Part shown: positions 1 to 64,000 of the stretch, piece after piece | Numbering within the stretch: position 1 is the first letter of the stretch | Layout: each line of letters opens with the position of its first letter | From: Halobacterium litoreum | GTDB lineage: Archaea; Halobacteriota; Halobacteria; Halobacteriales; Halobacteriaceae | NCBI RefSeq assembly: GCF_021233415.1 | Contig: NZ_CP089466.1 | Span: forward strand, 682,001 to 746,000 | Direction of reading: 5' to 3' | Length of the DNA: 64,000 nt | The notes under the pieces: generated by a model | Told to the model about the DNA's origin: nothing | The model's database searches: none | Seen by the model: only the letters and a program-made list of their open reading frames with translations | Program-made: the position numbers and the translations under genes

Positions 1-2
1 CG

Positions 3-3000
3 TCCGGGGTGACGCCCGGCGAGGACGCCGACGTGGACACGTCGGTCATCCAGCCGTTGACGATTCGCGCGAACGTGAACGACGTCGTCGACATCAAGTT
101 CGTCAACCACCTCGACCGGCCCGCGTCCATCCACCAGACCGCGCTTCCGTACGACGTCCAGGAGTCTGACGGGATGCACGCCGGCTACAACGACGACACC
201 ATCGCCGCGCCCGACGACTCCATCAAGTACCGGTGGCTCGCGACGAACGAGGGCACGCACTTCTTCGCGGACGGCGCGAACCAGGCCTACGACAGCGCGG
301 ACGAACCGCCCGAGCGAGCGAACCTCGCGTCCCGCGGGCTGTTCGGCGCGCTCGTGGTCGAACCGCGGGGCGCGACCTGGACCGACCCGGAGACGGGCGA
401 CCACCTGCGCAGCGGCGTGCGGGCTGACGTCCACGTTCCGGAGGGCGTCGACCACCGCGAGTTCCTGACGTTCTACCACACGCCCGAGGGAATCCAGACG
501 GCCGACGGCGGCGAACTCACGTTCCCCGACAGCGACCGCGAGCAGACCGTCCACGCCATCAACTACCGCGCCGACCCGACCGGGAACCGCGGGAAAGAGG
601 AGTTCTACAGTTCGTGGGTCCACGGCGACCCCGGCGGCGGCGACAACGTCTACGAGGCGTACCTCGGCGACCCGACGAAGTTCGTCGCCGTCGGCGCGTC
701 GATCGAGGAGAACCACGTCCACCACCTCCACGGCCACCGCTGGAAGGAGACGAGTCCGCGCACCGACTCCGACACTATCGACTCTCAGACCGTCGGGATG
801 GGTGCGACCTACGAGAACAAGTTCGTCACCGCACACGGCGACATCGCGGCGGGGTTCGACGACTTCCGGACGGTGCGCCCCGAGATGGCCTTCGGGGAGG
901 GGTTCGCGGTCGGCGCGGGCGGCGCCCACGGGAGCGCGGGCGACTACCTCTTCCACTGCCACCTGTTCCCGCACTACGGCGAGGGGATGTGGGGCATCTT
1001 CCGCGTGAACGACAAGGAGCAACCGGACCTGAAGACGCTCAGGAACAACGACCCGCCGATTCCGGCGGACTCCGACACGCCGGGGTTCCCCGACTTCATT
1101 CCGGGCGAGGACGGCGAAGCGCCGCCCGCGCCGCCCTACGACGGGACCCGCGAGCCGACCGACGCCGAGCGCGAGGCGCTCCGCGACGGCGTGCCGCCCG
1201 GCGCGCCGTACACCGACCCCGCGGACCCGGACGTGGAGTACGGCGACGACGGCGACTTCGACCCCGAGGAGGGCGAGATTCGGGAGTACACCATCGTCGC
1301 GCTCGACGCCGACGTGGTGTACAACGACGACGGCCACCACGACCCGGAGGGCATCGTCTACGTCCTCGAGGAGGACGCCGAGAAGGTACGGAACGGCGAC
1401 CTGAACCCCGAGCCGCTGTTCGTTCGCGCGAACGTCGGCGACCTCGTGAAGGTGACGCTGAAAAACGAGACCGCGGGCGGGAAGTCCAATCACATCCACT
1501 TCGTCTCCTACGACGTCCTCGGGTCGGACTCGCTGTCGAACGGCTACAACTACACCCAGCAGGCCGACCCCGGCGAGGCACTGGAGTCCCAGTGGTACGC
1601 CGACGAGGAGGGGATGATATTCTTCCACGACCACATCACGGGCATCGACGACGTGATGAACGGGTCGTTCTGCGGGCTCATCGTCGAACCGCCGAACTCG
1701 ACGTGGCGCGACCCGTTCTCGGGCGAGGAGATTCGCAGCGGCGCGCAGGCCATCGTCGAGAATCCCGACGGCGAGGACTTCCGAGAGTTCGCGCTCCACT
1801 ACCAGGACTTCGCGCAACTCCGCGAGCGGAACGGCGACTTCGTGAACCCGGACGTCCAGCACAACGAGAACGCGGGTACGATGGCCATCAACTACCGGAA
1901 CGCGCCCTACTACAACCGCGACGACTTCGACGGCGCGTACGTCCACTCGTCGGCCGCACACGGCGACCCGCCGACGCCGCTGCTCGAAGCCTACGAGGAC
2001 GACCCGGTGCGCATCCGCCTCGCGCAGGGCGCCTACGAGGAGTTCCACAACTTCCAGATTCACGGCGGCGAGTTCAGCCTCGACGCCGAGGGGCTGGCGC
2101 CCGAGGACACCACCTCCCAGATTATCGGCGTCTCGGAGGCGTTCTCGTTTTCGTTGATTGCCGGAGACGGCTTCGACCACCTGGACAACACCGCCGGCTT
2201 GCCGATTCGCGACCACCTCTACGGGTCGAGTATCGCGACGGACCTCTGGGACGGCATGTGGGGCATCTTCCGCGTGCTCGGCGGCGAAGTTTCCCACCTC
2301 GAACCGCTCCCGGACCGCGGCGCGCCCGAGGACACCATCGCGGACGACGACCTGGAGGCGATGGGGCACCCGGCGCCCCACGCCGACTTCGACTGGGCCG
2401 AGTACGGACAGGAAGCGCGCCTGCGGTACGGGCCCGACGACGACCCCGCGTTCCCGCCGGACCGCGACGACAGGCAGAACGGCGACGTCGCCGACGCGCC
2501 GCCCGCGCAGGCGCCGTCGCCGGGCGACCCGTGTCCCGACGACGCGGACGTGCGGACGTACGACGTGACCGCGTTCCAGCACGACATCGAGTACAACGAC
2601 TACGGCGACCACGACCCCCACGGCATCGTGTTCGCACTCGACGAGCACGTCGAGGAGATTCGAGACGGCACGCGTCAGCCCGAACCGCTCACGATTCGCG
2701 CGAACCGCGGCGAGTGCGTCGAAATCAACCTCACGAACGAGTTGCCCGAGGAACTGGACGACGACCACCCGCACCCGAAGATGCGGACCTCACAGCCGTG
2801 GGACGTCTCCTCGCGCATCTCCCTGCACCCTCAGCGCGTGACCTACGACGTGAACGGGTCGGACGGCACGGCCGCGGGGTTCAACTGGGACCAGACGGTC
2901 GCGCCGGGCGACACCGTCACGTACCGCTGGTACGCCGAGGAACTCGTGGACACGTGCGTGCTGTGGGACCACGCCGACGTTCGCGGTCACCGCCACCACG

Positions 3001-4109
3001 GCGCCTTCGGTCGGTTCGTCGTGGAGCCGGCGGAGTCCGTGTGGCTGGACTCGGCGACGGCCGAACCGCTCGTGCCGTTCACCGACGTGCCGGGCGTCGC
3101 GCCGAACCCGACGCCGACAGCGATGCTGAAAGACGGCACGGGCGACGGCGACGACTTCCGCGAGTTCGCGCTTGCGTTCGCCGACGGCCAGTACATCATC
3201 AACGGCGACGACGACTTCGACAACTGCGTCGTGCCGCCGGGCGACGGGGCCGACCCCGACGACCCCTGCAACCAACTCGGCGACCCCGAGGAGCAGGGGT
3301 TCTTCTCGGTGAACTACCGCTCCGAGCCGTTCGTCCGGCGCTTCGAGGAGAACGACGACCCGTCGCGCGTCTACGACTCGGACCTGCACGGTGACCCCGC
3401 GACGACGCTCCCGGCGGCGCTCACGGGCGACCCGGTGGCGTTCCGCGTCCACATGACCGCCGACAGTTCACGCGGTCTCGCGTTCCACCTCTCGGGCCAC
3501 CAGTGGAACCGCAAGCGGGACATCCTCGCGTCCGAGAAAATCGGCGTCGACGACCAGTTCGTGCCGGGGCGCGCGGTCCGCATGGAACCGTTCGGCGGCG
3601 CCGGCGGGCTCGCCGAGTCCGCGGGCGATTTCGTCTACCAGGAGACGAAACAGCGCCGGCGACTTGAGGGCGGCCTCTGGGGGCTGTTCCGCGTTCGCGA
3701 GCGCCTCGACGACTTCGACGCGCCCGTCCAACCGCTCCCCGACCGCTCGGAAGGCGTGGACATCCGCGACCGACCGGGGTGGGTGGTGGCGACCGGCAAC
3801 GTCACCGCGTCGGCGGGCACAGACGTGCTGGTCGGCGTGCCGGACAGCGACCTCGGCGGGCCGAACGCCGGCGCGGCGTACCTGTTCGCGGCGCCCGTCG
3901 ACGAGGACGACATCACCGACCTCTCGGGCGCCGACCTCCAGATTCTCGGGACGCGACCGGGCGCCCGCGTCGGCACCGCGGTGGCGTTCGCGGACGGCGA
4001 CGTGCGCCAGCAGGGCGACGGCGCCGACTTCGTGGTGCGCTCCGAGGACGACACCTACGAGTTCGCGGACGCCGGGGAGATGTCCGGCACGGTCGTCGTC
4101 GACGAGTAG
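3..4109 (+). CDS. Giant multicopper oxidase with six cupredoxin-like domains (5' end outside window)
   Basis: The reading frame is open to the left edge, so the first residue here is not the true start. About 1,366 residues are visible, forming three ~400-residue units of two cupredoxin domains each. Unit 1 carries HLHGH near residue 239 and a type-1 copper motif HCH with a downstream His and Met near 317-326. Unit 2 begins with HIH near 495 and HDH near 540, but its second domain has lost HCH. Unit 3 lacks the ligands and seems structural. The last ~110 residues resemble an FG-GAP/integrin-type propeller blade. The type 2/3 cluster probably forms between the second and third cupredoxins. An extracellular metal or phenol oxidase role is inferred from the family; the substrate is unknown. 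The gene ends 1 nt before the convergent flippase stop. Confidence 0.85.
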   Translation, partial: SGVTPGEDADVDTSVIQPLTIRANVNDVVDIKFVNHLDRPASIHQTALPYDVQESDGMHAGYNDDTIAAPDDSIKYRWLATNEGTHFFADGANQAYDSADEPPERANLASRGLFGALVVEPRGATWTDPETGDHLRSGVRADVHVPEGVDHREFLTFYHTPEGIQTADGGELTFPDSDREQTVHAINYRADPTGNRGKEEFYSSWVHGDPGGGDNVYEAYLGDPTKFVAVGASIEENHVHHLHGHRWKETSPRTDSDTIDSQTVGMGATYENKFVTAHGDIAAGFDDFRTVRPEMAFGEGFAVGAGGAHGSAGDYLFHCHLFPHYGEGMWGIFRVNDKEQPDLKTLRNNDPPIPADSDTPGFPDFIPGEDGEAPPAPPYDGTREPTDAEREALRDGVPPGAPYTDPADPDVEYGDDGDFDPEEGEIREYTIVALDADVVYNDDGHHDPEGIVYVLEEDAEKVRNGDLNPEPLFVRANVGDLVKVTLKNETAGGKSNHIHFVSYDVLGSDSLSNGYNYTQQADPGEALESQWYADEEGMIFFHDHITGIDDVMNGSFCGLIVEPPNSTWRDPFSGEEIRSGAQAIVENPDGEDFREFALHYQDFAQLRERNGDFVNPDVQHNENAGTMAINYRNAPYYNRDDFDGAYVHSSAAHGDPPTPLLEAYEDDPVRIRLAQGAYEEFHNFQIHGGEFSLDAEGLAPEDTTSQIIGVSEAFSFSLIAGDGFDHLDNTAGLPIRDHLYGSSIATDLWDGMWGIFRVLGGEVSHLEPLPDRGAPEDTIADDDLEAMGHPAPHADFDWAEYGQEARLRYGPDDDPAFPPDRDDRQNGDVADAPPAQAPSPGDPCPDDADVRTYDVTAFQHDIEYNDYGDHDPHGIVFALDEHVEEIRDGTRQPEPLTIRANRGECVEINLTNELPEELDDDHPHPKMRTSQPWDVSSRISLHPQRVTYDVNGSDGTAAGFNWDQTVAPGDTVTYRWYAEELVDTCVLWDHADVRGHRHHGAFGRFVVEPAESVWLDSATAEPLVPFTDVPGVAPNPTPTAMLKDGTGDGDDFREFALAFADGQYIINGDDDFDNCVVPPGDGADPDDPCNQLGDPEEQGFFSVNYRSEPFVRRFEENDDPSRVYDSDLHGDPATTLPAALTGDPVAFRVHMTADSSRGLAFHLSGHQWNRKRDILASEKIGVDDQFVPGRAVRMEPFGGAGGLAESAGDFVYQETKQRRRLEGGLWGLFRVRERLDDFDAPVQPLPDRSEGVDIRDRPGWVVATGNVTASAGTDVLVGVPDSDLGGPNAGAAYLFAAPVDEDDITDLSGADLQILGTRPGARVGTAVAFADGDVRQQGDGADFVVRSEDDTYEFADAGEMSGTVVVDE

Positions 4110-5648
4110 TCACGTCGGCAACAGCCCGCGGTAGCGCGCCGCGAGCGTGCCGGCGAGGCGGCGCTCGGCGTGCGTGAAGCCCAGCCATCGGAGCGCGAGC
4201 GCGTACGCCGCGAGGCCGCCGAGCGTCCCGACGACGGGCGCCACCGGATTCGAGAGGACGACGTTCGCGGCGAGCGCGACGGCGGTCAGCGGCACCGCCG
4301 CGAACAGGGGGTAGGCGTGCCGTCGCGTAAACGGCTGGAGGCCTTCGAGGTGGTAGAGGACGGCGACTTCGAGACCGTTGTTCAGCGTGAGCATCAGGAG
4401 GTAACTCGCGACGAGCCCCGGCAGGCCGTAGAAGACGGTGAGCGGGACGGCGGTGACGACGAGGATTCCCGTAATCAGGGTGTTGACGACGAGGAGCGCG
4501 CGCTGGTTGTCGGTCATCGTCAACAGGATGCCGACGCTCCCGGCGGCGCAGGCGCCGTACTGCGCGAGGACGAACGCGGGGAGAAGCCACGCGTACTCGA
4601 CGAACGTCGGGCCGAACAGCGCCATGACGGGCCGCCGGTAGACGATTGCGGGCACCGCGAGCGCGGTGACGCCGACGAGCACGAGCCGGCTGGTGACGTG
4701 GTAGAGCCGGCTGAGTGCGCGCCGGTGGCCGTCGTCGTGGAGCGCCGCGGCGACGGGCGGGATGAACTGATTGACGCCCATCAGCGGGAGTCGGACGAGC
4801 GCGCCGACGAGCACGCCGACGGAGAACACGCCGCCAGCGACGCCGGTGAGGAACGCGACGATGAGCGGGTAAAAGCCCAGACGCTGGACGGTGGTTGCGA
4901 TGCCGCCGACGAACAGCGGGAGCGTGAACCGGAGGTAGCGGCGCTGTATCTCGCGGACGCCGGGGCCGCGGAGCCGGGGTCGGAACCCGCGTTCGCGCGC
5001 CAGCCAGACCGCGACGGCGGTGCCGGTGAGCGCCATCGACGCGACGACGCCGACGGCGACCACCACGAGGTCGTCGAAGACGAGCGCGCCGACCGCGCCG
5101 ACGGCCAACTGCGCGGCGGGGAAGGCCACGCGCATCGCGACGTTCAGGGGGCCGACGGCCTCCAGTCCGCGCAGGAGTTCCGCAGTGGTGAACAGCCAGA
5201 CGGTGGCGGGGAGGCCGAGCGCGAACACGCCCAAGAGAGTCTCGAACTGGCCGCCGAGTTCGGCGTAGTCGGCGACGACGGGCGCGGCGGCGAACAGCGC
5301 GACGCCGAAGACGCTCGCGACGCCGAGCAGGAGGACGGCGGCGAACGTCGCGATGGCGTCGCGTTCGGCCTCGGAGTCGGCGTTCGGCACGAACCGGCTG
5401 ACGCCGCTCCGGAACCCCAGGGACAGCGACCGAAAGAGCCGCTGGAGGCGGCGAGCGAGTGCGAACACGCCGTACGCGGCGGCGGACGTGCCGTTCGTGA
5501 GGACGGCGGTGAACGCCACCGTGAGCGCGCGCTGGACGAGGATGCTCGGGACGGAGACGGCGGCGCCGTGCGCGACGCGTTCGAGCGCGTCGTCCAGGCG
5601 CGCCTCCACGGCCTCGTCGTCGGGCGACTGGTCGGCGCTCCGGGGCAC
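4110..5648 (-). CDS. Polysaccharide/lipid-linked oligosaccharide flippase (RfbX/Wzx-like)
   Basis: A 512-residue polytopic protein with about 12-14 hydrophobic segments. It has the MATE/MOP-superfamily look of polysaccharide flippases: an N-terminal amphipathic region, then SVPSILVQRAL and a regular helix spacing to the C-terminus. Such proteins move lipid-linked glycans across the cytoplasmic membrane, in haloarchaea probably for S-layer or surface glycans. A GTG start at 5648 is preferred. The upstream ATG at 5744 would overlap the start of hisD and adds an Arg-rich tail unlike an acidic halophile protein. It is divergent from hisD. No glycosyltransferase lies next to it, so the glycan is unknown. 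Confidence 0.75.
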   Translation of the reverse strand: MPRSADQSPDDEAVEARLDDALERVAHGAAVSVPSILVQRALTVAFTAVLTNGTSAAAYGVFALARRLQRLFRSLSLGFRSGVSRFVPNADSEAERDAIATFAAVLLLGVASVFGVALFAAAPVVADYAELGGQFETLLGVFALGLPATVWLFTTAELLRGLEAVGPLNVAMRVAFPAAQLAVGAVGALVFDDLVVVAVGVVASMALTGTAVAVWLARERGFRPRLRGPGVREIQRRYLRFTLPLFVGGIATTVQRLGFYPLIVAFLTGVAGGVFSVGVLVGALVRLPLMGVNQFIPPVAAALHDDGHRRALSRLYHVTSRLVLVGVTALAVPAIVYRRPVMALFGPTFVEYAWLLPAFVLAQYGACAAGSVGILLTMTDNQRALLVVNTLITGILVVTAVPLTVFYGLPGLVASYLLMLTLNNGLEVAVLYHLEGLQPFTRRHAYPLFAAVPLTAVALAANVVLSNPVAPVVGTLGGLAAYALALRWLGFTHAERRLAGTLAARYRGLLPT

Positions 5649-5742
5649 GCGCTCGCTTGCCGGAGGCCGGAGATAAGTCCGGTGGTGTCGGAACCGAGAC
5701 CGTGTAGAAACGCTCTTTCGACGCCCCCGCCTACGCCGGGGC

Positions 5743-7020
5743 ATGGACTACGAAGCCGTCGCGGACCTCGGGCCGGACCGCCGCCGCGCGCTGTTCGACC
5801 GGGACGCGGGCGTGGACGCGGTGCGGTCGGACGTTCGGGACATCGTCGACCGCGTGCAGACGGAGGGCGACGTGGCGCTCCGCGAGTTCGCGAGCGAGTT
5901 CGACGGCGTGGAGGTCGGGAACCTCGACGTGACCGACGAGGCCGAGCGCGCGTACGAGGAAATCGACGACGGCGTGCGCGACGCCATCGAGTCGGCGGCC
6001 GAGAACATCCGGGAGTTCCACGAGGCCCAACTGCCGGAGGACTGGCGCGAGGAGTTCTCGGAGGGGAGAGAACTAGGGCGCCGATTCCGCCCCATCGAGC
6101 GCGTCGGCGTGTACGCGCCGGGCGGCACCGCGGCGTACCCGTCGTCGGTGCTGATGGGCGCGATTCCGGCGCGCGTCGCGGGCGTCGAGCAGGTGGCGGT
6201 GGCGACGCCGCCCGCCGAGGAGATGAACCCCGTGACGCTCGCGGCGATGCACGTCGCCGACGTGGACCGCGTCTACCAAATCGGGGGCGCGCAGGCCGTC
6301 GCCGCGATGGCGTACGGCACGGAGACGGTCGACCGCGTGCAGAAGGTCGTCGGCCCGGGCAACAAGTGGGTGACGGCGGCGAAGGCCGAGGTCCGGGGCG
6401 ACGTGGAAATCGACTTCCTCGCCGGCCCCTCCGAACTCCTCGTGCTGGCGGACGACACCGCCGACCCCGCGTTCGTCGCGGCGGACCTGCTCGCGCAGGC
6501 CGAACACGACCCGAACGCGAGCGTCGTCGCGGTCACCGACGACGAGCACACCGCCGAGCGCATCTGCGCCGAAATCGACGCGCGAATCGACGGCCGCGAG
6601 CGAGAGGCCACGATTCGCGACTCTCTCGGCAACGACGCGAGCGGCGTGTTCGCGGCTCGTTCCACGAGCGAGGCCGTGGCGTTCGCCGAGGAGTACGCCG
6701 CCGAACACCTCTCGATTCAGGCCGACGACGACGAGGCGCTCCTCGACCGCATCGACAGCGCGGGGTCGGCGTTCCTCGGGCCGTACTCGCCGGTCGCCGC
6801 GGGCGACTACGCCACGGGCACGAACCACGTCCTCCCGACGAGCGGCACCGCGAAGGTGACCGGGGGACTGAGCGTCGACACCTTCCTGCGCTCGACGACC
6901 GTCCAGCGCCTCGACCGGGATGCCCTCGCGGACCTCCGCGAGACGGTGACGACGCTCGCCGACGCCGAGGGACTGGAGGCACACGGCGCCAGCGTCGACG
7001 CCCGATTCGAGGACGAGTAG
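5743..7020 (+). CDS. hisD: Histidinol dehydrogenase
   Basis: 425 residues, normal for the family. It catalyses the last two steps of histidine synthesis, the NAD-dependent oxidation of L-histidinol to histidine through the aldehyde. The signature runs from VGPGNKWVTAAK to FLAGPSELLVLAD (about residues 204-234). The catalytic Glu-His pair is in EHLSIQ, and the C-terminal block GLSVDTFLRS is present. The ATG at 5743 fits because the family N-terminus begins within ~10 residues of the conserved helix. It stands alone without other his genes, as is usual in haloarchaea where his genes are scattered. The flippase gene is divergent. Confidence 0.97.
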   Translation: MDYEAVADLGPDRRRALFDRDAGVDAVRSDVRDIVDRVQTEGDVALREFASEFDGVEVGNLDVTDEAERAYEEIDDGVRDAIESAAENIREFHEAQLPEDWREEFSEGRELGRRFRPIERVGVYAPGGTAAYPSSVLMGAIPARVAGVEQVAVATPPAEEMNPVTLAAMHVADVDRVYQIGGAQAVAAMAYGTETVDRVQKVVGPGNKWVTAAKAEVRGDVEIDFLAGPSELLVLADDTADPAFVAADLLAQAEHDPNASVVAVTDDEHTAERICAEIDARIDGREREATIRDSLGNDASGVFAARSTSEAVAFAEEYAAEHLSIQADDDEALLDRIDSAGSAFLGPYSPVAAGDYATGTNHVLPTSGTAKVTGGLSVDTFLRSTTVQRLDRDALADLRETVTTLADAEGLEAHGASVDARFEDE

Positions 7021-7058
7021 ACCGCAAGAACCTCCTACTGGTCTGCGAACCGAACGGT

Positions 7059-8279
7059 ATGCCCTCCCTCCAGCGCCGCGGCTTCCTCGCGGCGTGCGCG
7101 AGCGCGGTCGCCGCCGGCTGCCTCGGCTCTCCGCCCGATTTCGACCCGAGCGCCGCCGACGCGTGGCCGATGCACCGAGCCGACCCCGGCGGCACGAACA
7201 GCACCGACGCGCCCGGCCCGCGAACAGACCCCGAGGAAGCGTGGGTAGTCGACGTCTCTGGGATGGGGAATCAGCCCGACCCCGTCGTCCACGGCGACCG
7301 GCTCTACCACGGCGGCTTCGACCGGTTCTACGCGCTCGACGCCGACACCGGCGAGCAGCGCTGGGAACTCAGCGAGAACGGCTCGTGGCTCCAGCCCGCG
7401 CTCGCCGCCGCGCCCGCGTACGGCGACGTGATGCCGGTCGTCGCCACGCGGTCGGGCTACGAGGCGATCTCGACGACCGGCGGCTTCGACACGCCCGGCC
7501 GCCAGCGGAACTTCGAGACGCGCTGGAAGCGCACCACCGTCGAGAACCCCGGGGGCCGACTCTCGCTCACCGCCACTCGCGCGGCCCCGCCAGTCGTCGC
7601 GAACGGCACGCTGTACGCGAGTACCGGAGACGTCGCCGTCGCGTTCGACGCCGCCACCGGAGAGACCGAGTGGACAGCAGCGGTCGCGAATGCGAGTCGC
7701 GAGCGCGCCGCCGTCGCCGCCGGGCGCGTGTTCGTCTCGTCCTACGGCGGCCTCGCGGGCGGAGGTCTCGTCGCGCTCGACGCCGACTCGGGCGAGCGAC
7801 TGTGGACCGCTTCGGAGACCGGCGTGAACGTCCTCCCGCCGACCGCCACCGAGGACGCGGTGTTCTTCCACGACCGGGACGCGCTGTACGCGTTCGACCC
7901 GGCGAGTGGTGAGGAACTGTGGCGGGCCGAGGACTTCGGCGGCATCGAGGACAGCCTCACGCCGCTCGCGGTGGGCGGCGGGCGCGTCGTCGCCGTCGGC
8001 GACGACTCCGAGGGAGAGAGCAGGACGGTCGCGTTCGACGCCGCAACCGGCGAGACGGCGTGGCAGGCCGCGGGGGCCACGCACGAGACGCCGCCTGTCG
8101 TCGCTGGGGACACCGTTTACGTACCTCGCTACGACGGTCTGCACGCACTCGACGCCGCGTCGGGCGAGGAACTGTGGACGCACGGCGACAAGCAGGTGCG
8201 GAGTCTCGCCGTCGTCGGGACGCGAGCGTACGCCGCGACCGCGACCGGTACGCTGTACGCGCTGGAGGGGTCGGCGTGA
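7059..8279 (+). CDS. PQQ-like beta-propeller Tat lipoprotein
   Basis: 406 residues. The N-terminus has RRGFL followed by a short hydrophobic stretch and AAGC, a twin-arginine lipoprotein signal. The rest contains at least six repeats of the type ALDADTGEQRW (Asp-rich, ending in Trp), typical of PQQ-type beta-propeller blades as in BamB and quinoprotein dehydrogenases. It is probably anchored outside the membrane as a binding or scaffold protein. No clear catalytic PQQ ligand set was identified, so enzymatic activity is not claimed. Its stop overlaps the GTG of the next gene by 4 nt, implying translational coupling to a membrane protein. Confidence 0.85.
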   Translation: MPSLQRRGFLAACASAVAAGCLGSPPDFDPSAADAWPMHRADPGGTNSTDAPGPRTDPEEAWVVDVSGMGNQPDPVVHGDRLYHGGFDRFYALDADTGEQRWELSENGSWLQPALAAAPAYGDVMPVVATRSGYEAISTTGGFDTPGRQRNFETRWKRTTVENPGGRLSLTATRAAPPVVANGTLYASTGDVAVAFDAATGETEWTAAVANASRERAAVAAGRVFVSSYGGLAGGGLVALDADSGERLWTASETGVNVLPPTATEDAVFFHDRDALYAFDPASGEELWRAEDFGGIEDSLTPLAVGGGRVVAVGDDSEGESRTVAFDAATGETAWQAAGATHETPPVVAGDTVYVPRYDGLHALDAASGEELWTHGDKQVRSLAVVGTRAYAATATGTLYALEGSA

Positions 8280-8965
8280 ACGTCCGCGACCGCACGCGAG
8301 GGCTCCTCCCGTTCCTCGCGCTCGGCGTCGCCGGCTGGCTGTTCGACCTGATTCGGCTCCGCGACCCGGTGCCGGCGTCCGTCGCGTCCGGGTTCTACGA
8401 CGGGCAGGTGACCGTCCACTTGCTCGGCTTCCCGTCGGGCGTGCAGGCGACCGGGCTGTGGCCGGGCACCCTCCTCGGGCTCCGTCTCCCGTACCTGCTC
8501 GAAGTCCTCGGGCTCTATCTCGCGTTGCACGCGGCGGCCGCGGTCGCCGCCGGCCTCGCGTACTCTCGGTTGCTCCCCGACGCGCCGCACCCGACGCCCG
8601 CGGTGTACGCGCGCCTGTTCGGCGTCGCCCTGCTCGCGACCGCGCTCGTCCACCCCCTGTTCGCCGTCGCGAGCGTCGAGTTCCTGCTCGTCGTCGTGTA
8701 CGTCCCCGTCCTCGTCTTCGGGATTCTCCCGCGACTCCTGCTCGTCGGCCCCGTCCTCGTCGCCGAGCGCGTCGGCGTCCGCGCGGCGTGGCACGCCGCA
8801 AACCGCCGCCTCGCCGACCAACACGGCCGCGTCGTCGTCGGTCTGCTGCTGGTGGGCGTCGCCGCCGACGCGCTCGTCTGTGCGCCCATGGCGGGCGGGT
8901 TTTTCGGGACGGCGGGCGGCGGGTTCGCGTACGCCGTCCTCGCGGCGCGAGCGTACGTGGCGTAG
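8276..8965 (+). CDS. Integral membrane protein coupled to the PQQ-repeat lipoprotein
   Basis: 229 residues with about five hydrophobic segments (near 12-27, 70-95, 113-135, 137-160 and 185-225). I do not recognise a family. The GTG start overlaps the previous stop as GTGA (8276-8279), so the pair is almost certainly co-translated. The membrane protein may work with the extracellular propeller. The C-terminal third is Gly/Ala-rich. It contains no cofactor or catalytic motif that I can see. Confidence 0.75.
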   Translation: MNVRDRTRGLLPFLALGVAGWLFDLIRLRDPVPASVASGFYDGQVTVHLLGFPSGVQATGLWPGTLLGLRLPYLLEVLGLYLALHAAAAVAAGLAYSRLLPDAPHPTPAVYARLFGVALLATALVHPLFAVASVEFLLVVVYVPVLVFGILPRLLLVGPVLVAERVGVRAAWHAANRRLADQHGRVVVGLLLVGVAADALVCAPMAGGFFGTAGGGFAYAVLAARAYVA

Positions 8966-9020
8966 GCGGGCCTCGCGGCCGGCGTCACTCTTATCCACGG
9001 CGCGCGCGAACGTGCTACCA

Positions 9021-9386
9021 ATGAGCACCACCGCCGAATCGGGTGACGGAGTGCGGTCGGTGACGGCCACCGAGGCCGCCGCCGAGCAAGCCCGCGAGTT
9101 GATGGACGGCGAGGGGATGGACGAATCGGAGGCGGGGCTTCGGCTGTACGTCCAGCAGGGCGGCTGTGCGGGGCTGTCCTACGGGATGCGCTTCGAGCAC
9201 GAACCCGAGGACGAGGACGAAATCTTCGTCAGCAACGGCCTGCGCTTGTTCGTCGACCAGTCCAGTCTCGACTACGTGTCGGGCAGTCAGTTGGCCTACG
9301 AGGGCGGCCTGCAGGGCGCGGGGTTCCACGTCCAGAACCCGAACGTGGAAAGCGAGTGCGGCTGTGGCGAGTCGTTCCGCACGTAA
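9021..9386 (+). CDS. HesB/IscA-family iron-sulfur cluster assembly protein
   Basis: 121 residues with the A-type carrier pattern: QQGGCAGLSY near residue 50 and CGCGESF at the C-terminus. These three Cys bind Fe or a nascent Fe-S cluster for transfer to apo-enzymes in the cytoplasm. The ATG at 9021 follows a cTTATcc box near 8991-8998 at leaderless spacing. Whether it corresponds to IscA, SufA or ErpA cannot be decided from sequence alone. It converges on the dodecin gene with a 5-nt gap. Confidence 0.93.
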   Translation: MSTTAESGDGVRSVTATEAAAEQARELMDGEGMDESEAGLRLYVQQGGCAGLSYGMRFEHEPEDEDEIFVSNGLRLFVDQSSLDYVSGSQLAYEGGLQGAGFHVQNPNVESECGCGESFRT

Positions 9387-9391
9387 CGCGG

Positions 9392-9598
9392 CTACTGCGG
9401 GTCTTCGAGTTCGAACGCGACCTCTACTTCCACCTGGTACTGTCGGTTCTCGACGCTCGCGACTTCGACGCCCTGGTCGACGACGTTCGCCCACTTCACG
9501 TTGTTCAGGGTGTCCTCCGCGCGGTCGATGGCGTCGTCCGCGGCGGCGTCGAAGCTCTCCTCGCTGGTGCCGATGAGCCGGATCTTCTTGAATACCAT
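9392..9598 (-). CDS. Dodecin, flavin-binding dodecamer subunit
   Basis: 68 residues, beginning [16 protein letters not shown]. The flavin-stacking Trp36 and flavin-contacting Gln55 are both present at the positions known from Halobacterium salinarum dodecin. The family forms a hollow dodecamer that stores riboflavin or lumichrome and protects against light damage. The promoter TATA (9623-9631) overlaps the stop codon of the upstream membrane-protein gene. Confidence 0.96.
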
Positions 9599-9621
9599 GT
9601 GCCGTGTTACCGCGGGGACCG

Positions 9622-9632
9622 GGATAAGTTTA
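9622..9632 (-). promoter_or_regulatory. TATA-like box of the dodecin gene
   Basis: On the minus strand the region reads AACTTATCCC, about 25-33 nt before the dodecin ATG, which fits a leaderless haloarchaeal transcript. It includes the TAA stop codon of the upstream gene (9630-9632), so the two genes are packed with no free spacer. Confidence 0.55.
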
Positions 9633-10298
9633 CTTGCCGGTCGCGCGGTTCGCGATGCGCTCGCGGACCGCCGCCGACACGTCCGTCAGGTAGGCGGTCC
9701 CCCAGATGGCGACGAGGACGCCGCCGATGGTGTTGAACACCAAATCGAGGACGGTGTCTCCGATGCCGTAGATGGTGAGGACGCTCCCGCCGAAGACGGC
9801 GTCGAGGTGCATCACGGCGAACTCGATGACCTCCCAGAACACGCCGAACGCCATCACGAACGACAGCAGGAACACGAACACGAACTTCGGCGGCAACACG
9901 ATGTCGTCGTGGTGTTCGTCGAGTGCGCGCACCGTCGCGTAGCCGGTGGCGGCGACCAGCGACGACGACAGCGCGTGCGTGAGGTGGTCCCACCACGGAA
10001 TGCCGCCCGGGCCGTAGAACGTCGTCTCGCTCCCGGGCAGACCGACGGTGCCGAGCGCGTGCAGGAACACCGCCGACGTGATCCAGAGGGTCAGGCCGGC
10101 GTCCATCGGGATGTCGTAGTCGCGTTCGAGGAGCGCCGGAACGTACGTGATGAGCAGGCCGAGCGCGGAGTTCACGACGATGCCGGGGTTCGTCTCGTAG
10201 AGCCCGACGAACACGAACCCGACGAGTGACAACTGCATCGCGCGCGTCGCCTGCCGCTGGCGGCGCTTCGAGATGCCGAGCCGGTCGCGGAGTCTCAT
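9630..10298 (-). CDS. YjdF/DUF2238-like integral membrane protein
   Basis: 222 residues with about six hydrophobic segments. The central part has a conserved polar pattern within membrane helices: [14 protein letters not shown], then [11 protein letters not shown], then [16 protein letters not shown]. These Asp/His/Glu residues within the bilayer match my recollection of the DUF2238 (YjdF) family, whose function is unknown. The ATG at 10298 overlaps the stop of the upstream gene as ATGA (10295-10298). The two membrane proteins therefore form a coupled pair. Confidence 0.7.
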
Positions 10299-10939
10299 TT
10301 CACCACCTCCTCGACCTCCTCGGGGAGGCGGAGGTCGGCGCTGGCGCGCCGCCGGAAGTAGAGGACGAACACGAGACCGGCGCCGATGCCGGCGACGGTC
10401 GCCGCGACGAAGTCCCACATCAGGGCGTTCAGCGCGGCTTCCTCCTGTGCTTGCGTGAGCGGCGGTTCGGTGGGGAGGATGAACGTCGTCGAGAGGAAGA
10501 GGTCGGAGGCGTACTGGACGATGGCCCAGAGGCCGGCGGCCGCCATCGTGGTGATGACGACGAACAGCACCGCGAACCAGTTGGTCATCGAGACGGGCGT
10601 GAACACGTCGAGTTCGACGGCGACGACGAGCGCGAGCGCGGCGACGGCGAGGTAGGTCGCCACGTCACTGGAGAGGCCGGGCGCCGTGAACGCCCGCCCG
10701 AACACGGGCAGCCCGACGAGCAACAGGACCTCCCACGGGAGCATCGCTTTCGCGTTCCGGTACGCCACGGGCGGCACGAGGACGACGACGACCACGGCCG
10801 CGGAGAACGTCACCCAGACGAGGTCCTCGGGCGCGCTCTCGACCGCGACGAGCGCGACGAACGCCACGAGTAGCCAGCCGAGCGCGGCGTTGGTGCGCTC
10901 GTCTTTGATGAGTGGCGCGAGTCGCTCGGTTCGATTCAT
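10295..10939 (-). CDS. Membrane protein, unrecognised family, coupled to YjdF-like gene
   Basis: 214 residues with about six hydrophobic segments. The N-terminus is soluble (MNRTERLAPLIKDERTNAA) and the C-terminal tail is short and acidic after FYRRR-like positive residues (YFRRRASADL). No enzymatic motif is visible. It is first in a two-gene operon, ending in a 4-nt overlap with the YjdF-like gene. The positive-inside pattern suggests both termini are cytoplasmic. Confidence 0.7.
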   Translation of the reverse strand: MNRTERLAPLIKDERTNAALGWLLVAFVALVAVESAPEDLVWVTFSAAVVVVVLVPPVAYRNAKAMLPWEVLLLVGLPVFGRAFTAPGLSSDVATYLAVAALALVVAVELDVFTPVSMTNWFAVLFVVITTMAAAGLWAIVQYASDLFLSTTFILPTEPPLTQAQEEAALNALMWDFVAATVAGIGAGLVFVLYFRRRASADLRLPEEVEEVVK

Positions 10940-11002
10940 ACCTGCGATAGCACACCCGGATTGAATAAACGTCCGGCCGAACCGGCCCCCGTCTCGGGGG
11001 TG

Positions 11003-11923
11003 TCACGCGATGCCGGCGAGGTACGCGACGGCGTACGCGGCGCCCGCGACGGTGACGGCTGTGAGGCCGGTGACGAGGGCGGTGACTGGCGAGGGGAGGA
11101 GGCGGTCGCGGCGCGGGTGCGGGACGGCGCCGACGAAGCCGACGGCGACCACGCTGAACACGAACGGGTACGAGAGGTCGAGGGTCGGCGGCGGGACGAC
11201 GAGGGCGGCGAGCGCGTACGCGACGCCGGCGGTGGCGCGGCCGTCGACGTGGTCGGTGAGGCGCACGTCGGCGAGCGCGAGCGCGGCGACGACGCCGACC
11301 CAGACGGCGGCGAGTTCGAGCGCGAACGCGCCGAGTAAGTGGAGCGTCGGGTCCGCGAACAGCGTCACGCGACCGTCGAAGACGGCGACGCGCAGGGGGT
11401 AGAGCAGTTCCGGGGGTTTCCCGGTGACGAGGTCGCCGAAGGGGTGTGTGCCGAGGCCGACGAGCGCGACGGCGAGCAGACTGCGACCGCGCACCCCGAA
11501 CTGGTCGGCGCCGTACGCGACCGCGACGCCGCAGACGGCGAACAGCGCCACGATGGTGGCGGCGAGCGGGCCGGAGACGAACCCGACGACGGCGACGAGG
11601 CCGACGAGCGCGACGGCGGCGACGCCGCGGCGGGTGGGTGCGAGCGCGAACGCGACGGCCGCCGGCACGGCGACGACCAGCGAGTGCGTGACCGCGCGGT
11701 GGACGGCAGTGGACGCGCCCCAGAAGGAGTTGGCGACGGCGAGCGGGCTGCTCGGGTCGGCGCCGGCGAGGCCGACGAGCGCGTACGCCATGTCGACGTC
11801 GGGAACCGCGGCGAACAGCCCCGCCGCGACGCCGAGCGCGAGCGCGCGCTCACGGGACGCGCCGTACCGGAGGGCGGCGAGCGCCACGAGGCCGAACGCG
11901 AGCGTCGCGTGCCCCACGAACAT
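11003..11923 (-). CDS. YdjM/DUF457-type membrane protein (putative metal-dependent hydrolase)
   Basis: 306 residues with about eight hydrophobic segments. The family pattern is present: GHATLAF near residue 4, VPDVDM near 41, HRAVTHSL near 71, and HPFGDLVTG near 152. The scattered His and Asp residues are the supposed metal ligands of this membrane hydrolase family, named for E. coli YdjM; its substrate is not established. Start at ATG 11923, which places GHATLAF at the N-terminus as in homologues. It is divergent from the aminotransferase. Confidence 0.75.
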   Translation of the reverse strand: MFVGHATLAFGLVALAALRYGASRERALALGVAAGLFAAVPDVDMAYALVGLAGADPSSPLAVANSFWGASTAVHRAVTHSLVVAVPAAVAFALAPTRRGVAAVALVGLVAVVGFVSGPLAATIVALFAVCGVAVAYGADQFGVRGRSLLAVALVGLGTHPFGDLVTGKPPELLYPLRVAVFDGRVTLFADPTLHLLGAFALELAAVWVGVVAALALADVRLTDHVDGRATAGVAYALAALVVPPPTLDLSYPFVFSVVAVGFVGAVPHPRRDRLLPSPVTALVTGLTAVTVAGAAYAVAYLAGIA

Positions 11924-12017
11924 GGCCGTGAGTACGCCGCGAGCGCTGATAAGTGCGCTGGGCGTGCGGGTTCCCGCTTCCCGAACCTTCTTGCGGCCGC
12001 CACGCGGCGTTGTAGCC

Positions 12018-13202
12018 ATGATTGACGCGCCAGACGTCGAGGAGCTGAATCCGCCACAGCGAACCCTGATGGGGCCGGGGCCGAGTCCGGTCCACCCGCG
12101 CGTGTTGAAGGCGATGAGCACGCCGCTGGTCGGCCACCTCGACCCGTCGTTCGTGGAGATGATGGACGAGACCCAAGAGCTCCTGCGGTACGTCTTCCAG
12201 ACGGACAACGAGTGGACGATTCCCGTCTCGGGGACGGGGTCGGCGGCGATGGAGGCGGCCATCGGGAACCTCGTGGAGCCGGGTGACACGTTCCTCGCGC
12301 CGACGAACGGCTACTTCGGCGACCGGATGGCGGCGATGGCGCGGCGCGCGGGCGGTGATGTGGTGCGCGTCGGGGCGCCGTGGGGCGAACCGCTCGACCC
12401 GGACGACGTCGCGGACGCCTGCGAGGAGTTCCACCCCGACGTGTTCGGGTTCGTCCACGCGGAGACGTCGACGGGCGTGAAACAGCCCGACGTGCCCGCG
12501 CTCACGGAGGCCGCCCACGACCACGGCGCGCTCGTCGTCGCGGACACCGTGACGAGCATCGGCGGCGTGGAACTCAAAGTCGACGAGTGGGACATCGACG
12601 CGGCGTACGCGGGCCCGCAGAAGTGCCTGTCGTGTCCGCCGGGGGCCAGCCCACTCACGCTGAACGACCGCGCGATGGACAAAGTCCTCGGGCGCGAGGA
12701 GCCCGCGCGGTCGTGGTACCTCGACCTCTCGCTTTTGGAGGGATACTGGGGCGACGAGCGCGCGTACCACCACACGGCGCCCATCACGAACGTGTACGCG
12801 CTCCGGGAAGCGCTCCGACTCGTCGCCGAGGAGGGCATCGAGGAGCGCTGGGCGCGCCACCGCGAGATGGCGTCCGCCCTGAAGGCGGGCGTCGAGGCGA
12901 TGGGCCTCGGCCTCAACCCCGAAGACGACTACTGGCTCCCGAGCCTGAACGCCGTGCTCGTGCCCGACGGCGTGGACGACGGCGACGTCATCGACTACGT
13001 GCTGGAACAGTACGACCTCGAAATCGCGGCGGGGCTCGGCGACCTCTCCGGGGACGTGTTCCGCGTCGGCTGTATGGGCCACGGCGCGCGCCCGGAGAAC
13101 GTGACGCTGGTGGTCGCGGCGCTCGCGGACGCGTTCGACGCGCTCGGCGCGGACGTGGACGCGGCAGCCGGCCTCGCGGCTACGCGGGAAGCGCTGCGGT
13201 AG
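12018..13202 (+). CDS. Class V PLP aminotransferase, alanine/serine-glyoxylate type
   Basis: 394 residues. It opens with the family motif LMGPGPSPVHPRVL. The PLP-binding Asp176 lies in VVADTVTSIGG, and the Schiff-base Lys202 in GPQKCLSCPPG. Domain order and length match alanine-glyoxylate/serine-glyoxylate aminotransferases (SgaA/AgxT group), which exchange amino groups between alanine or serine and glyoxylate. The exact substrate cannot be told from sequence; related enzymes include serine-pyruvate transaminase and phosphonate transaminases. It is monocistronic, with a start at ATG 12018. Confidence 0.9.
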   Translation: MIDAPDVEELNPPQRTLMGPGPSPVHPRVLKAMSTPLVGHLDPSFVEMMDETQELLRYVFQTDNEWTIPVSGTGSAAMEAAIGNLVEPGDTFLAPTNGYFGDRMAAMARRAGGDVVRVGAPWGEPLDPDDVADACEEFHPDVFGFVHAETSTGVKQPDVPALTEAAHDHGALVVADTVTSIGGVELKVDEWDIDAAYAGPQKCLSCPPGASPLTLNDRAMDKVLGREEPARSWYLDLSLLEGYWGDERAYHHTAPITNVYALREALRLVAEEGIEERWARHREMASALKAGVEAMGLGLNPEDDYWLPSLNAVLVPDGVDDGDVIDYVLEQYDLEIAAGLGDLSGDVFRVGCMGHGARPENVTLVVAALADAFDALGADVDAAAGLAATREALR

Positions 13203-13217
13203 AAGACGCGAGCGGCC

Positions 13218-13526
13218 CTACTCGACGGGCGGCGCGCGCGCCACTTCGTAGTCGCCGTCCTCCTCTACCCCCATCACCGCCCACTCGTAGGGCGGGTCGA
13301 GCCGACGCAACTGCCGTTCGAGCGCGTCGGCGTTGTCCGCCCACGTGACGAAACAGCGGTAACTACCGCCGTCTCGCGAATCTACGTCCTCTGTGACGGC
13401 GGAGACGCGTATCTCCTTCCAGTCGCGGGTCGCGGAGAACTCCGCGCCGTCACCTGCGAGACTGTACCCGAGGTCGGCGAAAATCGACCGGGCCTGCTCG
13501 TCGGGAGGGGTGGTAACAGTCCCCAT
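13218..13526 (-). CDS. Small conserved haloarchaeal protein, function unknown
   Basis: 102 residues, soluble and acidic, with no membrane segment. The N-terminal part (PPDEQARSIFADLGYSL) and a C-terminal block around YRCFVTWADNADALERQL suggest a compact alpha/beta fold. I do not recognise a characterised family, although it resembles short haloarchaeal proteins of uncharacterised DUF type. A TATA-like GGTTTATCA lies at 13552-13560, 26-34 nt before the ATG, supporting real expression. Confidence 0.7.
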   Translation of the reverse strand: MGTVTTPPDEQARSIFADLGYSLAGDGAEFSATRDWKEIRVSAVTEDVDSRDGGSYRCFVTWADNADALERQLRRLDPPYEWAVMGVEEDGDYEVARAPPVE

Positions 13527-13592
13527 GCAACTCCTGCTTCGCGGGGCGGGGTGATAAACCTTCCCACGGTTCGCGAATATTGCCGGGAGCGC

Positions 13593-14966
13593 TCACTCGA
13601 CGGGGTGGAGTCGCCACCGTCGCACGAACAGGTCGAGGTCCCCGTCGTCCGTCGGTTCGAAGGTCACGGGGACGCGGTCGCCGGCCGCCCCCACCGCCTC
13701 GAACGCGAGGTCGCCGCGAGCGAGCGACGCGGGGCGCGCGGTCAGCGTCTCGCCGCCGAGCGCGGTGTCGACGGTCACGGAGATGCCGGCTCCCTCGCGC
13801 TTCACTTCGGCCGTCGCCACGCTCCGGTAGGACTCGTACTCGCCGGCGACGCGCTCGCACTTCGCGCGGAGCGCGTAGAACGGCACCGCCTCGGCGGGGT
13901 CCTCGCCTTCCACGAGCGCGAGGAGCGCCGGTCCGACGTGCATCGGGTGGACGTCGGGCGCGGTGTTCGCCGCTACCGCCACGCCGAGGTCGCGACCCTC
14001 CAGAAAGCCGAGGTACGCCGACGTGACCGACAGCGTGCCGCTGTGCCCGACGAGGTCGTCGCCGAGGAACGGCCGGCGCATCCAGCCGTAGCCGTACGTC
14101 TCCTCGGCGCCGTCGAGGAACGCCCGGCGCGTGGCGTGGGCCGACTGCGCGCGCTCCAGCAAGCTGGCGGGGACGACCGACTCGTCGCCGCGCATCGCGA
14201 ACCGGAGGTACGCCGCGAGGTCGCGGGCCGAACTCAGCAGGCCGCCCGCCGCGCCGACGCCTTTCACGGGGTAGTCGGCGCGCTCCGGGCCGTCCTCGCG
14301 CGAGAGGTAGGGCGTCATCGCGTCGTCGTACTCCGCGGGGTCGGCGCGCACCACCGACCGGTCCATCCCGAGGGGCGCGAGGACTTCGTCGTCCACGTAC
14401 TCGGGGAACGGCCGGCCGTCCACGGCCTCGATTAGTTTCCCGAGCACGGCGTAGCCGGTGTTGTAGTAGAAGAAGCGCTCGCCGTCGGCGCGCTCGCCGA
14501 GGGACTGCTCGACGTGCCGCCGGAAGTCGGCGTCCGACCCGAGCGGCGCGGTCTCCGCGCCCTCGCCGAGAATCTGGGCGGTCATCGCGACGCTCGACCC
14601 GTCGCTGGGCATCCCCGACGAGTGCGAGAGCAGTTCGTGGACGGTCGGCGGGTCCTCGCTCCCCGCGAAGAACTCGACGTGCTCGGTCACCGGGTCGTCG
14701 AGCGCGACCCGGTCCCCGTCGACCAACTGGAGGACGCCGGTGGCTGCGACGGACTTCGTGATGGAGGCGACGCCGTACAGCGTGTCGGGCGTGGCGGGCG
14801 CGTTCGCTTCGAGGTCGCGCGCCCCGAACGCGTCGAGGTACGCCACCTCGTCGCCGTCCACGATTGCGACGCTCGCACTCGGCACATCGTTGTCGGTCAC
14901 CCACTCCGCGACGAACGACTCGACCGCCCGGCGCGCGTCGGCGTCGAGGCCGCTGGAACGACTCAT
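13593..14966 (-). CDS. Serine hydrolase of the class C beta-lactamase/penicillin-binding fold
   Basis: 457 residues. Catalytic motifs are in order: SxxK as S68-I-T-K71, YxN as Y167-Y-N169, and HSG (GHSGT) near residue 302, in place of KTG. This is the usual set of esterase/D-peptidase-like beta-lactamase homologues (COG1680). There is no signal peptide, so it should act in the cytoplasm. Archaea lack murein, so peptide or ester hydrolysis is more likely than beta-lactam resistance. The C-terminal ~110 residues form a separate beta-rich domain. A TATA-like CCTTTTGC lies near 14989-14996. Confidence 0.88.
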   Translation of the reverse strand: MSRSSGLDADARRAVESFVAEWVTDNDVPSASVAIVDGDEVAYLDAFGARDLEANAPATPDTLYGVASITKSVAATGVLQLVDGDRVALDDPVTEHVEFFAGSEDPPTVHELLSHSSGMPSDGSSVAMTAQILGEGAETAPLGSDADFRRHVEQSLGERADGERFFYYNTGYAVLGKLIEAVDGRPFPEYVDDEVLAPLGMDRSVVRADPAEYDDAMTPYLSREDGPERADYPVKGVGAAGGLLSSARDLAAYLRFAMRGDESVVPASLLERAQSAHATRRAFLDGAEETYGYGWMRRPFLGDDLVGHSGTLSVTSAYLGFLEGRDLGVAVAANTAPDVHPMHVGPALLALVEGEDPAEAVPFYALRAKCERVAGEYESYRSVATAEVKREGAGISVTVDTALGGETLTARPASLARGDLAFEAVGAAGDRVPVTFEPTDDGDLDLFVRRWRLHPVE

Positions 14967-15044
14967 ATCGGCGAATCGGTCACGCCGAGCAAAAGGTTCG
15001 GGGTGGCGGCAGGCGGCTACTCACGCGGCGAAGTCACGCCCGCG

Positions 15045-15281
15045 TCACTCGTGTGCCGAGTCCCACTCCTCGGGCTTCCGGAAGTTCCCGCAGACGTTGC
15101 ACTCGATGCGGCCCATCGAGTCCATCGCGTTGTCCACGGACTCGCAGTTCGTGCAGTACCAGCCGTACCGGCGCTCGCGCTCGGGCGTCCGGTACACCAC
15201 GAGGAACGGGCCGTCCTGCCCGCGGTCGCCCTCGTCCTCGGCGACGTACAGCGTCTCCCCGTCAACGACGACCTCGAACAT
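15045..15281 (-). CDS. Small zinc-ribbon protein
   Basis: 78 residues. After a beta-hairpin N-terminus, two CxxC knuckles appear: CTNC near residue 43 and CNVC near 61, forming a treble-clef-like zinc ribbon. It resembles short haloarchaeal proteins annotated as DUF5816, from memory. A TTAAAT box lies on the minus strand at 15304-15310, about 24 nt before the start codon. The role is unknown; RNA, DNA or protein binding are all possible. Confidence 0.75.
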   Translation of the reverse strand: MFEVVVDGETLYVAEDEGDRGQDGPFLVVYRTPERERRYGWYCTNCESVDNAMDSMGRIECNVCGNFRKPEEWDSAHE

Positions 15282-15366
15282 GGCGGGCAGTAGCCGACGC
15301 CCGCATTTAACGCCTCCTCTCCGGCACCGAAGCGCTATTCCACGCTGCGCCCCTCCGAACTGTTGT

Positions 15367-16713
15367 ATGGCTGTCCGTATCCTCCACTACTCTGATCTGG
15401 AGAACGTCTACGACTCGCCCGAGCAGGCGGGTCGTCTCGCCGGCCTGCTCGCCGACCGCGGGGACGCCATCGCCGCGGGGAGCGGCGACAACACCGCGCC
15501 GGGCGTGCTCTCGCTGGTCACCGAGAGCCGGCAGGCCCTCGACCTCTACGACGCCGTCGACCCGGACGTGGCGACGTTCGGCAACCACGACTTCGACTAC
15601 GGCGCCGACACCACCGCCGAAATCGTCGCGGAGTCCCCGCAGACGTGGGTGTCCGCGAACGTCTACCGGGACGGCGACCGGGTCGCCGGCGTCGACCCGT
15701 GGACGATTGTCGAGCGCGACGGCGTCCGCGTCGGTTTCCTCGGCGTGCTCGACGACGCGACCCCGGCGCTGAACCCGATGGCGAGCGACCTCACTGTCAC
15801 CGACCCCGTGAGCGCGACCCGCGAGGCGGAGCGGGAACTCCGTGACGCGGGCGCCGACTACGTGGTCGCGCTCTCCCACCTCGGGCGCGGCGACGAGGAA
15901 CTCGCGGCCGCGACCGACGTGGACGCCGTCCTCGGCGGGCACATCGCCTCCGAGCGAATCGAGCGAATCGACGGCACGCTCCTCACCCGGCCGGGGTCGG
16001 GCGGCGAAGTCGTGCTGGAGGTGGACCTCGAAGCCGGCGACGTGACTCGCCGCGTCGTCGCCGACGCACCCGTCCACGGCGGCGTCGAAGCCGGCCTCCG
16101 CGAGCGCATGGACAACACCGGGCTGAACGACGTGGTCGGGCACGTAGAGGACCCTCTCGAACGCACCGAGTCGACGCTGTTCCGCGGCGAGTCCCGCATC
16201 GGGAACTTCGTCGCCGACGCCTACCGGTGGGCCGCGGAGGCGGACGTGGGCCTCCAGAACTCCGGCGGCGTCCGCGACGGCCCCGAACTCGCGGGCGACG
16301 TGACCGTCGCCGACCTCGTGAGCGTCGTCCCCTTCGAGGAACCGGTCTCCGTCGCGGAACTCACGGGCGAGGAACTGCTCGACGTGTTCCGGGGCGCGCG
16401 CGGCGGCTCCCTCGGGTTCGCCGAACCCGACTGGTGGCACGCCCACGTCTCCGGCGCTCACTTGGCGTGGGACGAGGCGTCCTCGGAACTCGCGGCCGCG
16501 CGCGTCGCCGGCGAACACGTCGACCCGGAGGCGACGTACACGCTCGCCACCACGGACTACCTGTTCTACTCGGACGACGAGTTCCCCGCCCTCGACGAGG
16601 AACACCGCGTCGCCCGACTGGACGTCCAACACGAGGTGCTCGCGTCGTACGCCCGCCAGCGCGGCATCGACCCGGAACTCGAGGGGCGCGTGCGCCTCCA
16701 CGCCGACGACTGA
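15367..16713 (+). CDS. 5'-nucleotidase/UshA-like metallophosphatase, copy 1 (altered metal ligands)
   Basis: 448 residues with the two-domain layout of 5'-nucleotidases: an N-terminal calcineurin-like metallophosphatase and a C-terminal substrate domain from about residue 250. GNHDFDYG (near 76) and SHLG (near 174) are intact. The N-terminal DxH is replaced by SDLEN (His to Glu), and the GHxH motif reads GHIAS, so one more His is lost. There is no signal peptide, so unlike UshA it is cytosolic. A paralogue lies at 24385 and keeps GHEH. The role may be phosphoester hydrolysis of nucleotides, but the changed ligands make catalysis uncertain for this copy. Confidence 0.85.
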   Translation: MAVRILHYSDLENVYDSPEQAGRLAGLLADRGDAIAAGSGDNTAPGVLSLVTESRQALDLYDAVDPDVATFGNHDFDYGADTTAEIVAESPQTWVSANVYRDGDRVAGVDPWTIVERDGVRVGFLGVLDDATPALNPMASDLTVTDPVSATREAERELRDAGADYVVALSHLGRGDEELAAATDVDAVLGGHIASERIERIDGTLLTRPGSGGEVVLEVDLEAGDVTRRVVADAPVHGGVEAGLRERMDNTGLNDVVGHVEDPLERTESTLFRGESRIGNFVADAYRWAAEADVGLQNSGGVRDGPELAGDVTVADLVSVVPFEEPVSVAELTGEELLDVFRGARGGSLGFAEPDWWHAHVSGAHLAWDEASSELAAARVAGEHVDPEATYTLATTDYLFYSDDEFPALDEEHRVARLDVQHEVLASYARQRGIDPELEGRVRLHADD

Positions 16714-16765
16714 GCGCCGGCGACCGGGGCTAACGTATACGGTGGTCGTCGCCGTCTCTGTTACT

Positions 16766-17515
16766 ATGGCCGACAACTTCCCCGAGCGACGGAACCCCGA
16801 CTTCCACTTCACGCACGACGCGGAGCCCAGCGAGGCGCTTTTGTGTGGCTTCTCGCAGTTCGGGCTCGCCGGCCTCACGGCCGCCGACTACCTCGTCGAC
16901 CACCTCGAACTCGAACAGACCGGCCACGTCGCCGTCGACAGCCTCCCCGCGATTACGCCCTTCGAGAACGGCATCCCGCGCCACCACACCCGCTTTTTCT
17001 CCCGCGACGACCTCGACGTGACCGTGCTCGTCGGCGAACTGTTCATCCCGCTGCCGGTCGCCGAACTGTTCACCGACGCGCTCGCCGAGTGGCTCGACGA
17101 GAACGGCGTGGCCGAGGTCGCCGTCCTCTCCGGCGTCCCGGTCGCCCACGGCCCCGACGACCACCGCACGTTCTACATCGCGACTGAGGACTACCGGGAC
17201 GCCCGCCTCGCGGACAGCGACGTGCCCCCGATGGGCAACGGCTTCCTCGACGGCGTGAACGCCGACCTGCTCGGGCGCGGCATCGACTCCGACCTCCGGG
17301 CGTGCGTCTACACCACGCCGGTCCACCCCCAGATTCCGGACGTGGAGGCCGCGATTCGGCTCGTCGACTCGGTCAGCGACGTGTACGGCATCGACGTGGA
17401 CACCGGCCCCCTCGAAGCGTTCGCCGAGGAGGTCGCCGAACACTACGAGAACCTCAGCGAGCGCATCGAGGCGCTCGCCGAGGAGGACCGCGCGGACGAC
17501 CGGATGTACATGTGA
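16766..17515 (+). CDS. PAC2-family protein (proteasome assembly chaperone-like)
   Basis: 249 residues. The pattern is PAC2-like: LCGFSQFGLAGLTAADYLVDHL at the N-terminus (segments of it are diagnostic), then FFSRDDLDVTVLVGE, VLSGVP, and GNGFLDGVNADLL. A C-terminal helical tail follows. Eukaryotic PAC2 helps assemble proteasome alpha rings; archaeal members are thought to act similarly or in ATP-grasp-linked processes, but this is not proven. Start ATG 16766. It sits 52 nt after the nucleotidase gene and could be co-transcribed with it. Confidence 0.85.
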   Translation: MADNFPERRNPDFHFTHDAEPSEALLCGFSQFGLAGLTAADYLVDHLELEQTGHVAVDSLPAITPFENGIPRHHTRFFSRDDLDVTVLVGELFIPLPVAELFTDALAEWLDENGVAEVAVLSGVPVAHGPDDHRTFYIATEDYRDARLADSDVPPMGNGFLDGVNADLLGRGIDSDLRACVYTTPVHPQIPDVEAAIRLVDSVSDVYGIDVDTGPLEAFAEEVAEHYENLSERIEALAEEDRADDRMYM

Positions 17516-17569
17516 AATCGCGGTTTCACTCCCCACGAAGCACTTACCCGGGGCGCTCTCAGTTCGCGC

Positions 17570-18580
17570 ATGAAGCGCCGCGCCCTCCTCGGGACGCTCG
17601 CGTCGCTCGCGGTCGCGGGCTGTACTTCCTCGGGGTCGACGCCCGACGACACGCAGACGACGCAACGGACCACCCAGACCACCGACCGGACGACGCAGAC
17701 GACAGACGCGACGACCACGGCGACGCTCCCCGACGAACTCCGCACGCTCGGGGCGCCCGCGTCGGACGTGGACTGCCCCGTCGCGGACACCGACGACGGC
17801 CGGGTCGTCGTCCACGGCGAACACCCCGATTCGCCGCTCTCCCTGTCGCTCGACGACGACACCCTCGACTTGCCCGCCGACGAGACGACGTTCGTGCTCG
17901 CCAACGACACCGACTACCGGTTCATGACGAACTTCTACGGCTGGAAACTCTCCAAGCGCGTGGACGGCCGGTGGTTCCGCGTCGCGCCGCAGTTCTGGCC
18001 CCAGCCGCTCCACAGCCTCCCCGCGGGCGAATCCCACGAGTGGTCGTTCGCCGTCGACAACGGCGACCCGGTGGACCCCGGGTCCGGGGGAATGGACGAC
18101 ATCGCGCTCGCCGGCCTCGGCGGCGGCACGTACGCGTTCACCACCCACGGCTCGTTCAGCCCCGAGGATGGCGAGAGCGTCCCGGTCGGTTTCTGCGCCG
18201 AGTTCGAACTGAACGGCGACCCCGTGGAACTGACGCCGACCGACGGCGTCACTGCCTCTCGGGACGGCGCGACGGTCACCGTCACCACGGGCGAGGAACC
18301 CACCGAGGACGAACCGATGTCGGCGTTCGTCGTGGAGCGCGTGGAACCGCAGGCCGAGACGCCGGTCCGAGAGCGCATCACCGAGCAACTGTTGCGCCCC
18401 GACCCCGGATTCGGCGACCAGTCCGGCTACCGGAACACCATTCCGTTCTTCGAGGACGGCGTCGACACCGTGCGCCTCGAAGCACCGAACGGCACGCATC
18501 CGCCGTTCGGCGTCGACGAGGGCTACTTCGTCGAGTACGAGGGCGAGCGCTACCGAATCAGCAGCGAACGCCCGGCGTGA
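17570..18580 (+). CDS. Tat-exported lipoprotein with Thr-rich linker
   Basis: 336 residues. The signal KRRALLGTLASLAVAGC is a twin-arginine lipoprotein signal with Cys18 as the lipidated residue. A Thr/Gln/Asp-rich spacer (about residues 23-50) follows, likely O-glycosylated and surface-exposed. The mature domain is beta-rich with no recognised catalytic motif. Its central block YGWKLSKRVDGRWFRVAPQFWPQP recalls immunoglobulin-like haloarchaeal lipoproteins. The gene at 20801 shares the same signal-plus-Thr-linker design and a related central region (GDEW, then PGGGYEWQF), suggesting a common family. Confidence 0.8.
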   Translation: MKRRALLGTLASLAVAGCTSSGSTPDDTQTTQRTTQTTDRTTQTTDATTTATLPDELRTLGAPASDVDCPVADTDDGRVVVHGEHPDSPLSLSLDDDTLDLPADETTFVLANDTDYRFMTNFYGWKLSKRVDGRWFRVAPQFWPQPLHSLPAGESHEWSFAVDNGDPVDPGSGGMDDIALAGLGGGTYAFTTHGSFSPEDGESVPVGFCAEFELNGDPVELTPTDGVTASRDGATVTVTTGEEPTEDEPMSAFVVERVEPQAETPVRERITEQLLRPDPGFGDQSGYRNTIPFFEDGVDTVRLEAPNGTHPPFGVDEGYFVEYEGERYRISSERPA

Positions 18581-18665
18581 CCGCGGCGAGGCCCCCGCCG
18601 GCGCCGGGTCGTGAGCCGAACCGCCGACCGCAGGCTAAAAGACCGGGGTCGCCGTGGATGGCGGT

Positions 18666-19721
18666 ATGAGCGACGAGAACCTCCGCGAGACGGTCGAACG
18701 AGTCGGCGCGGGGTTCGACCTCGGCGAGTACGAAATCGAGGCGTACCTCACCGTGCTCCAGCACGGCGAACTGACCGCCAGCGAGATAGCCGACCGCACG
18801 GACATCCCCCAGCCGCGGGTGTACGACACGGTCCGAAGCCTCGGCGACCGCGGCCTCGTGGAACTCCGCGAATCCAGACCGATGAAGGTCGTCGCGCTCG
18901 ACCCCGAGAGCGCCTTCGAGGGCCTCCAGTCGGACTTCGCGGAGATGGTGGCTGCACTCGAAGACGAGTACACGGCGCCAGCCCGCGACACGGAAGCCGT
19001 CTCCCTCGTGAAATCTCGGTCGACCATCGTCCGGTACTTCGGCGAAGTCATCGCGGACGCCGAGTTCGAGTTGGTGTGCTCGCTCACGCCGAGCCTCCTC
19101 GAACGCTTCGCCGACGACCTCGCCGCCGCGAAAGACCGCGGCGTCAGCGTCGACCTCGTGGTGACGCCCTCCGCTGACGCTCCCGACCCCGAGCGCTTCG
19201 ACTACGGCGCCGTCGCCACCACCGCGCGCGGCCGCCGCGGCATCACCACGCCCGTCGTCGCCGTCGCCGACGGCCAGTACTCCGTCTACGCCACGCAGGG
19301 CGCGGTCCGGGACGACCCCGAGAAGTACGGCGTCATCTTCAATCGCTCCGCGCTCGGCTTCCTCGTCTCCGGCTTCTTCGGCACCGTCATCTGGTCGACC
19401 GCGAACCGCGTCCTCCACGACCCGAACGGCGCCGTCTCCCTCCCGCGGACGTACGCCTCCATCCGGCGCTGCGTGAAAGACCTCGCGACCATCGACGGCG
19501 ACGTGTACGCCACCGTCCGCGGTCGCGACGTGCTCACGGGCGAACCCCGTACCGACCGCGGGCGCGTCGCCGAGACGCGCTTAGAGGCCAACGAAGAGGT
19601 CGCGACGCTCGTCGTCGAAACGGACAGCGGCCCCGTCGAAGTCGGCGGCCGCGTCGCCGCCTACGAGGACGTCGAAGCCCACGAAATCACGGTCGCCCGC
19701 GACGCGCCGCCGCAGGCCTAG
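18666..19721 (+). CDS. trmB: TrmB-family transcriptional regulator of sugar metabolism
   Basis: 351 residues. An N-terminal winged helix (about residues 22-80) has the TrmB pattern [20 protein letters not shown], then [13 protein letters not shown]. The long C-terminal part corresponds to the TrmB effector-binding region. In Halobacterium, TrmB binds TACT-N7/8-GAGTA sites and switches glycolytic, gluconeogenic and cofactor genes in response to glucose (established for that organism). No such site was noticed in promoters of this window. Start ATG 18666. The TAG stop lies within a CTAG shared with the convergent isomerase gene. Confidence 0.88.
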
Positions 19722-20596
19722 TACTCCCGAACGCCCTCGTCGGTCACGACCGAGTCGAGCAACCGCGTCGGCGTCGCGTCGTACGCCGGATTCTTCACCT
19801 CGAAGCCCTCCGGCGGCTCGCGGATGACCTCGCTCGGGTCGCGGAAGTCGTTCTCGAACCGGAACCCCTCCGCTACGAGTTTCGCGCTCGACCCCGCCAC
19901 CGTCACCGGCGTCCCGACGTCCGCCGCGGTCGCCGCAATCGGGTACGTCCCCACGCGATTGTAGTACGTGTCCTCGACGATGCAGTCCATCCCCAGCAGG
20001 ACGCGGTCGCAGTCACCGAGGTAGTAGCCCGACGCGCCGTCCACCACCAGCGTCGGCGAGATGCGGTCGATTTCCGCGAGCGTCCGCGCCGTCTTCCGAC
20101 CGAGATGTCGCGGTCGCGCCTCCGTCACGAACACGTCGAGGTGCTTGCCGTCCCGCGCCGCCAACTCCAAGGCCTCCAGTACGGTCGACGAGTAGTCGTG
20201 CGTGAGCAGCGTCTGCCCGTCCTCGATGCGCTCGGCCGTCGCCTCGGCCGCCGCGTGCTTCGCGTTCTCGACGGTCTCCACCACGCTGTCGATGGCCGCC
20301 GCCGTGAGTTCCTTGGCCTCCGCCACCGACGCCGGCTCCGCGTCCCGCACCGCCTCCACGATTTCCCGTTGCGTCGTCACGAGCGACGCGTGCGACGCGT
20401 TCGCCCGACGCAACGCGTTGCTGTTCCGTTCGAGCCCCCGCACGTACTCCTCGACGGTCGGGTAGTCGTTGTCGAGGAGGTCCCGGAGCGCGCGAGCGGC
20501 TTTCACGGCGACGACCGAGGAGGAGTGCGTCCGCATCTCGCGAATCTCCTCGGCAGTCTCGTCTATCATGGTAGACGCATCCTCGGGTCCAGCCAT
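19718..20596 (-). CDS. Ribose-1,5-bisphosphate isomerase (eIF2B alpha-like family)
   Basis: 292 residues, eIF2B-alpha/beta/delta fold. Family blocks are seen: [26 protein letters not shown], and [23 protein letters not shown] with the catalytic Asp and Cys typical of ribose-1,5-bisphosphate isomerase. The Cys in MDCI (R15Pi-specific) favours isomerase over a true initiation factor or methylthioribose-1-phosphate isomerase. In archaea it turns ribose 1,5-bisphosphate into ribulose 1,5-bisphosphate in nucleotide ribose breakdown. ATG 20596 is preferred over an ATG 30 nt upstream. TrmB is convergent and shares the CTAG stop. Confidence 0.85.
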
Positions 20597-20627
20597 ATGC
20601 TTTCCGGAGTAAGCCACGTAAGCCACT

Positions 20628-20700
20628 CGGAAGCCCTCCCTCGCGAGCGCCGCCTCGCGGCGCTCGCTCGGTCGCCCTTACAGTCCGCCAGGCTACCGGG
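20628..20700. repeat. Degenerate fragment of the bipartite hairpin element
   Basis: This stretch carries an AAGCCC box, a perfect 11-bp stem (GCGAGCGCCGC at 20643-20653 with GCGGCGCTCGC at 20657-20667), and then TTACAGTCCGCC with a following CTACCGG. The order matches the left half of the element at 37790-38075 (GAAAGCCCC, stem, TTTCAGTCC, CTACCGG). It looks like a decayed half-copy between the isomerase and a lipoprotein gene. Confidence 0.5.
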
Positions 20701-20800
20701 TGTGGAGTGGTGACGGAATGATTCCGGCCGGTCGGGTGCTAAATTGGTTCGGGGCTACGTCCGGCAGAAAGTACTTACTTCTGTCACGACAGACTCGGAT

Positions 20801-21451
20801 GTGAAACGTCGCCGCGTCCTCCTCGGTCTCGCAGGCGCTGCGTCGCTGTCGGGGTGTCTCTCGTCGTCCGCCTCCGACCCGACGACGACCACAGGTACGA
20901 CCGTGTCTACCAGCACGTCGACACAGCGAACCACCGAGTCGACGACCGAGACGCAGACGACTGCCGAACCCGAGATGGAGACGCTCCCGAGAGAACCCCC
21001 CGACGAGGCTGTCGACTGCGGGAGCGACGACCTCACCGTTGTCGACGGGCCGGACGGAACGACCCCATCGCAGTCGAATGGCTTCGAACTGGCCGCGTCG
21101 AAGGACACTGTCATCGTCGGCGAGGAGAGTACGTTCACGCTCACGAACGTCGGCGACGAGCGGACGGGCATCGGCGAGATATACAAGTACGGCATCCAGC
21201 GGCGGAACGGAGACGAGTGGACGGGCATCTATCACACTCCCGGGTCACTCTGGACGGACTTGGCTATACTCGTACCCCCAGGCGGCGGCTACGAGTGGCA
21301 GTTCACCTTCGACCGGAACGGACTGGAGCGACAGAACGGACACAACCCCACGTACTACGTCTGCTCATCGATCGAATCCGGCACGTACCGGTTCGCCTTC
21401 TGGGGGCTCGAGGAAACGGTGACAGTCGAGTTCACCGTCGAAGCGCCCTGA
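20801..21451 (+). CDS. Tat-exported lipoprotein, Thr-rich linker, second family member
   Basis: 216 residues from a GTG at 20801. The signal KRRRVLLGLAGAASLSGC gives a lipid-modified Cys near residue 18. A Ser/Thr-rich spacer (about 25-52) precedes a ~150-residue beta-rich domain containing GEESTFTLTNVG and PPGGGYEWQF, similar in layout to the lipoprotein at 17570. An ATG 57 nt upstream in the same frame would bury the Tat motif and is not used. The mature part has two Cys that might form a disulfide. The function is unknown. Confidence 0.78.
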   Translation: MKRRRVLLGLAGAASLSGCLSSSASDPTTTTGTTVSTSTSTQRTTESTTETQTTAEPEMETLPREPPDEAVDCGSDDLTVVDGPDGTTPSQSNGFELAASKDTVIVGEESTFTLTNVGDERTGIGEIYKYGIQRRNGDEWTGIYHTPGSLWTDLAILVPPGGGYEWQFTFDRNGLERQNGHNPTYYVCSSIESGTYRFAFWGLEETVTVEFTVEAP

Positions 21452-21495
21452 GGCGAGCTCCGGTACTCCGAGAGGGGTAGGCAGTTCAGCGTGGG

Positions 21496-21882
21496 TCAGT
21501 ACCACGCTATCTGCTGGTCCGTGGTGCTCACTTCGACAGCGTAGAGGTCGTCGTCGCGCTGGAGGTAGACTTCCATATCGTGGGCGGCGTCGCCGAGTCG
21601 GTTCGCGAGCGAGTACGCCGCTGGGGGGAGTTCTCCGTCAGACGGGCACTTCTTGACGTTCCCCGAGCGTATCGCGTCGAGCGCGATGTCTCGCTGGGCG
21701 GCCGGCAAGTCGCCGACGACGACTTTGTTGGACACCTCGGACGGCGCTGTGTCTGCCGGCCGCGTCGACAGGCGAATCGACTGACGGTCGCTGCACCCGG
21801 ACGAACCGCGGTTCAGACACCCCGCGGACGCGACCGCCAGCGCGCCACACGAAGCCCGGAGGAACGCACGCCGCCCTTTCAT
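21496..21882 (-). CDS. Short Tat lipoprotein, function unknown
   Basis: 128 residues. GRRAFLRASCGALAVASAGC is a twin-arginine lipoprotein signal of the usual length. The mature ~105 residues are mixed alpha/beta, and the block NKVVVGDLPAAQRDIALDAIRSG recalls haloarchaeal extracellular domains of unknown function. Base composition is slightly less GC-rich than flanking genes. It is convergent with the lipoprotein at 20801. Confidence 0.72.
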   Translation of the reverse strand: MKGRRAFLRASCGALAVASAGCLNRGSSGCSDRQSIRLSTRPADTAPSEVSNKVVVGDLPAAQRDIALDAIRSGNVKKCPSDGELPPAAYSLANRLGDAAHDMEVYLQRDDDLYAVEVSTTDQQIAWY

Positions 21883-21995
21883 CGAGCGGAGGAACAGTCC
21901 AACTGAAGAAATGTCTTGTGGGCCCGGCGCCGACGCGCGCTCGGGTCGCCTGCCGCGGCCCGACCCGCTTTACCCCTCGGCCCCGTACTCAGTGT

Positions 21996-22373
21996 ATGGT
22001 CGACGTGTCGTACTACTGTCCGCGGTGTGGCGCCGTCGCCGAACTGGACCGCGACGCCCGTCTCGCCGACAAGTCCGTGACGCCGTTCCCGCTGGAGGGG
22101 TGGTCGTACGCGAGCGCGAGCGACGACTACGAGGCCGACGAGTGGGACGGCGTGAAGTTGGTCTGCGGCGAGGGCGACGCGTCGTGGTCGCATCCGCCCG
22201 ATACGGAACGCGACGACGCGCCGGGGTGTGGCGAGCCGTTTTTCCTGAACTTCGTGCGCTTCGAGGACGGCGAAGAGGTGTCGGGGTCGCCCGAGTCCGA
22301 ACACGTTCGACTCGCCGAAGGGATGGGGCCGGGCGGGCCGCGCGGGCCGAGTGGACCGGGGTTCTCCCGGTAG
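21996..22373 (+). CDS. Small Cys-rich putative zinc-binding protein
   Basis: 125 residues. CPRCG near residue 8, LVCGEGD near 52, and GCGEPFFLNF near 76 provide four Cys in zinc-ribbon spacing interrupted by a long insert. The C-terminus is a Gly/Pro-rich tail (GPGGPRGPSGPG). No known family recognised. Start ATG 21996 follows a TTTACCCC box about 25 nt upstream, and an in-frame ATG further upstream lies in unrelated sequence. Confidence 0.72.
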   Translation: MVDVSYYCPRCGAVAELDRDARLADKSVTPFPLEGWSYASASDDYEADEWDGVKLVCGEGDASWSHPPDTERDDAPGCGEPFFLNFVRFEDGEEVSGSPESEHVRLAEGMGPGGPRGPSGPGFSR

Positions 22374-22409
22374 CGCTCGCGCGGCGTCGGGCTCGCCGCT
22401 GTCGGTCCC

Positions 22410-23258
22410 TCAGGCGCGCTCCGCGTCGATTACGTCGCCGTCGCTGTCGACGGTCAGCGACAGCGTCTCGTCGCCGGCTTCGACGTCGACGCGCACTCGG
22501 AGCGGGTCGGTCGACACTACGGTCTCGGTGCCGGGCTCACAGAAGTCCAGCGTCCAGAACGGCACCGTTCGCACGTCGACGCCGTGGTCGAAGTGGAAGG
22601 CCAGCACGTCGGGGTGGCCGAGCAGGAACAGCCCGACGGGTAGCACGTGCTGGAACCCGCAGTGGTGGCAGTCGCCGTGGTAAACCCAATGCTCGGGGTC
22701 GCCGTCCCACAGTCGGAGGCCGCCCTCGACGCGCCCCGAGCACTCCGAGCAGACGCCCTCCCGAGTCAGCGACCCCCAGCGGTTTTCGAGGAACGCGGCG
22801 CGCTCGGCGACGGCGTCCCGGGGCTGTGACCGGAGGAAACTCGGCGGGACGTACAGCGCCAGCGCGTGGTCGTCGTCGCCACAGGTCACGTGGAGCGCGC
22901 CCGCCTCGTAGCGCAGGCGGAGGTCGTCGCCGCAGGTCCAGCAGTCTCCGGGCGCGTCCACCGGACCCCACGTCCAGTCGGCGTCGAGGAACCCCGACCG
23001 GAGGGTCGATACCACGCGCATCCCCACGCGGGAGAGCCGGTAGCCGCCGTCGCCGCGCTCCACGAGGCCGCCGAGGCGGTCGAGGTGGTAGGTGAAGTTC
23101 CCGCTGTCGCGCTCGCCGACGCGCCTCCGGAGGTCGTTGTACGCCAGCCTCGCGTCTACGCCCGCGTCCCGGTGGAAGTCGGCGAGCGCGCGCAGGATGT
23201 CGGCGCGAGTCGCGTGCGAGACCAACTCGAACACGTCCGTCGACGCGTCGTCGCCCAT
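22410..23258 (-). CDS. ArsR-like winged-helix regulator with C-terminal zinc ribbons
   Basis: 282 residues. The N-terminal winged helix (about 8-90) has HATRADILRALADF and FTYHLDRLGGLVERGDGGYRLS. The C-terminal part has four Cys pairs: CWTCG near 107, VTCG near 124, CSECSG near 168, and CHHCG near 196. This points to two zinc ribbons fused to a DNA-binding head. Haloarchaea have many such proteins, and the ligand and target genes are unknown. A TATA-like GGTTTAGG lies near 23282-23289. Confidence 0.8.
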   Translation of the reverse strand: MGDDASTDVFELVSHATRADILRALADFHRDAGVDARLAYNDLRRRVGERDSGNFTYHLDRLGGLVERGDGGYRLSRVGMRVVSTLRSGFLDADWTWGPVDAPGDCWTCGDDLRLRYEAGALHVTCGDDDHALALYVPPSFLRSQPRDAVAERAAFLENRWGSLTREGVCSECSGRVEGGLRLWDGDPEHWVYHGDCHHCGFQHVLPVGLFLLGHPDVLAFHFDHGVDVRTVPFWTLDFCEPGTETVVSTDPLRVRVDVEAGDETLSLTVDSDGDVIDAERA

Positions 23259-23360
23259 TCTCGGGGACTACGGCGCGCCCCACCTAAACCTCCGTGTCAA
23301 ATCAATTAGTGTAACGCGTTGCTCAGAACGGCTAACTCCGGCCCGCGCCACGCGACGAGT

Positions 23361-23765
23361 ATGGACGAACGAGAGCGCCAGCGACTGCTGGACCGCGTCG
23401 AGCGGCCGTCGAACAGCATCGGCGAGTCGATTCCCGACGAACTGTCGGTCGGCGACACCACCATCGACCTGAAGGCGTTCGTCTTCGAGTGCAAGCGCCT
23501 CGACGCCGTGCCGACCGACCGGCGCGAGGAAATCGAGTCGGTGCAGTCGACGCTCCGGCGCGAACGCCTCCGGCGCAAGCGCCGAATCAGGGACGACGAT
23601 ATCTCCCGCGAGACAGCAGAAGAACTCGCAGCGAGCGTCCACGGCATCGACCGCGCGCTGAACGCCTTGGCGGGATTGAACGACCCCGACATCGGGGAGG
23701 AACTCAGACAGAAGCGACTGGACGACGCGAGGGAACTGCTCGCGCTGGCCGACACCTCGCTCTGA
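23361..23765 (+). CDS. DUF5788-like conserved haloarchaeal protein
   Basis: 134 residues, wholly helical in appearance with many charged residues. FVFECKRLDAVP near 42, then a basic helix RRERLRRKRRIRDDD, then HGIDRALNALAGL near 93, match my memory of the haloarchaeal DUF5788 family. Function unknown; the basic helix in an otherwise acidic protein hints at nucleic-acid or phosphate binding. The first ATG giving the family N-terminus is 23361. Confidence 0.72.
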   Translation: MDERERQRLLDRVERPSNSIGESIPDELSVGDTTIDLKAFVFECKRLDAVPTDRREEIESVQSTLRRERLRRKRRIRDDDISRETAEELAASVHGIDRALNALAGLNDPDIGEELRQKRLDDARELLALADTSL

Positions 23766-23847
23766 GGGCGCTCGGTCCGGCGGAACTGGCGGCGACCCGC
23801 CGACGAAACCCACACGTTTTACTCGCCGCCCGCCCTCGCCGTCGGGC

Positions 23848-24330
23848 ATGGACTCACTCACGCGACGCGAGGCGGTCGGCGCCGGCGTCGCCGCGCTCGC
23901 GGGACTCGCCGGCTGTTCGACGGGGTCGGGGTCGAGCGGCGGCGGTGGCGGCAGCGACCAGCCGCGACTCGACCGCGTCCGCGTCAGCAACTCGCGGGCC
24001 GACGACGTGTCCCTGGACCTGCAACTGGAACTCGACGGCGAAGTCGTGTTCTGGCGGGACGTGGCCGTCGACGGCGTGGAGACCGAGGGGTCGGGACAGA
24101 GCGTGCAGGGCGCGACGTTCGAACCGCCGGCGTTCCCGCGGGAGCGCGGCGAGTGGCGCGTCAGGGCGCGTGTCCGCGGGACGGACCAGACGTACTCGAC
24201 GCTGTTCACGAGCGAGACGACGGCGGAGTCGTGTCTCGCGCTCGGCGTGAACGTGCAGGCAGACGACGTCGAAATCACGTACGTCGCCACCCACGAGTGC
24301 GACGCCGTCTCGACAACGACCGAGGGCTGA
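23848..24330 (+). CDS. Small Tat lipoprotein, paralogue A
   Basis: 160 residues. The signal SLTRREAVGAGVAALAGLAGC is Tat type with a lipobox Cys. A Ser/Gly spacer precedes a ~115-residue immunoglobulin-like domain with a Trp-containing strand (VFWRDVAVDG), a FEPPAFP motif, and two conserved Cys near the C-terminus. It shares this architecture with the gene at 25826 (IEPPAFP and two late Cys). The two flank nucleotidase copy 2, all on the same strand. Confidence 0.78.
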   Translation: MDSLTRREAVGAGVAALAGLAGCSTGSGSSGGGGGSDQPRLDRVRVSNSRADDVSLDLQLELDGEVVFWRDVAVDGVETEGSGQSVQGATFEPPAFPRERGEWRVRARVRGTDQTYSTLFTSETTAESCLALGVNVQADDVEITYVATHECDAVSTTTEG

Positions 24331-24384
24331 CGCTCCAGATTCCTTCACAGAACGCTTAGGGGGCGGGTGGCGGTACACCGCTCT

Positions 24385-25764
24385 ATGACTGTCCGCATCC
24401 TCCACTACTCGGACGTGGAGAACGCCCACGACACGCCCGAGCGCGCCGGTCGACTCGCCGGCGCCATCGGCGAACTCCGCGACGACTCGACGGTCGTCAC
24501 CGGGAGCGGCGACAACACCGCGCCGGGCGTGCTCTCGCTGGCCTGTGACGGCGCGCAGGCACAGGACTTCTACGACGCGGTCGACCCCGACGTCGACACC
24601 TTCGGGAACCACGACTTCGACCACGGGTTCGACGCCGCGCGGCGCGCCGCCCGCGAATTCCCGGGCGCGTGGCTGAACGCGAACGCCTACCTCGACGGCG
24701 AGCGCTTCGCCGCCGAGCACACCACGCCGAGCGTGCTCGTCGACGCCGGCGGTGAGACGGTCGGGTTCGTCGGCGTGGCGAACGAGGCGACACCCGAGAT
24801 GAACCCGAAGGCTGACGCGCTGGACGTGCGCGACCCGGCGACGGCCGTCAACGACGCTGCGAGCGACCTCCGGGACGCGGGCGCGGACCACGTGGTCGTC
24901 GTCTCGCACTGCGGCGATAGGGACGACGAACTCGCGACCGAGGTGGACGCGGACGCGATTCTCGGCGGGCACGAGCACGACGAACACCTCGCTCGCGTGG
25001 ACAGCACGCTCGTCGCGCGCCCCGGCGCCTGCGGGCACGGCCTGCTGGCGGTGCGCCTCGGCGACGAAGTGACTGCGACACAGCACGACACCGCCGATTT
25101 CCCCGTGGACGAGTCGGTCGCGGACGCGCTCCGCGAGCGCAAGGACAGAACCGGGCTCTCGGCGGTCGTGGCGACGGTCGAAGAGCCGGTGACGCGCACC
25201 GAGCGCGACCGGAAGGGCGGCGAGAGCCCGGTCGGGAACTTCGTCACGGACGCGATGCGCGCGGCGGGCGCCGCCGACGCCGCGTTCGTCTTCGGCGGCA
25301 TCCGCGAGGACGACCCCCTAGAGGGCGAGGTGACCGCCGGCGAAATCCACGGCCTCTGCCCGTTCGACGACGAGGTCGCCGTCGCCGAGGTGGACGGCGC
25401 GACGCTCCTCGACGCGCTCCGAGACCTCTCCTTTGCCGCGCGCCACCCCGACGAGGACGTGCCCGCGTGGTGGTTCGGGCAAGTCTCCGGCATCGAACTC
25501 GTCTACGACGACCGCGACCACGCGGTCGTGGAGGCGTCGGTCGGCGGCGACCCGATTCACCCCGACGATACGTACGAAGTTGCGCTCTCGGATTACCACG
25601 TCGAGACCGACCACATCGTGCGCGCCGTCGGTCCCGACGACGTGGTGCGGACCGCTGTGCCGCTCCGCGATGCGCTCGTGGCGTACGCTCGCGAGGCCGG
25701 TGTGAACACCGACGTGGAGGGCCGCATCCAGCGGCCGTACCTCGAGACGCCCACGCTGCACTGA
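24385..25764 (+). CDS. 5'-nucleotidase/UshA-like metallophosphatase, copy 2
   Basis: 459 residues, paralogous to 15367-16713 throughout. Motifs: SDVEN in place of DxH, GSGDNTAPG, GNHDFDHG, SHCG, and an intact GHEHDEH where copy 1 has GHIAS. No signal peptide, so cytosolic. The C-terminal domain carries the stacking and binding region of 5'-nucleotidases. It lies 54 nt after one small lipoprotein gene and 61 nt before another, all codirectional. Predicted activity is nucleotide or phosphoester hydrolysis, but the Glu replacing the first His ligand is unusual. Confidence 0.85.
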   Translation: MTVRILHYSDVENAHDTPERAGRLAGAIGELRDDSTVVTGSGDNTAPGVLSLACDGAQAQDFYDAVDPDVDTFGNHDFDHGFDAARRAAREFPGAWLNANAYLDGERFAAEHTTPSVLVDAGGETVGFVGVANEATPEMNPKADALDVRDPATAVNDAASDLRDAGADHVVVVSHCGDRDDELATEVDADAILGGHEHDEHLARVDSTLVARPGACGHGLLAVRLGDEVTATQHDTADFPVDESVADALRERKDRTGLSAVVATVEEPVTRTERDRKGGESPVGNFVTDAMRAAGAADAAFVFGGIREDDPLEGEVTAGEIHGLCPFDDEVAVAEVDGATLLDALRDLSFAARHPDEDVPAWWFGQVSGIELVYDDRDHAVVEASVGGDPIHPDDTYEVALSDYHVETDHIVRAVGPDDVVRTAVPLRDALVAYAREAGVNTDVEGRIQRPYLETPTLH

Positions 25765-25825
25765 GCGCCGACCCAACTGTACAATCCCCCAATACTTTTC
25801 GGGAACCACGACGAACAGCGGCCCG

Positions 25826-26266
25826 ATGCCCTCCACTCGCCGCCGCTTCCTCGGAGCGACTGCCGGCACGACCGCCGCGCTCGTCAGTCTCGCAGGCTGC
25901 ACGGGGTCGGACGGGAATCCACCCGACCGGCCGGTCGTCGAGCGCGTCGGCCTCCGGAACCACGACGACACCGCCCACCGCGTCGCACTCCACGTCGAGG
26001 TCGACGGAACCGTCGAACACTGGACTTCCTACGACCTCGCGCCCGCCGGCGAGGACGGCGGCGCCGCGACCATCGAACCGCCGGCGTTCCCCGCCGAGGA
26101 GGCCATCTGGGCGGTCGGCGTGCGCCTACTCGACGGGGACGCCCAGACGACGGTCGACCCCCGTGTCCACGACCACACCTGCAAGGTGTTGACGTTCCGC
26201 GTCACCGACGACGCCGACATCGAGCCGGCGTCGACGAGTCACGAGTGCGACGGTGGCGGCGAGTGA
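25826..26266 (+). CDS. Small Tat lipoprotein, paralogue B
   Basis: 146 residues. TRRRFLGATAGTTAALVSLAGC is a Tat lipoprotein signal. The mature domain resembles that of 23848-24330: GLRNHDDTAHRVALHVEVDG parallels its VSNSRADD segment, IEPPAFP parallels FEPPAFP, and a C-terminal Cys pair is in the same places. A TATA-like AATACTTTT lies at 25790-25798, so it has its own promoter. It ends next to the stop of the convergent rtcB gene with no gap. Confidence 0.78.
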   Translation: MPSTRRRFLGATAGTTAALVSLAGCTGSDGNPPDRPVVERVGLRNHDDTAHRVALHVEVDGTVEHWTSYDLAPAGEDGGAATIEPPAFPAEEAIWAVGVRLLDGDAQTTVDPRVHDHTCKVLTFRVTDDADIEPASTSHECDGGGE

Positions 26267-27766
26267 CTACCCCTTGACGTTGCAGACGGGGAACGTGCGC
26301 ACCACGAGGTCGCCGATGCCGAGGTCGTCGGAGACGCCGACGACCTCGTCCACGTCCTTGTAGACGCCGGGGGCCTCCTCCGCGATGGTGGAGCCTGAGG
26401 CCGCCTTGACGTAGATTTCGTTCTGCTCGCGCAGGTCGTCGGCCACGTCGCCGCCCCAGTACTCGTCTTTCGCCTGCGTGCGACTCATCAGCCGGCCCGC
26501 GCCGTGCGCAGTGGAACCGAACGAGCGGTCGAGCGAGCCGTCGCCGCCCTTCAAGACGTAACTCCCGGCTCCCATGCTGCCGGGGATGATGACCGGCTGA
26601 CCCACGTCGCGGTACGCCTTCGGGACCTCGGGGTGGCCGGCGGGGAACGCGCGCGTCGCGCCCTTGCGGTGAACGTAGAGGTCGCGCTCCACTCGCCCGC
26701 CGTCGCCGTCGAGGCTGTAGCCGTCTTCAGTGACGTACACATCGTGAGTCTCGCGTTTCGCGATGTTGTGCGCCACGTCGTACAGCAGGTCCATCTCCAA
26801 GTCCTGCCACGACGCGTCGAACACGTCCGCGAACGTCTCCCGGACCGCGTGCGTGATGAGTTGGCGGTTCACCCACGCGAAGTTGATGGCGGCGCACATC
26901 GCGCCGTAGTAGTCCTCGGCGACCTCGGAGCCGGCGGGCGCAGCGGCGAGGTCCTTGTCCGGGAGTTCCTCGAGGAACTCGGGGTGTTCCTGCTCGATGC
27001 GCCGGAGGTAGTCCGAGCAGACCTGGTGGCCGAGGCCCCGCGAGCCGCAGTGAATCAGGACGACGAGTTGGTCCTCAGCGAGACCGAACGCGTCGGCCGT
27101 CTCGTCGTCGTAGACGTCGGTGACGCGCTGGATTTCGAGGAAGTGGTTGCCCGACCCCAGCGACCCCATCTGGCTGGCGCCGCGGTCCTTGGCCTTCTTC
27201 GAGACGGCGTCCGGGTCGGCGTCCGGACGCATCCCCTCGTCCTCGCAGTGCTCGAGGTCCTCGCGCACCGCGTACCCCTCCTCCAGACACCAGTCGACGC
27301 CGCGTTCCAGCGCCTTCTCCAAGTCGGTGTGGTTGCCGTCGTGGACGCCGCCGCCGCCGAGACCGCAGGGCACGGCGTCGAACAGCGCCTCCACGAGTTC
27401 CTCCTCGCGGCCCCGCACGTCCTCGTAGGTCAGATTCGTCTTCACCATCCGGACGCCGCAGTTGATGTCGAAGCCGACGCCGCCCGGCGAGATACAGCCG
27501 TCCTCGGCGTCGAACGCCGCGACGCCGCCCACCGGGAAACCGTACCCCTGGTGGCCGTCGGGCATGCAGAGCGCGGGCGCGACGGCGCCCGGCATGCACG
27601 CGACGTTCCGGAGTTGCGAGAGCGTGCGGTCGTCCTTGATGTGTTCGAGGAGGTCCTCGTTCGCGAACACGCGCGCCGGGACGTCCATCCCGTCGTCGCG
27701 CTCCAACTCCCAGACGTTCGCCTCGACCTCGTGGAGCGTGAGGCCGTCGGCGTCGAACGTGGTCAT
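26267..27766 (-). CDS. rtcB: tRNA-splicing ligase RtcB
   Basis: 499 residues. It joins 2',3'-cyclic phosphate and 5'-OH RNA ends using GTP and Mn, the archaeal tRNA exon ligase and RNA-repair enzyme. FDINCGVRM places metal-binding Asp100 and Cys103, and AHGAGRLMSR near residue 415 holds the guanylylated His. MPDGHQGYGFPVGG, the intein-site region, is intact with no intein. Archease lies 61 nt upstream on the same strand, forming the expected partner pair. Confidence 0.97.
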   Translation of the reverse strand: MTTFDADGLTLHEVEANVWELERDDGMDVPARVFANEDLLEHIKDDRTLSQLRNVACMPGAVAPALCMPDGHQGYGFPVGGVAAFDAEDGCISPGGVGFDINCGVRMVKTNLTYEDVRGREEELVEALFDAVPCGLGGGGVHDGNHTDLEKALERGVDWCLEEGYAVREDLEHCEDEGMRPDADPDAVSKKAKDRGASQMGSLGSGNHFLEIQRVTDVYDDETADAFGLAEDQLVVLIHCGSRGLGHQVCSDYLRRIEQEHPEFLEELPDKDLAAAPAGSEVAEDYYGAMCAAINFAWVNRQLITHAVRETFADVFDASWQDLEMDLLYDVAHNIAKRETHDVYVTEDGYSLDGDGGRVERDLYVHRKGATRAFPAGHPEVPKAYRDVGQPVIIPGSMGAGSYVLKGGDGSLDRSFGSTAHGAGRLMSRTQAKDEYWGGDVADDLREQNEIYVKAASGSTIAEEAPGVYKDVDEVVGVSDDLGIGDLVVRTFPVCNVKG

Positions 27767-27827
27767 GCGTGAACGTCGGCGGGGCGCGTGGGAATACGTT
27801 TCGTCTACCCGGCGCCCGACGCGTCGC

Positions 27828-28241
27828 TCACACGTCGAAGACGACGTACGCGTGCCACGTCCCGTCCGCCCGCTCGGAGAGGTCCATCTCTGAGTACGTC
27901 ACCGCCTTCAGGTCGCGGGCGTCCACCTCGTCGAGGGGCACGCCGCGGGCCGACGCCTCGATTACCCACTCGCCGTCCGCCTCGCGGACGGTCGCATCGT
28001 TCGCCACTGGGAGGACGCCGCGCACGTCGCGCTCGTAGATGAGGCGGTCGAGGTAATCGTACAGCAGGGCCTCGCGGTTCTCGGCGCGCTCGGTGAACTC
28101 GAAGCGCTCGCCCGAGCCGGGAATCTCGTCGCACATCGCCGCCGCCATCCCGTCCGCGACCGCCGCGAACGCGGCGCCGAGACTGTCGGCGGTCGCTTCC
28201 ACGGCGACGTCGGCGGTGTGGTCGCGCAGTTCGAAACTCAC
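27828..28241 (-). CDS. Archease, RtcB activator
   Basis: 137 residues. The N-terminus FELRDHTADVAVEATADSL with the DHTAD motif and the acidic metal-binding residues is archease. Archease accelerates RtcB guanylylation and broadens nucleotide use. Start GTG 28241 overlaps the stop of the upstream DUF502 gene (GTGA), so the order is DUF502, archease, rtcB. The ATYRD-like end (LKAVTYSEM) and C-terminal HAYVVFDV also match the family. Confidence 0.95.
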   Translation of the reverse strand: MSFELRDHTADVAVEATADSLGAAFAAVADGMAAAMCDEIPGSGERFEFTERAENREALLYDYLDRLIYERDVRGVLPVANDATVREADGEWVIEASARGVPLDEVDARDLKAVTYSEMDLSERADGTWHAYVVFDV

Positions 28242-29014
28242 GGCGAGTCCTCTCTGGTCTTGGATTCCGCCATGTCCTGGCCGCTCAACTGTTCGAGGCG
28301 CTGCTGGGAGAGACCGTCGGCGTCACCGCCGCCGCCGGAGATGGCGACGCCCATCGTGACGACGGTGCGCATCCCCTCCTCGACGGTCATGTCCACGTCC
28401 ATCACGCGGTCTTTCGGGACGTGCGTGAGGTGGCCGCCCATCACGGGGTTCGGGGCGAGCGGCAGGAACAGCGTCTGCATGTCCTCGTGGCCCGCCGCCG
28501 TCGTAATCGGGTCCGGCGTCTCAGTCGTCGAGAACCCGAGCGTGTACGCGTCCTGGTGGGGGAACTCCACGAGTTTCACGGACTGGAAGTTGTCCGCGTC
28601 GCTCTCCAACATCACGTCGCTCATCTGCCGGAAACTCTTGTAGACGGCTCCCACGCCCGGAATTCGTTCGAGCGCCTTGTCGAAGTACTCCAGGACCTGC
28701 TCGCCGGACTGGAAGGACGCCGCGAACCCGACGACGACGGTTACCGCGAAGATGACGCCGACGCCCACCACGTCGACGATGAGTTCGGACGCGTTCGGCG
28801 CCACGCCGAGTTCCTCGAGGAGCACCACCAGCGGGTCGAGCAGGTCGGTGACGACGCCCACCGCGACGCTGAGCACGTACAGCGTGACGAGAATCGGCAC
28901 GACCACGGCCACCCCGGTGAGCGTCGCCTCCCGGATTCGGTCGTACATCGATTCGCGCGCCCGCTGCATCCGCGCTCGACCCGACGGGCTGTCTGACCCC
29001 TCGTCTGACACCAT
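28238..29014 (-). CDS. DUF502 membrane protein
   Basis: 258 residues with two N-terminal hydrophobic helices (about 31-60 and 78-100). A conserved cytosolic part follows: IPGVGAVYKSFRQMSD and VKLVEFPHQDAYTLGFSTTET, the DUF502 signature. The C-terminal ~45 residues are polar. The family is widespread and lacks a defined activity. Coupling to archease is by a 4-nt overlap. Its promoter area (29041-29050, AATACTTTC on the minus strand) is divergent from the GNAT gene. Confidence 0.85.
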   Translation of the reverse strand: MVSDEGSDSPSGRARMQRARESMYDRIREATLTGVAVVVPILVTLYVLSVAVGVVTDLLDPLVVLLEELGVAPNASELIVDVVGVGVIFAVTVVVGFAASFQSGEQVLEYFDKALERIPGVGAVYKSFRQMSDVMLESDADNFQSVKLVEFPHQDAYTLGFSTTETPDPITTAAGHEDMQTLFLPLAPNPVMGGHLTHVPKDRVMDVDMTVEEGMRTVVTMGVAISGGGGDADGLSQQRLEQLSGQDMAESKTREDSP

Positions 29015-29091
29015 CGTCTCCGCACAGGGCCACCACCCGTGAAAGTATTACGGCAGGGCCGGGACGCGCCGACCCCCGGAGGGCGACGGTG

Positions 29092-29101
29092 GAATTATAT
29101 T
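29092..29101 (+). promoter_or_regulatory. TATA-like box of the GNAT gene
   Basis: The AATTATATTC box is about 23-32 nt before the GTG at 29124, matching the haloarchaeal spacing for a leaderless message. It is unusually AT-rich for this window. Confidence 0.6.
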
Positions 29102-29123
29102 CACCGGCCTGCTACTCCCTCCA

Positions 29124-29603
29124 GTGAGCGTCACGGTGGACGAGCGCGTCGTCCCTCCGGGAGACCCGGAGTACCTCGAAGACGCGTGGGACCTGAAAGA
29201 GCGCATCCGGGAGCGAGAGGGGCTCCTCAAGCAGCGCCGCGGGTTCTTCGCGAACGCCTACCGACGCGCGTCGGTCCACTGCTTCGTCGACGGCGACGAC
29301 CTCGTCGGGTTCGCGGCCGCGCGCTCGGACGGCTACATCCTCTTTCTCGCCGTCGACCCCGAGTACCGCGGGCAGGGGTACGGCGAGCGCCTCGTCGCCT
29401 CCGTCGCCTCCGAGGCGGGCAAGGCGTCGTGTCACGCCCGCGAGACCAACGAGAACGCCATCGCGTTCTACCGACACCTCGGGTTCACCGTCGAGCGCGA
29501 GATCGAGAACTACTACGAGGACGGCGCCGGCGCGTACTACCTCCGCCTCGGTGACCACGACCGCATCCGCGACCGCATCTCTGAGTTGCTGCGCGGTCGG
29601 TAA
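29124..29603 (+). CDS. GNAT-family N-acetyltransferase (RimI-like)
   Basis: 159 residues. The acetyl-CoA loop motif is GQGYGERLVASV (Q/RxxGxG/A), preceded by LFLAVDPEYRG. The later NENAIAFYRHLGFTVER is the standard C-terminal GNAT block. Substrate not evident; RimI-like enzymes acetylate protein N-termini. The GTG at 29124 has a good TATA 25 nt upstream. It is the only gene in the divergent region facing the DUF502 operon. Confidence 0.9.
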   Translation: MSVTVDERVVPPGDPEYLEDAWDLKERIREREGLLKQRRGFFANAYRRASVHCFVDGDDLVGFAAARSDGYILFLAVDPEYRGQGYGERLVASVASEAGKASCHARETNENAIAFYRHLGFTVEREIENYYEDGAGAYYLRLGDHDRIRDRISELLRGR

Positions 29604-29617
29604 TGTTCGAATTTCCC

Positions 29618-29704
29618 GCCGGCTAGCGCTTCACTCGCTTCGCTCGTTGCAGTGCTTGCGTCCCGCGCCGTCGCCGAGACGGCCGCCCCTGTCAGTCCGC
29701 CCGG
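29618..29704. repeat. Degenerate fragment of the bipartite hairpin element
   Basis: Between the GNAT and priS genes, this stretch carries CTTCACTCGCTTCGCTCG, GTGCTTGCGTC, a GCCGTC/GACGGC stem (29668-29673 with 29679-29684), and then GCCCCTGTCAGTCCGCCCGG. The order and boxes match the left half of the element at 37790 (CTCGCTGCGC, GTGCTTGCGTC, CTTTCAGTCC). Similarity is partial, so it is called a remnant. Confidence 0.45.
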
Positions 29705-29771
29705 TGTGTGACTGGGTGGCTCCGCGAAAGACGACACGCCTTTACCACGGGTCGCCGTATCCGTGTCCGGT

Positions 29772-30947
29772 ATGGAGGAACGAACGCGAGCGTACCTACG
29801 GGGTCGGTTCGGCGACTTCTATCGCCGGGCGGACGTGACGCTCCCGCCGCGGGCGGACGACCGCGAGTGGGGGTACATCCCGTGGACGAGCGGGCCGGAC
29901 ACGACGATGGTCCGGCACAAGTCCACGCTCGACCTCGGGAACACCGCGGCGTTCCTCGAACGCGAACGCCCCCGCCACGTCTACTTCTCGGCGGGGTTCT
30001 ACGAGCAGCCGGGCGCGTCCACGATGGGCGAGAAGGAGTGGCTCGGCTCCGATTTGGTCTTCGACCTGGACGCCGACCACCTGCCGCGCGTGACGCTCGG
30101 CGAGGACTCCTACGCCCAAATGCTGGCGAAGTGCAAGGACGCGCTCTACCGCCTGCTGGACTTCCTCGAGACGGACTTCGGCTTCGAGGATTTGACGGTG
30201 ACGTTCTCGGGCGGCCGCGGCTACCACGTTCACGTCCGCGACGACGGGGTCCACGACCTCGAGCGCGAGCAGCGACGGGAAATCGTGGACTACGTGCGCG
30301 GGAACGAACTCGACCTCGACTCCCTCATCCGGGAGGAAGTCGTCGACGGGCGCGGCCTGAAGAACCCGACCGAGAAGCGCACGCTCCCCGCGGACGGCGG
30401 TTGGGGGCGGCGCGTCACGAATCGCCTCGGCGAGTTCGCCGACGACCTGCTCGAGCGCGACGAGGACGACGCCGTCGCCGAACTCGCGGACATGGACGGC
30501 GTCGGCGAGAAGTCCGCGCGCGCCATCTACAACGTCGTCCAGAACAACACGGAGGCAGTGAGGGCCGGGAACGTGGACGTCCATCCGGCGTTCCTCAAAG
30601 TCGCCCGCAAGTACGTCGCTGAGACCGTCGAGGCCGAGAACGCGCCCATCGACGAACCCGTGACGACGGACACGAACCGCCTCATCCGCCTGCCGGGGAC
30701 GCTCCACGGCGGCAGCGGCCTGCGCGTGCGCCGGCTCACGCGCGAGCAACTGGACGACTTCGACCCGCTGGTCGACGCCGTCCCCGAGACGTTCGTCGGT
30801 CACGACATCACCGTGGACGTACAGGACGAGCGAACGCTCGAACTCATGGGGGAAACGCTTACGGTGGAACCGGGCGTCGTGTCGGTTCCAGAGTACGCGG
30901 GCGTCTTCCTGATGGCCCGCGGCACCGCCGAGAAAGCCAAAGAATGA
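29772..30947 (+). CDS. priS: DNA primase small (catalytic) subunit
   Basis: 391 residues. The catalytic metal motif is DLVFDLDADHL near residue 96, and SGGRGYHVHV near 149 contributes the NTP-binding SGG/His. PriS with PriL makes the RNA/DNA primers of replication. Start ATG 29772 follows a CTTTACC box near 29739. It overlaps the GINS gene by ATGA (30944-30947), a pairing known from several haloarchaea. PriL is not in the window. Confidence 0.95.
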   Translation: MEERTRAYLRGRFGDFYRRADVTLPPRADDREWGYIPWTSGPDTTMVRHKSTLDLGNTAAFLERERPRHVYFSAGFYEQPGASTMGEKEWLGSDLVFDLDADHLPRVTLGEDSYAQMLAKCKDALYRLLDFLETDFGFEDLTVTFSGGRGYHVHVRDDGVHDLEREQRREIVDYVRGNELDLDSLIREEVVDGRGLKNPTEKRTLPADGGWGRRVTNRLGEFADDLLERDEDDAVAELADMDGVGEKSARAIYNVVQNNTEAVRAGNVDVHPAFLKVARKYVAETVEAENAPIDEPVTTDTNRLIRLPGTLHGGSGLRVRRLTREQLDDFDPLVDAVPETFVGHDITVDVQDERTLELMGETLTVEPGVVSVPEYAGVFLMARGTAEKAKE

Positions 30948-31795
30948 ACCTCGAAGACCTCCGCGCGGCACAGACCCGCGAGCGCGCGACCGACGGCCTC
31001 CAGGACCTCCGGGACTCCTTCTACGCGGACGTCGCGGAGTACATCGCGGACCTCAAGGAGCGCCGCGAGGACGCTGCCGCGGCCGCCGACGACCCCTTTG
31101 GCGACCCCGAGGTGCAGGAACTCACGGACAAAATCGAGACCGCCGAGCAGGTCACCGAAGCAATCTACGAGCGCCGGATGGGCAAACTCGTCAAGCAGGC
31201 GAGTCTCGCGGCGGCGGGGATGCCCGACGACGAGAACGGCCTCACTGCCGAGGAACGCGACCTCTATTCGGACCTCGTGGCGCGCATCGAGGCGAACAAG
31301 GCACACGTCCTTGATGTCATCTCGGGGGACGCCGAGTCCAGCCACGACGAAGACGCGAACCTCGAACCGACTGGCTCGCCCGACCCGACGCCCGACTTCG
31401 ACTCGTCGCCGTCGACCGAATCCGAGTCCTCGGAATCGTCGGCCGCGGCCGCGATGGGTGGCGGCGACCCGGCGAACGACGTCGGGGGGTCGGCGGACGC
31501 GTCCGAGCCGGACGCGCCCGCCGGCGAGCCGCCGGAGGAACCGCCGGACGCAATCGCGGAGGACCTCGCTCGCGTGCAGGACGAGGACGGCGACGACGGG
31601 ACGGCGGACGCCGAGGGAGACACCAGCGCAGACGAGGACGTGTCACGGACGACGGTGCGGATGGTCGACGACGTGGGCGAGATTTTCGGCGTGGACGAGC
31701 GCCCGTACACGCTCGAAGCCGAGGACATCGTGACGCTCCCGGAGGAAAACGCCGCGCCGCTCGTCGAGAAGGACGCCGCCGAGAAACTGGACTGA
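30944..31795 (+). CDS. GINS complex subunit (Gins51/Sld5-like)
   Basis: 283 residues. An N-terminal helical A-domain (about 1-125) begins MNLEDLRAAQTRERATDGLQ, followed by a long disordered acidic Ser/Asp/Glu linker (about 130-225). A small C-terminal B-domain starts near 231 (TTVRMVDDVGEIFGV) and ends VEKDAAEKLD. This A-then-B order fits archaeal GINS51. GINS bridges MCM helicase and GAN/Cdc45-like protein in the replisome. The start overlaps the priS stop. Confidence 0.85.
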   Translation: MNLEDLRAAQTRERATDGLQDLRDSFYADVAEYIADLKERREDAAAAADDPFGDPEVQELTDKIETAEQVTEAIYERRMGKLVKQASLAAAGMPDDENGLTAEERDLYSDLVARIEANKAHVLDVISGDAESSHDEDANLEPTGSPDPTPDFDSSPSTESESSESSAAAAMGGGDPANDVGGSADASEPDAPAGEPPEEPPDAIAEDLARVQDEDGDDGTADAEGDTSADEDVSRTTVRMVDDVGEIFGVDERPYTLEAEDIVTLPEENAAPLVEKDAAEKLD

Positions 31796-32215
31796 ATGGC
31801 CCTCGGGCTGTTGATCCCGATTGCGAGCTTCGCACTCGGACTCGTCTCGTCGACCGTCGTCTGGTTCTACTTTGAGCCACTGTCCGAGGTCAAGAACGTG
31901 ATTAGCCAGACCGATGCCGACCTACAGTACTACGCACGCGTAATCACGAGTCCGGGTCCAGAAAATCACGGCCAAGCGAAGCTTGATGAGGCATCGGAGG
32001 CGCTTCGTACCGACGCCGCACAGCTACGCGCGGCGTCGAATCAAGTGCCCAAATACCGAGTAGCGCGATACGTCGCGGGCTTGCCGTCTCGGGATTCGAT
32101 AGACATTGCCGCGCGAAAGCTCATGGGATTATCGAACACGGTCTACGCCGATGACCATGAACGGAATACGGAGTGGAAAGAAGAAATCGAGGACAAACTA
32201 GAGCTTTCGGAGTGA
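31796..32215 (+). CDS. Small membrane-anchored protein with atypical composition
   Basis: 139 residues. One N-terminal hydrophobic helix (about 4-26) and then a charged alpha-helical domain. It begins immediately after the GINS stop (TGA then ATG), so it is read as the third gene of the priS operon. Codon use is less GC-rich than its neighbours, with ATA, TTA and CTA codons (for example in SIDIAARKLMGLSN), which suggests recent acquisition. No family recognised. Confidence 0.65.
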   Translation: MALGLLIPIASFALGLVSSTVVWFYFEPLSEVKNVISQTDADLQYYARVITSPGPENHGQAKLDEASEALRTDAAQLRAASNQVPKYRVARYVAGLPSRDSIDIAARKLMGLSNTVYADDHERNTEWKEEIEDKLELSE

Positions 32216-32280
32216 GATTGTTGGGGCTAGATCACTCACCGCGAACGAGCGAAGCGAGTGAGCGGGCCGACGACTGACCA

Positions 32281-32376
32281 CCGCGCGCCTCTGGCGCGCG
32301 ACGGGAAGGAGGACGGTTTTTTAGCGTAGCTTTTTGCCAGCAAGCGGCCGAAGGCCGCGAGCGCAGCAAAAAGGTA
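32281..32376. terminator. Hairpin cluster between the priS operon and cdcH (putative terminators)
   Basis: A GCGCGCC/GGCGCGC stem at about 32283-32300 is followed by a T6 run at 32317-32322, which can end the plus-strand operon. A larger stem pairs CTTTTTGC (32330-32337) with GCAAAAAG (32366-32373), and inside it GCGGCC pairs with GGCCGC (32344-32349 with 32353-32358). It lies 3 nt after the cdcH stop on the minus strand, where it likely terminates that operon. Confidence 0.6.
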
Positions 32377-34656
32377 CTATTGGAACGCCCCGGGGGTGCG
32401 GTCCTCTTCCTCGGGGGCTTCGGCTTTCTCGAAGCGTTCTTCGATTTGCTCGTACTCTTCGCGGACCTGTTCGTCGACGCTCGGGGTGACTTCGTCGAGG
32501 GCGTCCTCGAAGTGCGCCATGGTGACGCGGACGTTCCCGACGGATTCCGTGGCTTCCTCGGGGTCGACGGAGTTGATGAACTCGCGGGTGGCGTTCATCG
32601 TGGCTTCGCGCACGAGCGCTTCGACGTCCGCGCCGACGAAGCCGTCGGTGCGCGCGGCGATGTCGTCGAGGTCGACGTCGTCGGCGAGCGGTTTGCTGCG
32701 GGTGTGGACGTCGAGGATGGCGCGGCGCGCGGCCTCGTCGGGGACGGGGACGTGGACGTGCCGGTCGAGGCGGCCCGGGCGCAGGAGCGCGTTGTCGATG
32801 AGGTCCGGGCGGTTCGTGGTGGCGACGACCACGACGTCCTCCAGTTCCTCGATGCCGTCGAGTTCGGTGAGCAGTTGGCTGACGACGCGTTCGCCGACGC
32901 CGGAGTCGCTCATGCCGCGGCCGCGTTCGCCCGCGATGGAGTCGATTTCGTCGAAGAACACCACCGTCGGGGCGTTCGCGCGCGCCTTCTCGAACACCTC
33001 GCGGACGCCCTTCTCGGACTCCCCGACGTACTTGTTGAGGAGTTCGGGGCCCTTCACCGAGATGAAGTTGGAGTTGGCCTCGTTGGCGACGGCCTTCGCG
33101 AGCAGCGTCTTCCCGGTGCCCGGCGGGCCGTAGAGGAGCACGCCCTTCGCGGACTGGAGGTCCATCGACTCGAACACCTCGGGGTAGTCGAGGGGCCACT
33201 GGATGGTCTCGCGGAGGCGCTCTTTGGTGTCTTCGAGGCCGCCGACCTGGTCCCACGTGGTGTCGGGGACTTCCACGAACACCTCGCGGAGCGCCGACGG
33301 CTCGATGCCCTTCAGCGCCTCCTTGAAGTCGCGTTCCGTGACGCGGATGGATTCGAGGAGTTCGGCGTCGATTTCGTCGGCTTCGAGGTCGATTTCGGGG
33401 CGGACGCGCCGGAGCGCGTTCATCGCGGCTTCCTTCGCGAGGCTCTCGATGTCGGCGCCGACGAAGCCGTGGGTGTTCTCCGCGAACGAGTCGAGGTCCA
33501 CCTCGTCGGCGAGGGGCATCCCGCGCGTGTGGACTTGGAGAATCTCCTTGCGGCCGTCCTGGTCGGGGACGCCGATTTCGATCTCGCGGTCGAACCGGCC
33601 GCCACGGCGGAGCGCGGGGTCGATTGCGTCCACGCGGTTGGTGGCGGCGATGACCGTCACGTCGCCGCGCTCTTCGAGGCCGTCCATGAGGCTGAGCAGT
33701 TGCGCGACGACGCGGCGCTCCACGTCGCCCTGGGTCTCGCCGCGCTTGGGCGCGATGGAGTCGAGTTCGTCGATGAAGACGATGGCGGGCGCGTTCTCCT
33801 CGGCCTCGTCGAAGACCTCGCGGAGTTGCTCCTCGGACTCCCCGTAGTACTTGGACATGATTTCGGGGCCCGAGATGGTCTGGAAGTTCGCGTCGATCTC
33901 GTTGGCGACGGCCTTCGCGATGAGCGTCTTCCCGGTGCCGGGCGGGCCGTGCAGGAGCACGCCCTTCGGCGGTTCGATGCCGAGTTGCTGGAACAACTCG
34001 GGGTGACGCATCGGGAGTTCGATCATCTCACGGACCTGTTCGAGTTCGCGGTCGAGGCCGCCGATGTCCTCGTAGGCGACGTTCGGCGTGCCGTCGCCGC
34101 CCTCGCCGCCCGCGCCCGCGCCGGGCGCGATTTCCTCGGCGGGGCGCTCGGAGACCTGGATGTCGGTGTCGTTGCTCACGACGACCGTGCCCTCGGGCTC
34201 CGTCTCCGCGATTTTCACGGGAATCTGCTGGCCGGAGACCGTGCTCATCCCGCCGAAGCCGAAGGAGATGGGGATGGTCTGGCCGGCGGTGACGGGGCGG
34301 CCGTTGAGGCGGTCCCGGACCATCGGCGTGATGTCGCCGCGCACGCGGAGGTTCTGCGGGAGCGCGACGGTGACCGTGGTCGCGGGCTTGATGTCCGCGG
34401 GTTCGACGGTCACCTTGTCGTCGATGCCGACGTCGGCCTCCTGCCGGAGGCGCCCGTCGATGCGGACGATGCCCTCGCCCTCGTCCTCGGGGTAGCCCGG
34501 CCAGACGCGCGCGACGGCTCGTCCCTGGTCGCCTTTCCCTTCGACGACGACGTAGTCGCCGTTCTCGAGGCCGAGTTCTTCCATGGACGCGCGGTCCACG
34601 GCGGCCAATCCGCGGCCGGCGTCCTTCTGCTTGAGCGGCTTGACCGTGAGTTTCAT
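32377..34656 (-). CDS. cdcH: CDC48/VCP-type AAA+ ATPase
   Basis: 759 residues with the N-domain (double-psi barrel plus CDC48-2, about 1-185) and two AAA modules. Walker A GPPGTGKT occurs near residues 234 and 511, with Walker B FIDELDSI and FFDEIDSI respectively. Arginine-finger regions ([12 protein letters not shown] and [12 protein letters not shown]) are present in both. It acts as an unfoldase/segregase feeding substrates to the proteasome. The C-terminal tail is acidic and ends GAFQ. It is preceded by a short gene overlapping by ATGA. Confidence 0.97.
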
Positions 34657-34904
34657 CGTTCCACCTCGACGGTGACGACGCCGTTGTTGATAAGGGCTTT
34701 CGCTACGGTGCCCTCGGGCGCGTCGAGTTCGTGTTGCGAGGTCGTTCCGTCCCGTTCGAGGACGAGGATGACCGTGCCGTCGACCACGTCGACCGAGGCG
34801 TCGTCGTCGCCGACGCCGAGGTCCGCGACGAGCACGCTCCCGTCGTCGTAGTCGTAGCGGCGAGCCAGCGCGTCGGTCTCGTCGGTGAATGCGTTGAGGC
34901 TCAT
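34653..34904 (-). CDS. Small acidic partner gene upstream of cdcH
   Basis: 83 residues, beta-rich, with a regular alternation ([30 protein letters not shown]) that recalls a truncated Hsp20/alpha-crystallin-like or DUF7127-type fold. The stop overlaps the cdcH ATG as ATGA (34653-34656), so production is coupled to the unfoldase. A role as adaptor or regulator of CdcH is inferred from this arrangement only. Confidence 0.8.
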
Positions 34905-34932
34905 CTTAACTAACGTGAAGTAATCGTCCAGA

Positions 34933-34942
34933 CTTTATAAAG
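34933..34942 (-). promoter_or_regulatory. Palindromic TATA box CTTTATAAAG of the cdcH operon
   Basis: A perfect 10-bp palindrome containing TTTATAAA lies 29-38 nt before the first ATG of the cdcH operon, the distance for a leaderless transcript. Because it is symmetric, it could also recruit TBP in the opposite direction towards the alpha/beta hydrolase gene (ATG at 35047), which would have a leader of about 75 nt. Confidence 0.7.
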
Positions 34943-35046
34943 TTGTCGTGCAGTTTTCGGGGACGGTAGCGGTCTACCACCGTACGAGTAGAATTGCGGT
35001 TCACACCGACGTAGGTGTTTTGGCGCTGGTCGCCCTCGCCGGGAAC

Positions 35047-35835
35047 ATGGAGACGGTCACCCACGACGGTCGCGACACCGCCTACCGCGTCACCGACCGC
35101 GGCGGCGACGGCACACCGATGCTCTGCGTCCACGGCAGCGGTGGCACGCACGCGGTCTGGAAGTCACAACTCGGCCGCCTCGCCGGCGAGCGCCCCGTCG
35201 CCGCCGTCGACCTCTCGGGGCACGGCGAGAGCGAGGACACCGACGCGGACGCCGGCCCGGACGCGCTGGACGCGTACGCACGAGACGTCCTCGCCGTCGC
35301 GGACGAGGTGGACGCGGGCGTCCTCGTCGGGAACAGCCTCGGCGGCGCCGTCGTCCTCACCGCCGTCCTCGACCACGGCGCCGACCTCGACGCCGTCGCG
35401 CTCGCCGGGTCCGGCGCGAAACTCTCCGTGTTCGACGACCTGCGGGACTGGCTGGCGGGCGAGAACGGTGGCTTCGAGCGCGCGGTCGAGTTCCTCCACG
35501 GCGAAAACATGCTCTTCCACGACCCCAGCGACCGCGAACTCGCGTTCTCGAAGACCGCGATGCGCGAGTGCGGGCGCGAGACGGTCGAACGCGACTTCGT
35601 GTCCTGTCATACGTTCGACGTCCGCGACCGACTCGACGAACTCGGCTGCCCGGTGTTCGCGCTGACCGGCGAACACGACCGCCTCACGCCCCCGTCGTTC
35701 CACGAGTACGTTGCAGAACACGTGCAGGACGGTGGGTGGACGACCGTCGACGACGCCGCCCACCTCTCGATGCTCGAAGCGCCGGACCGATTCAACGGCA
35801 AACTCACTGACTTCCTCTCTGAAATAAAAACCTAA
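35047..35835 (+). CDS. Alpha/beta-fold hydrolase
   Basis: 262 residues. Oxyanion-hole HGSGG near residue 29, nucleophile elbow GNSLGG with Ser97, acid in EHDRLTP, and catalytic His in AAHLSMLE near 245. This is a serine esterase/lipase-like hydrolase of the epoxide hydrolase/proline iminopeptidase branch. The substrate is unknown; a lid segment (about 125-175) is present. Start ATG 35047. Confidence 0.88.
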   Translation: METVTHDGRDTAYRVTDRGGDGTPMLCVHGSGGTHAVWKSQLGRLAGERPVAAVDLSGHGESEDTDADAGPDALDAYARDVLAVADEVDAGVLVGNSLGGAVVLTAVLDHGADLDAVALAGSGAKLSVFDDLRDWLAGENGGFERAVEFLHGENMLFHDPSDRELAFSKTAMRECGRETVERDFVSCHTFDVRDRLDELGCPVFALTGEHDRLTPPSFHEYVAEHVQDGGWTTVDDAAHLSMLEAPDRFNGKLTDFLSEIKT

Positions 35836-35867
35836 ACCCCGTGGGTCCGTTCGCGGAACCACGCCCG

Positions 35868-36059
35868 ATGGACTCCGAATACATCGCGAAAGCTATCATC
35901 GCCGCGGCCCTCGTCGCGTCACTCGCGTACTCGCTGCTCGTCCTCCACCAGCCGCTGTTGTTCCTCGGACCGGCGCTGGCGGTCGCGTTCTTCTACCTGT
36001 TCTGGCGGCTCGTTCGCGGCGTCGAGCGCATCGCGACGGCGCTCGAAGAACAGGACTAG
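35868..36059 (+). CDS. Small two-helix membrane protein
   Basis: 63 residues with two hydrophobic helices (about 8-25 and 31-48) and a short charged tail. No family recognised. Its TAG stop is inside the CTAG at 36056-36059, which also holds the stop of convergent panB. The nearest upstream gene is the alpha/beta hydrolase, 32 nt before. Confidence 0.65.
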   Translation: MDSEYIAKAIIAAALVASLAYSLLVLHQPLLFLGPALAVAFFYLFWRLVRGVERIATALEEQD

Positions 36060-36865
36060 TAGAGGTCGTCCACGTCCTCCTCGACGTGGCTGTGCTCCTC
36101 GGCCGGGAAGTCGCCGGACTCGACCGCGTTCACGTAGTCGCCGATTGCGCGCTCCATCTCCGAGCGCACGTCGCCGAACTGCTTCGAGAACGGCGGACTG
36201 TTCTCGGAGATGCCGAGCACGTCGGAGACGACCAGCACTTGGCCGTCGGTGTCCGGGCCGGCGCCGATGCCGATGGTCGGGATGTCGAGGGCGTCGGTGA
36301 TGTCACCGGCCACGTTCGCGGGGACGTGTTCGAGGACGAGCGAGAACGCGCCCGCCGCCTCGTGTTCTCGGGCGAGGTCGAGCATCCGCTCGGCTGCTTC
36401 CTGTTCGGTGCCCTGCCGGAACATCCCGCCGAGTTGGTTGACGTGTTGGGGGGTCAGGCCGAGGTGGGCCATCACGGGAATCCCGAGGTCGGTCAGGCGC
36501 TCCGTGAGTTCGACGGTGTGCGGGCCACACTCCAGTTTCACGGCGTCGGCGTCCTCCTCTTTCAACATTCGTCCGCAGTTCTGGACGCTCTCCGCGAGGT
36601 CCGCGCCGAAACTCAGGAACGGCATGTCCGCGACGACGACGGCGTCCTCGGTGGCGCGCGCGACGGCGCCCGTGGTGGACGCTATCTCGTCGACAGTGAC
36701 GGGGAGCGTGTCCTCGTAGCCGAGGGCGGCGTTCCCCACGCTGTCGCCGACGAGAATCAGGTCGACGCCCGCCTCGTCGACGACCTTCGCGGTCGGCGCG
36801 TCGTACGCGGTGAGCATCGTGACTGGCTCGTCGCCGTGTTCGCGGACGGTGTTGACGGTCGGCAT
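36056..36865 (-). CDS. panB: 3-methyl-2-oxobutanoate hydroxymethyltransferase
   Basis: 269 residues. The PanB signature is complete: TAYDAPTAKVVDEAGVDLILVGDSVGN, KLECG, HLGLTPQ, and GIGAGPDTDGQVLVVSD. It makes ketopantoate from 2-oxoisovalerate and methylene-THF-type C1 donors, the first committed step of pantothenate/CoA synthesis. Start ATG 36865; upstream in-frame residues are low-quality. Its stop forms a shared CTAG with the small membrane protein. Confidence 0.96.
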   Translation of the reverse strand: MPTVNTVREHGDEPVTMLTAYDAPTAKVVDEAGVDLILVGDSVGNAALGYEDTLPVTVDEIASTTGAVARATEDAVVVADMPFLSFGADLAESVQNCGRMLKEEDADAVKLECGPHTVELTERLTDLGIPVMAHLGLTPQHVNQLGGMFRQGTEQEAAERMLDLAREHEAAGAFSLVLEHVPANVAGDITDALDIPTIGIGAGPDTDGQVLVVSDVLGISENSPPFSKQFGDVRSEMERAIGDYVNAVESGDFPAEEHSHVEEDVDDLY

Positions 36866-36956
36866 GTCTCGTGGTCGGAGAGACTCGGTGTTAAACGTAC
36901 CCGAACCGGCGGCACACAGCGGGGAAGTTAAGCCGCCGGCACGCCTCGGTCGTCGC

Positions 36957-37187
36957 GTGCCGGAGTTAGAGGAGACGACCGACCCGGACGGCGTGGACTT
37001 CGGGTGGGTGATGCAGACGACGTTCGTTCTCACCATCGCGGTCGGCGCGCCCGTCGTCGCCGCGCTGTCGATGTTCTACGAACTGCCGTCGTGGGCGGCG
37101 CGCGCGTCGTTCGCGGTGCGCGTCGGCGCCATCGTCTGGTTCGTCACCGCCGTCGCCACCTACGGCTACGCTCGCCGGAACGCCTAG
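36957..37187 (+). CDS. Small two-helix membrane protein (DUF5822-like)
   Basis: 76 residues from a GTG at 36957. PELEETTDPDGVDFGWVMQTT is followed by two hydrophobic segments (about 21-41 and 49-68). From memory this matches haloarchaeal DUF5822. Its TAG stop overlaps the TAG stop of the convergent HAD gene at CTAG 37184-37187. Confidence 0.7.
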   Translation: MPELEETTDPDGVDFGWVMQTTFVLTIAVGAPVVAALSMFYELPSWAARASFAVRVGAIVWFVTAVATYGYARRNA

Positions 37188-37702
37188 ACCCAGCGGAAGT
37201 CCGTGCCGGCGCGCTCGGCGGTCACCTCGTCCGAAGCGGAGTCCCCGACGAACAGCGTGCGCTCCGGCGGCACGCCGAGTTCCTCCAGCACCCACGTCAA
37301 CGCCCGCGGGTCGGGCTTCCGGGCGGGGACGGTGTCCCGGCCGGCGACGACGCTGAACGCGTCGGTGAGGCCGTGCTCGTCGAGCGCGATGCGACACGCC
37401 GCCTCGCAGTTCAGCGAACACACCGCGACGGGTGTGTCCGCGTCCGCGAGTTCGTCGGCGGTCGGCAGGCGCGTCGCGCGCGTCGCGCCGTCGCGCTCGT
37501 GCTCGGCGATGAGCTCGTGTACCTCCTCACCGATGCCCGCGCCCTCGGCGGCGTCCAGCATCTCCCACGTGTCGTACTCGTCGGGGTCCACGTCCACCGC
37601 GCGGAGCGCGCGCTCGATGTCGCGTTCGACCTCGTCCCAGTCCACGTCCAGTCGCACGAGCGTCCCGTCGAGGTCGTAGACGACGGCGTCGTAGTCGGTC
37701 AC
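37184..37702 (-). CDS. HAD-superfamily hydrolase
   Basis: 172 residues from GTG 37702. The nucleophile and general acid are Asp10 and Asp12 in VYDLDGTLVRL. The Lys motif is in PARKPDPRAL, and motif IV in VGDSASDEVTAERAG. The cap is short and helical (about 15-80), as in phosphoglycolate-phosphatase-like enzymes. The substrate is unknown. The upstream spacer carries the structured element at 37790-38075, so its promoter lies within 90 nt of that element. Confidence 0.88.
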   Translation of the reverse strand: MTDYDAVVYDLDGTLVRLDVDWDEVERDIERALRAVDVDPDEYDTWEMLDAAEGAGIGEEVHELIAEHERDGATRATRLPTADELADADTPVAVCSLNCEAACRIALDEHGLTDAFSVVAGRDTVPARKPDPRALTWVLEELGVPPERTLFVGDSASDEVTAERAGTDFRWV

Positions 37703-37789
37703 GGCCGCCTGTTCGCGGGAGGGCGTGTTATGGACTTCGGTGGCTAGCGTGGTATTTCGACTCGGAAGGCTATCTCTCAGGGAACTTTT

Positions 37790-38075
37790 CGAAAGCCCCT
37801 GCTCGCTCGACCGTCCGCGACTCGCTGCGCTCCTCGCTCCCTTCGGTCGCTTCGGTGCTTGCGTCGTCGGGGCCGAATCGAGCGAGCAGGGGCTTTCAGT
37901 CCCTCCCGCTACCGGTAACTCAGCCGGCAGATACGCGCCGACCGGCAGCCGGTAGTCGGGTGGACTGAAAGGGGCGACAGCCTCGGCGAAGGCCGACGAC
38001 GCAAGCACGGACGCGAACGGAGTGAGCGACGCGCGCAGCGAGGCGCCCGAGTCGAGGCTGTCGGGGCTTTCGAAG
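37790..38075. repeat. Bipartite hairpin element, copy A (three stem-loops)
   Basis: Hairpin 1 pairs 37791-37810 with 37878-37897 (20 perfect bp, ends GAAAGCCCC and GGGGCTTTC). The middle hairpin pairs CTTTCAGTCC (37893-37902) with GGACTGAAAG (37962-37971), extended by CCCG/CGGG and ACCGG/CCGGT. Hairpin 2 pairs 37975-37985 with 38053-38063. The loop of hairpin 2 carries GACGCAAGCACGGA and GAACGGAGTGAGCGACGCG; hairpin 1's loop is roughly its reverse complement. No coding potential. It fills the region between the divergent HAD and Gfo/Idh genes. Another copy lies at 54125-54453. Confidence 0.85.
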
Positions 38076-38126
38076 TGGTCTCCGAAGACGCTGTGAATCT
38101 AACTGCTGCCCTGACCGTGACGAACG

Positions 38127-38134
38127 CTTATCCG
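38127..38134 (+). promoter_or_regulatory. TATA-like box of the Gfo/Idh oxidoreductase
   Basis: The GCTTATCC box lies 22-29 nt before the ATG at 38156, the common leaderless spacing seen throughout this window. Nothing else distinctive lies between it and the hairpin element ending at 38075. Confidence 0.5.
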
Positions 38135-38155
38135 CCGGCGGGGAGACACTTCGAT

Positions 38156-39259
38156 ATGACCGAATCGCTCTCCGTCGGCGTGCTGGGGTACGGCTTCATG
38201 GGCGAGGCGCACGCGAACGCGCTCGCTCGCCTCCCGATGTTCTTCCCCGACGCGCCCGAGGTCTCGCGGGACGTGCTGATTGGCCGGGACGAGGACGCCG
38301 CCCGGGAGGCCGCCGAGCGCCTCGGATTCAACCGCGTGGCGACGGACTGGCGGGACGCAATCGACGACGTGGACGCGTTCTACAACCTCGGCCCGAATCA
38401 CGTCCACGTCGAACCCTCTATCGCCGCGCTCGATGCGGGCGTCCACGTCCTCTGTGAGAAACCGCTCGCGCCGACGCTCGACGACGCCGAGCGCATGGTC
38501 GACGCCGCCGAATCCAGCGACGCAATCGCCGGGACGGCGTTCAACTATCGCTTCGTGCCCGCGGTCCGGTACGCCAAGCGCCTGCTCGATTCGGGGGAAC
38601 TCGGCGAGGTGCGCCACGCTCGCTTCCGGTATCTGCAGGACTGGCTGACCGACGCGGACGCGCCGTGGACGTGGCGGATGGACGCCGACAGCGCGGGGTC
38701 GGGCGCGCTCGGCGACCTCGGCGCGCACAGTTTCGACCTCGCGCGCTTCCTCGTCGGCGACGTCGACGCCATTTCGGGACATCGCGAGACGTTCGTCGAG
38801 GAGCGCACGCCAGAGGGCGGCGGCGACCCGCGACCCGTAACGGTGGACGACGCGTTCTCCGCGCAGGCCGAGTTCGCCTGTGGCGCGATGGGCACCTTCG
38901 AGGCGACGCGGTGTGCGCCCGCCCGGAAGAACGGCAACACGTTCGAAATCGACGGCACCGGCGGCGCCGTCCGGTTCGACCTCGAACGCCCGAACGAACT
39001 CGACGTGAACTGGCCGGACTCCCGGGGCTTCGAGACGGTGCTCGTCACCGACGACGACGACCCCTACGGCGAGCACTGGTGGCCGCCCGGCCACGTGCTC
39101 GGGTGGGAGCACACGTTCGTCCACGAGAACTACGAGTTCCTCTCGGCGGCCGCCGACGGCGGCGCCTTCGAACCCGGCTTCGGCGACGGTCTCGCCGCCC
39201 AGCGCCTCCTCGACGCCGTCGCGCGAAGCGACGACCGCCGCGAGTGGGTGTCCGTCTGA
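38156..39259 (+). CDS. Gfo/Idh/MocA-family NAD(P)-dependent oxidoreductase
   Basis: 367 residues. A Rossmann N-terminus with VGVLGYGFMGEAHANAL (GxGxxG) and the EKP motif (LCEKPLAPT) near residue 101. The C-terminal alpha/beta domain has SGALGDLGAHSFDLARFL, the dehydrogenase fold common to inositol or glucose-fructose oxidoreductases. The substrate is unknown; sugars or polyols are likely. Start ATG 38156 with a TATA-like TTAT box ~25 nt upstream. Confidence 0.92.
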   Translation: MTESLSVGVLGYGFMGEAHANALARLPMFFPDAPEVSRDVLIGRDEDAAREAAERLGFNRVATDWRDAIDDVDAFYNLGPNHVHVEPSIAALDAGVHVLCEKPLAPTLDDAERMVDAAESSDAIAGTAFNYRFVPAVRYAKRLLDSGELGEVRHARFRYLQDWLTDADAPWTWRMDADSAGSGALGDLGAHSFDLARFLVGDVDAISGHRETFVEERTPEGGGDPRPVTVDDAFSAQAEFACGAMGTFEATRCAPARKNGNTFEIDGTGGAVRFDLERPNELDVNWPDSRGFETVLVTDDDDPYGEHWWPPGHVLGWEHTFVHENYEFLSAAADGGAFEPGFGDGLAAQRLLDAVARSDDRREWVSV

Positions 39260-39367
39260 CGGCGGCGTCCGCCGATGGCGGGGGTCTTTTGGGCGCCCGC
39301 GGTGGATTGCTACGTATGCCGACGCTCACTCGTCCCGCCGACCGACCGCGACGCCCAACGGAGGCCG

Positions 39368-39895
39368 ATGCTCTCGCGCATCCGTGAGGACGTGCGCGCG
39401 ATGCGGCGACGCGACCCCGCCGCGCGCGGCGACCTCGAAGTGTTCCTCTGCTATCCGGGCCTGCACGCGGTCTGGTTCCACGTCTTCCTCGCCGCGCCGC
39501 TGTACGCGGCGTGGCCGCTGGCCGGCCGCCTCGTCTCCCAGTTCGCGCGCTTTGGCACCGGCGTCGAGATACACCCCGGCGCCGACGTCGGCCGCCGCGT
39601 CACCATCGACCACGGCGCCGGCGTCGTCGTCGGCGAGACCGCCGAAATCGGCGACGACGTCCACATGTACCACGGCGTCACGCTCGGCGGCGACAACCCC
39701 GAACCCGTGAAACGCCACCCGACCGTGCGTCCCGGCGCGACGCTCGGCGCGAACGCGACGCTGCTGGGCGACATCGAAATCGGCGAGAACTCGTCGGTCG
39801 GCGCCGGCTCGGTCGTCACGCGTGACGTGCCGGCGGGCGCGACGGTCGCGGGCGTCCCCGCGGAGCGAGTGGACGCCGCAGACGTCGAGGCGTAG
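39368..39895 (+). CDS. cysE: Serine O-acetyltransferase
   Basis: 175 residues. A helical N-terminus (MLSRIREDVRAMRRRDP) precedes hexapeptide repeats of the left-handed beta-helix: GVEIHPGADVGRRVTIDHG, GVVVGETAEIGDDV, and the active-site HGVTLGG. The family makes O-acetylserine from serine and acetyl-CoA for cysteine synthesis. The protein is short relative to E. coli CysE because it lacks much of the N-terminal extension. Start ATG 39368; convergent with acyl-CoA dehydrogenase. Confidence 0.92.
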   Translation: MLSRIREDVRAMRRRDPAARGDLEVFLCYPGLHAVWFHVFLAAPLYAAWPLAGRLVSQFARFGTGVEIHPGADVGRRVTIDHGAGVVVGETAEIGDDVHMYHGVTLGGDNPEPVKRHPTVRPGATLGANATLLGDIEIGENSSVGAGSVVTRDVPAGATVAGVPAERVDAADVEA

Positions 39896-39899
39896 GAAT

Positions 39900-41024
39900 T
39901 TAGTCGAGCAGGCCGCGCGCGATGACTTCCTTCTGAATCTCCGAGGTGCCCTCGTAGATGGTCGTAATCTTCGAGTCGCGGTAGAACCGCTCCACGTCGA
40001 AGTCCGTCGTGTAGCCGTAGCCGCCGTGAATCTGGACGGCCTCGTTGGTCACGTCGACGGCCGCCTCGCTCGCGAAGTACTTCGCCTTCGCCGCCGCCGT
40101 CCGGTGGTCCTCGCCTCGGTCTGCCTTCCGCGCCGCGTCCCGAGCGAGCAGGCGCGCCGCCTGCGTCTGGGTCTCCATGTCGGCGAGTTTGTGGCGGATG
40201 GTCTGAATCTCGGAGAGCGCCTTGTCGAACTGCTCGCGGTCGTGGGCGTACTCGACGGCCGCGTCGAGGCCCGCCTGCGCGAGGCCGACGGCCTGCGACG
40301 CGATGCCGATGCGGCCGCCGGTGAGGATGTGGAGCGCCGCCGACAGCCCCCGACCGACCTCCGTCAGCCGGTATTCCTCGGGAATCCGGCAGTCGTCCAA
40401 CAGGAGCGCCGTCGTGTCGCTCGCGCGCAGCCCGAGTTTGTCCTCCTTCTTCCCGACTTCGAGCCCGTCGGTGTCCTTCGGCACGAGGAACTGCGTGATT
40501 TTGTCGTCGTCGCCGTCGACCTTCGCGAACACGATGGCGACGCCCGAGCGCTTCCCGTTCGTGATCCACTGCTTTTTCCCGTTCAGCACGTACTCGTCGC
40601 CGTCTTTGACGGCCGACGTCTCCATCTGCGCCGGGTTCGACCCGGCTTCGGGCTCGGAGAGCGCGAACGCCCCCACGGGCCGCCCGTCGGCCATCTCCGG
40701 CAGCCACTCCTCCTTGAGGTCGTCGCTCCCGAACTCCGCGATGCAGGACGTCGCGAGGCAGTGGACCGACAGCGCCGTCGCCACCGACAGCGTCCCGTAC
40801 GCCACCTCCTCGTTGACGACGCTGTACGTCACCGAATCCACGTCCAGCCCGCCGTACTCCTCGGGCACGGTCATCGCCGTCATCCCCATCTCGCCGAGGC
40901 CGTCCCACACGTCCTCGGGGAACGACTGCTCGCGGTCGCCCTCGGCCGCCGTCGGCCGAATCTCCTCGGCGGCGAACTCCCGCACCGCGTCCCGAATCTG
41001 GCGCTGCTCCGCAGAGAGGTCCAT
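39900..41024 (-). CDS. Acyl-CoA dehydrogenase
   Basis: 374 residues, full length. FAD and substrate motifs: FALSEPEAGSNPAQMETSAV and the catalytic Glu in IYEGTSEIQKEVIARGL. QIHGGYGYTTDFDVERFYRD is also diagnostic. It oxidises acyl-CoA to enoyl-CoA with electron transfer to ETF. Chain-length preference is unknown. Start ATG 41024 corresponds to MDLSAEQRQIRDAVREF. No electron-transfer flavoprotein gene is nearby. Confidence 0.95.
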   Translation of the reverse strand: MDLSAEQRQIRDAVREFAAEEIRPTAAEGDREQSFPEDVWDGLGEMGMTAMTVPEEYGGLDVDSVTYSVVNEEVAYGTLSVATALSVHCLATSCIAEFGSDDLKEEWLPEMADGRPVGAFALSEPEAGSNPAQMETSAVKDGDEYVLNGKKQWITNGKRSGVAIVFAKVDGDDDKITQFLVPKDTDGLEVGKKEDKLGLRASDTTALLLDDCRIPEEYRLTEVGRGLSAALHILTGGRIGIASQAVGLAQAGLDAAVEYAHDREQFDKALSEIQTIRHKLADMETQTQAARLLARDAARKADRGEDHRTAAAKAKYFASEAAVDVTNEAVQIHGGYGYTTDFDVERFYRDSKITTIYEGTSEIQKEVIARGLLD

Positions 41025-41167
41025 ACCCGTTCTGTGGGAGGCTCCCGAGAAAAGGTGTCTGGTTTTCGTGTTTCTGCTCGGCTGGCTTTCTGGGCACAAC
41101 CGAGGACCCGATAATTCTTCGAGAGACCGAGTCGCTCTAATGAGGGTCCCCGCCGTCTACTACTCCT

Positions 41168-41206
41168 CGAAAGCCCCGGTCGGCTCGACTCGGGACGCTC
41201 GCTGAC
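41168..41206. repeat. Possible terminal fragment of the hairpin element
   Basis: CGAAAGCCCC at 41168-41177, followed by GGTCGGCTCGACTCGGGACGCTCGC. The box is identical to the first ten bases of the elements at 37790 and 54125. No right half is visible. It lies just after the AlaX stop on the minus strand. Confidence 0.35.
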
Positions 41207-42403
41207 CTACTCCTCCCGGAGGTAGTCGGCCACGTCGTCGGCGTCGGCGTCGAGGCCGCCGCCCTGCGCGAACGACGGGCGGCCGCCGCCACCGCCGCCG
41301 AACGCGTCGGTCACGTCGCCGACCACGTCGCCCGCGTCGGCGTCCGCGCCGTCAGCGGCGACCACGACGAACGTGTTGCCCTCGCCGCCCGCGACCGCGA
41401 CCACGTCCGCGTCGTCACCGACCGCCTCTTTCGCGGCGTCGCCGACCTCGTTGGCGTCGAAGCCGTCGAGCGTGCCGACGAGCCACGTCTCGCCGTCCCT
41501 CGAGAGCGAGTCGAGGCCGGCGACGCGGGAGTCGAGCACCTCGCTCTTGAGGTCCGCGAGTTCGGCCTCCAGTCGCTCGTTCTCGGACTGGAGTCGGGCG
41601 GCGGCGTCGCCGAGTTCGTCCTCGGGGACGCCGAGCGTCGCGGCGGCGTCGAGAGACGCGCGCCGCACCGCGGCCTGTCGCTCGATGGCCGACGGACCGA
41701 CCGCGAACTCGACGCGCGTCAGACCCTCGCCGGGGTTCGAGCGCGAGAGCACCGACACGGGACCGATTTCGCTCGTGTTCTCGACGTGCGTGCCGCCGCA
41801 GGCCGCCACGTCCCAGTCCGCGACGGTGACGACGCGCACGCTGTCGGCGTCCGCCATCACGCCCTCCTCGGTCTTCGTGTTGAACGCCACGTCATCGCGG
41901 CTTCGGGCTTCGTCGGCGGGCACCTGCTCCCACGTCACGTCGTGGGAGTCCCAGACTGCGCGGTTCGTCAACCGCTCCAGTTCCGCGAGCACGTCGTCGT
42001 CGATGTCCGTGCTCGTCTCGAAGTCCACGCGAACCTTCTCCTCGGAGATGTCGAAGCCGCCGTAGCCGAGGTCCTCCAGAACGCGCCGGCCCGCGCCGTA
42101 GAGGACGTGGCTCGCGGTGTGCGCGCGCCGACAGTACCGCCGGAACTCGGGGTCGACTTCGCCCTGCACCGCCTCGCCCTCGCCGAAGTCGGGTTCGGCT
42201 TCGAGGACGTGGACCACCTCGCCGTCGGCCTCGTGGACGTGCTCGACCTGCACGCCGCCGACGGTGCCGCGGTCCGCGGGCTGTCCGCCGCCCGCCGGGT
42301 AGAAGTACGTCTCCGAGAGCGTCACGTCCGTGCCCGACACGCCCGTCACCGTCGCTGTGAAACTCGTGGTGTACGGGGCCGCGGGCGCGAGCGACTCTGC
42401 CAT
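41207..42403 (-). CDS. Alanyl-tRNA editing protein AlaX (long form)
   Basis: 398 residues. The editing domain has the YFYPAGGGQPADRGTV block near residue 33, HTASH near 95, and CGGTH near 202 which together bind zinc. The C-terminal DHHA1-like part (about 300-398) ends in a Gly-rich loop GGGGGGRPSFAQGGG. It hydrolyses Ser- or Gly-tRNA(Ala) mischarged products. Its AlaRS-independent, long form fits archaeal AlaX-L. Start ATG 42403. Confidence 0.93.
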   Translation of the reverse strand: MAESLAPAAPYTTSFTATVTGVSGTDVTLSETYFYPAGGGQPADRGTVGGVQVEHVHEADGEVVHVLEAEPDFGEGEAVQGEVDPEFRRYCRRAHTASHVLYGAGRRVLEDLGYGGFDISEEKVRVDFETSTDIDDDVLAELERLTNRAVWDSHDVTWEQVPADEARSRDDVAFNTKTEEGVMADADSVRVVTVADWDVAACGGTHVENTSEIGPVSVLSRSNPGEGLTRVEFAVGPSAIERQAAVRRASLDAAATLGVPEDELGDAAARLQSENERLEAELADLKSEVLDSRVAGLDSLSRDGETWLVGTLDGFDANEVGDAAKEAVGDDADVVAVAGGEGNTFVVVAADGADADAGDVVGDVTDAFGGGGGGRPSFAQGGGLDADADDVADYLREE

Positions 42404-42443
42404 ACCCGTGGGGAGTCGCCCGCGGTAGAAAAACGGTCCGGCG

Positions 42444-42947
42444 TTACTCCTCGCTCAGTTCCACGTCGAGGAACTCCTCGAGGGCGGCGATGACGGAACC
42501 GCCGACGTTCGCCTGCGTCGCGCGCCCCTGCTCGACGGCGAGCAAGTCCTTCCCGTCGAGGTCGAGTTCGTCGGCGAGTTCCTCGCGCTGGAGACCGGCG
42601 TCCTGTCGCGCGCGAACCACGCGCTCGCCGTAGTCCGAGACGAGGTACGGGAGTTGGTCGCCCTCGTAGTTCGTTCCTTCTTCCTCCCAGTGCGTGGAGT
42701 CGCCGCGCGTCGCGGCGTCGAACTGTCGCGCCGTGTTCTGTGCGGCGCGCTTCTTGCGCTCGACGTCGGAGTCGCCGTCGTCGGTGTCGGCGTCCGGGCT
42801 CTCGTCGTGGCTCGCGCAGTCCGGGCAGACGGTGAGTTCCGCCCCGGCGACGTTCGCCGACCGCAGCGAGTCGGAGGCAGACCCACACAGTTCGCAGGTC
42901 TGGCCGCCCCCACCGCTGCCGGCGCCGCCGGTCGAATACTTCGGCAT
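42444..42947 (-). CDS. Archaeal multiprotein bridging factor-like protein (aMBF1)
   Basis: 167 residues. A zinc ribbon at the N-terminus (CELCG and CPDC) and a Cro/C1-type HTH at the C-terminus (GERVVRARQDAGLQREELADELDLD, then the recognition helix) form the aMBF1 architecture. Eukaryotic MBF1 links TBP to activators; archaeal forms associate with ribosomes. It is 41 nt upstream of AlaX on the same strand, so they may be co-transcribed. Confidence 0.93.
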   Translation of the reverse strand: MPKYSTGGAGSGGGGQTCELCGSASDSLRSANVAGAELTVCPDCASHDESPDADTDDGDSDVERKKRAAQNTARQFDAATRGDSTHWEEEGTNYEGDQLPYLVSDYGERVVRARQDAGLQREELADELDLDGKDLLAVEQGRATQANVGGSVIAALEEFLDVELSEE

Positions 42948-43032
42948 ACCCTGCGGTATGGAAGCGCCGACATTTCAATACCCCGCTTGTCGCCCGGGTA
43001 GCACTAAGTACCCGGAGTGCGAGCGCCCCGAT

Positions 43033-44286
43033 ATGCCCGCCGACATCGCCGACCGCGTCTACCTCGCGTCACTCGACAGCGAGGACCTCGCGGCCGCGTT
43101 CGGGGACGGGTACGAGACCGCGACGGAGCCGCCGGCGGTCTCGGGCCTCCTGCGGTCGCTCGCCGACACGCACGCGTGGGCGACCCGCGACACCGACGTG
43201 CTCGCGTCCCTCGACCGCGGCGACTACGTGCTGTTCCACCGCGACTGGGGACTCCGCGCGGTCGGACAGGTGTGGTCGACCACCGCCGACAGCGACGAGG
43301 TCGCGCGCCACACCGCCGTCGACGACCCCGCGGGGGAGTGGGGCGTCGTCACGCTCACGAACGTCCAGCCCGCCCTCGACACCGTCTCGCTGTTGTCCTT
43401 GGACGCCGGGGACGCTCAGCGGGACCGGTCGCTGTACCGAATCGAGGACGCGGTCGCGCGCGACCTCCGCAGTCGCTTCACGACGCCCGCGCGCCTGATA
43501 GAGGAGACCGTCGCGAACCCGCTCGCGTTCGACGTCCCGCCCGGCGGCACGCCGCCCGACCGGCGCCCCGACCCGCCCGAGAACGGACGGGACACCGCTG
43601 TCTCGACGCCCGAGACCGCGGTGAGCGCGCACCTCGACGCGCTCGACGGCGTGCGCACAACCGCGTGGCGCGTGCTCGCGCTCGGGGCGTTCCTCGTCGC
43701 CGCGACGCTCGCCGTCGTCCAGCAGTACCGGCCCGCGGACGGCGACCCGTTCTCGCTCACGCTGCCGGTGTCGGCAGGCGTCGTCGCCGTCGGCGTCGGC
43801 GGCGCGCTCGCCGTCGGCGTCGTCCTCCACGGCGCGCTCAAACCGCGGCCGGGCCTCGGACGGTTCACGCGCGAGCAGACCGGCGCGACGCGACGCGCCG
43901 GCGCCACGGAATCCGGGAGCGACGCCAGCGCGCACCTCGCGAACGCCACGCGAGCCTACTGCGCGCACCTCGCACACCTCACGCGCCGCCTCGGTGCGGT
44001 CACCGCCGTCGCCGCGGTCGGCGTCGTCGTCGGCGCCGTCTACCTCGCGTACGGCCTCGGCGTGCAGGTGTCGCCGGCCGTCCGCCCGCTGTCGCTCGTC
44101 GCGCTCGCCGTCTTCCCCGCGCTCGCCGTCGCCGCGACGCTGTACGCGTTCCGGCGGCGCGTCGTCGACGCAGTGGGCGACCTCCCGGACCTCGGCGCCG
44201 GCGTCCCGTCGCCCGCGCGCTCGCTCGCGGACCGAGCCGACGCCGCGAAACGACGCGTGTCCGAGGTCGCGAGCCGCATCAAGTAG
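43033..44286 (+). CDS. Membrane protein with N-terminal EVE/PUA-like domain
   Basis: 417 residues. The first ~170 are soluble: AWATRDTDVLASLDRGDYVLF and WGLRAVGQVWS, then WGVVTLTNV, a pattern reminiscent of EVE/PUA-like domains (modified-base binding) in which GDYVLF and a later W-V pair recur. The C-terminal half has four hydrophobic helices (about 215-237, 245-270, 320-345 and 355-375) and a charged cytosolic tail. I do not know the family. Fusing an EVE-like domain to a membrane segment would be unusual, so this needs a structural search. Confidence 0.6.
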   Translation: MPADIADRVYLASLDSEDLAAAFGDGYETATEPPAVSGLLRSLADTHAWATRDTDVLASLDRGDYVLFHRDWGLRAVGQVWSTTADSDEVARHTAVDDPAGEWGVVTLTNVQPALDTVSLLSLDAGDAQRDRSLYRIEDAVARDLRSRFTTPARLIEETVANPLAFDVPPGGTPPDRRPDPPENGRDTAVSTPETAVSAHLDALDGVRTTAWRVLALGAFLVAATLAVVQQYRPADGDPFSLTLPVSAGVVAVGVGGALAVGVVLHGALKPRPGLGRFTREQTGATRRAGATESGSDASAHLANATRAYCAHLAHLTRRLGAVTAVAAVGVVVGAVYLAYGLGVQVSPAVRPLSLVALAVFPALAVAATLYAFRRRVVDAVGDLPDLGAGVPSPARSLADRADAAKRRVSEVASRIK

Positions 44287-44380
44287 TCGGCCGAACACGC
44301 TAGCCAGCCTGCGAGCTCTTCCCAACTGCTCGGAACCAGAAGGGTTCATTTATCCCGGCGCGACCAATAGTCGGACAGAG

Positions 44381-44542
44381 ATGAGTCCCAGCGAGGACGT
44401 CCTGTTCGCGTGCCCGGACTGCGGGGAGACCATGCAGGTCAACCCCGCCATGCGGGACGCACTCGTCGAGAACGGGTGCGTGGTCTGTGGCTCCCCGGTC
44501 CCCGAGGACGCGTTCGAGGCGGACGACGCGACCGCGGAGTGA
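44381..44542 (+). CDS. Very small zinc-ribbon protein
   Basis: 53 residues: CPDCGE near residue 11 and CVVCGSPV near 33 form a two-knuckle zinc ribbon, with an acidic tail. It resembles haloarchaeal small zinc-ribbon proteins (DUF7560-like, from memory). Start ATG 44381. It lies 94 nt after the membrane gene, codirectional. Confidence 0.75.
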   Translation: MSPSEDVLFACPDCGETMQVNPAMRDALVENGCVVCGSPVPEDAFEADDATAE

Positions 44543-44584
44543 CACAGACGGGCGACCCCTCGCAGCCGCCGGCGTGAGATGGGC

Positions 44585-44593
44585 AACTATAAA
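44585..44593 (+). promoter_or_regulatory. TATA box of the PPOX-like gene
   Basis: AACTATAAAG around 44585-44593 lies about 34-42 nt before the ATG at 44627, giving a short leader of about 8-15 nt. This is one of the strongest TATA boxes in the window. Confidence 0.6.
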
Positions 44594-44626
44594 GACATTC
44601 ACCGACAACCACCCGGCGTACCACCG

Positions 44627-45082
44627 ATGGCCCTGGAGAAACAGACCGAGATGTCGACGGCGGACACCGACGCTCTCCTCGGCCGCCACGAGACCGGCGT
44701 CCTGTCGCTCGCGCGCGACGACGCCCCGTACTCGATTCCGATTTCCTACGGCTACGACGCCGAACGCCGCACGTTCTACCTCCGCCTCGTCTCCACGCCC
44801 GACAGCGAGAAGCGGGAGTTCCTCTCGTCGTCCCCCGACGCCCGCCTCGTCGTCCAGGAGGAAGACGAACCGACGTACCGCAGCGCCGTCGCGAAGGGCA
44901 CCCTCGAAGAGGTGTCCACCGACGAGATGACCGTCGACCACATCGAGCAGTTCGGGGACGCGAAACGCCCCCTGTTCGAGGTGTGGGGAGAGTCCAAACG
45001 CGACCTCACCATCCAACTCTACGAGTTCGACGCCGACGACATCAGCGGCCGCCACATCGAACTCGACGCCGACGGGTACTGA
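44627..45082 (+). CDS. Pyridoxamine 5'-phosphate oxidase-like FMN-binding protein
   Basis: 151 residues. A split-barrel flavin fold is indicated by SLARDDAPYSIPISYGYD, FYLRLVSTPDSEKREFLSSSP, and VVQEEDEPTYRSAVAKG. Such proteins bind FMN or F420 and reduce small substrates; the PNPOx active-site residues are not fully identifiable. Start ATG 44627. Confidence 0.85.
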   Translation: MALEKQTEMSTADTDALLGRHETGVLSLARDDAPYSIPISYGYDAERRTFYLRLVSTPDSEKREFLSSSPDARLVVQEEDEPTYRSAVAKGTLEEVSTDEMTVDHIEQFGDAKRPLFEVWGESKRDLTIQLYEFDADDISGRHIELDADGY

Positions 45083-45167
45083 CCGCCGGCGCTTCGCTCT
45101 GGTCTCCCGAACGTGTTCGTCACCCGAATCCCCACACTCAAGTGCGGTCCAGTCCTCCCATCTGGGG

Positions 45168-45812
45168 ATGCCCGCCGGGATTCGCGTGACCGTCGAGTTC
45201 CCCTCGCCGCCAGTCTGTCCCATCGCCGACCTCTCCGCGCGCGCCAACACCGTCGTCAACGACGTGTCGACGAGCGTCGGCGGTGACGACGGCTGTGTCT
45301 CCGAGTTCCTCGTCGACGCCGACGCCGTCCCCGACGACTACGACGCCGACCCCGTGTTCACGTACGCCGACCGCCACCTCTACCGGGTCGAACACGACCC
45401 GGACAGCGACTGCCCGTGTTCTGTTCTCGGGGAGTTCGACACGCCCGTCGACCGGTACTACGCGCGCGACGGCGACCTCGAAGTCGTCTTCCACGCCGGC
45501 GAGTTCGCGGAACTCCAGACCATCGTCGGCGACCTCCGCGAGCGCTTCCCGGACGCCGACATCCAGCGTCTCGTGCGCGCGCCGACCGAAGCGACCGCCC
45601 GCGACACCGTCTTCGTGGACCGCGGGAAACTCACCGACCGGCAACTCGAAGTCCTCGAAACCGCCCACGAGATGGGGTACTTCCGGCGACCGCGCGGCGC
45701 GAACGCCACCGAAATCGCCGCGGAACTCGACATCTCGCCGTCGACGTTCACCGAACACCTGCTCGCCGCGCAGTCCAAACTCCTCGACGACGTGCTGGAA
45801 GGCGGCGACTGA
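45168..45812 (+). CDS. Bat-like transcriptional regulator with C-terminal HTH-10
   Basis: 214 residues. The C-terminal block LTDRQLEVLETAHEMGYFRRPRGA, then ATEIAAELDISPSTFTEHLLAAQ, is the bacterio-opsin-activator HTH-10 domain. The N-terminal ~140 residues form a sensory alpha/beta domain without identified ligand. A DNA-binding regulator of unknown targets. Start ATG 45168. It has two Cys in a CPCS motif near residue 83. Confidence 0.88.
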   Translation: MPAGIRVTVEFPSPPVCPIADLSARANTVVNDVSTSVGGDDGCVSEFLVDADAVPDDYDADPVFTYADRHLYRVEHDPDSDCPCSVLGEFDTPVDRYYARDGDLEVVFHAGEFAELQTIVGDLRERFPDADIQRLVRAPTEATARDTVFVDRGKLTDRQLEVLETAHEMGYFRRPRGANATEIAAELDISPSTFTEHLLAAQSKLLDDVLEGGD

Positions 45813-45903
45813 CCCGTCTGCTCCCGTGAATCCGCAGGAGTACTTAAACCCCCCACGATAGCGAGGCTCCGGATACCTCCCCCCGGAGTGCCTTCCATGT
45901 AGT

Positions 45904-46302
45904 ATGAGCCAGTCGCAGATTGCAGTCGCCGGTCGCACGCAGACGAGCACCGACGAGCCGACGCACGTCACCGACACCGAATCCATCCAGTCCGTCCTCG
46001 ACGCCCTCGACGACACGGACTGCCGCCGCATCCTCGAAGCCACCCGCGAGGACGCCATGACCGCCGGCGAAATCGCCGACGAGTGCGACCTCGCGTCCTC
46101 GACGGCCTACCGCAAAATCGACCTGCTCGCCGACGCCGACCTGCTCACCGAGGAACTCCGCATCCGGCGCTCCGGTAAGCACGTCAGCGAGTACACCTGC
46201 GCCATCGAGGACGTCACGCTCTCGGTCGCCACCGACGGCGGCGTCGAACTCTCCGTCTCCCATTGTGACACCGGCGCCGAGAGTTTCCCCGCACTCGACT
46301 GA
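45904..46302 (+). CDS. Winged-helix transcriptional regulator
   Basis: 132 residues. The HTH is at residues ~28-90: SVLDALDDTDCRRILEATRED, ITAGEIADECDLASSTAYRKIDLLADADLL (ArsR/DUF7342 class of haloarchaeal small wHTH). The C-terminal ~35 residues have a beta strand and one Cys. Upstream TACTTAAACC at 45842-45849 may be its TATA. Codirectional with the Bat-like regulator 91 nt before, so they may be related in function, though this is only inferred. Confidence 0.82.
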   Translation: MSQSQIAVAGRTQTSTDEPTHVTDTESIQSVLDALDDTDCRRILEATREDAMTAGEIADECDLASSTAYRKIDLLADADLLTEELRIRRSGKHVSEYTCAIEDVTLSVATDGGVELSVSHCDTGAESFPALD

Positions 46303-46476
46303 CCGTGTCCAGCACGCGCGACGGCGACGCCACTGCCGACGTCGAGACGGACTACTAGACGGTCGCTGCTCTCTCTCGCAGAAGAACCGACAGCGAGTGC
46401 TGTCGAGTGTAACTTCGGTAGGATTGTGCGTGGGTGATGTCCCATGCGAGGGAATCACCGTGCATCGCGTGTCCTC

Positions 46477-46518
46477 GGCGGCTTCGCCGCCTCGGTGTTC
46501 GGCGGGCGTTCGCCCGCC
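46477..46518 (-). terminator. Two short GC hairpins downstream of tRNA-Leu
   Basis: GGCGGC (46477-46482) pairs with GCCGCC (46486-46491) with a 3-nt loop; GGCGGGCG (46501-46508) pairs with CGCCCGCC (46511-46518) with a 2-nt loop. They follow the 3' end of the minus-strand tRNA by 8 nt, so could end or protect that transcript. There is no strong T-run on the minus strand, so the termination role is uncertain. Confidence 0.45.
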
Positions 46519-46525
46519 CTAGCGA

Positions 46526-46610
<85 letters not shown>

Positions 46611-46650
46611 TCGCTGCGTGCTTTGCTGCAATACTTCGTTCCCGCCGCCC

Positions 46651-46660
46651 GATTAAAACC
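46651..46660 (-). promoter_or_regulatory. TATA box of the tRNA-Leu gene
   Basis: On the minus strand the site reads GGTTTTAATC, about 41-50 nt before the tRNA 5' end. The TSS expected ~25 nt downstream would give a short leader removed by RNase P. Confidence 0.55.
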
Positions 46661-46732
46661 CCTACGATTTGGCCGCCCCGCGTGGGTTCGAGACACGGAA
46701 CCGATTTGGGACGGCGCGACAAACCCCCGAAC

Positions 46733-47296
46733 ATGGCAGACGGATTCGTTCGACGGCACGTCCCGTCGCTCGCGGCGGTGCTCGGACTGGTCTCCATCGC
46801 GGTGGTCGTCGCGGCCGTCCGCGGCGTCGTCCCGGCGAGCGCGCTCCCGCACGCCCCCGACTGGTTCGTGAGCGCGATTCCGACGCTGAACGCCGCGATT
46901 AGCGCGACGGCCATCGCCACCATCCTCGCGGGGTGGCGCTGGATTCGCCGCGGCGACGTGGACAAGCACCGCGCCGCGATGCTCTCGACGACGCTGCTGT
47001 TCGCCGCGTTCCTCGGCCTCTACCTCTACCGCCTCGTCGTCCACGGCACCACCGAGTTCCCCGGCGACGGCGCCGTCTACACGTTCGTCTACCTCCCGGT
47101 GCTGATAATCCACATGGGGCTGGCGATGGTCTGCATCCCGCTGGTCTACTACGTCCTCCTGCTCGCGGGCACCCGCCCCGTCGCAGAAATCTACGACACG
47201 AACCACGCCAAAGTTGGGCGCGTCGCCGCCGCCCTGTGGCTCGTGTCCTTCGCGCTCGGCATCGTCGTCTACCTGCTGTTGTACGTGCTGTACTAA
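46733..47296 (+). CDS. DUF420 membrane protein
   Basis: 187 residues with five hydrophobic helices (about 10-31, 45-68, 84-105, 118-145 and 163-186). The conserved blocks SAIPTLNAAISATAIATILAGW, DVDKHRAAMLSTT, and YLPVLIIHMGLAMVCIPLVYY are DUF420/COG2322-like, a family often near cytochrome oxidase genes. No oxidase gene is in the window. Start ATG 46733. It is divergent from the tRNA. Confidence 0.85.
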   Translation: MADGFVRRHVPSLAAVLGLVSIAVVVAAVRGVVPASALPHAPDWFVSAIPTLNAAISATAIATILAGWRWIRRGDVDKHRAAMLSTTLLFAAFLGLYLYRLVVHGTTEFPGDGAVYTFVYLPVLIIHMGLAMVCIPLVYYVLLLAGTRPVAEIYDTNHAKVGRVAAALWLVSFALGIVVYLLLYVLY

Positions 47297-47313
47297 CTCC
47301 GGCTGTACGCGTT

Positions 47314-48162
47314 CTACTGACTCGCGTTCACCGGCGTCGCGTCGTCGGCCCACCCCGGGCGTTCGACGCTCGTCGCGGGCGACCACGCGAGTTCGCTCAC
47401 GTACCGCGTCCGCGAACGGTCCGTCTCCGACGTCCACGACCGCGTCAGCGACAGCACGCGCCCGGACTCGGCGACGGTCACCGTCGCGTTGTACTCGACG
47501 ACCGGCTGGCGGCCGCTGTACGTCCCGTTCTCGGCGACGAGCGTCGTCACCGTCCGACCGTCGCGCTCGGCCACGTCCGCGACGGCGTAGTTCGCGTTCG
47601 ACAGCGTGACGTTCACGATGCGGGCCTTCGACGCGGCGCCGAGCACGGCGCGGTTCCAGAACGACGACCGGTTCCGCGAACGCACCGTGACGTTCCCCTC
47701 GCGTTCGACCCGGGAGACGAGCGTCGACTCGTTGGCGTAGTAGCGCTCGTCGAGGCGCGTCGTCGCGTTGCCCCGCGTCGTGGTCGCACTCACCGACCAC
47801 CGAAGTTCGGACGCGTTCGCCGTCAAGCGCGCCGTCTCGCTCGCGTCGACGGCCACCGTCCGATTGTTCACGGTGCCGTTCGTCCGCGTCGTCGCCGTCA
47901 GTACCGCGCCGCGCTCCACGACGCTCGCGCGGTGGGCTTCGGCGAGCGCGCTCGCGTTCTCCACGCCGTCCGCCGACACTCCCGGCGGGTAGCCCGACGC
48001 GGCGGACTGCGTGGTCGTGGCGGGGCTCGTCGTCGGTTCGTCGGTCGTAGCGGCGTCTGTCGTCGTTCCCGTCGCCGTCGGGTCGCTCGGCGCGCTCGCA
48101 CCGCTACAGCCCGCGAGCACGAGGAGGGCGACGACGGCGACCGCTGGCAGGGCGTCTCGCAC
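47314..48162 (-). CDS. Sec-type lipoprotein, haloarchaeal surface protein
   Basis: 282 residues from GTG 48162. The signal RDALPAVAVVALLVLAGC lacks twin arginines, so Sec export with lipid attachment at Cys19 is predicted. A Thr/Ala-rich linker (about 22-55) is followed by a domain rich in N-glycosylation sequons (NxT/S). The beta-strand layout recalls haloarchaeal DUF7537-type lipoproteins. Function unknown. Confidence 0.75.
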   Translation of the reverse strand: MRDALPAVAVVALLVLAGCSGASAPSDPTATGTTTDAATTDEPTTSPATTTQSAASGYPPGVSADGVENASALAEAHRASVVERGAVLTATTRTNGTVNNRTVAVDASETARLTANASELRWSVSATTTRGNATTRLDERYYANESTLVSRVEREGNVTVRSRNRSSFWNRAVLGAASKARIVNVTLSNANYAVADVAERDGRTVTTLVAENGTYSGRQPVVEYNATVTVAESGRVLSLTRSWTSETDRSRTRYVSELAWSPATSVERPGWADDATPVNASQ

Positions 48163-48223
48163 GCTCGAACCGACGGACTGCTCGGGGAAAAGGCGGTCGC
48201 GCTCTCGCGACGACTGAGAACGG

Positions 48224-49696
48224 TCAGTCGTCGCCCGCGGCGTCGATTGCGGGGCGCTCGGCGTCCCGGTCGCTCGCCTCGCCGGCCACGTCGTAGGGGT
48301 ACTCGCCGGTCACGCAGCCGGCACACAGGTCTGCCTCGGACTTCCCGATGGCGTCCGTGACCGCGTCCAAGGAGAGATAGGAGAGGCTGTCCGCGCCGAT
48401 TTCCTCGGCAATCTCCTCGGCGGTCTTGTCCGACGCGATGAGTTCGTCGCGGGTCGCCATGTCGATGCCCATGTAGCAGGGCGCGTTGATGGGCGGCGCG
48501 CCGATGCGGACGTGGACCTCGCTGGCGCCCGCCTCGCGCACGAGGTCGACGAGTTGGCCGCTGGTCGTCCCGCGCACGATGGAGTCGTCGATGATGGTGA
48601 CCGCGCGGTCCTCGACGGTGGACTTGATGGGGTTGAGTTTCAGGCGGACCGCACGCTCGCGGGCCTCCTGGGTCGGCATGATGAACGTCCGGCCGACGTA
48701 CCGATTCTTCATCAGGCCCTCCGCGAACTCGACGCCCTCGCCCTCGCTCTGGGCCTGCTCGGCGTACCCGGAGGCGAAGGCGCGCCCGGAGTCGGGCACC
48801 GGCATCACCACGTCGCTCTCGACGCCGGCCTCCCGCCAGAGGTGGCGGCCGAGTTCGCGGCGCACCTCGTAGACGAGTTCCTCGTCGATGACGGAGTCGG
48901 GGCGCGCGAAGTAGACGTACTCGAAGAAGCAGTGTGCGGTGTTCGGCTCCTCCACGAGTTGGTAGGAGTCGTAGCCCGTGCCGTCCTCGTGGAGGACGAC
49001 TAGTTCGCCGGGCTTTACGTCTCGCACGAGTTCGCCGCCGACCGTGTCGATGGCGGCGGACTCGCTGGCGAGGATGTAGCCGTCGTCGAGTTCGCCGAGC
49101 ACGAGCGGGCGGTTCCCGAGCGGGTCGCGCACGCCGAGGACGGTGTCGTCGTGCATGATGGTCAGCGAGTACGACCCGTGGATGCGGCTCATCGTCTCCT
49201 TCACGGCGCGCACGAGGTCCGCTTCGAGGAGGTTGCGCGCGAGGTCGTGGGCGATGACCTCGGTGTCCCCGTCGCTCGTGAACGCGTGCCCGCTGGCCGC
49301 GAGTTCCTCGCGCACGTCGTCGGCGTTCACGAGGTTGCCGTTGTGCGAGAGGCCGAGCGCGCCGCCCTTGAACGAGACGGAGAAGGGCTGTGCGCAGGAC
49401 TTGTCGACGCTCCCCGCCGTGGGATAGCGGACGTGGCCGATGGCGGCCGACCCGTGGAGGGCGTCCACGTCGGCCTCGTCGAACGCGTCGCCGACGAGAC
49501 CCATGCCGACGTGCTGGTGTTGCTGGAAGCCGTCGTGGCTGACGATGCCCGCGGACTCCTGCCCGCGGTGCTGGAGCGCGTACAGGGCGTAGTACGTGGG
49601 GAGGGCGGCCTCCCGGTCGGACAGCGACACGCCGACGACGCCGCACTTCTCTGTCGGGTGGTCGAACTCGGGGCCGTCCTCGCGCCCGCCTGTCAT
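48224..49696 (-). CDS. purF: Amidophosphoribosyltransferase
   Basis: 490 residues. A 17-residue propeptide ends before Cys18 (EKCGVVGV), the N-terminal glutaminase nucleophile. PRPP-binding VTIIDDSIVRGTTSGQL lies near residue 364. The central block NRPLVLGELDDGYILASES is the family signature. It forms 5-phosphoribosylamine, the first purine step. C-terminal CAGCVTGEYP supplies Cys residues for the Fe-S cluster seen in some PurF. TATA-like AGTTTTAGG lies at 49722-49730. Confidence 0.96.
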   Translation of the reverse strand: MTGGREDGPEFDHPTEKCGVVGVSLSDREAALPTYYALYALQHRGQESAGIVSHDGFQQHQHVGMGLVGDAFDEADVDALHGSAAIGHVRYPTAGSVDKSCAQPFSVSFKGGALGLSHNGNLVNADDVREELAASGHAFTSDGDTEVIAHDLARNLLEADLVRAVKETMSRIHGSYSLTIMHDDTVLGVRDPLGNRPLVLGELDDGYILASESAAIDTVGGELVRDVKPGELVVLHEDGTGYDSYQLVEEPNTAHCFFEYVYFARPDSVIDEELVYEVRRELGRHLWREAGVESDVVMPVPDSGRAFASGYAEQAQSEGEGVEFAEGLMKNRYVGRTFIMPTQEARERAVRLKLNPIKSTVEDRAVTIIDDSIVRGTTSGQLVDLVREAGASEVHVRIGAPPINAPCYMGIDMATRDELIASDKTAEEIAEEIGADSLSYLSLDAVTDAIGKSEADLCAGCVTGEYPYDVAGEASDRDAERPAIDAAGDD

Positions 49697-49720
49697 GGAC
49701 GTCAGTATCCCCCCGACCCG

Positions 49721-49730
49721 CCTAAAACTT
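49721..49730 (-). promoter_or_regulatory. TATA-like box of purF
   Basis: The minus strand reads AAGTTTTAGG, centred about 29 nt before the purF ATG at 49696. The intervening sequence has no ribosome-binding site, consistent with a leaderless message. Confidence 0.55.
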
Positions 49731-49927
49731 CCGCAACCGTGTCGAACTCGCCGACAATCCGTGATTTTCTATGCACGTTCGTGGTGTAGGGGGTCGCGGA
49801 CTCGGGTGCCAACGGTTCGGCGTGCGAGCCGACGGCTCCCGGCGGAACTGGCGGAGAGAACACGAACCGTCGCAGAGCAGTGGCTACGCAGTCGAGCGTC
49901 GCGTCAGAAGTGAGAGGAGCGGAACAG

Positions 49928-50104
49928 TCAGTTGTCGCCGTTCTTGCCCTGCCAGCTGTAGTCTCGGCGACTCGCCGTCTTGCCGAACCCGCAGGACGAA
50001 CAGACCTTCTTCTTCGTGTGGTAGGACTTCTCACCGCAGCGGCGGCACTTCGTGTGCGTCGTGATGTTCTTCTTCCCCTGACTCGGGGTTCCGGCGCCAG
50101 TCAT
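49928..50104 (-). CDS. rpl37e: 50S ribosomal protein L37e
   Basis: 58 residues; the reading frame is short. Zinc-finger Cys20, Cys23, Cys35 and Cys38 (CRRCG and CSSCG) are present, with the basic tail [15 protein letters not shown]. The start [20 protein letters not shown] matches archaeal L37e. Its ATG overlaps the lsm stop as ATGA (50101-50104). Confidence 0.96.
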
Positions 50105-50283
50105 GGTTTGATGGAGACGACGTTGTCGCCACGGATAATGATTGTGTCTTCGGATTCGATGACGACGTTCATGTGCTGGTCGTAGCCCGTGAGAACGCCC
50201 GTGAACTCCTCGCCGTCCTTCAGGCGAACAGTCACAGACTCCTCGAGGGACTCCTCGAGCACGTCGAGTGGTCGGCCGCTCAT
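50101..50283 (-). CDS. lsm: Sm-like RNA-binding protein
   Basis: 60 residues from ATG 50283. Sm1 and Sm2 motifs are clear: [23 protein letters not shown] and then [11 protein letters not shown]. Archaeal Lsm forms a ring around U-rich RNA. It is directly upstream of rpl37e with a 4-nt overlap, a conserved archaeal pair. A minus-strand CTTAAG lies about 25 nt before the start (50308-50313). An in-frame GTG lies 6 nt further upstream. Confidence 0.95.
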
Positions 50284-50328
50284 ACTCACATCCCGGCGTG
50301 TCGCCCGCTTAAGGCTACCGAACCAGAG

Positions 50329-51402
50329 TCAGAGGTCGACCGCGAACGACTCGCGGTCGGCCTCCCGGTCGGCGAACGCCGCGAGCAGTTCCGCGGCACC
50401 GACCACGTCCGCCGTGTCGACGACCTCGACCGGCGTGTGCATGTAGCGATTCGGCACGCCGAGCATCAGTGTCGGGATGCCGCCGCGCTGGGTGTACAGC
50501 GTGTCCGCGTCCGTCCCCGTCCGGAGACCGTCGGTCTCCACCTGCACGTCGAGGCCGTCGGCGTCGGCCGCGTCGAGTACCGCGCGCACCACGTTCGGGT
50601 GGTTCGCCGCGCCGCGGGCGACCGTCGGACCGTCGCCGAGCGCAACCTCGCTCGCGCGGTCGCCCGGATATGTGGGGTTGTCCGCGGCGTGAGTCACGTC
50701 CACGACCACGGCGGCGTCCGGGTCGAGGTCGAAGGCCACCATCTCCGCGCCCTTCGTCCCGAGTTCCTCCTGGACGGTGCTGACCGCGTGAATTGTGCAG
50801 TCGACGCCGCGCTCGGCCGCCCGGCGGAGCGCCTCGGCGGCCACCCAGAGGCCGGCGCGGTTGTCCAGCGCGCGCGCCGACAGCCGCGTCCCCGCCAGTT
50901 CGCGGGTCGGCACGGCGGGCGTCGCGGGGTCGCCGACGGAGACCAACTCGCGGGCGTGGTCGCCGTCCTCGGCGCCGACGTCGACGCGCTGTTCGGTCAC
51001 GTCGGCGGCCTCGTCGTCGCCGCCGCGCCCGCGGAGGTGGACCGCCGTCTGCCCGATGACGCCCGACACCGGTCCGTCCTCGGTGTGGACGTCGACGGGC
51101 GCCCCCTCGGTGACTGTGTTGTCCATCCCGCCGACCGGTTCGACGCGCAGGAAGCCGTCGTCCTCGATTTTCGCCACGACGAACCCGATTTCGTCCGCGT
51201 GGCCCGCGAACGCGAGTTCGGTCGCGTCGGGGTCGTCGCTCCCGCGATAGGTCGCCACCGCGTTCCCGTACGCGTCGGTGCGCACGTCGTCCGCGAACTC
51301 GGCGACGTACTCCGTCCAGACGCGTTGCACTTCGACCTCGTGGCCGGAGGGACCGGGGACCGCGAGGAGGTCGTCGAGGAACGAACGCTGAGAGTCGTCC
51401 AT
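50329..51402 (-). CDS. M42-family metallopeptidase
   Basis: 357 residues. Metal-binding groups are arranged as in M42/PepA-like peptidases: AFAGHADEIGFV, ALDNRAGLWVAAE, VQEELGTKGAEM, and YMHTPVEVVD at the end. Likely a tetrahedral aminopeptidase that trims peptides from the proteasome. Start ATG 51402; longer in-frame sequence upstream is not conserved. Confidence 0.92.
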   Translation of the reverse strand: MDDSQRSFLDDLLAVPGPSGHEVEVQRVWTEYVAEFADDVRTDAYGNAVATYRGSDDPDATELAFAGHADEIGFVVAKIEDDGFLRVEPVGGMDNTVTEGAPVDVHTEDGPVSGVIGQTAVHLRGRGGDDEAADVTEQRVDVGAEDGDHARELVSVGDPATPAVPTRELAGTRLSARALDNRAGLWVAAEALRRAAERGVDCTIHAVSTVQEELGTKGAEMVAFDLDPDAAVVVDVTHAADNPTYPGDRASEVALGDGPTVARGAANHPNVVRAVLDAADADGLDVQVETDGLRTGTDADTLYTQRGGIPTLMLGVPNRYMHTPVEVVDTADVVGAAELLAAFADREADRESFAVDL

Positions 51403-51472
51403 GCACGCCCTCGCCCGTCTTCGACCTTGAACCCACGGGAGTCGGAACCCCGTGAGCGGTTCCCCCACAACG

Positions 51473-51480
51473 GCTATACG
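51473..51480 (+). promoter_or_regulatory. TATA-like box of the acidic-tail membrane protein
   Basis: GCTATACG at 51473-51480 lies 23-30 nt before ATG 51503, at leaderless spacing. Confidence 0.5.
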
Positions 51481-51502
51481 TCCGTTCGGCGAACAGACAC
51501 CT

Positions 51503-51781
51503 ATGGGAATCATCGAGTTCCACCTCCACGACCCCGACTTCGACTTCTCACCCTCCATGACGAAGGGTGCCGACATCGAGGACGCCGACGAATCGACCGA
51601 CGACGAGGCCTTCGACTGGGAGAGCGAGACCGAGGAGTCGGGCGGCTCCGGCGGTCTCGGCGCAATCGTCGCGCTCGTCGCGCTGGTCGTCGTCGCGGCG
51701 CTCGTCGGCATGAAGCGCCGGCGCGGCGGCAGCGACGACGAAGAGGAGGACTTCGAGGACATCGACGACATCGACGCCTAA
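51503..51781 (+). CDS. Small membrane protein with acidic tail
   Basis: 92 residues. A polar Asp/Glu-rich N-terminal half is followed by one Gly/Val/Ala helix (about 53-72), two Lys/Arg residues and an acidic tail EEEDFEDIDDIDA. It resembles haloarchaeal proteins of unknown function. The tail may be cytosolic. Confidence 0.72.
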   Translation: MGIIEFHLHDPDFDFSPSMTKGADIEDADESTDDEAFDWESETEESGGSGGLGAIVALVALVVVAALVGMKRRRGGSDDEEEDFEDIDDIDA

Positions 51782-51820
51782 CGGCAGAAGGGACTTTACG
51801 CTCGGTCGCCGAGTAGCGGT

Positions 51821-52771
51821 ATGACGCTCCTCGAGAGTGTGCGGGCCGTCGCCGACGCGAGCGGCGACGGCGCCATCGACTGGGACGCGGTCGCCGCCGC
51901 CGCGAAAGCCGCGACCGACCCCGGCGACCTCGACCTCTCGCAGGCCGAGGCAGACGCCTACGCCGCCGACGTGCGGGACGCCCGCGAGCGCATCCGCGAG
52001 GTCGCCGGCGTCGACTTCGACGTCCCCGACACCGTCGAGTTGCAGAACCGCCACCACTGGATCGACGCGAACGTCGCGACGTTCCGGCGCGCGTTCGAAC
52101 CACTGAACGAGCGAGGCAGCCTCCTCCCCGGCGTCGCGCGCACCGTCAACACCGCGACGACGGCGGGCGCGCTCGCGTTCGTCTCCCGGAACGTCCTCGG
52201 GCAGTACGACCCCCTTCTCCTCGCGAGCGGCGACCACGCGCTCTACTTCGTCCACCCGAACATCGTGAAAGTCGCCGAGCAACTCGACACCGACTTCCCC
52301 CGGTTCCGGCGCTGGATAGCCTTCCACGAGGTCACGCACGCCGCCGAGTTCGGCGCCGCGCCGTGGCTCCCGGACTACCTGGAATCCCGCCTCGAAGACG
52401 GCGTGGACGCGCTCGCGGACGGCGACGTGCAACGCGAGTCGTTCCGCGAACTGAACGTCGCGATGACGGCCGTCGAGGGGTACGCGGAACTCCTGATGGA
52501 CGAGGCGTTCGACGGCGAGTACGCCGACCTCCGCCGGAAACTCGACAGGCGCCGGAAGGGCGGCGGCCCGTTCGCCAAACTCCTGAAGCGCGCGCTCGGC
52601 TTCAAACTCAAGCGCGAGCAGTACGAGCGCGGCAAGGAGTTCTTCACCTACGTCGCGGGCGAACGCGGTCTCGCCGGCGCGTCCCGCGTCTGGGAGGACC
52701 CCGAGTTCCTGCCGACCGAAGAGGAACTCGAGGTGCCGGCGCGCTGGCTCGCGCGCGTTCCCGAAGCGTAG
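51821..52771 (+). CDS. Zincin-type metalloprotease, DUF2342-like
   Basis: 316 residues. HEVTH (H169, E170, H173) in IAFHEVTHAAEFGAAPWL, with a later Glu in VEGYAELLMDEAF, is the zincin_2/DUF2342 pattern seen next to F420-synthesis or in actinobacteria and haloarchaea. It lacks a signal peptide. No F420 gene is adjacent here. A role in cytosolic protein turnover is inferred. Confidence 0.85.
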   Translation: MTLLESVRAVADASGDGAIDWDAVAAAAKAATDPGDLDLSQAEADAYAADVRDARERIREVAGVDFDVPDTVELQNRHHWIDANVATFRRAFEPLNERGSLLPGVARTVNTATTAGALAFVSRNVLGQYDPLLLASGDHALYFVHPNIVKVAEQLDTDFPRFRRWIAFHEVTHAAEFGAAPWLPDYLESRLEDGVDALADGDVQRESFRELNVAMTAVEGYAELLMDEAFDGEYADLRRKLDRRRKGGGPFAKLLKRALGFKLKREQYERGKEFFTYVAGERGLAGASRVWEDPEFLPTEEELEVPARWLARVPEA

Positions 52772-52813
52772 CCTGCCAGCACCTTGATACGTGTCGCCGG
52801 CGTACCTCCGGGT

Positions 52814-53032
52814 ATGTCCCGACTCAAGCGCGTGTTCAGTCGAGCGAAGTACGCAGCAATCGGCGCCGCCGCGGGCGGCTTCCTCGGCGGTCTCGCGAGC
52901 CGGAACGCCGCCAGCACCGGCGCGGGCGTCGGCGCGCTCGTCGGCGCCATCGTCGGCGAGAAGCGCGTCGACGTGAGCGCGGTCGTCGACGACGTCAAAG
53001 AGAAGAAGCCCTCGCGCTCCGGCGACGACTGA
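52814..53032 (+). CDS. Small glycine-zipper protein
   Basis: 72 residues. A Gly/Ala zipper (IGAAAGGFLGGLASRNAASTGAGVGALVGAIVG split over two short helices) follows a basic N-terminus. It may be a small membrane or pore-like protein. A similarly built protein lies at 57261. Start ATG 52814. Confidence 0.7.
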   Translation: MSRLKRVFSRAKYAAIGAAAGGFLGGLASRNAASTGAGVGALVGAIVGEKRVDVSAVVDDVKEKKPSRSGDD

Positions 53033-53083
53033 CGACCGGCCTCGCCTTTCGTTTTCCGCGCGCTTCGCGGTCGTGCTCGCGGC

Positions 53084-53422
53084 TTACAGCGGCGCGCCCG
53101 CCAGCACGAGTTTCGCGCGCTCCTCGCCGCGATTGAAAATCTGTCTGGACTCGCCGGCGTCCAGCCGAATCGCCTCCTCCGCTTCGAGTGTCACCGTCTC
53201 GTCGCCCACTTCCACATCGACAACGCCGTCGACCACGTAGTACACCTCCTCCTGGCCGTCCTCGCCGTGGTCGTGTTCTTTCCCTTTCGCGCCGGGTTCG
53301 AGTTCCAGCACGGTGAACCCGAGTTCCTCCGTGTCGAGGTGGTCTTTCAGGAACCACATGCCGCCGTACTCCTCGGGCACGACCGACTCGGCGTCCGTCT
53401 TCTGGGCGGTGTCGTACGCCAT
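53084..53422 (-). CDS. Cupin-domain protein
   Basis: 112 residues. The cupin metal motif HDHGEDGQEEVYYVVDG and the second motif with FNRGEERAKLVL are present. EHDHG gives the His ligands. It is a single-domain cupin of unknown substrate. Start ATG 53422. Confidence 0.88.
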   Translation of the reverse strand: MAYDTAQKTDAESVVPEEYGGMWFLKDHLDTEELGFTVLELEPGAKGKEHDHGEDGQEEVYYVVDGVVDVEVGDETVTLEAEEAIRLDAGESRQIFNRGEERAKLVLAGAPL

Positions 53423-53486
53423 GCGAGCACAGACGCGCGCCACGGTCTTAGTTCGGGCGGCAGCAGCGAAGCACGCGCGTTCGCGT

Positions 53487-54038
53487 CTACTGGAAGCCGC
53501 GCCCGACGCCGTCGTCGTCGATGATATCGTCCAGTTCGGAGTTCAGCAGTTCCTCCGCGTCCTCGAATTCGTCCGCGAGGTCGTCCATCCGGTCCGGGCG
53601 GCCGTGCGGGTCGTACTCCATCGGGCCGAACGCCGGACTGTCCAGCGTCTCCATCACGTCCTCGAAGAAGTCGTCGGGCGTCGTCGGCGCGTCCGCGTGC
53701 GCCTGCACGACCTGTTCGAGTTCGCTGGCCTTCTCCTCGGCCTCGTCCTCGTCCTCCACGGGCGACTGCACCGCGAACCGGCCCGCGTCGTCCTCGGTCG
53801 GCAGGAAATCGGCGAGCCCGTCGTCCACTTTCCGAGCGACGCGCGCGCCAACCCCGTGTACCTCGTAGGGGTTCTTCGCGTACGTCTTCAAGTGGTAGAC
53901 GCCCTGCGACGGGTGCCCGAGGTAGAAGTCCTCCCCGACCCCCGACGCCCGGTCGCCCGCCACGGCCCGCCAATCGTCGGCGTCCGCGCCGGAATCCACC
54001 ACGTCCGAGACGATGTCGTCCCAGTCCCGTACTCGCAT
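53487..54038 (-). CDS. Conserved haloarchaeal acidic protein, unknown function
   Basis: 183 residues, soluble, with a highly acidic C-terminal half. The N-terminal region has DFYLGHPSQGVYHLKTYAKNP, which looks like a small alpha/beta fold with conserved aromatic residues. No motif I can name. A minus-strand CGTTTAAGTC (54064-54073) may be its TATA. The spacer upstream holds element B. Confidence 0.72.
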   Translation of the reverse strand: MRVRDWDDIVSDVVDSGADADDWRAVAGDRASGVGEDFYLGHPSQGVYHLKTYAKNPYEVHGVGARVARKVDDGLADFLPTEDDAGRFAVQSPVEDEDEAEEKASELEQVVQAHADAPTTPDDFFEDVMETLDSPAFGPMEYDPHGRPDRMDDLADEFEDAEELLNSELDDIIDDDGVGRGFQ

Positions 54039-54124
54039 CTCGGCTCTTCTTTGTGGGTCGGAGACTTAAACGGTCGGCTAGCGGTTGTGTTCGGTTTGCG
54101 CTCCTGACGTCGTGAACTCCTCCC

Positions 54125-54453
54125 CGAAAGCCCCGGCGTTGTGGACTCGCGGGCCTCGCTGCGCGCGCTCCCTACGGTCGCGTGCTTGTCTCGGGAGAGC
54201 GACCTCTCCCGTCGTTCGCCTCGCCTCGCTCGGCTCACCTTCGTCCTGCTTCGTCCACAACGCCGCCCCTTTCGAATTCCCACCCGACTACCGGCTGACC
54301 GGACGGCCGGAGTCTGCCGGCTGATTCACTGGCACGGGTGGACTGAAAGGGGCCGCGTTCTCGGGGAAGCCCGCCGACGCAAGCACGGAAGCGAACGGAG
54401 TGAGCGACGCGCACAGCGAGGCGCGCGACCCGAGAACGCGGGGGCTTTCGAAG
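54125..54453. repeat. Bipartite hairpin element, copy B (three stem-loops)
   Basis: CGAAAGCCCC at 54125-54134 is the first box, and GGGGCTTTCG (54441-54450) the last. Stem 1 pairs GGCGTTGTGGAC (54135-54146) with GTCCACAACGCC (54253-54264). Stem 2 pairs CCGCGTTCTCGG (54353-54364) with CCGAGAACGCGG (54430-54441). The middle stem pairs CACCCG (54281-54286) with CGGGTG (54335-54340). GACTGAAAGGGGC and GACGCAAGCACGGAAGCGAA are shared with copy A. The stems differ from copy A but remain complementary. Confidence 0.85.
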
Positions 54454-54510
54454 AGGGACACTCCCGAGATGGTGCCAAGAATCAGCCGTCTATGACTAGG
54501 AGCGACACCG

Positions 54511-54517
54511 TTATTCG
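54511..54517 (+). promoter_or_regulatory. TATA-like box of the nuclease-helicase gene
   Basis: TTATTCG at 54511-54517 lies 23-29 nt before the GTG at 54540. It decides between the two possible starts in favour of the GTG. Confidence 0.5.
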
Positions 54518-54539
54518 CCGCCCTCGCCACACACCCATC

Positions 54540-57194
54540 GTGAACGTTCGGGGCGAGGTCACCGACGTCGAGGGGGTTCGGTCGGTGAGTACGCAGTACG
54601 GCGAGAAGGACATTCTGGAGGTCCGAGTGCGACCCGAGAGCGAGGGCGAGTCCGTGCAGGTCACGCTCTGGGGGAAGTGGACCGAGACGGCCGACTACCT
54701 CGACGCCGGGATGGACCTTCTCGTGACCGACGCCGAGGAAAAGGAGTGGAACGGGGAGACGCAGTATTCGACGAGCAAGGAGTCGTGGGTCGTCGTGGAG
54801 CCCGACTTCCTCGTGGACGTGACGAACATCCGGGAGTTCGTGCAGTGCCCGCGGATGTACTACCTGAACAAACTCCAGGGACTCCCGCTCAAATACCCCG
54901 TCACGAAGGGGACCATCGTCCACGAGGTGTTCGGGGACCTGCTCCGGGGCCGGGATTTGGACGACGCCATCGAGGAGCGCGTGAGCGAGGCGGGCCTCGA
55001 ACTCGGCCTGCTCGGGCGGGAGCGGGAGGAGGTCGAGGCCGACGTGCGCGCGAACGCCTCGGCCATCGAGGGCTGGCTGAACCAAGGGAAATTGACGGAC
55101 GAGGACGGCTGGCGCTCGGAGTACACGCTGGTCTCGGAGCGCTTCGGTATCAAGGGCCGGTGTGACGCCATCCGGCGCGGGATGCCGGTGGAACTGAAGA
55201 CGGGGAAGAACACGAACCGCGACCCGCGCTTCCACGACAAGGTGCAGGCGGCCTGTTACGCGCTGATGCTCGACGAGCGCGGCGTCCCGGCCGACACCGG
55301 CACACTCCTCTACACGAAGAACGCGGCCGTCGAGCGCAACGAGGAGACCGGCGACCTCTCGCCCGCCAAGGAGTTCTCCATCGGCCGGGGGTTCCTCCAG
55401 TTCGTCGTCCGGGAGCGCAACCACCTCGCCGCGCTCGAAGCCCGGGACGGCCCGCCGACGGGCTACGAGGCCGACGCGAAGTGCGAGTACTGCTTCGAGC
55501 AGGACACCTGCATGGTCGTCTCCGGCCGCCTCGACCAGGAGTCGAAGGCGGGCCAACTCGGTCAGCCGATTCCCGAGGAAGAACGCGTTTACTTCGACGA
55601 GATGTACGACGCGGTGGAACGGGAGCGCGCGTCGGTCCACGACGAGTACCGGAAACTCTGGGAGCAGTCCGCCGAGGAGCGCGCGGACGACGACCGCGCC
55701 GTCATCGGCCTCGAACCCGACGACCAGACCGAACTCGGGGACGGCCGGTGGCGACTCACCGCCGACCGCCCGAGCAGCGCCGCCTCGAAGATTCGGGAGG
55801 GCGACCGCGTACTGGCGTCCGACGGCGACCCCGTGAAGGGCACCGCGGAGATGGCGCGCGTCGAAGTCCTCGACGAGTCCCGCGTCGAGGTGACGACCGA
55901 CGAACCGGTCGAACTCCGACGGCTGGACGTCTACCCGTCCGAACTGAACGTCGACAGAATGCTGACCGCGCTCCACGACGCGCTCCTCAAAGGCGACGAG
56001 CGCCGGAAGGACCTCCTGTTCGACCGCGCGAGCCCCGACTTCGAGGGCGAGGACCACGGCCTGATTCCGAACAACGACGCGCAAAACGAGGCCGTGAACC
56101 GGGCGCTGAACGCCGAGGACTTCGCGCTCGTTCACGGCCCGCCGGGCACCGGGAAGACGTACACCATCGCCACGCTGATTCGGGCGTTCGTGGAGCGCGG
56201 CGACCGCGTCCTGCTGTCCGCGTTCACGAACCGAGCCGTCGACAACGCCCTCGAAGCGCTCCGCGAGCAGGGGTACGATAGTATCGTTCGCGTCGGCACC
56301 GAGAACGGCGTTCGGCCCGACATGCAGGACCTGCGCCTGAACAAATCCGGCGACCCGGCGGAGCGCGCGCGAGCGCTCCAGTCCGCCGACGTGGTGGCGG
56401 CGACCACCGCGACGTGTGGCTCGCGGGTGATGCGCGAACAGGAGTTCGACGTGGTGCTCGTCGACGAGGCGAGCCAACTCACCGAACCGGACACGCTCGC
56501 CGCCGTCAACCGCGGCGACCGGTTCGTGCTCGTCGGCGACCACGAGCAACTCCCGCCCGTCGTGCGCTCTGGCGGCCGCCTCTCGAAGTCGCTGTTCCAG
56601 CGACTCTACGAGACCCACCCGGAGGCCTCGGTGCTGCTCGACCAGCAGTACCGGATGAGCCAGCGCATCCAGGCGTTCTCCTCGCGGGAGTTCTACGACG
56701 GCCAACTGCGCCCGGCGACCGGCGAGGTGGCGGGCCAGCGACTCGCCGACGTGGGCGTGGAGACGGGCGGAGACGAGTTCGTCCGCGACGGGGTGTCCTT
56801 CCACGACGTGCCGGGCACCGACGACGCGCACGTCGACTCCGAGGAGGGCGAGCGCGTCGCTGAAATCGTCGAAGCGTACGTCGACGCAGGGCTGGCTCCG
56901 GGAGACGTCGGCGTCATCGCGCCGTTCCGCGCGCAAGTGGCGGAAGTCGGCCGGCTGGTCCCGGAGGGCGTGGCGGTCGACACGGTCGACCGGTTCCAGG
57001 GCTCCTCGAAGGAGGTCATCGTCGTCTCCTTCGTCGCGACGGGCGACCTCGACGGCCCCATCTTCGAGGACCACCGGCGCGTGAACGTCGCGCTCAGCCG
57101 GGCGAAGAAGAGCCTCGTGCTCGTCGGCGACGAGGCCGCGCTGCGGTCGGAACCCCTCTACGACCGGATGGTCGACTGGGCGAGCATCCAGTAG
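54540..57194 (+). CDS. Dna2-like nuclease-helicase (OB-fold, RecB nuclease with Fe-S, SF1 helicase)
   Basis: 884 residues from GTG 54540. An OB-fold starts NVRGEVTDVEG. The RecB-type nuclease has GTIVHEVFGDLLRGR, then VELKTGKNTNRD, and four Fe-S Cys: C103 (CPRMYYL) and C315, C318, C324 (CEYCFEQDTC). The SF1 helicase follows, with Walker [10 protein letters not shown] near residue 532, DEASQ (Walker B), DQQYRMSQ and VDRFQGSSKEVIVVS. It may trim flaps or resect DNA ends. GTG is preferred over ATG 54492 because TTATTCG lies 30 nt upstream and the OB-fold starts there. Confidence 0.9.
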   Translation: MNVRGEVTDVEGVRSVSTQYGEKDILEVRVRPESEGESVQVTLWGKWTETADYLDAGMDLLVTDAEEKEWNGETQYSTSKESWVVVEPDFLVDVTNIREFVQCPRMYYLNKLQGLPLKYPVTKGTIVHEVFGDLLRGRDLDDAIEERVSEAGLELGLLGREREEVEADVRANASAIEGWLNQGKLTDEDGWRSEYTLVSERFGIKGRCDAIRRGMPVELKTGKNTNRDPRFHDKVQAACYALMLDERGVPADTGTLLYTKNAAVERNEETGDLSPAKEFSIGRGFLQFVVRERNHLAALEARDGPPTGYEADAKCEYCFEQDTCMVVSGRLDQESKAGQLGQPIPEEERVYFDEMYDAVERERASVHDEYRKLWEQSAEERADDDRAVIGLEPDDQTELGDGRWRLTADRPSSAASKIREGDRVLASDGDPVKGTAEMARVEVLDESRVEVTTDEPVELRRLDVYPSELNVDRMLTALHDALLKGDERRKDLLFDRASPDFEGEDHGLIPNNDAQNEAVNRALNAEDFALVHGPPGTGKTYTIATLIRAFVERGDRVLLSAFTNRAVDNALEALREQGYDSIVRVGTENGVRPDMQDLRLNKSGDPAERARALQSADVVAATTATCGSRVMREQEFDVVLVDEASQLTEPDTLAAVNRGDRFVLVGDHEQLPPVVRSGGRLSKSLFQRLYETHPEASVLLDQQYRMSQRIQAFSSREFYDGQLRPATGEVAGQRLADVGVETGGDEFVRDGVSFHDVPGTDDAHVDSEEGERVAEIVEAYVDAGLAPGDVGVIAPFRAQVAEVGRLVPEGVAVDTVDRFQGSSKEVIVVSFVATGDLDGPIFEDHRRVNVALSRAKKSLVLVGDEAALRSEPLYDRMVDWASIQ

Positions 57195-57260
57195 CGCCCA
57201 CCAACGCCCACCGTGTCGACAGTCCGTACAGTTATCGTCGGCCCCCGCTATCGGTGACGC

Positions 57261-57461
57261 ATGACCGAGGTCGACGGAGACAGAACCGGAGCCGACGAGG
57301 AGAGCGAGCAGATGGGCGCGTACGTCGGCGTCGGCATGGCAATCGGGGTCGGGCTCGGGACCGCGCTCGGCGTCGCGTTGGACAACCTCGCGCTCTGGAT
57401 GTCGGTCGGCCTGTCGATGGGAGTGGCGTTCGGCGTCGCGCTCGGCGCCGGTGACGAGTGA
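57261..57461 (+). CDS. Small glycine-zipper membrane protein
   Basis: 66 residues. A polar N-terminus and then two short Gly/Ala-rich hydrophobic segments (MGAYVGVGMAIGVGLGTALGV and LWMSVGLSMGVAFGVAL). It is similar in design, but not clearly in sequence, to 52814-53032. It ends 2 nt before the stop of the convergent Lhr helicase gene. Confidence 0.7.
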   Translation: MTEVDGDRTGADEESEQMGAYVGVGMAIGVGLGTALGVALDNLALWMSVGLSMGVAFGVALGAGDE

Positions 57462-57463
57462 GG

Positions 57464-60232
57464 TCAGTCCTCGACCTGTTCGCGGACGCGCTCGTGGAAC
57501 TCCCGCAGCACGGCGTCCTCGTCGTCGGCGAGCACCACGTCGCTCGCGGAGAGCGTCGCCAGCCCGAAGGATAGGGGGGACGGCGACCGGAGCGTCGTTT
57601 CCGTGACTTCGACGTCGCCGTCGCGGACGCCCGCCAGCACCTCGCGGACGCCCGCGAGGTCGAGTTTGTCCTCGATTAACTCCCGATAGGTCTCGTCGAT
57701 GACGGCGAAGTCCTCGAGTTCCTCGGCGAACCCGAGTAGCATCTCGCTGGCGACCTGTTGCTTGCTCGCGGACTTCTCGTGGCCCTTGTAGCGCTTCAGG
57801 ACGAGCAGCGAGCGCGTCGCGTCGATGCGGAAGTACCGCTCCAGCAGGTCGGTGCCGTCGAGCGCGTCCCGGAGGTTCGCGCGCACGCTCTCGGGGTCCG
57901 TCTCGCGGAGCAGTCGGGGCACGTCCACCTTCCGGTTGAGGGGCATCGCGAGCGTGAAGCCGTTGTCGGCGACGGAGACGGCGACGTTCGCGTTCGCCTC
58001 GTTCGCACACCGGTACGCGAGCAGACGGGAGAGGCCGTCGTTGAACCGCCGGCCGTAGGGCGTGCGGACGTGGTAGCGCCGCCGGTACTCGTCGCGGTCT
58101 TTCACCTGCTCGATTGCGATGCGGTCCTCGGTGCTGACGCTCTCCGTACCTGCGTACTCGATTTGGTGGTCGTACATCCGGGCGAGCGCCCTGACCGCGT
58201 TCCCGTCGACGGGGAACTCGCGCAGCCACCGGCGCACCGCGGCCGCCCCGCCTTGCGCGTGTTTCTCCACGAGTTCGGACTGGAAGCGCGCGATTTCGCG
58301 GCCGAGGTCGTAGGAGAGGGGGAGGCGCTCGGAGAACCACGACGGCACCGTCGCGCGCTCGCTCGTCCGGTCGACGTACACCTTCGACCCGCGCCGGTAC
58401 CGGTACGCGAACCGGTCGCCGCCGAGCACGAACACGTCCCCGGCTTCGAGCGTGTCGAGGTAGCTCTCGTCCAGTTGGCCGACCCAGTCGTCGTCGCCGC
58501 GAACGTAGACGTTCACCGAGAAGGAGTCCGGAATCGTGCCGAGGTTCTGGAGGAGAATCGGGCGCGCGAGCCGGCCGCGCTTCCCGATTAGGGTCTCGCC
58601 CACCTCGAAGTCGGGGTAGTGGTGGGTGCCCGACGTGGGGTCGTCCGTGTCGCCGTCGTCGCCCCCCGGCGGGTCGTTCTCGTCGCGCCACACCTTCGCG
58701 TAGACGTTCCGGTCTTCGAGGCCGTCGTAGTCCGCGGTGAGATACCGGAGCAGTTGCTCGTACTCGGTCTCACTGTACTCCCGGTAGGGGTACGCCGACC
58801 GGAGCGTCGCCTTCACCTCGGCCTCCTTGAGGGGTCCCGCAATCGCCATCCCGTAGACGTGCTGGGCGGCCACGTCTTGGGCGCGCTCGGGGATGTGGAC
58901 GCGGTCCACGAACCCCCGTTCGGCCTGCCGGAGCATCACCGCGCACTCCACGAGTTCGTCGCGGTCCAGCGCGACGACGCGCCCCGTCACCGTCCGGCCG
59001 GGGCGGTGGCCGGCGCGCCCGACGCGCTGGAGCAGGCTGGCGACGGACTTCGGCGACCCGACCTGCACCACCAAATCGACGTGGGGCATGTCGATGCCGA
59101 GTTCGAGGCTCGTCGACGTGGTGGTCACGTCGAGAGAGCCCTCCTTCAGTTGCTTCTCGACTTCCTGTCTGCGGTCCTTCGAGAGCGACCCGTGGTGGCA
59201 GGCCGACGCGTCCTCGCTCGCGACGCCGCGCTCCCGCAGGGTTTCGAGCACGCGCTCGGCGCCCGACCGCGTGTTCGTGAACACGAGCGTGCTGTCGTAG
59301 TCGGCTATCAGGTCGCCGAGTTCGTCGTAGAACGCGTCGTTGACCGCGCCCCGCGAGGCGTTCACCAGGTCCGGCGTCGGGCAGTGGAGTTCGAGGTCGT
59401 AGTCCCGCGCGAACCGCGCGTCCACGATTTCGCAGTCCCGCGCCGTTCGTTCGTCGTGGTCGTCTCGCGGGCGTTGTCCGCTCGCGTGTTCCGCGGAGCG
59501 TGGCTCCGCGCGCTCGAACCCGACGAGGAACCGCGCGATGTCCGAGAGCGGTTCGACCGTCGCCGAACAGCCGATGCGCGTGAACCCGTCGGCGAGTCGC
59601 TGGAGGCGCTCCAGACTCACCGAGAGGTGGGTGCCGCGCTTCGAGTCCGCGAGGCTGTGAATCTCGTCGACGACGACGTACTCCACGCTCGCCAGTTTCT
59701 CCCGGAACTTCGGCGAATTGAGGAGAATCGCGAGCGTCTCCGGCGTCGTGTTGAGGATGTGGGGCGTCTCCTCTAGCATCTGCCGGCGCTCGTAGTCCGA
59801 GGTGTCGCCGTGGCGAATCGCCTGCCGAACGTCGGTCTCGACGCCGCGGTCGGCGAGGCGCTCGGCGATGCCCGACAGCGGCTCGGCGAGGTTGCGCTCG
59901 ATGTCGTTCGCGAGGGACTTCAGCGGCGACACGTAGAGGCAGTAGACCGCGTTGTCGAGGCCGTCGGCGCGCTCGCGCTCGAACAGTTCGTTCAGAATCG
60001 CCGTGAACGACGCGAGCGTCTTCCCGCTCCCCGTCGGCGCCGCGACGAGCGCGTTCTCGCCGTCCCGGACGAGCGGAACCGCCTCGCGCTGTGGCGGCGT
60101 GAGACAGCCGCCGTTCTGCTCTGGCGGCCCGAACTGGTCGACCCACCACTCGCGGACGGCGGGCGCGAGGCTCTCTAAGACCTCGCGGTCGGTCGCCGCC
60201 GGGCCGGTCAGCGCCTCCGACTCGGTCCCCAT
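57464..60232 (-). CDS. Lhr-type ATP-dependent helicase
   Basis: 922 residues, length typical of Lhr-core. Walker A APTGSGKT at residues 65-72, DEIH near 187 (VVVDEIHSLADSKRG), and motif VI QRVGRAGHRPG near 400 define the SF2 helicase. A WH domain and the long Lhr C-terminal extension follow. It unwinds DNA/RNA hybrids or forked DNA and is implicated in repair. The gene lies opposite to the Dna2-like enzyme. Start ATG 60232. Confidence 0.92.
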   Translation of the reverse strand: MGTESEALTGPAATDREVLESLAPAVREWWVDQFGPPEQNGGCLTPPQREAVPLVRDGENALVAAPTGSGKTLASFTAILNELFERERADGLDNAVYCLYVSPLKSLANDIERNLAEPLSGIAERLADRGVETDVRQAIRHGDTSDYERRQMLEETPHILNTTPETLAILLNSPKFREKLASVEYVVVDEIHSLADSKRGTHLSVSLERLQRLADGFTRIGCSATVEPLSDIARFLVGFERAEPRSAEHASGQRPRDDHDERTARDCEIVDARFARDYDLELHCPTPDLVNASRGAVNDAFYDELGDLIADYDSTLVFTNTRSGAERVLETLRERGVASEDASACHHGSLSKDRRQEVEKQLKEGSLDVTTTSTSLELGIDMPHVDLVVQVGSPKSVASLLQRVGRAGHRPGRTVTGRVVALDRDELVECAVMLRQAERGFVDRVHIPERAQDVAAQHVYGMAIAGPLKEAEVKATLRSAYPYREYSETEYEQLLRYLTADYDGLEDRNVYAKVWRDENDPPGGDDGDTDDPTSGTHHYPDFEVGETLIGKRGRLARPILLQNLGTIPDSFSVNVYVRGDDDWVGQLDESYLDTLEAGDVFVLGGDRFAYRYRRGSKVYVDRTSERATVPSWFSERLPLSYDLGREIARFQSELVEKHAQGGAAAVRRWLREFPVDGNAVRALARMYDHQIEYAGTESVSTEDRIAIEQVKDRDEYRRRYHVRTPYGRRFNDGLSRLLAYRCANEANANVAVSVADNGFTLAMPLNRKVDVPRLLRETDPESVRANLRDALDGTDLLERYFRIDATRSLLVLKRYKGHEKSASKQQVASEMLLGFAEELEDFAVIDETYRELIEDKLDLAGVREVLAGVRDGDVEVTETTLRSPSPLSFGLATLSASDVVLADDEDAVLREFHERVREQVED

Positions 60233-60327
60233 CTGGCCCGGAGTTGGGGCGCACGGGGCAAGTGTCTGACGACGATTCGAGTCCCGAGTCCCGAACGCTT
60301 ACCCCCGCGGCCGCCCCGGATTCGGGT

Positions 60328-61059
60328 ATGCGACTCACGTTCCTCGGCACCGGCTCGGCGATGCCAACCGGCGAACGCATGCAGACGGGACTGCTCGTCG
60401 AGAAGCCCGGGAGCCGCCTGCTCGTCGACTGCGGGAGCGGCGTCCTGCACACGCTCGCGCGCACCGACGTGGGCTACGAGGGCGTCGACACCGTGTTGCT
60501 CACGCACCACCACGTCGACCACGTCAGCGACCTCCTCCCGCTGTTGAAGGCGCGCTGGCTCGCCGGCGAGGAGTCCCTGACCGTCGTCGGACCGCCCGGT
60601 ACGAAGGACCTACTGGACGGCCTGCTGGACGTCCACGACTACCTCCGGGGGCGCGTCGACCTCGCCGTCCGCGAGGTCGAACCCGGCGCGTTCTCCGTCG
60701 CGGGGTTCGACGTGGACGCAATCGAGACCCGGCACTCGATGGCGGGCCACGCCTACCGGTTCGACGACGAACTCGCGTTCAGCGGCGACACCGAGGCCTT
60801 CGACGGGATGGCCGAATTCGCCGAGGGCTGTTCGGCACTCGTCCACGACTGCTCGTTCCCCGACGAGGTCGACGTGGCGAACCACCCGACGCCCACCCAA
60901 CTGGGCGAATCGCTGTCCGGCTCCGGAATTCCCGACCTCTACCTGACGCACCTCTACCCGCACACCGACGGCGAACACGACGCCATGACGGAATCAATCG
61001 CGGCCCACTACGACGGCGACGTCCACTTCGCCCGCGACGGCCTCTCGGTCGACGTCTAA
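60328..61059 (+). CDS. MBL-fold hydrolase (RNase Z/ElaC-like)
   Basis: 243 residues. The metal motif is H60-H-H62-V-D64-H65, preceded by [18 protein letters not shown]. Later ligands include HSMAGH and SGDTEAFDG and HLYPHTDG. It resembles the RNase Z group but lacks a clear exosite arm, so a tRNA 3'-endonuclease role is possible but unproven. Start ATG 60328 with GCTTACCC 25 nt upstream. The stop overlaps the HemAT stop by 3 nt. Confidence 0.85.
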
Positions 61060-62525
61060 GTCAAGCGCTCGACGTTCTCCCGCACTTCCTCGACGGTCCG
61101 GCGCTGGCGCTCCGTCGCTTCGGCCACGTCGTCCAGCGCGTCGGCGATTTCGCCCGTGCGCCGGTCCACGTCGTCGACCATCTCCGCGACCTCCTCGGTG
61201 CTCGTCGCCTGCTCGTCGGTCGCCGCCGACACCTCCTGGACGCCCGTCGCGGCCGCCTCGACCGCGTCCGTAATATCGCGCAGCGTCTCCATCGCTTCCT
61301 CCACGCGCTCGACGCCCTCCGCGATGCGCGCGTTCATCTCGTCCAGTTGCTCGACGGTCTCCTCGGTGTCGGCCTGCATGCGTTCGACCATCTCCTCGAC
61401 GCGCGTGGACTGCTCGCGGGACTCCTCCGCGAGCGCCTTCACCTCCTCGGCGACGACGGCGAACCCGTCACCGGCCTCGCCCGCTCTCGCCGCTTCGATT
61501 GAGGCGTTCAGCGCGAGCAGGTTCGTCTGCTCGGCGATGTCGTCGATGACGCCGGTCACGTCCTCCACGTCCGCCGCGCGCTCCTGGAGGCGCTCTACGT
61601 CGTCGGTGACGCCGTCGGTCGCGTCGTCGATGTCGTCCATCACTTCGAGCGCGTCGTCCGCCGCGGACTCGCCGCGTCGCGCCATCTCCTCGGCGTCCTC
61701 GCTGGTCTCGCGAACGTCGTCGGCCGTCGCCGCGACCTCCTCGACGCTCGCGGACACGCTCGAAATCTCGCGGGCCACGTCGCTCATCCGGTCGACCTGC
61801 GCGTCGGTCAGCGACTGCATCTCGTCGGTCTGCGCGGCGACGTCCTCGCTCGTCTCGACCAGCGACGACAGCGGTTCCTCGACGTCCTCTGCGACCGCGC
61901 CCGCCAACTCCTGGCGGCGGTCGACTTCCGCTTGGAGGCGCTGGGCGTACGAGTCGATGTACGTGTCCATCGCCACCTGCTGGTCGAACGTCAGCAGTTT
62001 CAACATCGGCAGGAACCGCTCGGCGAGTTCCGAGACGGCGGCCTCGGCCTCCGCACCGCGGTCCTCGGTCACGTCCTCGGCGACCGCGTCCAGCAGCCCC
62101 TCGTAGTACTTCGTGTACGCCCCGAGGTAGACCTCCGGCCCGAGGTCGAGCACGTCGTGAATCTTCCCGATTCGGGCGCGCTGCTCGACGTACTCGCGGT
62201 CGTACTCGCCGCGCCCGAGGTCCCGTAGGTACTCGGTCTGCGTGCGCTTGAGCTGGTCGACGGTCTTCGTCGACCGCCCGAAGATGTCGAGTGTGCGCTC
62301 GTGGCCCTGCAGGTGGTCGTAGAAGTCCGCCACGAGGTCGTCGGCGACCGAGTCGAAGAGGGCGGATTCGTCGGCGAGGGCGTCCGCGTCGCCGGCGTCG
62401 AGGCCGGTGAACTCCTTGCGCCACGCTATCTCCTCGGCGTCCAGTCCGATGCGGTCTGCGAGTCGGTTCCCGTCGACCCCGCGGCGGACCTCCTCGTCCA
62501 CCTGCGGGGCGTCGTCTGCTGCCAT
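61056..62525 (-). CDS. hemAT: Heme-based aerotaxis transducer HemAT
   Basis: 489 residues, the length I recall for Halobacterium HemAT. An N-terminal globin domain (about 30-190) has the proximal heme ligand His123 in [18 protein letters not shown]. The C-terminal methyl-accepting signalling domain has [21 protein letters not shown] and [16 protein letters not shown]. It lacks transmembrane segments and senses oxygen to drive aerophobic taxis via CheA/CheW. Start ATG 62525 follows a CATAAG box 25 nt upstream. Confidence 0.97.
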
Positions 62526-62548
62526 ACGGACGCTCTCTCGCTCCCCGA

Positions 62549-62556
62549 CTTATGGG
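62549..62556 (-). promoter_or_regulatory. TATA-like box of hemAT
   Basis: The minus strand reads CCCATAAG in this region, about 25-31 nt before the hemAT ATG. Confidence 0.5.
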
Positions 62557-62582
62557 TTGGCCCCGATTACAATATTTGAGAG

Positions 62583-63650
62583 TCAGTCGAGGCGGTATCG
62601 CAGGACGGCGCCGATGCCGCCGAGGTTCCGTAACTGCTCGCCGGGCGCGAACTCGTGGCTGAACACCGTCACGCTCCCGCCCTGTCGTTCCACCTTCGTC
62701 ACGAGGTCGTTGACGTCCACGTCCCAGTCGCCCTCGCCGGCGCGCTCCACGCGCAGGCGCTCGTCCAGAATCAGGAGGTCCTCGACGGCGCCGAACTCCA
62801 CTGCCTTCTCGACTTCCTCGATACCGTAGGCGGCCTTCCCGTCGGTCGCCATCTGCTCGGTGAGTTCGTCGATGAGTTCGGACTCCTCGGCGATGCGCGT
62901 CTCCTCTTGGACGTCCTCGACGGCGCCGCGCTTGAGCACCTCGTGGACGCCCCGGCCGCCCGCCGCGCTCGTGTCCACGACGGTAATCTTCGACACCAAA
63001 TCGGGGTACTCCTCCTCGATGTAGTCGAGGGCGTCCTGCTTCGTGAATCCGGGGCCAGCGAGGATGATTGCGTCCGCGTCGAGGTGCCCGAGCGCGCTCC
63101 CGAGTTCGTCGAACAGCTCCTCGCGGGACCGGGAGTACTCGCCTTTCCCGGTCGTCCCCGTGAACGACCCGTACTCGTCGATGCCGTACTGCGCGACGAC
63201 GTGGATGTACGCCTCGCCCTCCTCGACGGTGGCGATGGCGACCTCCGGCTGGTCGGTCGCCTCGACGGCCTCGTTCAGGCGCTCTATCTGGTCGGGCTTC
63301 CAGACCTTCTCTATCTCTATCTCCTCGCGCTCCTCGACGTTCAGCGTGTGGTGGAGGCCGAGTTGGTCCTCCCGCGAGCAGTCCGCGATGGTGCCGGAGA
63401 CGCGGAGGCGATTCGAGAACTTGTGGAACTCCACGTCCTCCACGTCGATGGTGACGAACATGTGCTCGCGCTCCCCGCCCGTATCCCGCATCTGGTCGTC
63501 GTTGCGCTGGATGCGGCGGTGGGTGTCCCCCGCCACGAGGTCGCCGGGTTCGAGGACGTACGCGAGGTGCCAGAGGTCGTCGAGGCTCTCCGGGACGAGC
63601 GTGATGCGCTCGCCGCCGCCCTCGACGCCGCGGCGCTCCTTCAGTTGCAT
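62583..63650 (-). CDS. pelA: mRNA surveillance protein pelota
   Basis: 355 residues. The eRF1-like N-domain opens [21 protein letters not shown], the central domain has [21 protein letters not shown], and the C-terminal domain runs to [10 protein letters not shown]. It lacks a GGQ motif, which excludes release factor aRF1. Pelota (Dom34) with aEF1A or ABCE1 rescues stalled ribosomes. Start ATG 63650. It lies between HemAT and the kinase fragment, on the same strand as both. Confidence 0.95.
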
Positions 63651-63705
63651 ACCTCCACGGACGCCCCCGAGAAGAAAAGACCCTCCCCTTCGGGGCGGCG
63701 GCGCC

Positions 63706-64000
63706 TCACTCGTCGCGCACGCCCTCGACCGCCGGGAGGCGAATCTCGATGGGGTCGTCCCCGCACGCCACGACGAGGTCGCCGCCCGACTTCGCGACGG
63801 TCCACTCCAGGCACCACAGCGCCAGCCCGTCGGCGTGGTTCAGCGGCGTCTCCTCGCCCTCGCCGACCACCTCCACGTCCAGGTCCGGCAGGCCGTCGGC
63901 GTCGTCGGCTATCGTGACGACCACCGACTCGGCGTCGCGCTCCGGGTTCGAGCGCTCCCGGCGGACCGAGACGTCGACGGCCACCGCGCCGTCGTTCGCG
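63706..64000 (-). CDS. Sensor histidine kinase, C-terminal HATPase domain (5' end outside window)
   Basis: About 98 residues visible; the frame is open to the right edge. It resembles the ATP-binding domain C-terminus of haloarchaeal histidine kinases: [14 protein letters not shown], then [26 protein letters not shown]. The canonical G1 (DxGxG) reads DADG and the G2 GxGLGL reads ADGLAL, so the ATP lid may be degenerate or this kinase is atypical. The N-terminal sensor part is not visible. Confidence 0.7.

Follow-up and report, generated by a model that had tools for sequence, protein, structure and literature searches.

A structured, modular repeat family of Halobacteria, probably composed of MITEs moved in trans by IS6-type transposases

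What is a long palindrome doing between two divergent genes of Halobacterium litoreum, and which process placed and kept it there? The 453-nt spacer that holds it separates a minus-strand gene starting at 37702 from a plus-strand gene starting at 38156 (as called), and the palindrome, here named copy A, contains no open reading frame, in agreement with a preliminary description that had reported a spacer of this length without coding potential. That description, made from the letters alone, had left the choice between a non-coding RNA, a transposition-derived element and a chromosome-structuring site. We analyzed copy A in the window (the whole stretch of 64,000 nt, whose positions are used throughout), in its own genome and in related and more distant genomes. 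The results suggest that copy A probably belongs to a class-wide family of structured, modular MITEs, moved in trans by IS6-type transposases, in which the core is retained after insertion.

Copy A and its family

An inverted-repeat check recovered all three arm pairs exactly where the preliminary description had placed them. The first, 37791-37810 with 37878-37897 (20 nt, 100%), forms the stem of hairpin I; the second joins 37893-37915 to 37949-37971 (23 nt, 83%) and the third 37967-37985 to 38053-38071 (19 nt, 84%). A fourth pairing, the longest and absent from that description, runs between 37817-37870 and 37993-38046 (54 nt, 85%) and joins the loop sides of hairpins I and III, so that the left half of copy A, which measures 37791-38071 from box to box, repeats the right half in inverted orientation (Table 1). 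The perfect 20-bp stem is a peculiarity of copy A, because the inner-left box is GGGGCTTTC there and GCCCCTTTC in other copies. Folded as RNA, copy A has a minimum free energy of -184.8 kcal/mol versus -140.4 +/- 6.0 for shuffles (z -7.5); folded as DNA it has a z of -7.8, and in both cases the 301-nt stretch of copy A beats 100 of 100 shuffles. The window contains six instances of the box GGGGCTTTC, where 0.3 would be expected. This box excess, the folding and the covariation described below rule out a chance palindrome; indeed, the genome holds many further copies, and the compensatory changes between copies are in strong excess. No family of Rfam 15 matched the element at the gathering score.

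Table 1. Coordinates of copy A, its parts and copy B in the window
Feature	Position	Strand	Basis or remark
Whole insertion, copy A with outer arms	37744..38122	.	Comparison with empty orthologous spacers
Ends of copy A	Left, CTAG at 37744-37747; right, uncertain within 38110-38122
Left outer arm	37744..37790	-, read outward	Every-third-base rule, few exceptions
Outer-left box GAAAGCCCC (= GGGGCTTTC on the minus strand)	37791..37799	-
Left module (hairpin I), GTGCTTGC = GCAAGCAC loop motif	37787..37907	-	Covariance-model match, 93.7 bits
Centre (stem II), CTTTCAGTCCCTCCC...GGGTGGACTGAAAG and GCCGGT motifs	37893..37971	.
Right module (hairpin III), GAAAGGGGC...GCAAGCAC...GGGGCTTTC	37957..38075	+	Covariance-model match, 120.2 bits
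Outer-right box GGGGCTTTC	38063..38071	+
Right outer arm	38072..38122	+	14 triplets without G at every third position
Copy B, inverted dimer	54122..54453	.	Also delimited as 54126-54449

The unit has the order 5'-GGGTGGACT GAAAGGGGC - hairpin with GCAAGCAC and GCAGCGAGC - GGGGCTTTC-3'. Many copies consist of one unit plus a portion of the centre; others pair two units as an inverted dimer, GAAAGCCCC - hairpin I - GCCCCTTTCAGTCCCACCC ... GGGTGGGACTGAAAGGGGC - hairpin III - GGGGCTTTC, whose structure can be represented either as a four-way junction or as a single long palindrome. Typical lengths, taken from copies with recognizable repeats, are 211-341 bp, mostly 211-240 for single units and mostly 334-341 for inverted dimers. 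Small hairpins (for example, GGAAGACGAGCGAAGCGAGTCTTCCG and GGGAGAGC..GCTCTCCC) are inserted inside or beside the modules of L003, L007, L011, L014 and L026, and these nested mini-palindromes look like a second repeat family. By eye, the element centre GGGTGGGACTGAAAG resembles the 3' portion of certain archaeal CRISPR repeats (GGGATTGAAAC).

Copy A is a member of a dispersed repeat family found across many genera of Halobacteria. Used as query against its own genome (G000), it gave 58 DNA matches, and a covariance model of the right module (R1; 119 positions, 28 pairs) detected 40 modules there at E <= 1e-5; merging the modules at E <= 1e-8 gave about 26 sites. The family is carried by 12 of the 13 genomes of the genus, G007 being the only one without copies, and 27 of 40 relatives matched by DNA. 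A 21-base pattern was found in at least 120 stretches of named contigs, nearly all from Halobacteria, with one Syntrophobacterales record among the matches listed, and copies also lie on plasmids of Halobacteria. A phage origin was rejected, as none of 50,697 phage records gave a DNA match.

The window contains further matches. In copy B, the left module has an extra hairpin inserted, and outer CTAG motifs lie at 54078-54081 and 54496-54499. A truncated remnant of a unit (CCTCGAAAGCCCCGGTCGGCTCGACTCGGGACGCTCGCTG) occupies 41164-41205, by the stop codon of the 41207-42403 gene, and a weaker third match by DNA similarity (56 bits) lies at 29626-29703 (C1:711626-711703), where the covariance model detected nothing at E 1e-6.

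Ends, insertion sites and movement

Some 20-50 nt beyond the boxes, copies of other genera terminate in IS6-type terminal repeats (GGYRSTGTTCARHTA); arms from Halonotius and several MAGs finish with TTANCTGAACA[CG]T[AG]CC. Resident IS6-family elements of G009 and G011 are delimited by the same terminal repeats (GGCGGTGTTCAGATAA/GGTAGTGTTCAGATAA), and a second group of resident IS6-family elements has the repeat GGCACTGTCTAGTT and perfect 8-bp duplications. The IS6-type elements sharing terminal repeats with the family are L248, L251, L252 and L254. Among the 23 copies in which both repeats score at least 12/15, perfect 8-bp target duplications (CAACGATC, AGCGAGAG, ACGGGGTG and TGTTCCGC) flank four (L077, L104, L119 and L146), and three more (L073, L129 and L132) have a duplication at 7/8.

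At the site of copy A, G003 and G005 retain the divergent HAD/oxidoreductase pair with its two core promoters side by side, and copy A is absent. Compared with these empty spacers, the sequence of H. litoreum diverges after ACTTCGGTGG and resumes at AACGCTTA, and the insertion, arms included, lies exactly between the two core promoters. The IS6-type ends, the 8-bp duplications of other genera and the absence of copy A in relatives together identify the element as a MITE, so that the transposition-derived origin proposed earlier is supported. Movement of the family by IS6-type transposases is most likely, and these enzymes would act on the units in trans wherever they are present.

The own genus differs in its ends. 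Neither terminal repeats nor duplications of its copies, copy A included, exceed the shuffle null, except perhaps in L007, which is suggestive with a left repeat at 13/15 and a duplication at 7/8. A PF13610 transposase is present in G009, G011, G025 and G031, and a search found none in G000 or G001; since relics persist, a resident transposase is not strictly defining for an IS6-family MITE. The own lineage may thus have lost the transposase activity, with the ends decaying and new copies probably no longer arising by the IS6-type route. As the ends in the own genus carry CTAG, another transposase could also have moved these copies. Copies in the own genome combine decayed ends with intact hairpins, and the core therefore seems constrained after insertion.

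Bacterial REP/BIME elements also consist of intergenic hairpin units, single or in inverted pairs, with a unit much smaller than the one here. A REP/BIME-like element mobilized by a Y1 (HUH) transposase, its units and inverted dimers being ssDNA hairpins, would account for the monomer/inverted-dimer anatomy, the conserved hairpin feet and the intergenic location. We regard this origin as very improbable: no PF01797 (Y1) protein was found in the own genome in spite of its many sites, and a genome of the genus with two Y1 genes has zero copies. The 8-bp duplications of young copies, which Y1 elements do not make, have already largely refuted it.

Sites lean towards oriC in G000, G001, G009 and G010 (cos-to-origin, one-sided P 0.003, 0.003, 0.03 and 0.015), and in G000, with orc1 near 2.543 Mb, a site-free gap of 0.92 Mb lies opposite oriC (gap P 0.0008). 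This bias lends indirect support to the chromosome-structuring site of the preliminary description. A role in chromosome organization or replication is nevertheless hardly credible to us, since the positions of the sites differ between species and copies occur on plasmids too, and the terminus half may simply consist of more recent accessory DNA (additional orc genes at 0.97, 1.31 and 1.33 Mb), an alternative cause of the same bias.

The folded core and the outer arms

In an alignment of 91 modules, drawn both from the window and from other genera, which was fitted to the model and thereby favours pairing, 95.4% of cells are standard pairs versus 70.5% in shuffles, both sides change in 24 of 28 pairs versus 17, and double-change cells number 584 versus 174. 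Sliding the partner by 1-3 columns lowers the paired cells to 36-43%. An independent MAFFT alignment of 23 own modules has double changes in 20 of the 28 pairs. Mismatches on the module strand are G.T in 57 cells and A.C in 14 (15 and 3 in the MAFFT alignment, counted from pair types). A purely double-stranded process would treat G.T and A.C alike, and a folded single strand of module polarity, either RNA or ssDNA, is therefore favoured.

Stems also change at sites that stay in place. At the site of copy B, G005 has the element with a right stem that differs by compensated pairs (CGCGTTCTCGG/CCGAGAACGCG versus AGCGTGCTCGG/CCGAGCACGCT); G001 and G010 have only remnants, and no element was found in G002, G003, G004, G006, G007, G009 or G011. 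At three further shared sites (L005/L222, L008/L217 and L016/L219), the boxes are retained and the stems are wholly different. Similarity of stems is higher inside one genome than across genomes (P 0.014), as would follow from conversion or re-seeding between copies. The hairpin cores remain whole, and changes in their stems come as compensated pairs, in one instance at a site that has stayed in place. Selection or recombination would act on the folded single strand, be it RNA or module-strand ssDNA, and the core may be kept because this strand matters or because it is continually copied between loci. If the folded strand is indeed what these processes act on, the core is probably retained as a structured intergenic element beside core promoters.

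The covariation and the G.T excess on one strand are also compatible with the non-coding RNA suggested earlier, although the folded strand may instead be ssDNA. On this alternative, the family would be a functional structured ncRNA or cis-regulatory element (terminator, insulator or processing hairpin between transcription units) whose mobility was an ancestral accident. Some sites are common to species (at least 3 of 13 loci in G009), and the outer box lies 80-119 nt upstream of the start codon in 73 of 112 cases, as might suit such a function. We judge it unlikely from the sequence comparisons, given that sites turn over between species and one genome of the genus lacks copies, that other genera have target duplications, that starts, stops and convergent ends are adjoined alike, and that Rfam has no such family. 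The adjoining genes are ordinary ones, arranged in tandem, divergently or convergently, a context that does not point to one regulatory role. A cognate gene beside the element was rejected: an all-against-all comparison of 1,115 called neighbouring proteins gave no recurrent partner.

Towards stop codons, the commonest distance of the outer box is 40-59 nt, and the sharp peaks of these box-to-gene distances pointed to the outer arms as part of the element. Across 183 outer arms, base composition varies with every third position in register with the box, positions 5, 8, 11 ... 44 being depleted in G and enriched in C/T. Over positions 4-39, the three phases contain 777, 688 and 257 G (random phasing 574 +/- 25.5, z -12.4), and 644, 596 and 234 once similar arms are removed. 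The period is present separately in the own genome, in the genus and in other genera, and on start-facing and stop-facing sides alike; it fades beyond about 45 nt of arm, in arms that are hypervariable, and was absent within modules and from the inner flank of single units. In arms with a recognizable terminal repeat, G makes up 3.3% at the special phase versus 24-33% at the others, and 25 of 28 CTAG motifs near arm ends share that phase. Examples of the G avoidance are 38072-38110 in the window and the arms of L038, L057 and L077, where the terminal CTAG/CTGA again shares the phase. All frames of the outer arms show under-representation of ATG and CAT.

Several ordinary sources of such a period were considered and rejected. 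Coding sequence would not leave AT even over the phases or make the G-poor phase the most conserved rather than the least, and the openness of the best frame is largely predicted by column composition. Remnant coding of neighbouring genes disagrees with a signal that is equal on start and stop sides, and a decayed trinucleotide repeat with the near flatness of the other two phases. We tentatively raise, as a doubtful possibility, that the arms are read or measured in 3-nt units by a factor starting at the box, with the folded core as the retained working structure; a filament-type protein, a guide complex or translation would be candidate readers.

Relation to known elements and significance

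ISfinder lists two IS6-family MITEs of 227 and 336 bp (PMC7986276), close to the single-unit and dimer lengths measured here, and one of the two is MITEHarch3, an IS6-type haloarchaeal MITE (PMC6807381). Likened by description only, MITEHarch3 and the IS6-family MITEs share with our family a haloarchaeal name, IS6-type ends and the lack of a transposase, whereas no structured core, module dimers or period-three arms are described for MITEHarch3 (PMC6807381, PMC7986276). The MITEs of Haloquadratum similarly combine transposon-shared repeats with an unrelated core, often in genomes with no functional transposase; they are described by their terminal repeats, and no class-wide covarying core is reported for them (PMC3119063), unlike for the family here. 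The PATEs and SMRs of Haloquadratum are, like our family, palindromic non-coding mobile repeats of haloarchaea (PMC3119063). PATEs, however, have no terminal repeats and match IS605 ends, and SMRs have repeats unrelated to transposons and no target duplications (PMC3119063), while the present family has both IS6-type repeats and duplications.

In conclusion, what was an unnamed palindrome now belongs to a repeat family spanning the haloarchaea as a class, described by a covariance model, by ends defined from other genera and by a probable way of moving. The plain MITE model leaves unexplained the hairpins that stay intact after end decay, the replaced stems at shared sites and the period-three arms. 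Compensated hairpin cores that outlast their ends, and hypervariable arms whose period of three is phase-locked although they lie outside any recognized gene, are not predicted for a standard MITE. Both unpredicted features are testable in genetically tractable haloarchaea.

Follow-up and report, generated by a model that had tools for sequence, protein, structure and literature searches.

At positions 54125–54450 of the analysed window, a 64,000-nucleotide stretch of Halobacterium litoreum (GCF_021233415.1, NZ_CP089466.1, positions 682,001 to 746,000, forward strand), and between the genes of a divergent pair that is conserved in relatives, lies an element designated copy B. It consists of two hairpins, inverted relative to each other and each with arms that pair perfectly, which lie between boxes common to a second copy in the window, copy A (Table 1). 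From left to right, copy B reads CGAAAGCCCC, stem 1, loop, stem 1′, GCCCCTTTCGAATTC, a middle segment, GGACTGAAAGGGGC, stem 2, loop, stem 2′ and GGGGCTTTCG. Because the right half, once reverse-complemented, has the same layout as the left half, copy B amounts to two inverted copies of one hairpin unit around the middle segment. The strings that an earlier note on this DNA had listed for copy B were located where that note had placed them, and each stem pairs with its own partner in full, as it had claimed.

Table 1 Coordinates of copy B, its parts and copy A in the window
Feature	Position	Strand	Remarks
Putative left outer terminal repeat GGTTGTGTTCGG	54083..54094	+	9/12 match to IS6-type GGTASTGTTYAG; ~43 nt outside box; position and sequence as in intact-ended relatives; degenerate, weak
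Outer box CGAAAGCCCC, left terminus of boxed part	54125..54134	+	repeated through genome
Stem 1, 5′ arm GGCGTTGTGGAC	54135..54146	+	12/12 complementary to 54253–54264; fits stem profile
Hairpin 1 loop region, core motif CTCGCTGCGCGC...GTGCTTG plus nested palindromic insert	54147..54252	+	core motif conserved
Nested small palindrome CTCGGGAGAGCGACCTCTCCCG in hairpin 1 loop	54190..54211	.	other copies have similar nested palindromes
Stem 1, 3′ arm GTCCACAACGCC	54253..54264	+	pairs with 54135–54146
Hairpin 1 inner box GCCCCTTTCGAATTC, variant of GCCCCTTTCAGTCC	54265..54279	+	sequence
Middle segment separating hairpins 1 and 2	54280..54339	.	in relatives, hairpin GCCCCTTTCAGTCCCACCC...GGGTGGGACTGAAAGGGGC
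Hairpin 2 inner box GGACTGAAAGGGGC	54340..54353	+	sequence
Stem 2, 5′ arm CCGCGTTCTCGG	54353..54364	+	12/12 complementary to 54430–54441
Hairpin 2 conserved core motif GACGCAAGCACGGA	54376..54389	+	conserved in alignments
Stem 2, 3′ arm CCGAGAACGCGG	54430..54441	+	pairs with 54353–54364
Outer box GGGGCTTTCG, right terminus of boxed part	54441..54450	+	sequence
Hairpin unit 2 of copy B	54339..54449	+	covariance model R1, 122 bits, E 5e-24; top match genome-wide
Hairpin unit 1 of copy B	54126..54279	-	covariance model R1, 54 bits; loop carries long insert
Copy A, second copy of element in window, same plan	37790..38072	+	units 37791–37903 (-) and 37961–38071 (+)

The box CGAAAGCCCC occurs five times in the window against 0.16 expected occurrences, and the predicted RNA folding of both copies lies far below that of dinucleotide shuffles (z = -9.2 for copy B and -8.4 for copy A). 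The two copies have the same boxes overall, with one exception to what the earlier note had asserted; the right-hand box of copy A hairpin 1 is GGGGCTTTCAGTCC, not GCCCCTTTC, so that this hairpin, unlike its counterpart in copy B, pairs straight through the box. Between the right-hand hairpins of A and B, the core loops are ~92% identical and the arms 50–57% identical.

Copies of the element are numerous in the genome and widespread in the class. A covariance model (R1), built from 67 units and applied to the genome of the window at a threshold of E ≤ 0.001, recovered 40 hairpin units at ~29 loci on the Halobacterium chromosome, while box and inner-box patterns alone marked some 20 to 25 sites in the genome. 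The elements are multicopy, intergenic and non-coding and, at ~330–420 bp, too short for a transposase gene. Units were present in 100 of 116 Halobacteria genomes (86%), and none was found in ~160 non-haloarchaeal genomes of the phylum (within a 197-genome phylum sample). Related species carry anything from 0 to more than 30 copies, some nearly complete Halobacteria genomes have no copies, and the exact inner box occurs in 12 of 13 members of the genus at very different copy numbers. A scan of named genomes placed the same middle hairpin in Haloarcula, Halonotius, Haloterrigena, Natronococcus, Halorarius, Halovenus and others. On the host chromosome (G000:C1), a 916-kb arc from 736 kb to 1653 kb is devoid of hairpin units, with the ~29 loci lying elsewhere (P = 1.5e-4). 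Genes flanking 72 classifiable copies were in tandem in 42 cases, convergent in 16 and divergent in 14; because this orientation is unbiased, a terminator or promoter role is unlikely, and a terminator, promoter or gene-regulatory position was rejected.

To what degree the fold is conserved was read from alignments of genomic copies. In an alignment of 67 sequences, 23 of the 32 consensus pairs had changes at both positions that preserved pairing. A separate alignment of 150 sequences is in agreement, and in it the inner helices covary too and the CGACGCAAGCAC and GCGCAGCGAG loops are fixed. As the units were gathered by box patterns, intact-box copies are favoured, and the conservation of the boxes is partly built in. 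Across 291 distinct arm pairs, a mean of 11.18 of 12 positions formed Watson-Crick pairs as compared to 5.70 with right arms reshuffled (93% versus 48%), a statistic that counts copies as independent, which gene conversion makes only partly true. Almost all arm positions use all four pair types, some with a purine or pyrimidine preference, and position 8 is T-A in 263 of the 291 pairs. Conserved stem sequence in place of covariation was not found. The stems of A and B do differ in their letters, as the earlier note had it, but its term “unrelated” is a little too strong given the profile common to all stems of the class; the stems follow this shared profile and are changed by compensatory substitution and cassette exchange. 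Each unit has a conserved fold, in which a 13-bp outer stem, almost free in its letters, is accompanied by inner helices and by internal loops that are purine-rich and fixed. An Rfam scan matched no curated family, a literature search by sequence string gave no haloarchaeal match, and phages gave no match; the element, with such covariation, is not represented in Rfam and, as judged from the literature covered, has not been described as a structured one.

The residual mispairs are unequally distributed between the two strands. Read in the GGACTGAAAGGGGC-to-GGGGCTTTC direction (the GGACTG strand), mispairs one step from a pair comprised 56 G.T against 13 A.C (131 clusters, p ~2e-7), 29 against 9 when the two innermost stem positions were left out, and 26 against 12 in the inner helices. 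As RNA, this strand also forms a slightly more stable fold than its complement (-50.0 versus -48.5 kcal/mol). This G.T bias suggests selection on one strand folded as RNA or single-stranded DNA (ssDNA), and we infer that the selected form is a folded single strand, most likely the GGACTGAAAGGGGC...GGGGCTTTC strand, as RNA or ssDNA. Strand-specific C-to-T mutation could be an alternative source of the G.T excess. The proposal of the earlier note that structure is under selection is supported by three lines of evidence: i) the near-saturated covariation, ii) the conserved mismatched internal loops, and iii) the G.T/A.C strand asymmetry of the mispairs.

Target duplications were not found next to the GAAAGCCCC boxes and were recognised once the ends were sought ~40 nt further out, where a further conserved end is located and where 8-bp direct repeats bracket the element in several copies. 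The consensus of this end, GGTASTGTTYAGATAAG, had matches in 65 of 194 genomes, with none for the reversed control. Some matches mark the termini of insertion sequences of ~697 bp that encode an IS6-family transposase (NF033587, E 6e-58 and 2e-59; PF13610), and others to 214–382-bp elements holding one or two hairpin units; exact 8/8-bp target duplications were present in seven of the eight short elements read. Terminal inverted repeats GGTAGTGTTCAGATAAG, related to the autonomous transposon, are present for the family in several genera. A recent family in genome G127 consists mostly of 320–373-bp elements, and 8 of its 14 sites show duplications that match in at least 7/8 bp; its intact copies segregate TACAG/CTGT and TGCAG/CTGC, with both sides changed together and no intermediate. 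In the window, copies A and B have degenerate outer repeats (at copy B, the left end is the only one still recognisable), and no clear target duplication could be recognised for either copy, so that their IS6-type origin rests on homology to copies elsewhere. The Halobacterium genome of the window had no match to an IS6-type transposase, which lowers any claim of present mobility for the window copies; the copies in this genome would now be immobile.

The sequence around the boxes holds two further regularities, both in L291–L410. Between terminal repeat and box, 14–35 nt outside the boxes, a purine recurs at every third base (-35, -32, -29, -23, -20, -17, -14). The terminal box extension carries lineage-variable letters that are inverted at both ends (CAGCCAG, CAGCAAG, CAGCATG, CACCTCG or CACCACG before AAAGCCCC), as though they matched a partner specific to each lineage.

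Comparison of the same sites between species revealed how the stems change. At the copy B locus, genomes G011 and G012 have a short empty site. In G009, G013 and G018 the site is filled, by an element that has different stems or lacks part of its hairpins; G013 has its boxes joined with hairpin 1 absent, and hairpin-less forms such as GAAAGCCCCCGGCCCCTTTCAGTCC were found at other loci. An all-against-all comparison of flanks yielded 115 same-side unit pairs at orthologous sites. With flanks at least 90% identical, arm identity ranged from identical to random-like, and at sites with 90–95% identical flanks a hairpin was in some cases retained and in others lost, swapped in place, or replaced in its entirety as far as the boxes. 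Between G014_L225 and G008_L156, for instance, there is little difference in hairpin 1, the middle or the flanks, and hairpin 2 is a different hairpin with its limits at the two boxes. Whole-hairpin exchange accounts for how the two arms at a site can be altered simultaneously. The complete arm replacement that the earlier note had read from A and B does not apply to that pair, which are paralogous mobile-element copies and not one site; it does describe the exchange of whole hairpins at orthologous sites. Since the same stem, for example CGAGGCTGTAGACT, occurs at many sites in several species, hairpins spread between sites.

In a few orthologous pairs the matching unit lies on the other side of the element, and in one of these pairs both units do so, indicating that whole elements have been inverted in place at a few sites; chance sharing of common stems explains part of these matches. 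Seven of 25 unit pairs, among them A and B of the window, have loops 90–95% alike and stems that are not, and loops and stems may also reassort. The stem-inversion signature raised by the earlier note was rare, with 4 of 252 classifiable loops reversed and 248 standard, and stem inversion was rejected as the source of stem change.

Additional palindromes are nested at recurrent positions within the units. A twin-hairpin insert, GTTCGAAAGACG..CGTCTTTCGTGATGACGAGAGAGC..GCTCTCTCGAACCAC, recurs at the same loop spot (L050:1388-1439, L206:1091-1144, L321, L354 and others) and resembles palindrome-targeting SMR elements. A double palindrome (GTT-TCGGCGC..GCGCCGA-CTCGGGAGAGC..GCTCTCCCGG) sits exactly between inner box and stem in 12 distinct cases (L297, L314, L315, L317, L346, L355, L358). 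The 108-nt insert in the Halococcus 5S rRNA (PMC7812874) has the size of one hairpin unit.

On plasmids, the best unit matches cluster upstream of one gene, which encodes an OB-fold RPA-like protein of ~298 aa. When eight further loci were picked by the OB-fold protein alone, seven had a unit or degenerate unit several hundred bp upstream. A strongly conserved leader of ~450–500 nt, the first part of which is one hairpin unit, precedes this gene (L441:2501-3972 (CP007061.1), L444–L450, L471–L472, L474–L478), and the gene itself occurs in up to four copies per plasmid (196 plasmid records). The fixed unit upstream of the plasmid gene suggests at least one use beyond mobility. The OB-fold gene is absent from the Halobacterium host genome, where RPA-like matches only were found, and is thus not required for the family; the protein was rejected as a required partner, given the ~40 units in that genome.

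Taken together, copy B is probably a resident copy of a Halobacteria-wide family of miniature, non-coding and non-autonomous mobile elements (MITEs) with structure-selected, exchangeable hairpin cassettes. The complete element would comprise a terminal repeat, ~30 nt, the box CGAAAGCCC, hairpin 1, a middle hairpin (GCCCCTTTCAGTCC...GGACTGAAAGGGGC), the inverted hairpin 2, the box GGGCTTTCG, and a second terminal repeat. Judging from the intact ends, which are of the archaeal IS6 type, and from the 8-bp target duplications, the likely mover is an IS6-type transposase acting in trans. Stem letters would change in two ways, either through compensatory substitutions or when whole hairpins are exchanged, lost or inverted in place by recombination between dispersed copies, for which the boxes common to the copies may supply the homology; the exchange events themselves are observed, and the enzymology is presumed.

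Several other explanations were weighed against this model. The arms might stay complementary through mutation alone: one arm would be copied onto the other by template switching or palindrome correction, with no selection on the fold. Units perfected through the box would fit this, namely copy A hairpin 1 (GAAAGCCCC...GGGGCTTTC) and G017_L265 (GAAAGCCCC replacing GAAAGGGGC), as would the paired variants of the G127 family, which lack an intermediate among intact copies. However, arm copying would erase mismatches, whereas the internal loops CGACGCAAGCAC / GCGCAGCGAG, which are asymmetric, remain unpaired and are conserved class-wide, and it does not predict the strong one-strand bias of the residual mispairs. 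The compensatory changes and fixed mismatches thus argue for selection on the folded strand over passive arm copying, which as a general account is quite unlikely; the arm copying proposed in the earlier note fits only the few copies with perfected boxes and, judging from these, may also occur. Sites could also be emptied and hit again by different elements, with no hairpin exchange, and different repeats at one identical position are known from the haloarchaeal “SwitchRepeats” (PMC3119063). G014_L225 and G008_L156 speak against such target-site re-use, since the second hairpin alone differs between them and its limits fall at the boxes; we regard this account as very unlikely.

Two further alternatives concern function. 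Cruciforms acting at the double-strand level, in nucleoid organisation or at replication fork or termination sites, would account for the twofold symmetry of the double element, for boxes and hairpins with a four-way-junction geometry, and for the uneven distribution around the empty arc. A double-strand function is strand-symmetric and predicts equal numbers of G.T and A.C mispairs, which were not seen, and the lack of copies in some nearly complete genomes also opposes it, rendering this the most improbable of the explanations considered. A genuine host non-coding RNA or cis-regulatory gene family, with incidental mobile traits, would be in keeping with the strong covariation, the strand-specific G.T excess, the class-wide presence, and the recurrence, across many genera, of a unit close to one and the same plasmid gene. 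This explanation is challenged by the variation in copy number between related species, by insertions with target duplications and IS6-type ends, by the unbiased orientation of flanking genes, and by the symmetry of the double element, and we consider it unlikely.

The putative structure-selected mobile family can be set beside known repeat systems. REP/BIME elements of bacteria have stems of conserved sequence and are associated with RAYT transposases, which are Y1 HUH enzymes. Both these elements and the present family are paired inverted hairpin units, intergenic and in many copies; here, in contrast, the stems covary and the ends are IS6-type. In integron attC sites, conserved boxes surround a hairpin of variable sequence with a kept fold, and the site is recognised as a folded single strand; the likeness would be a mechanical analogy, as boxes, layout and cassette content differ. 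Among archaeal elements, MITEHarch3 (ISfinder) is listed as an IS6 MITE, and the archaeal “IS6” elements have been argued to deserve their own family (PMC6807381). These MITEs, compared here by description, are similarly transposase-less, with IS6-type terminal repeats and 8-bp target duplications. MITEHsal2 of Halobacterium salinarum (411–413 bp, target duplication 6–8 bp; PMC10264941) belongs to the same genus and is similar to the present family in length and duplication size, a likeness by description. No described MITE was found with hairpins that covary class-wide and are exchangeable.

PATEs and SMRs of Haloquadratum walsbyi are short non-coding mobile repeats with palindromes, in which small repeats are nested in palindromes (PMC3119063). 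PATEs have IS605-type ends, with subterminal palindromes, no terminal inverted repeats and no target duplication, and were rejected as an identity for the present family, which has terminal repeats and 8-bp duplications; SMRs also lack a target duplication, and their ends bear no relation to transposons. The Haloquadratum “SwitchRepeats”, in which a single position is occupied by unlike repeats or by one repeat in either of its orientations (PMC3119063), resemble the hairpin exchange described here and look like the same phenomenon.

A bolder extension, which we hold only tentatively and on the doubtful side, is that of a class-wide family of hairpins acting as single strands (RNA or ssDNA) and carried on IS6-type MITEs, their cassettes swapped between fixed sites at the conserved boxes. 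Each site would then hold a changing hairpin of constant fold; the variable stem could be an identity tag or free, and a host or element protein would read the conserved purine loops. The same sites in related species, with old, new, inverted or missing hairpins, provide a natural data set with which selection on the fold could be separated from arm-copying mutation. If the folded strand is an RNA or ssDNA substrate, a binding partner is expected that would be widespread in haloarchaea, including genetically tractable laboratory strains.
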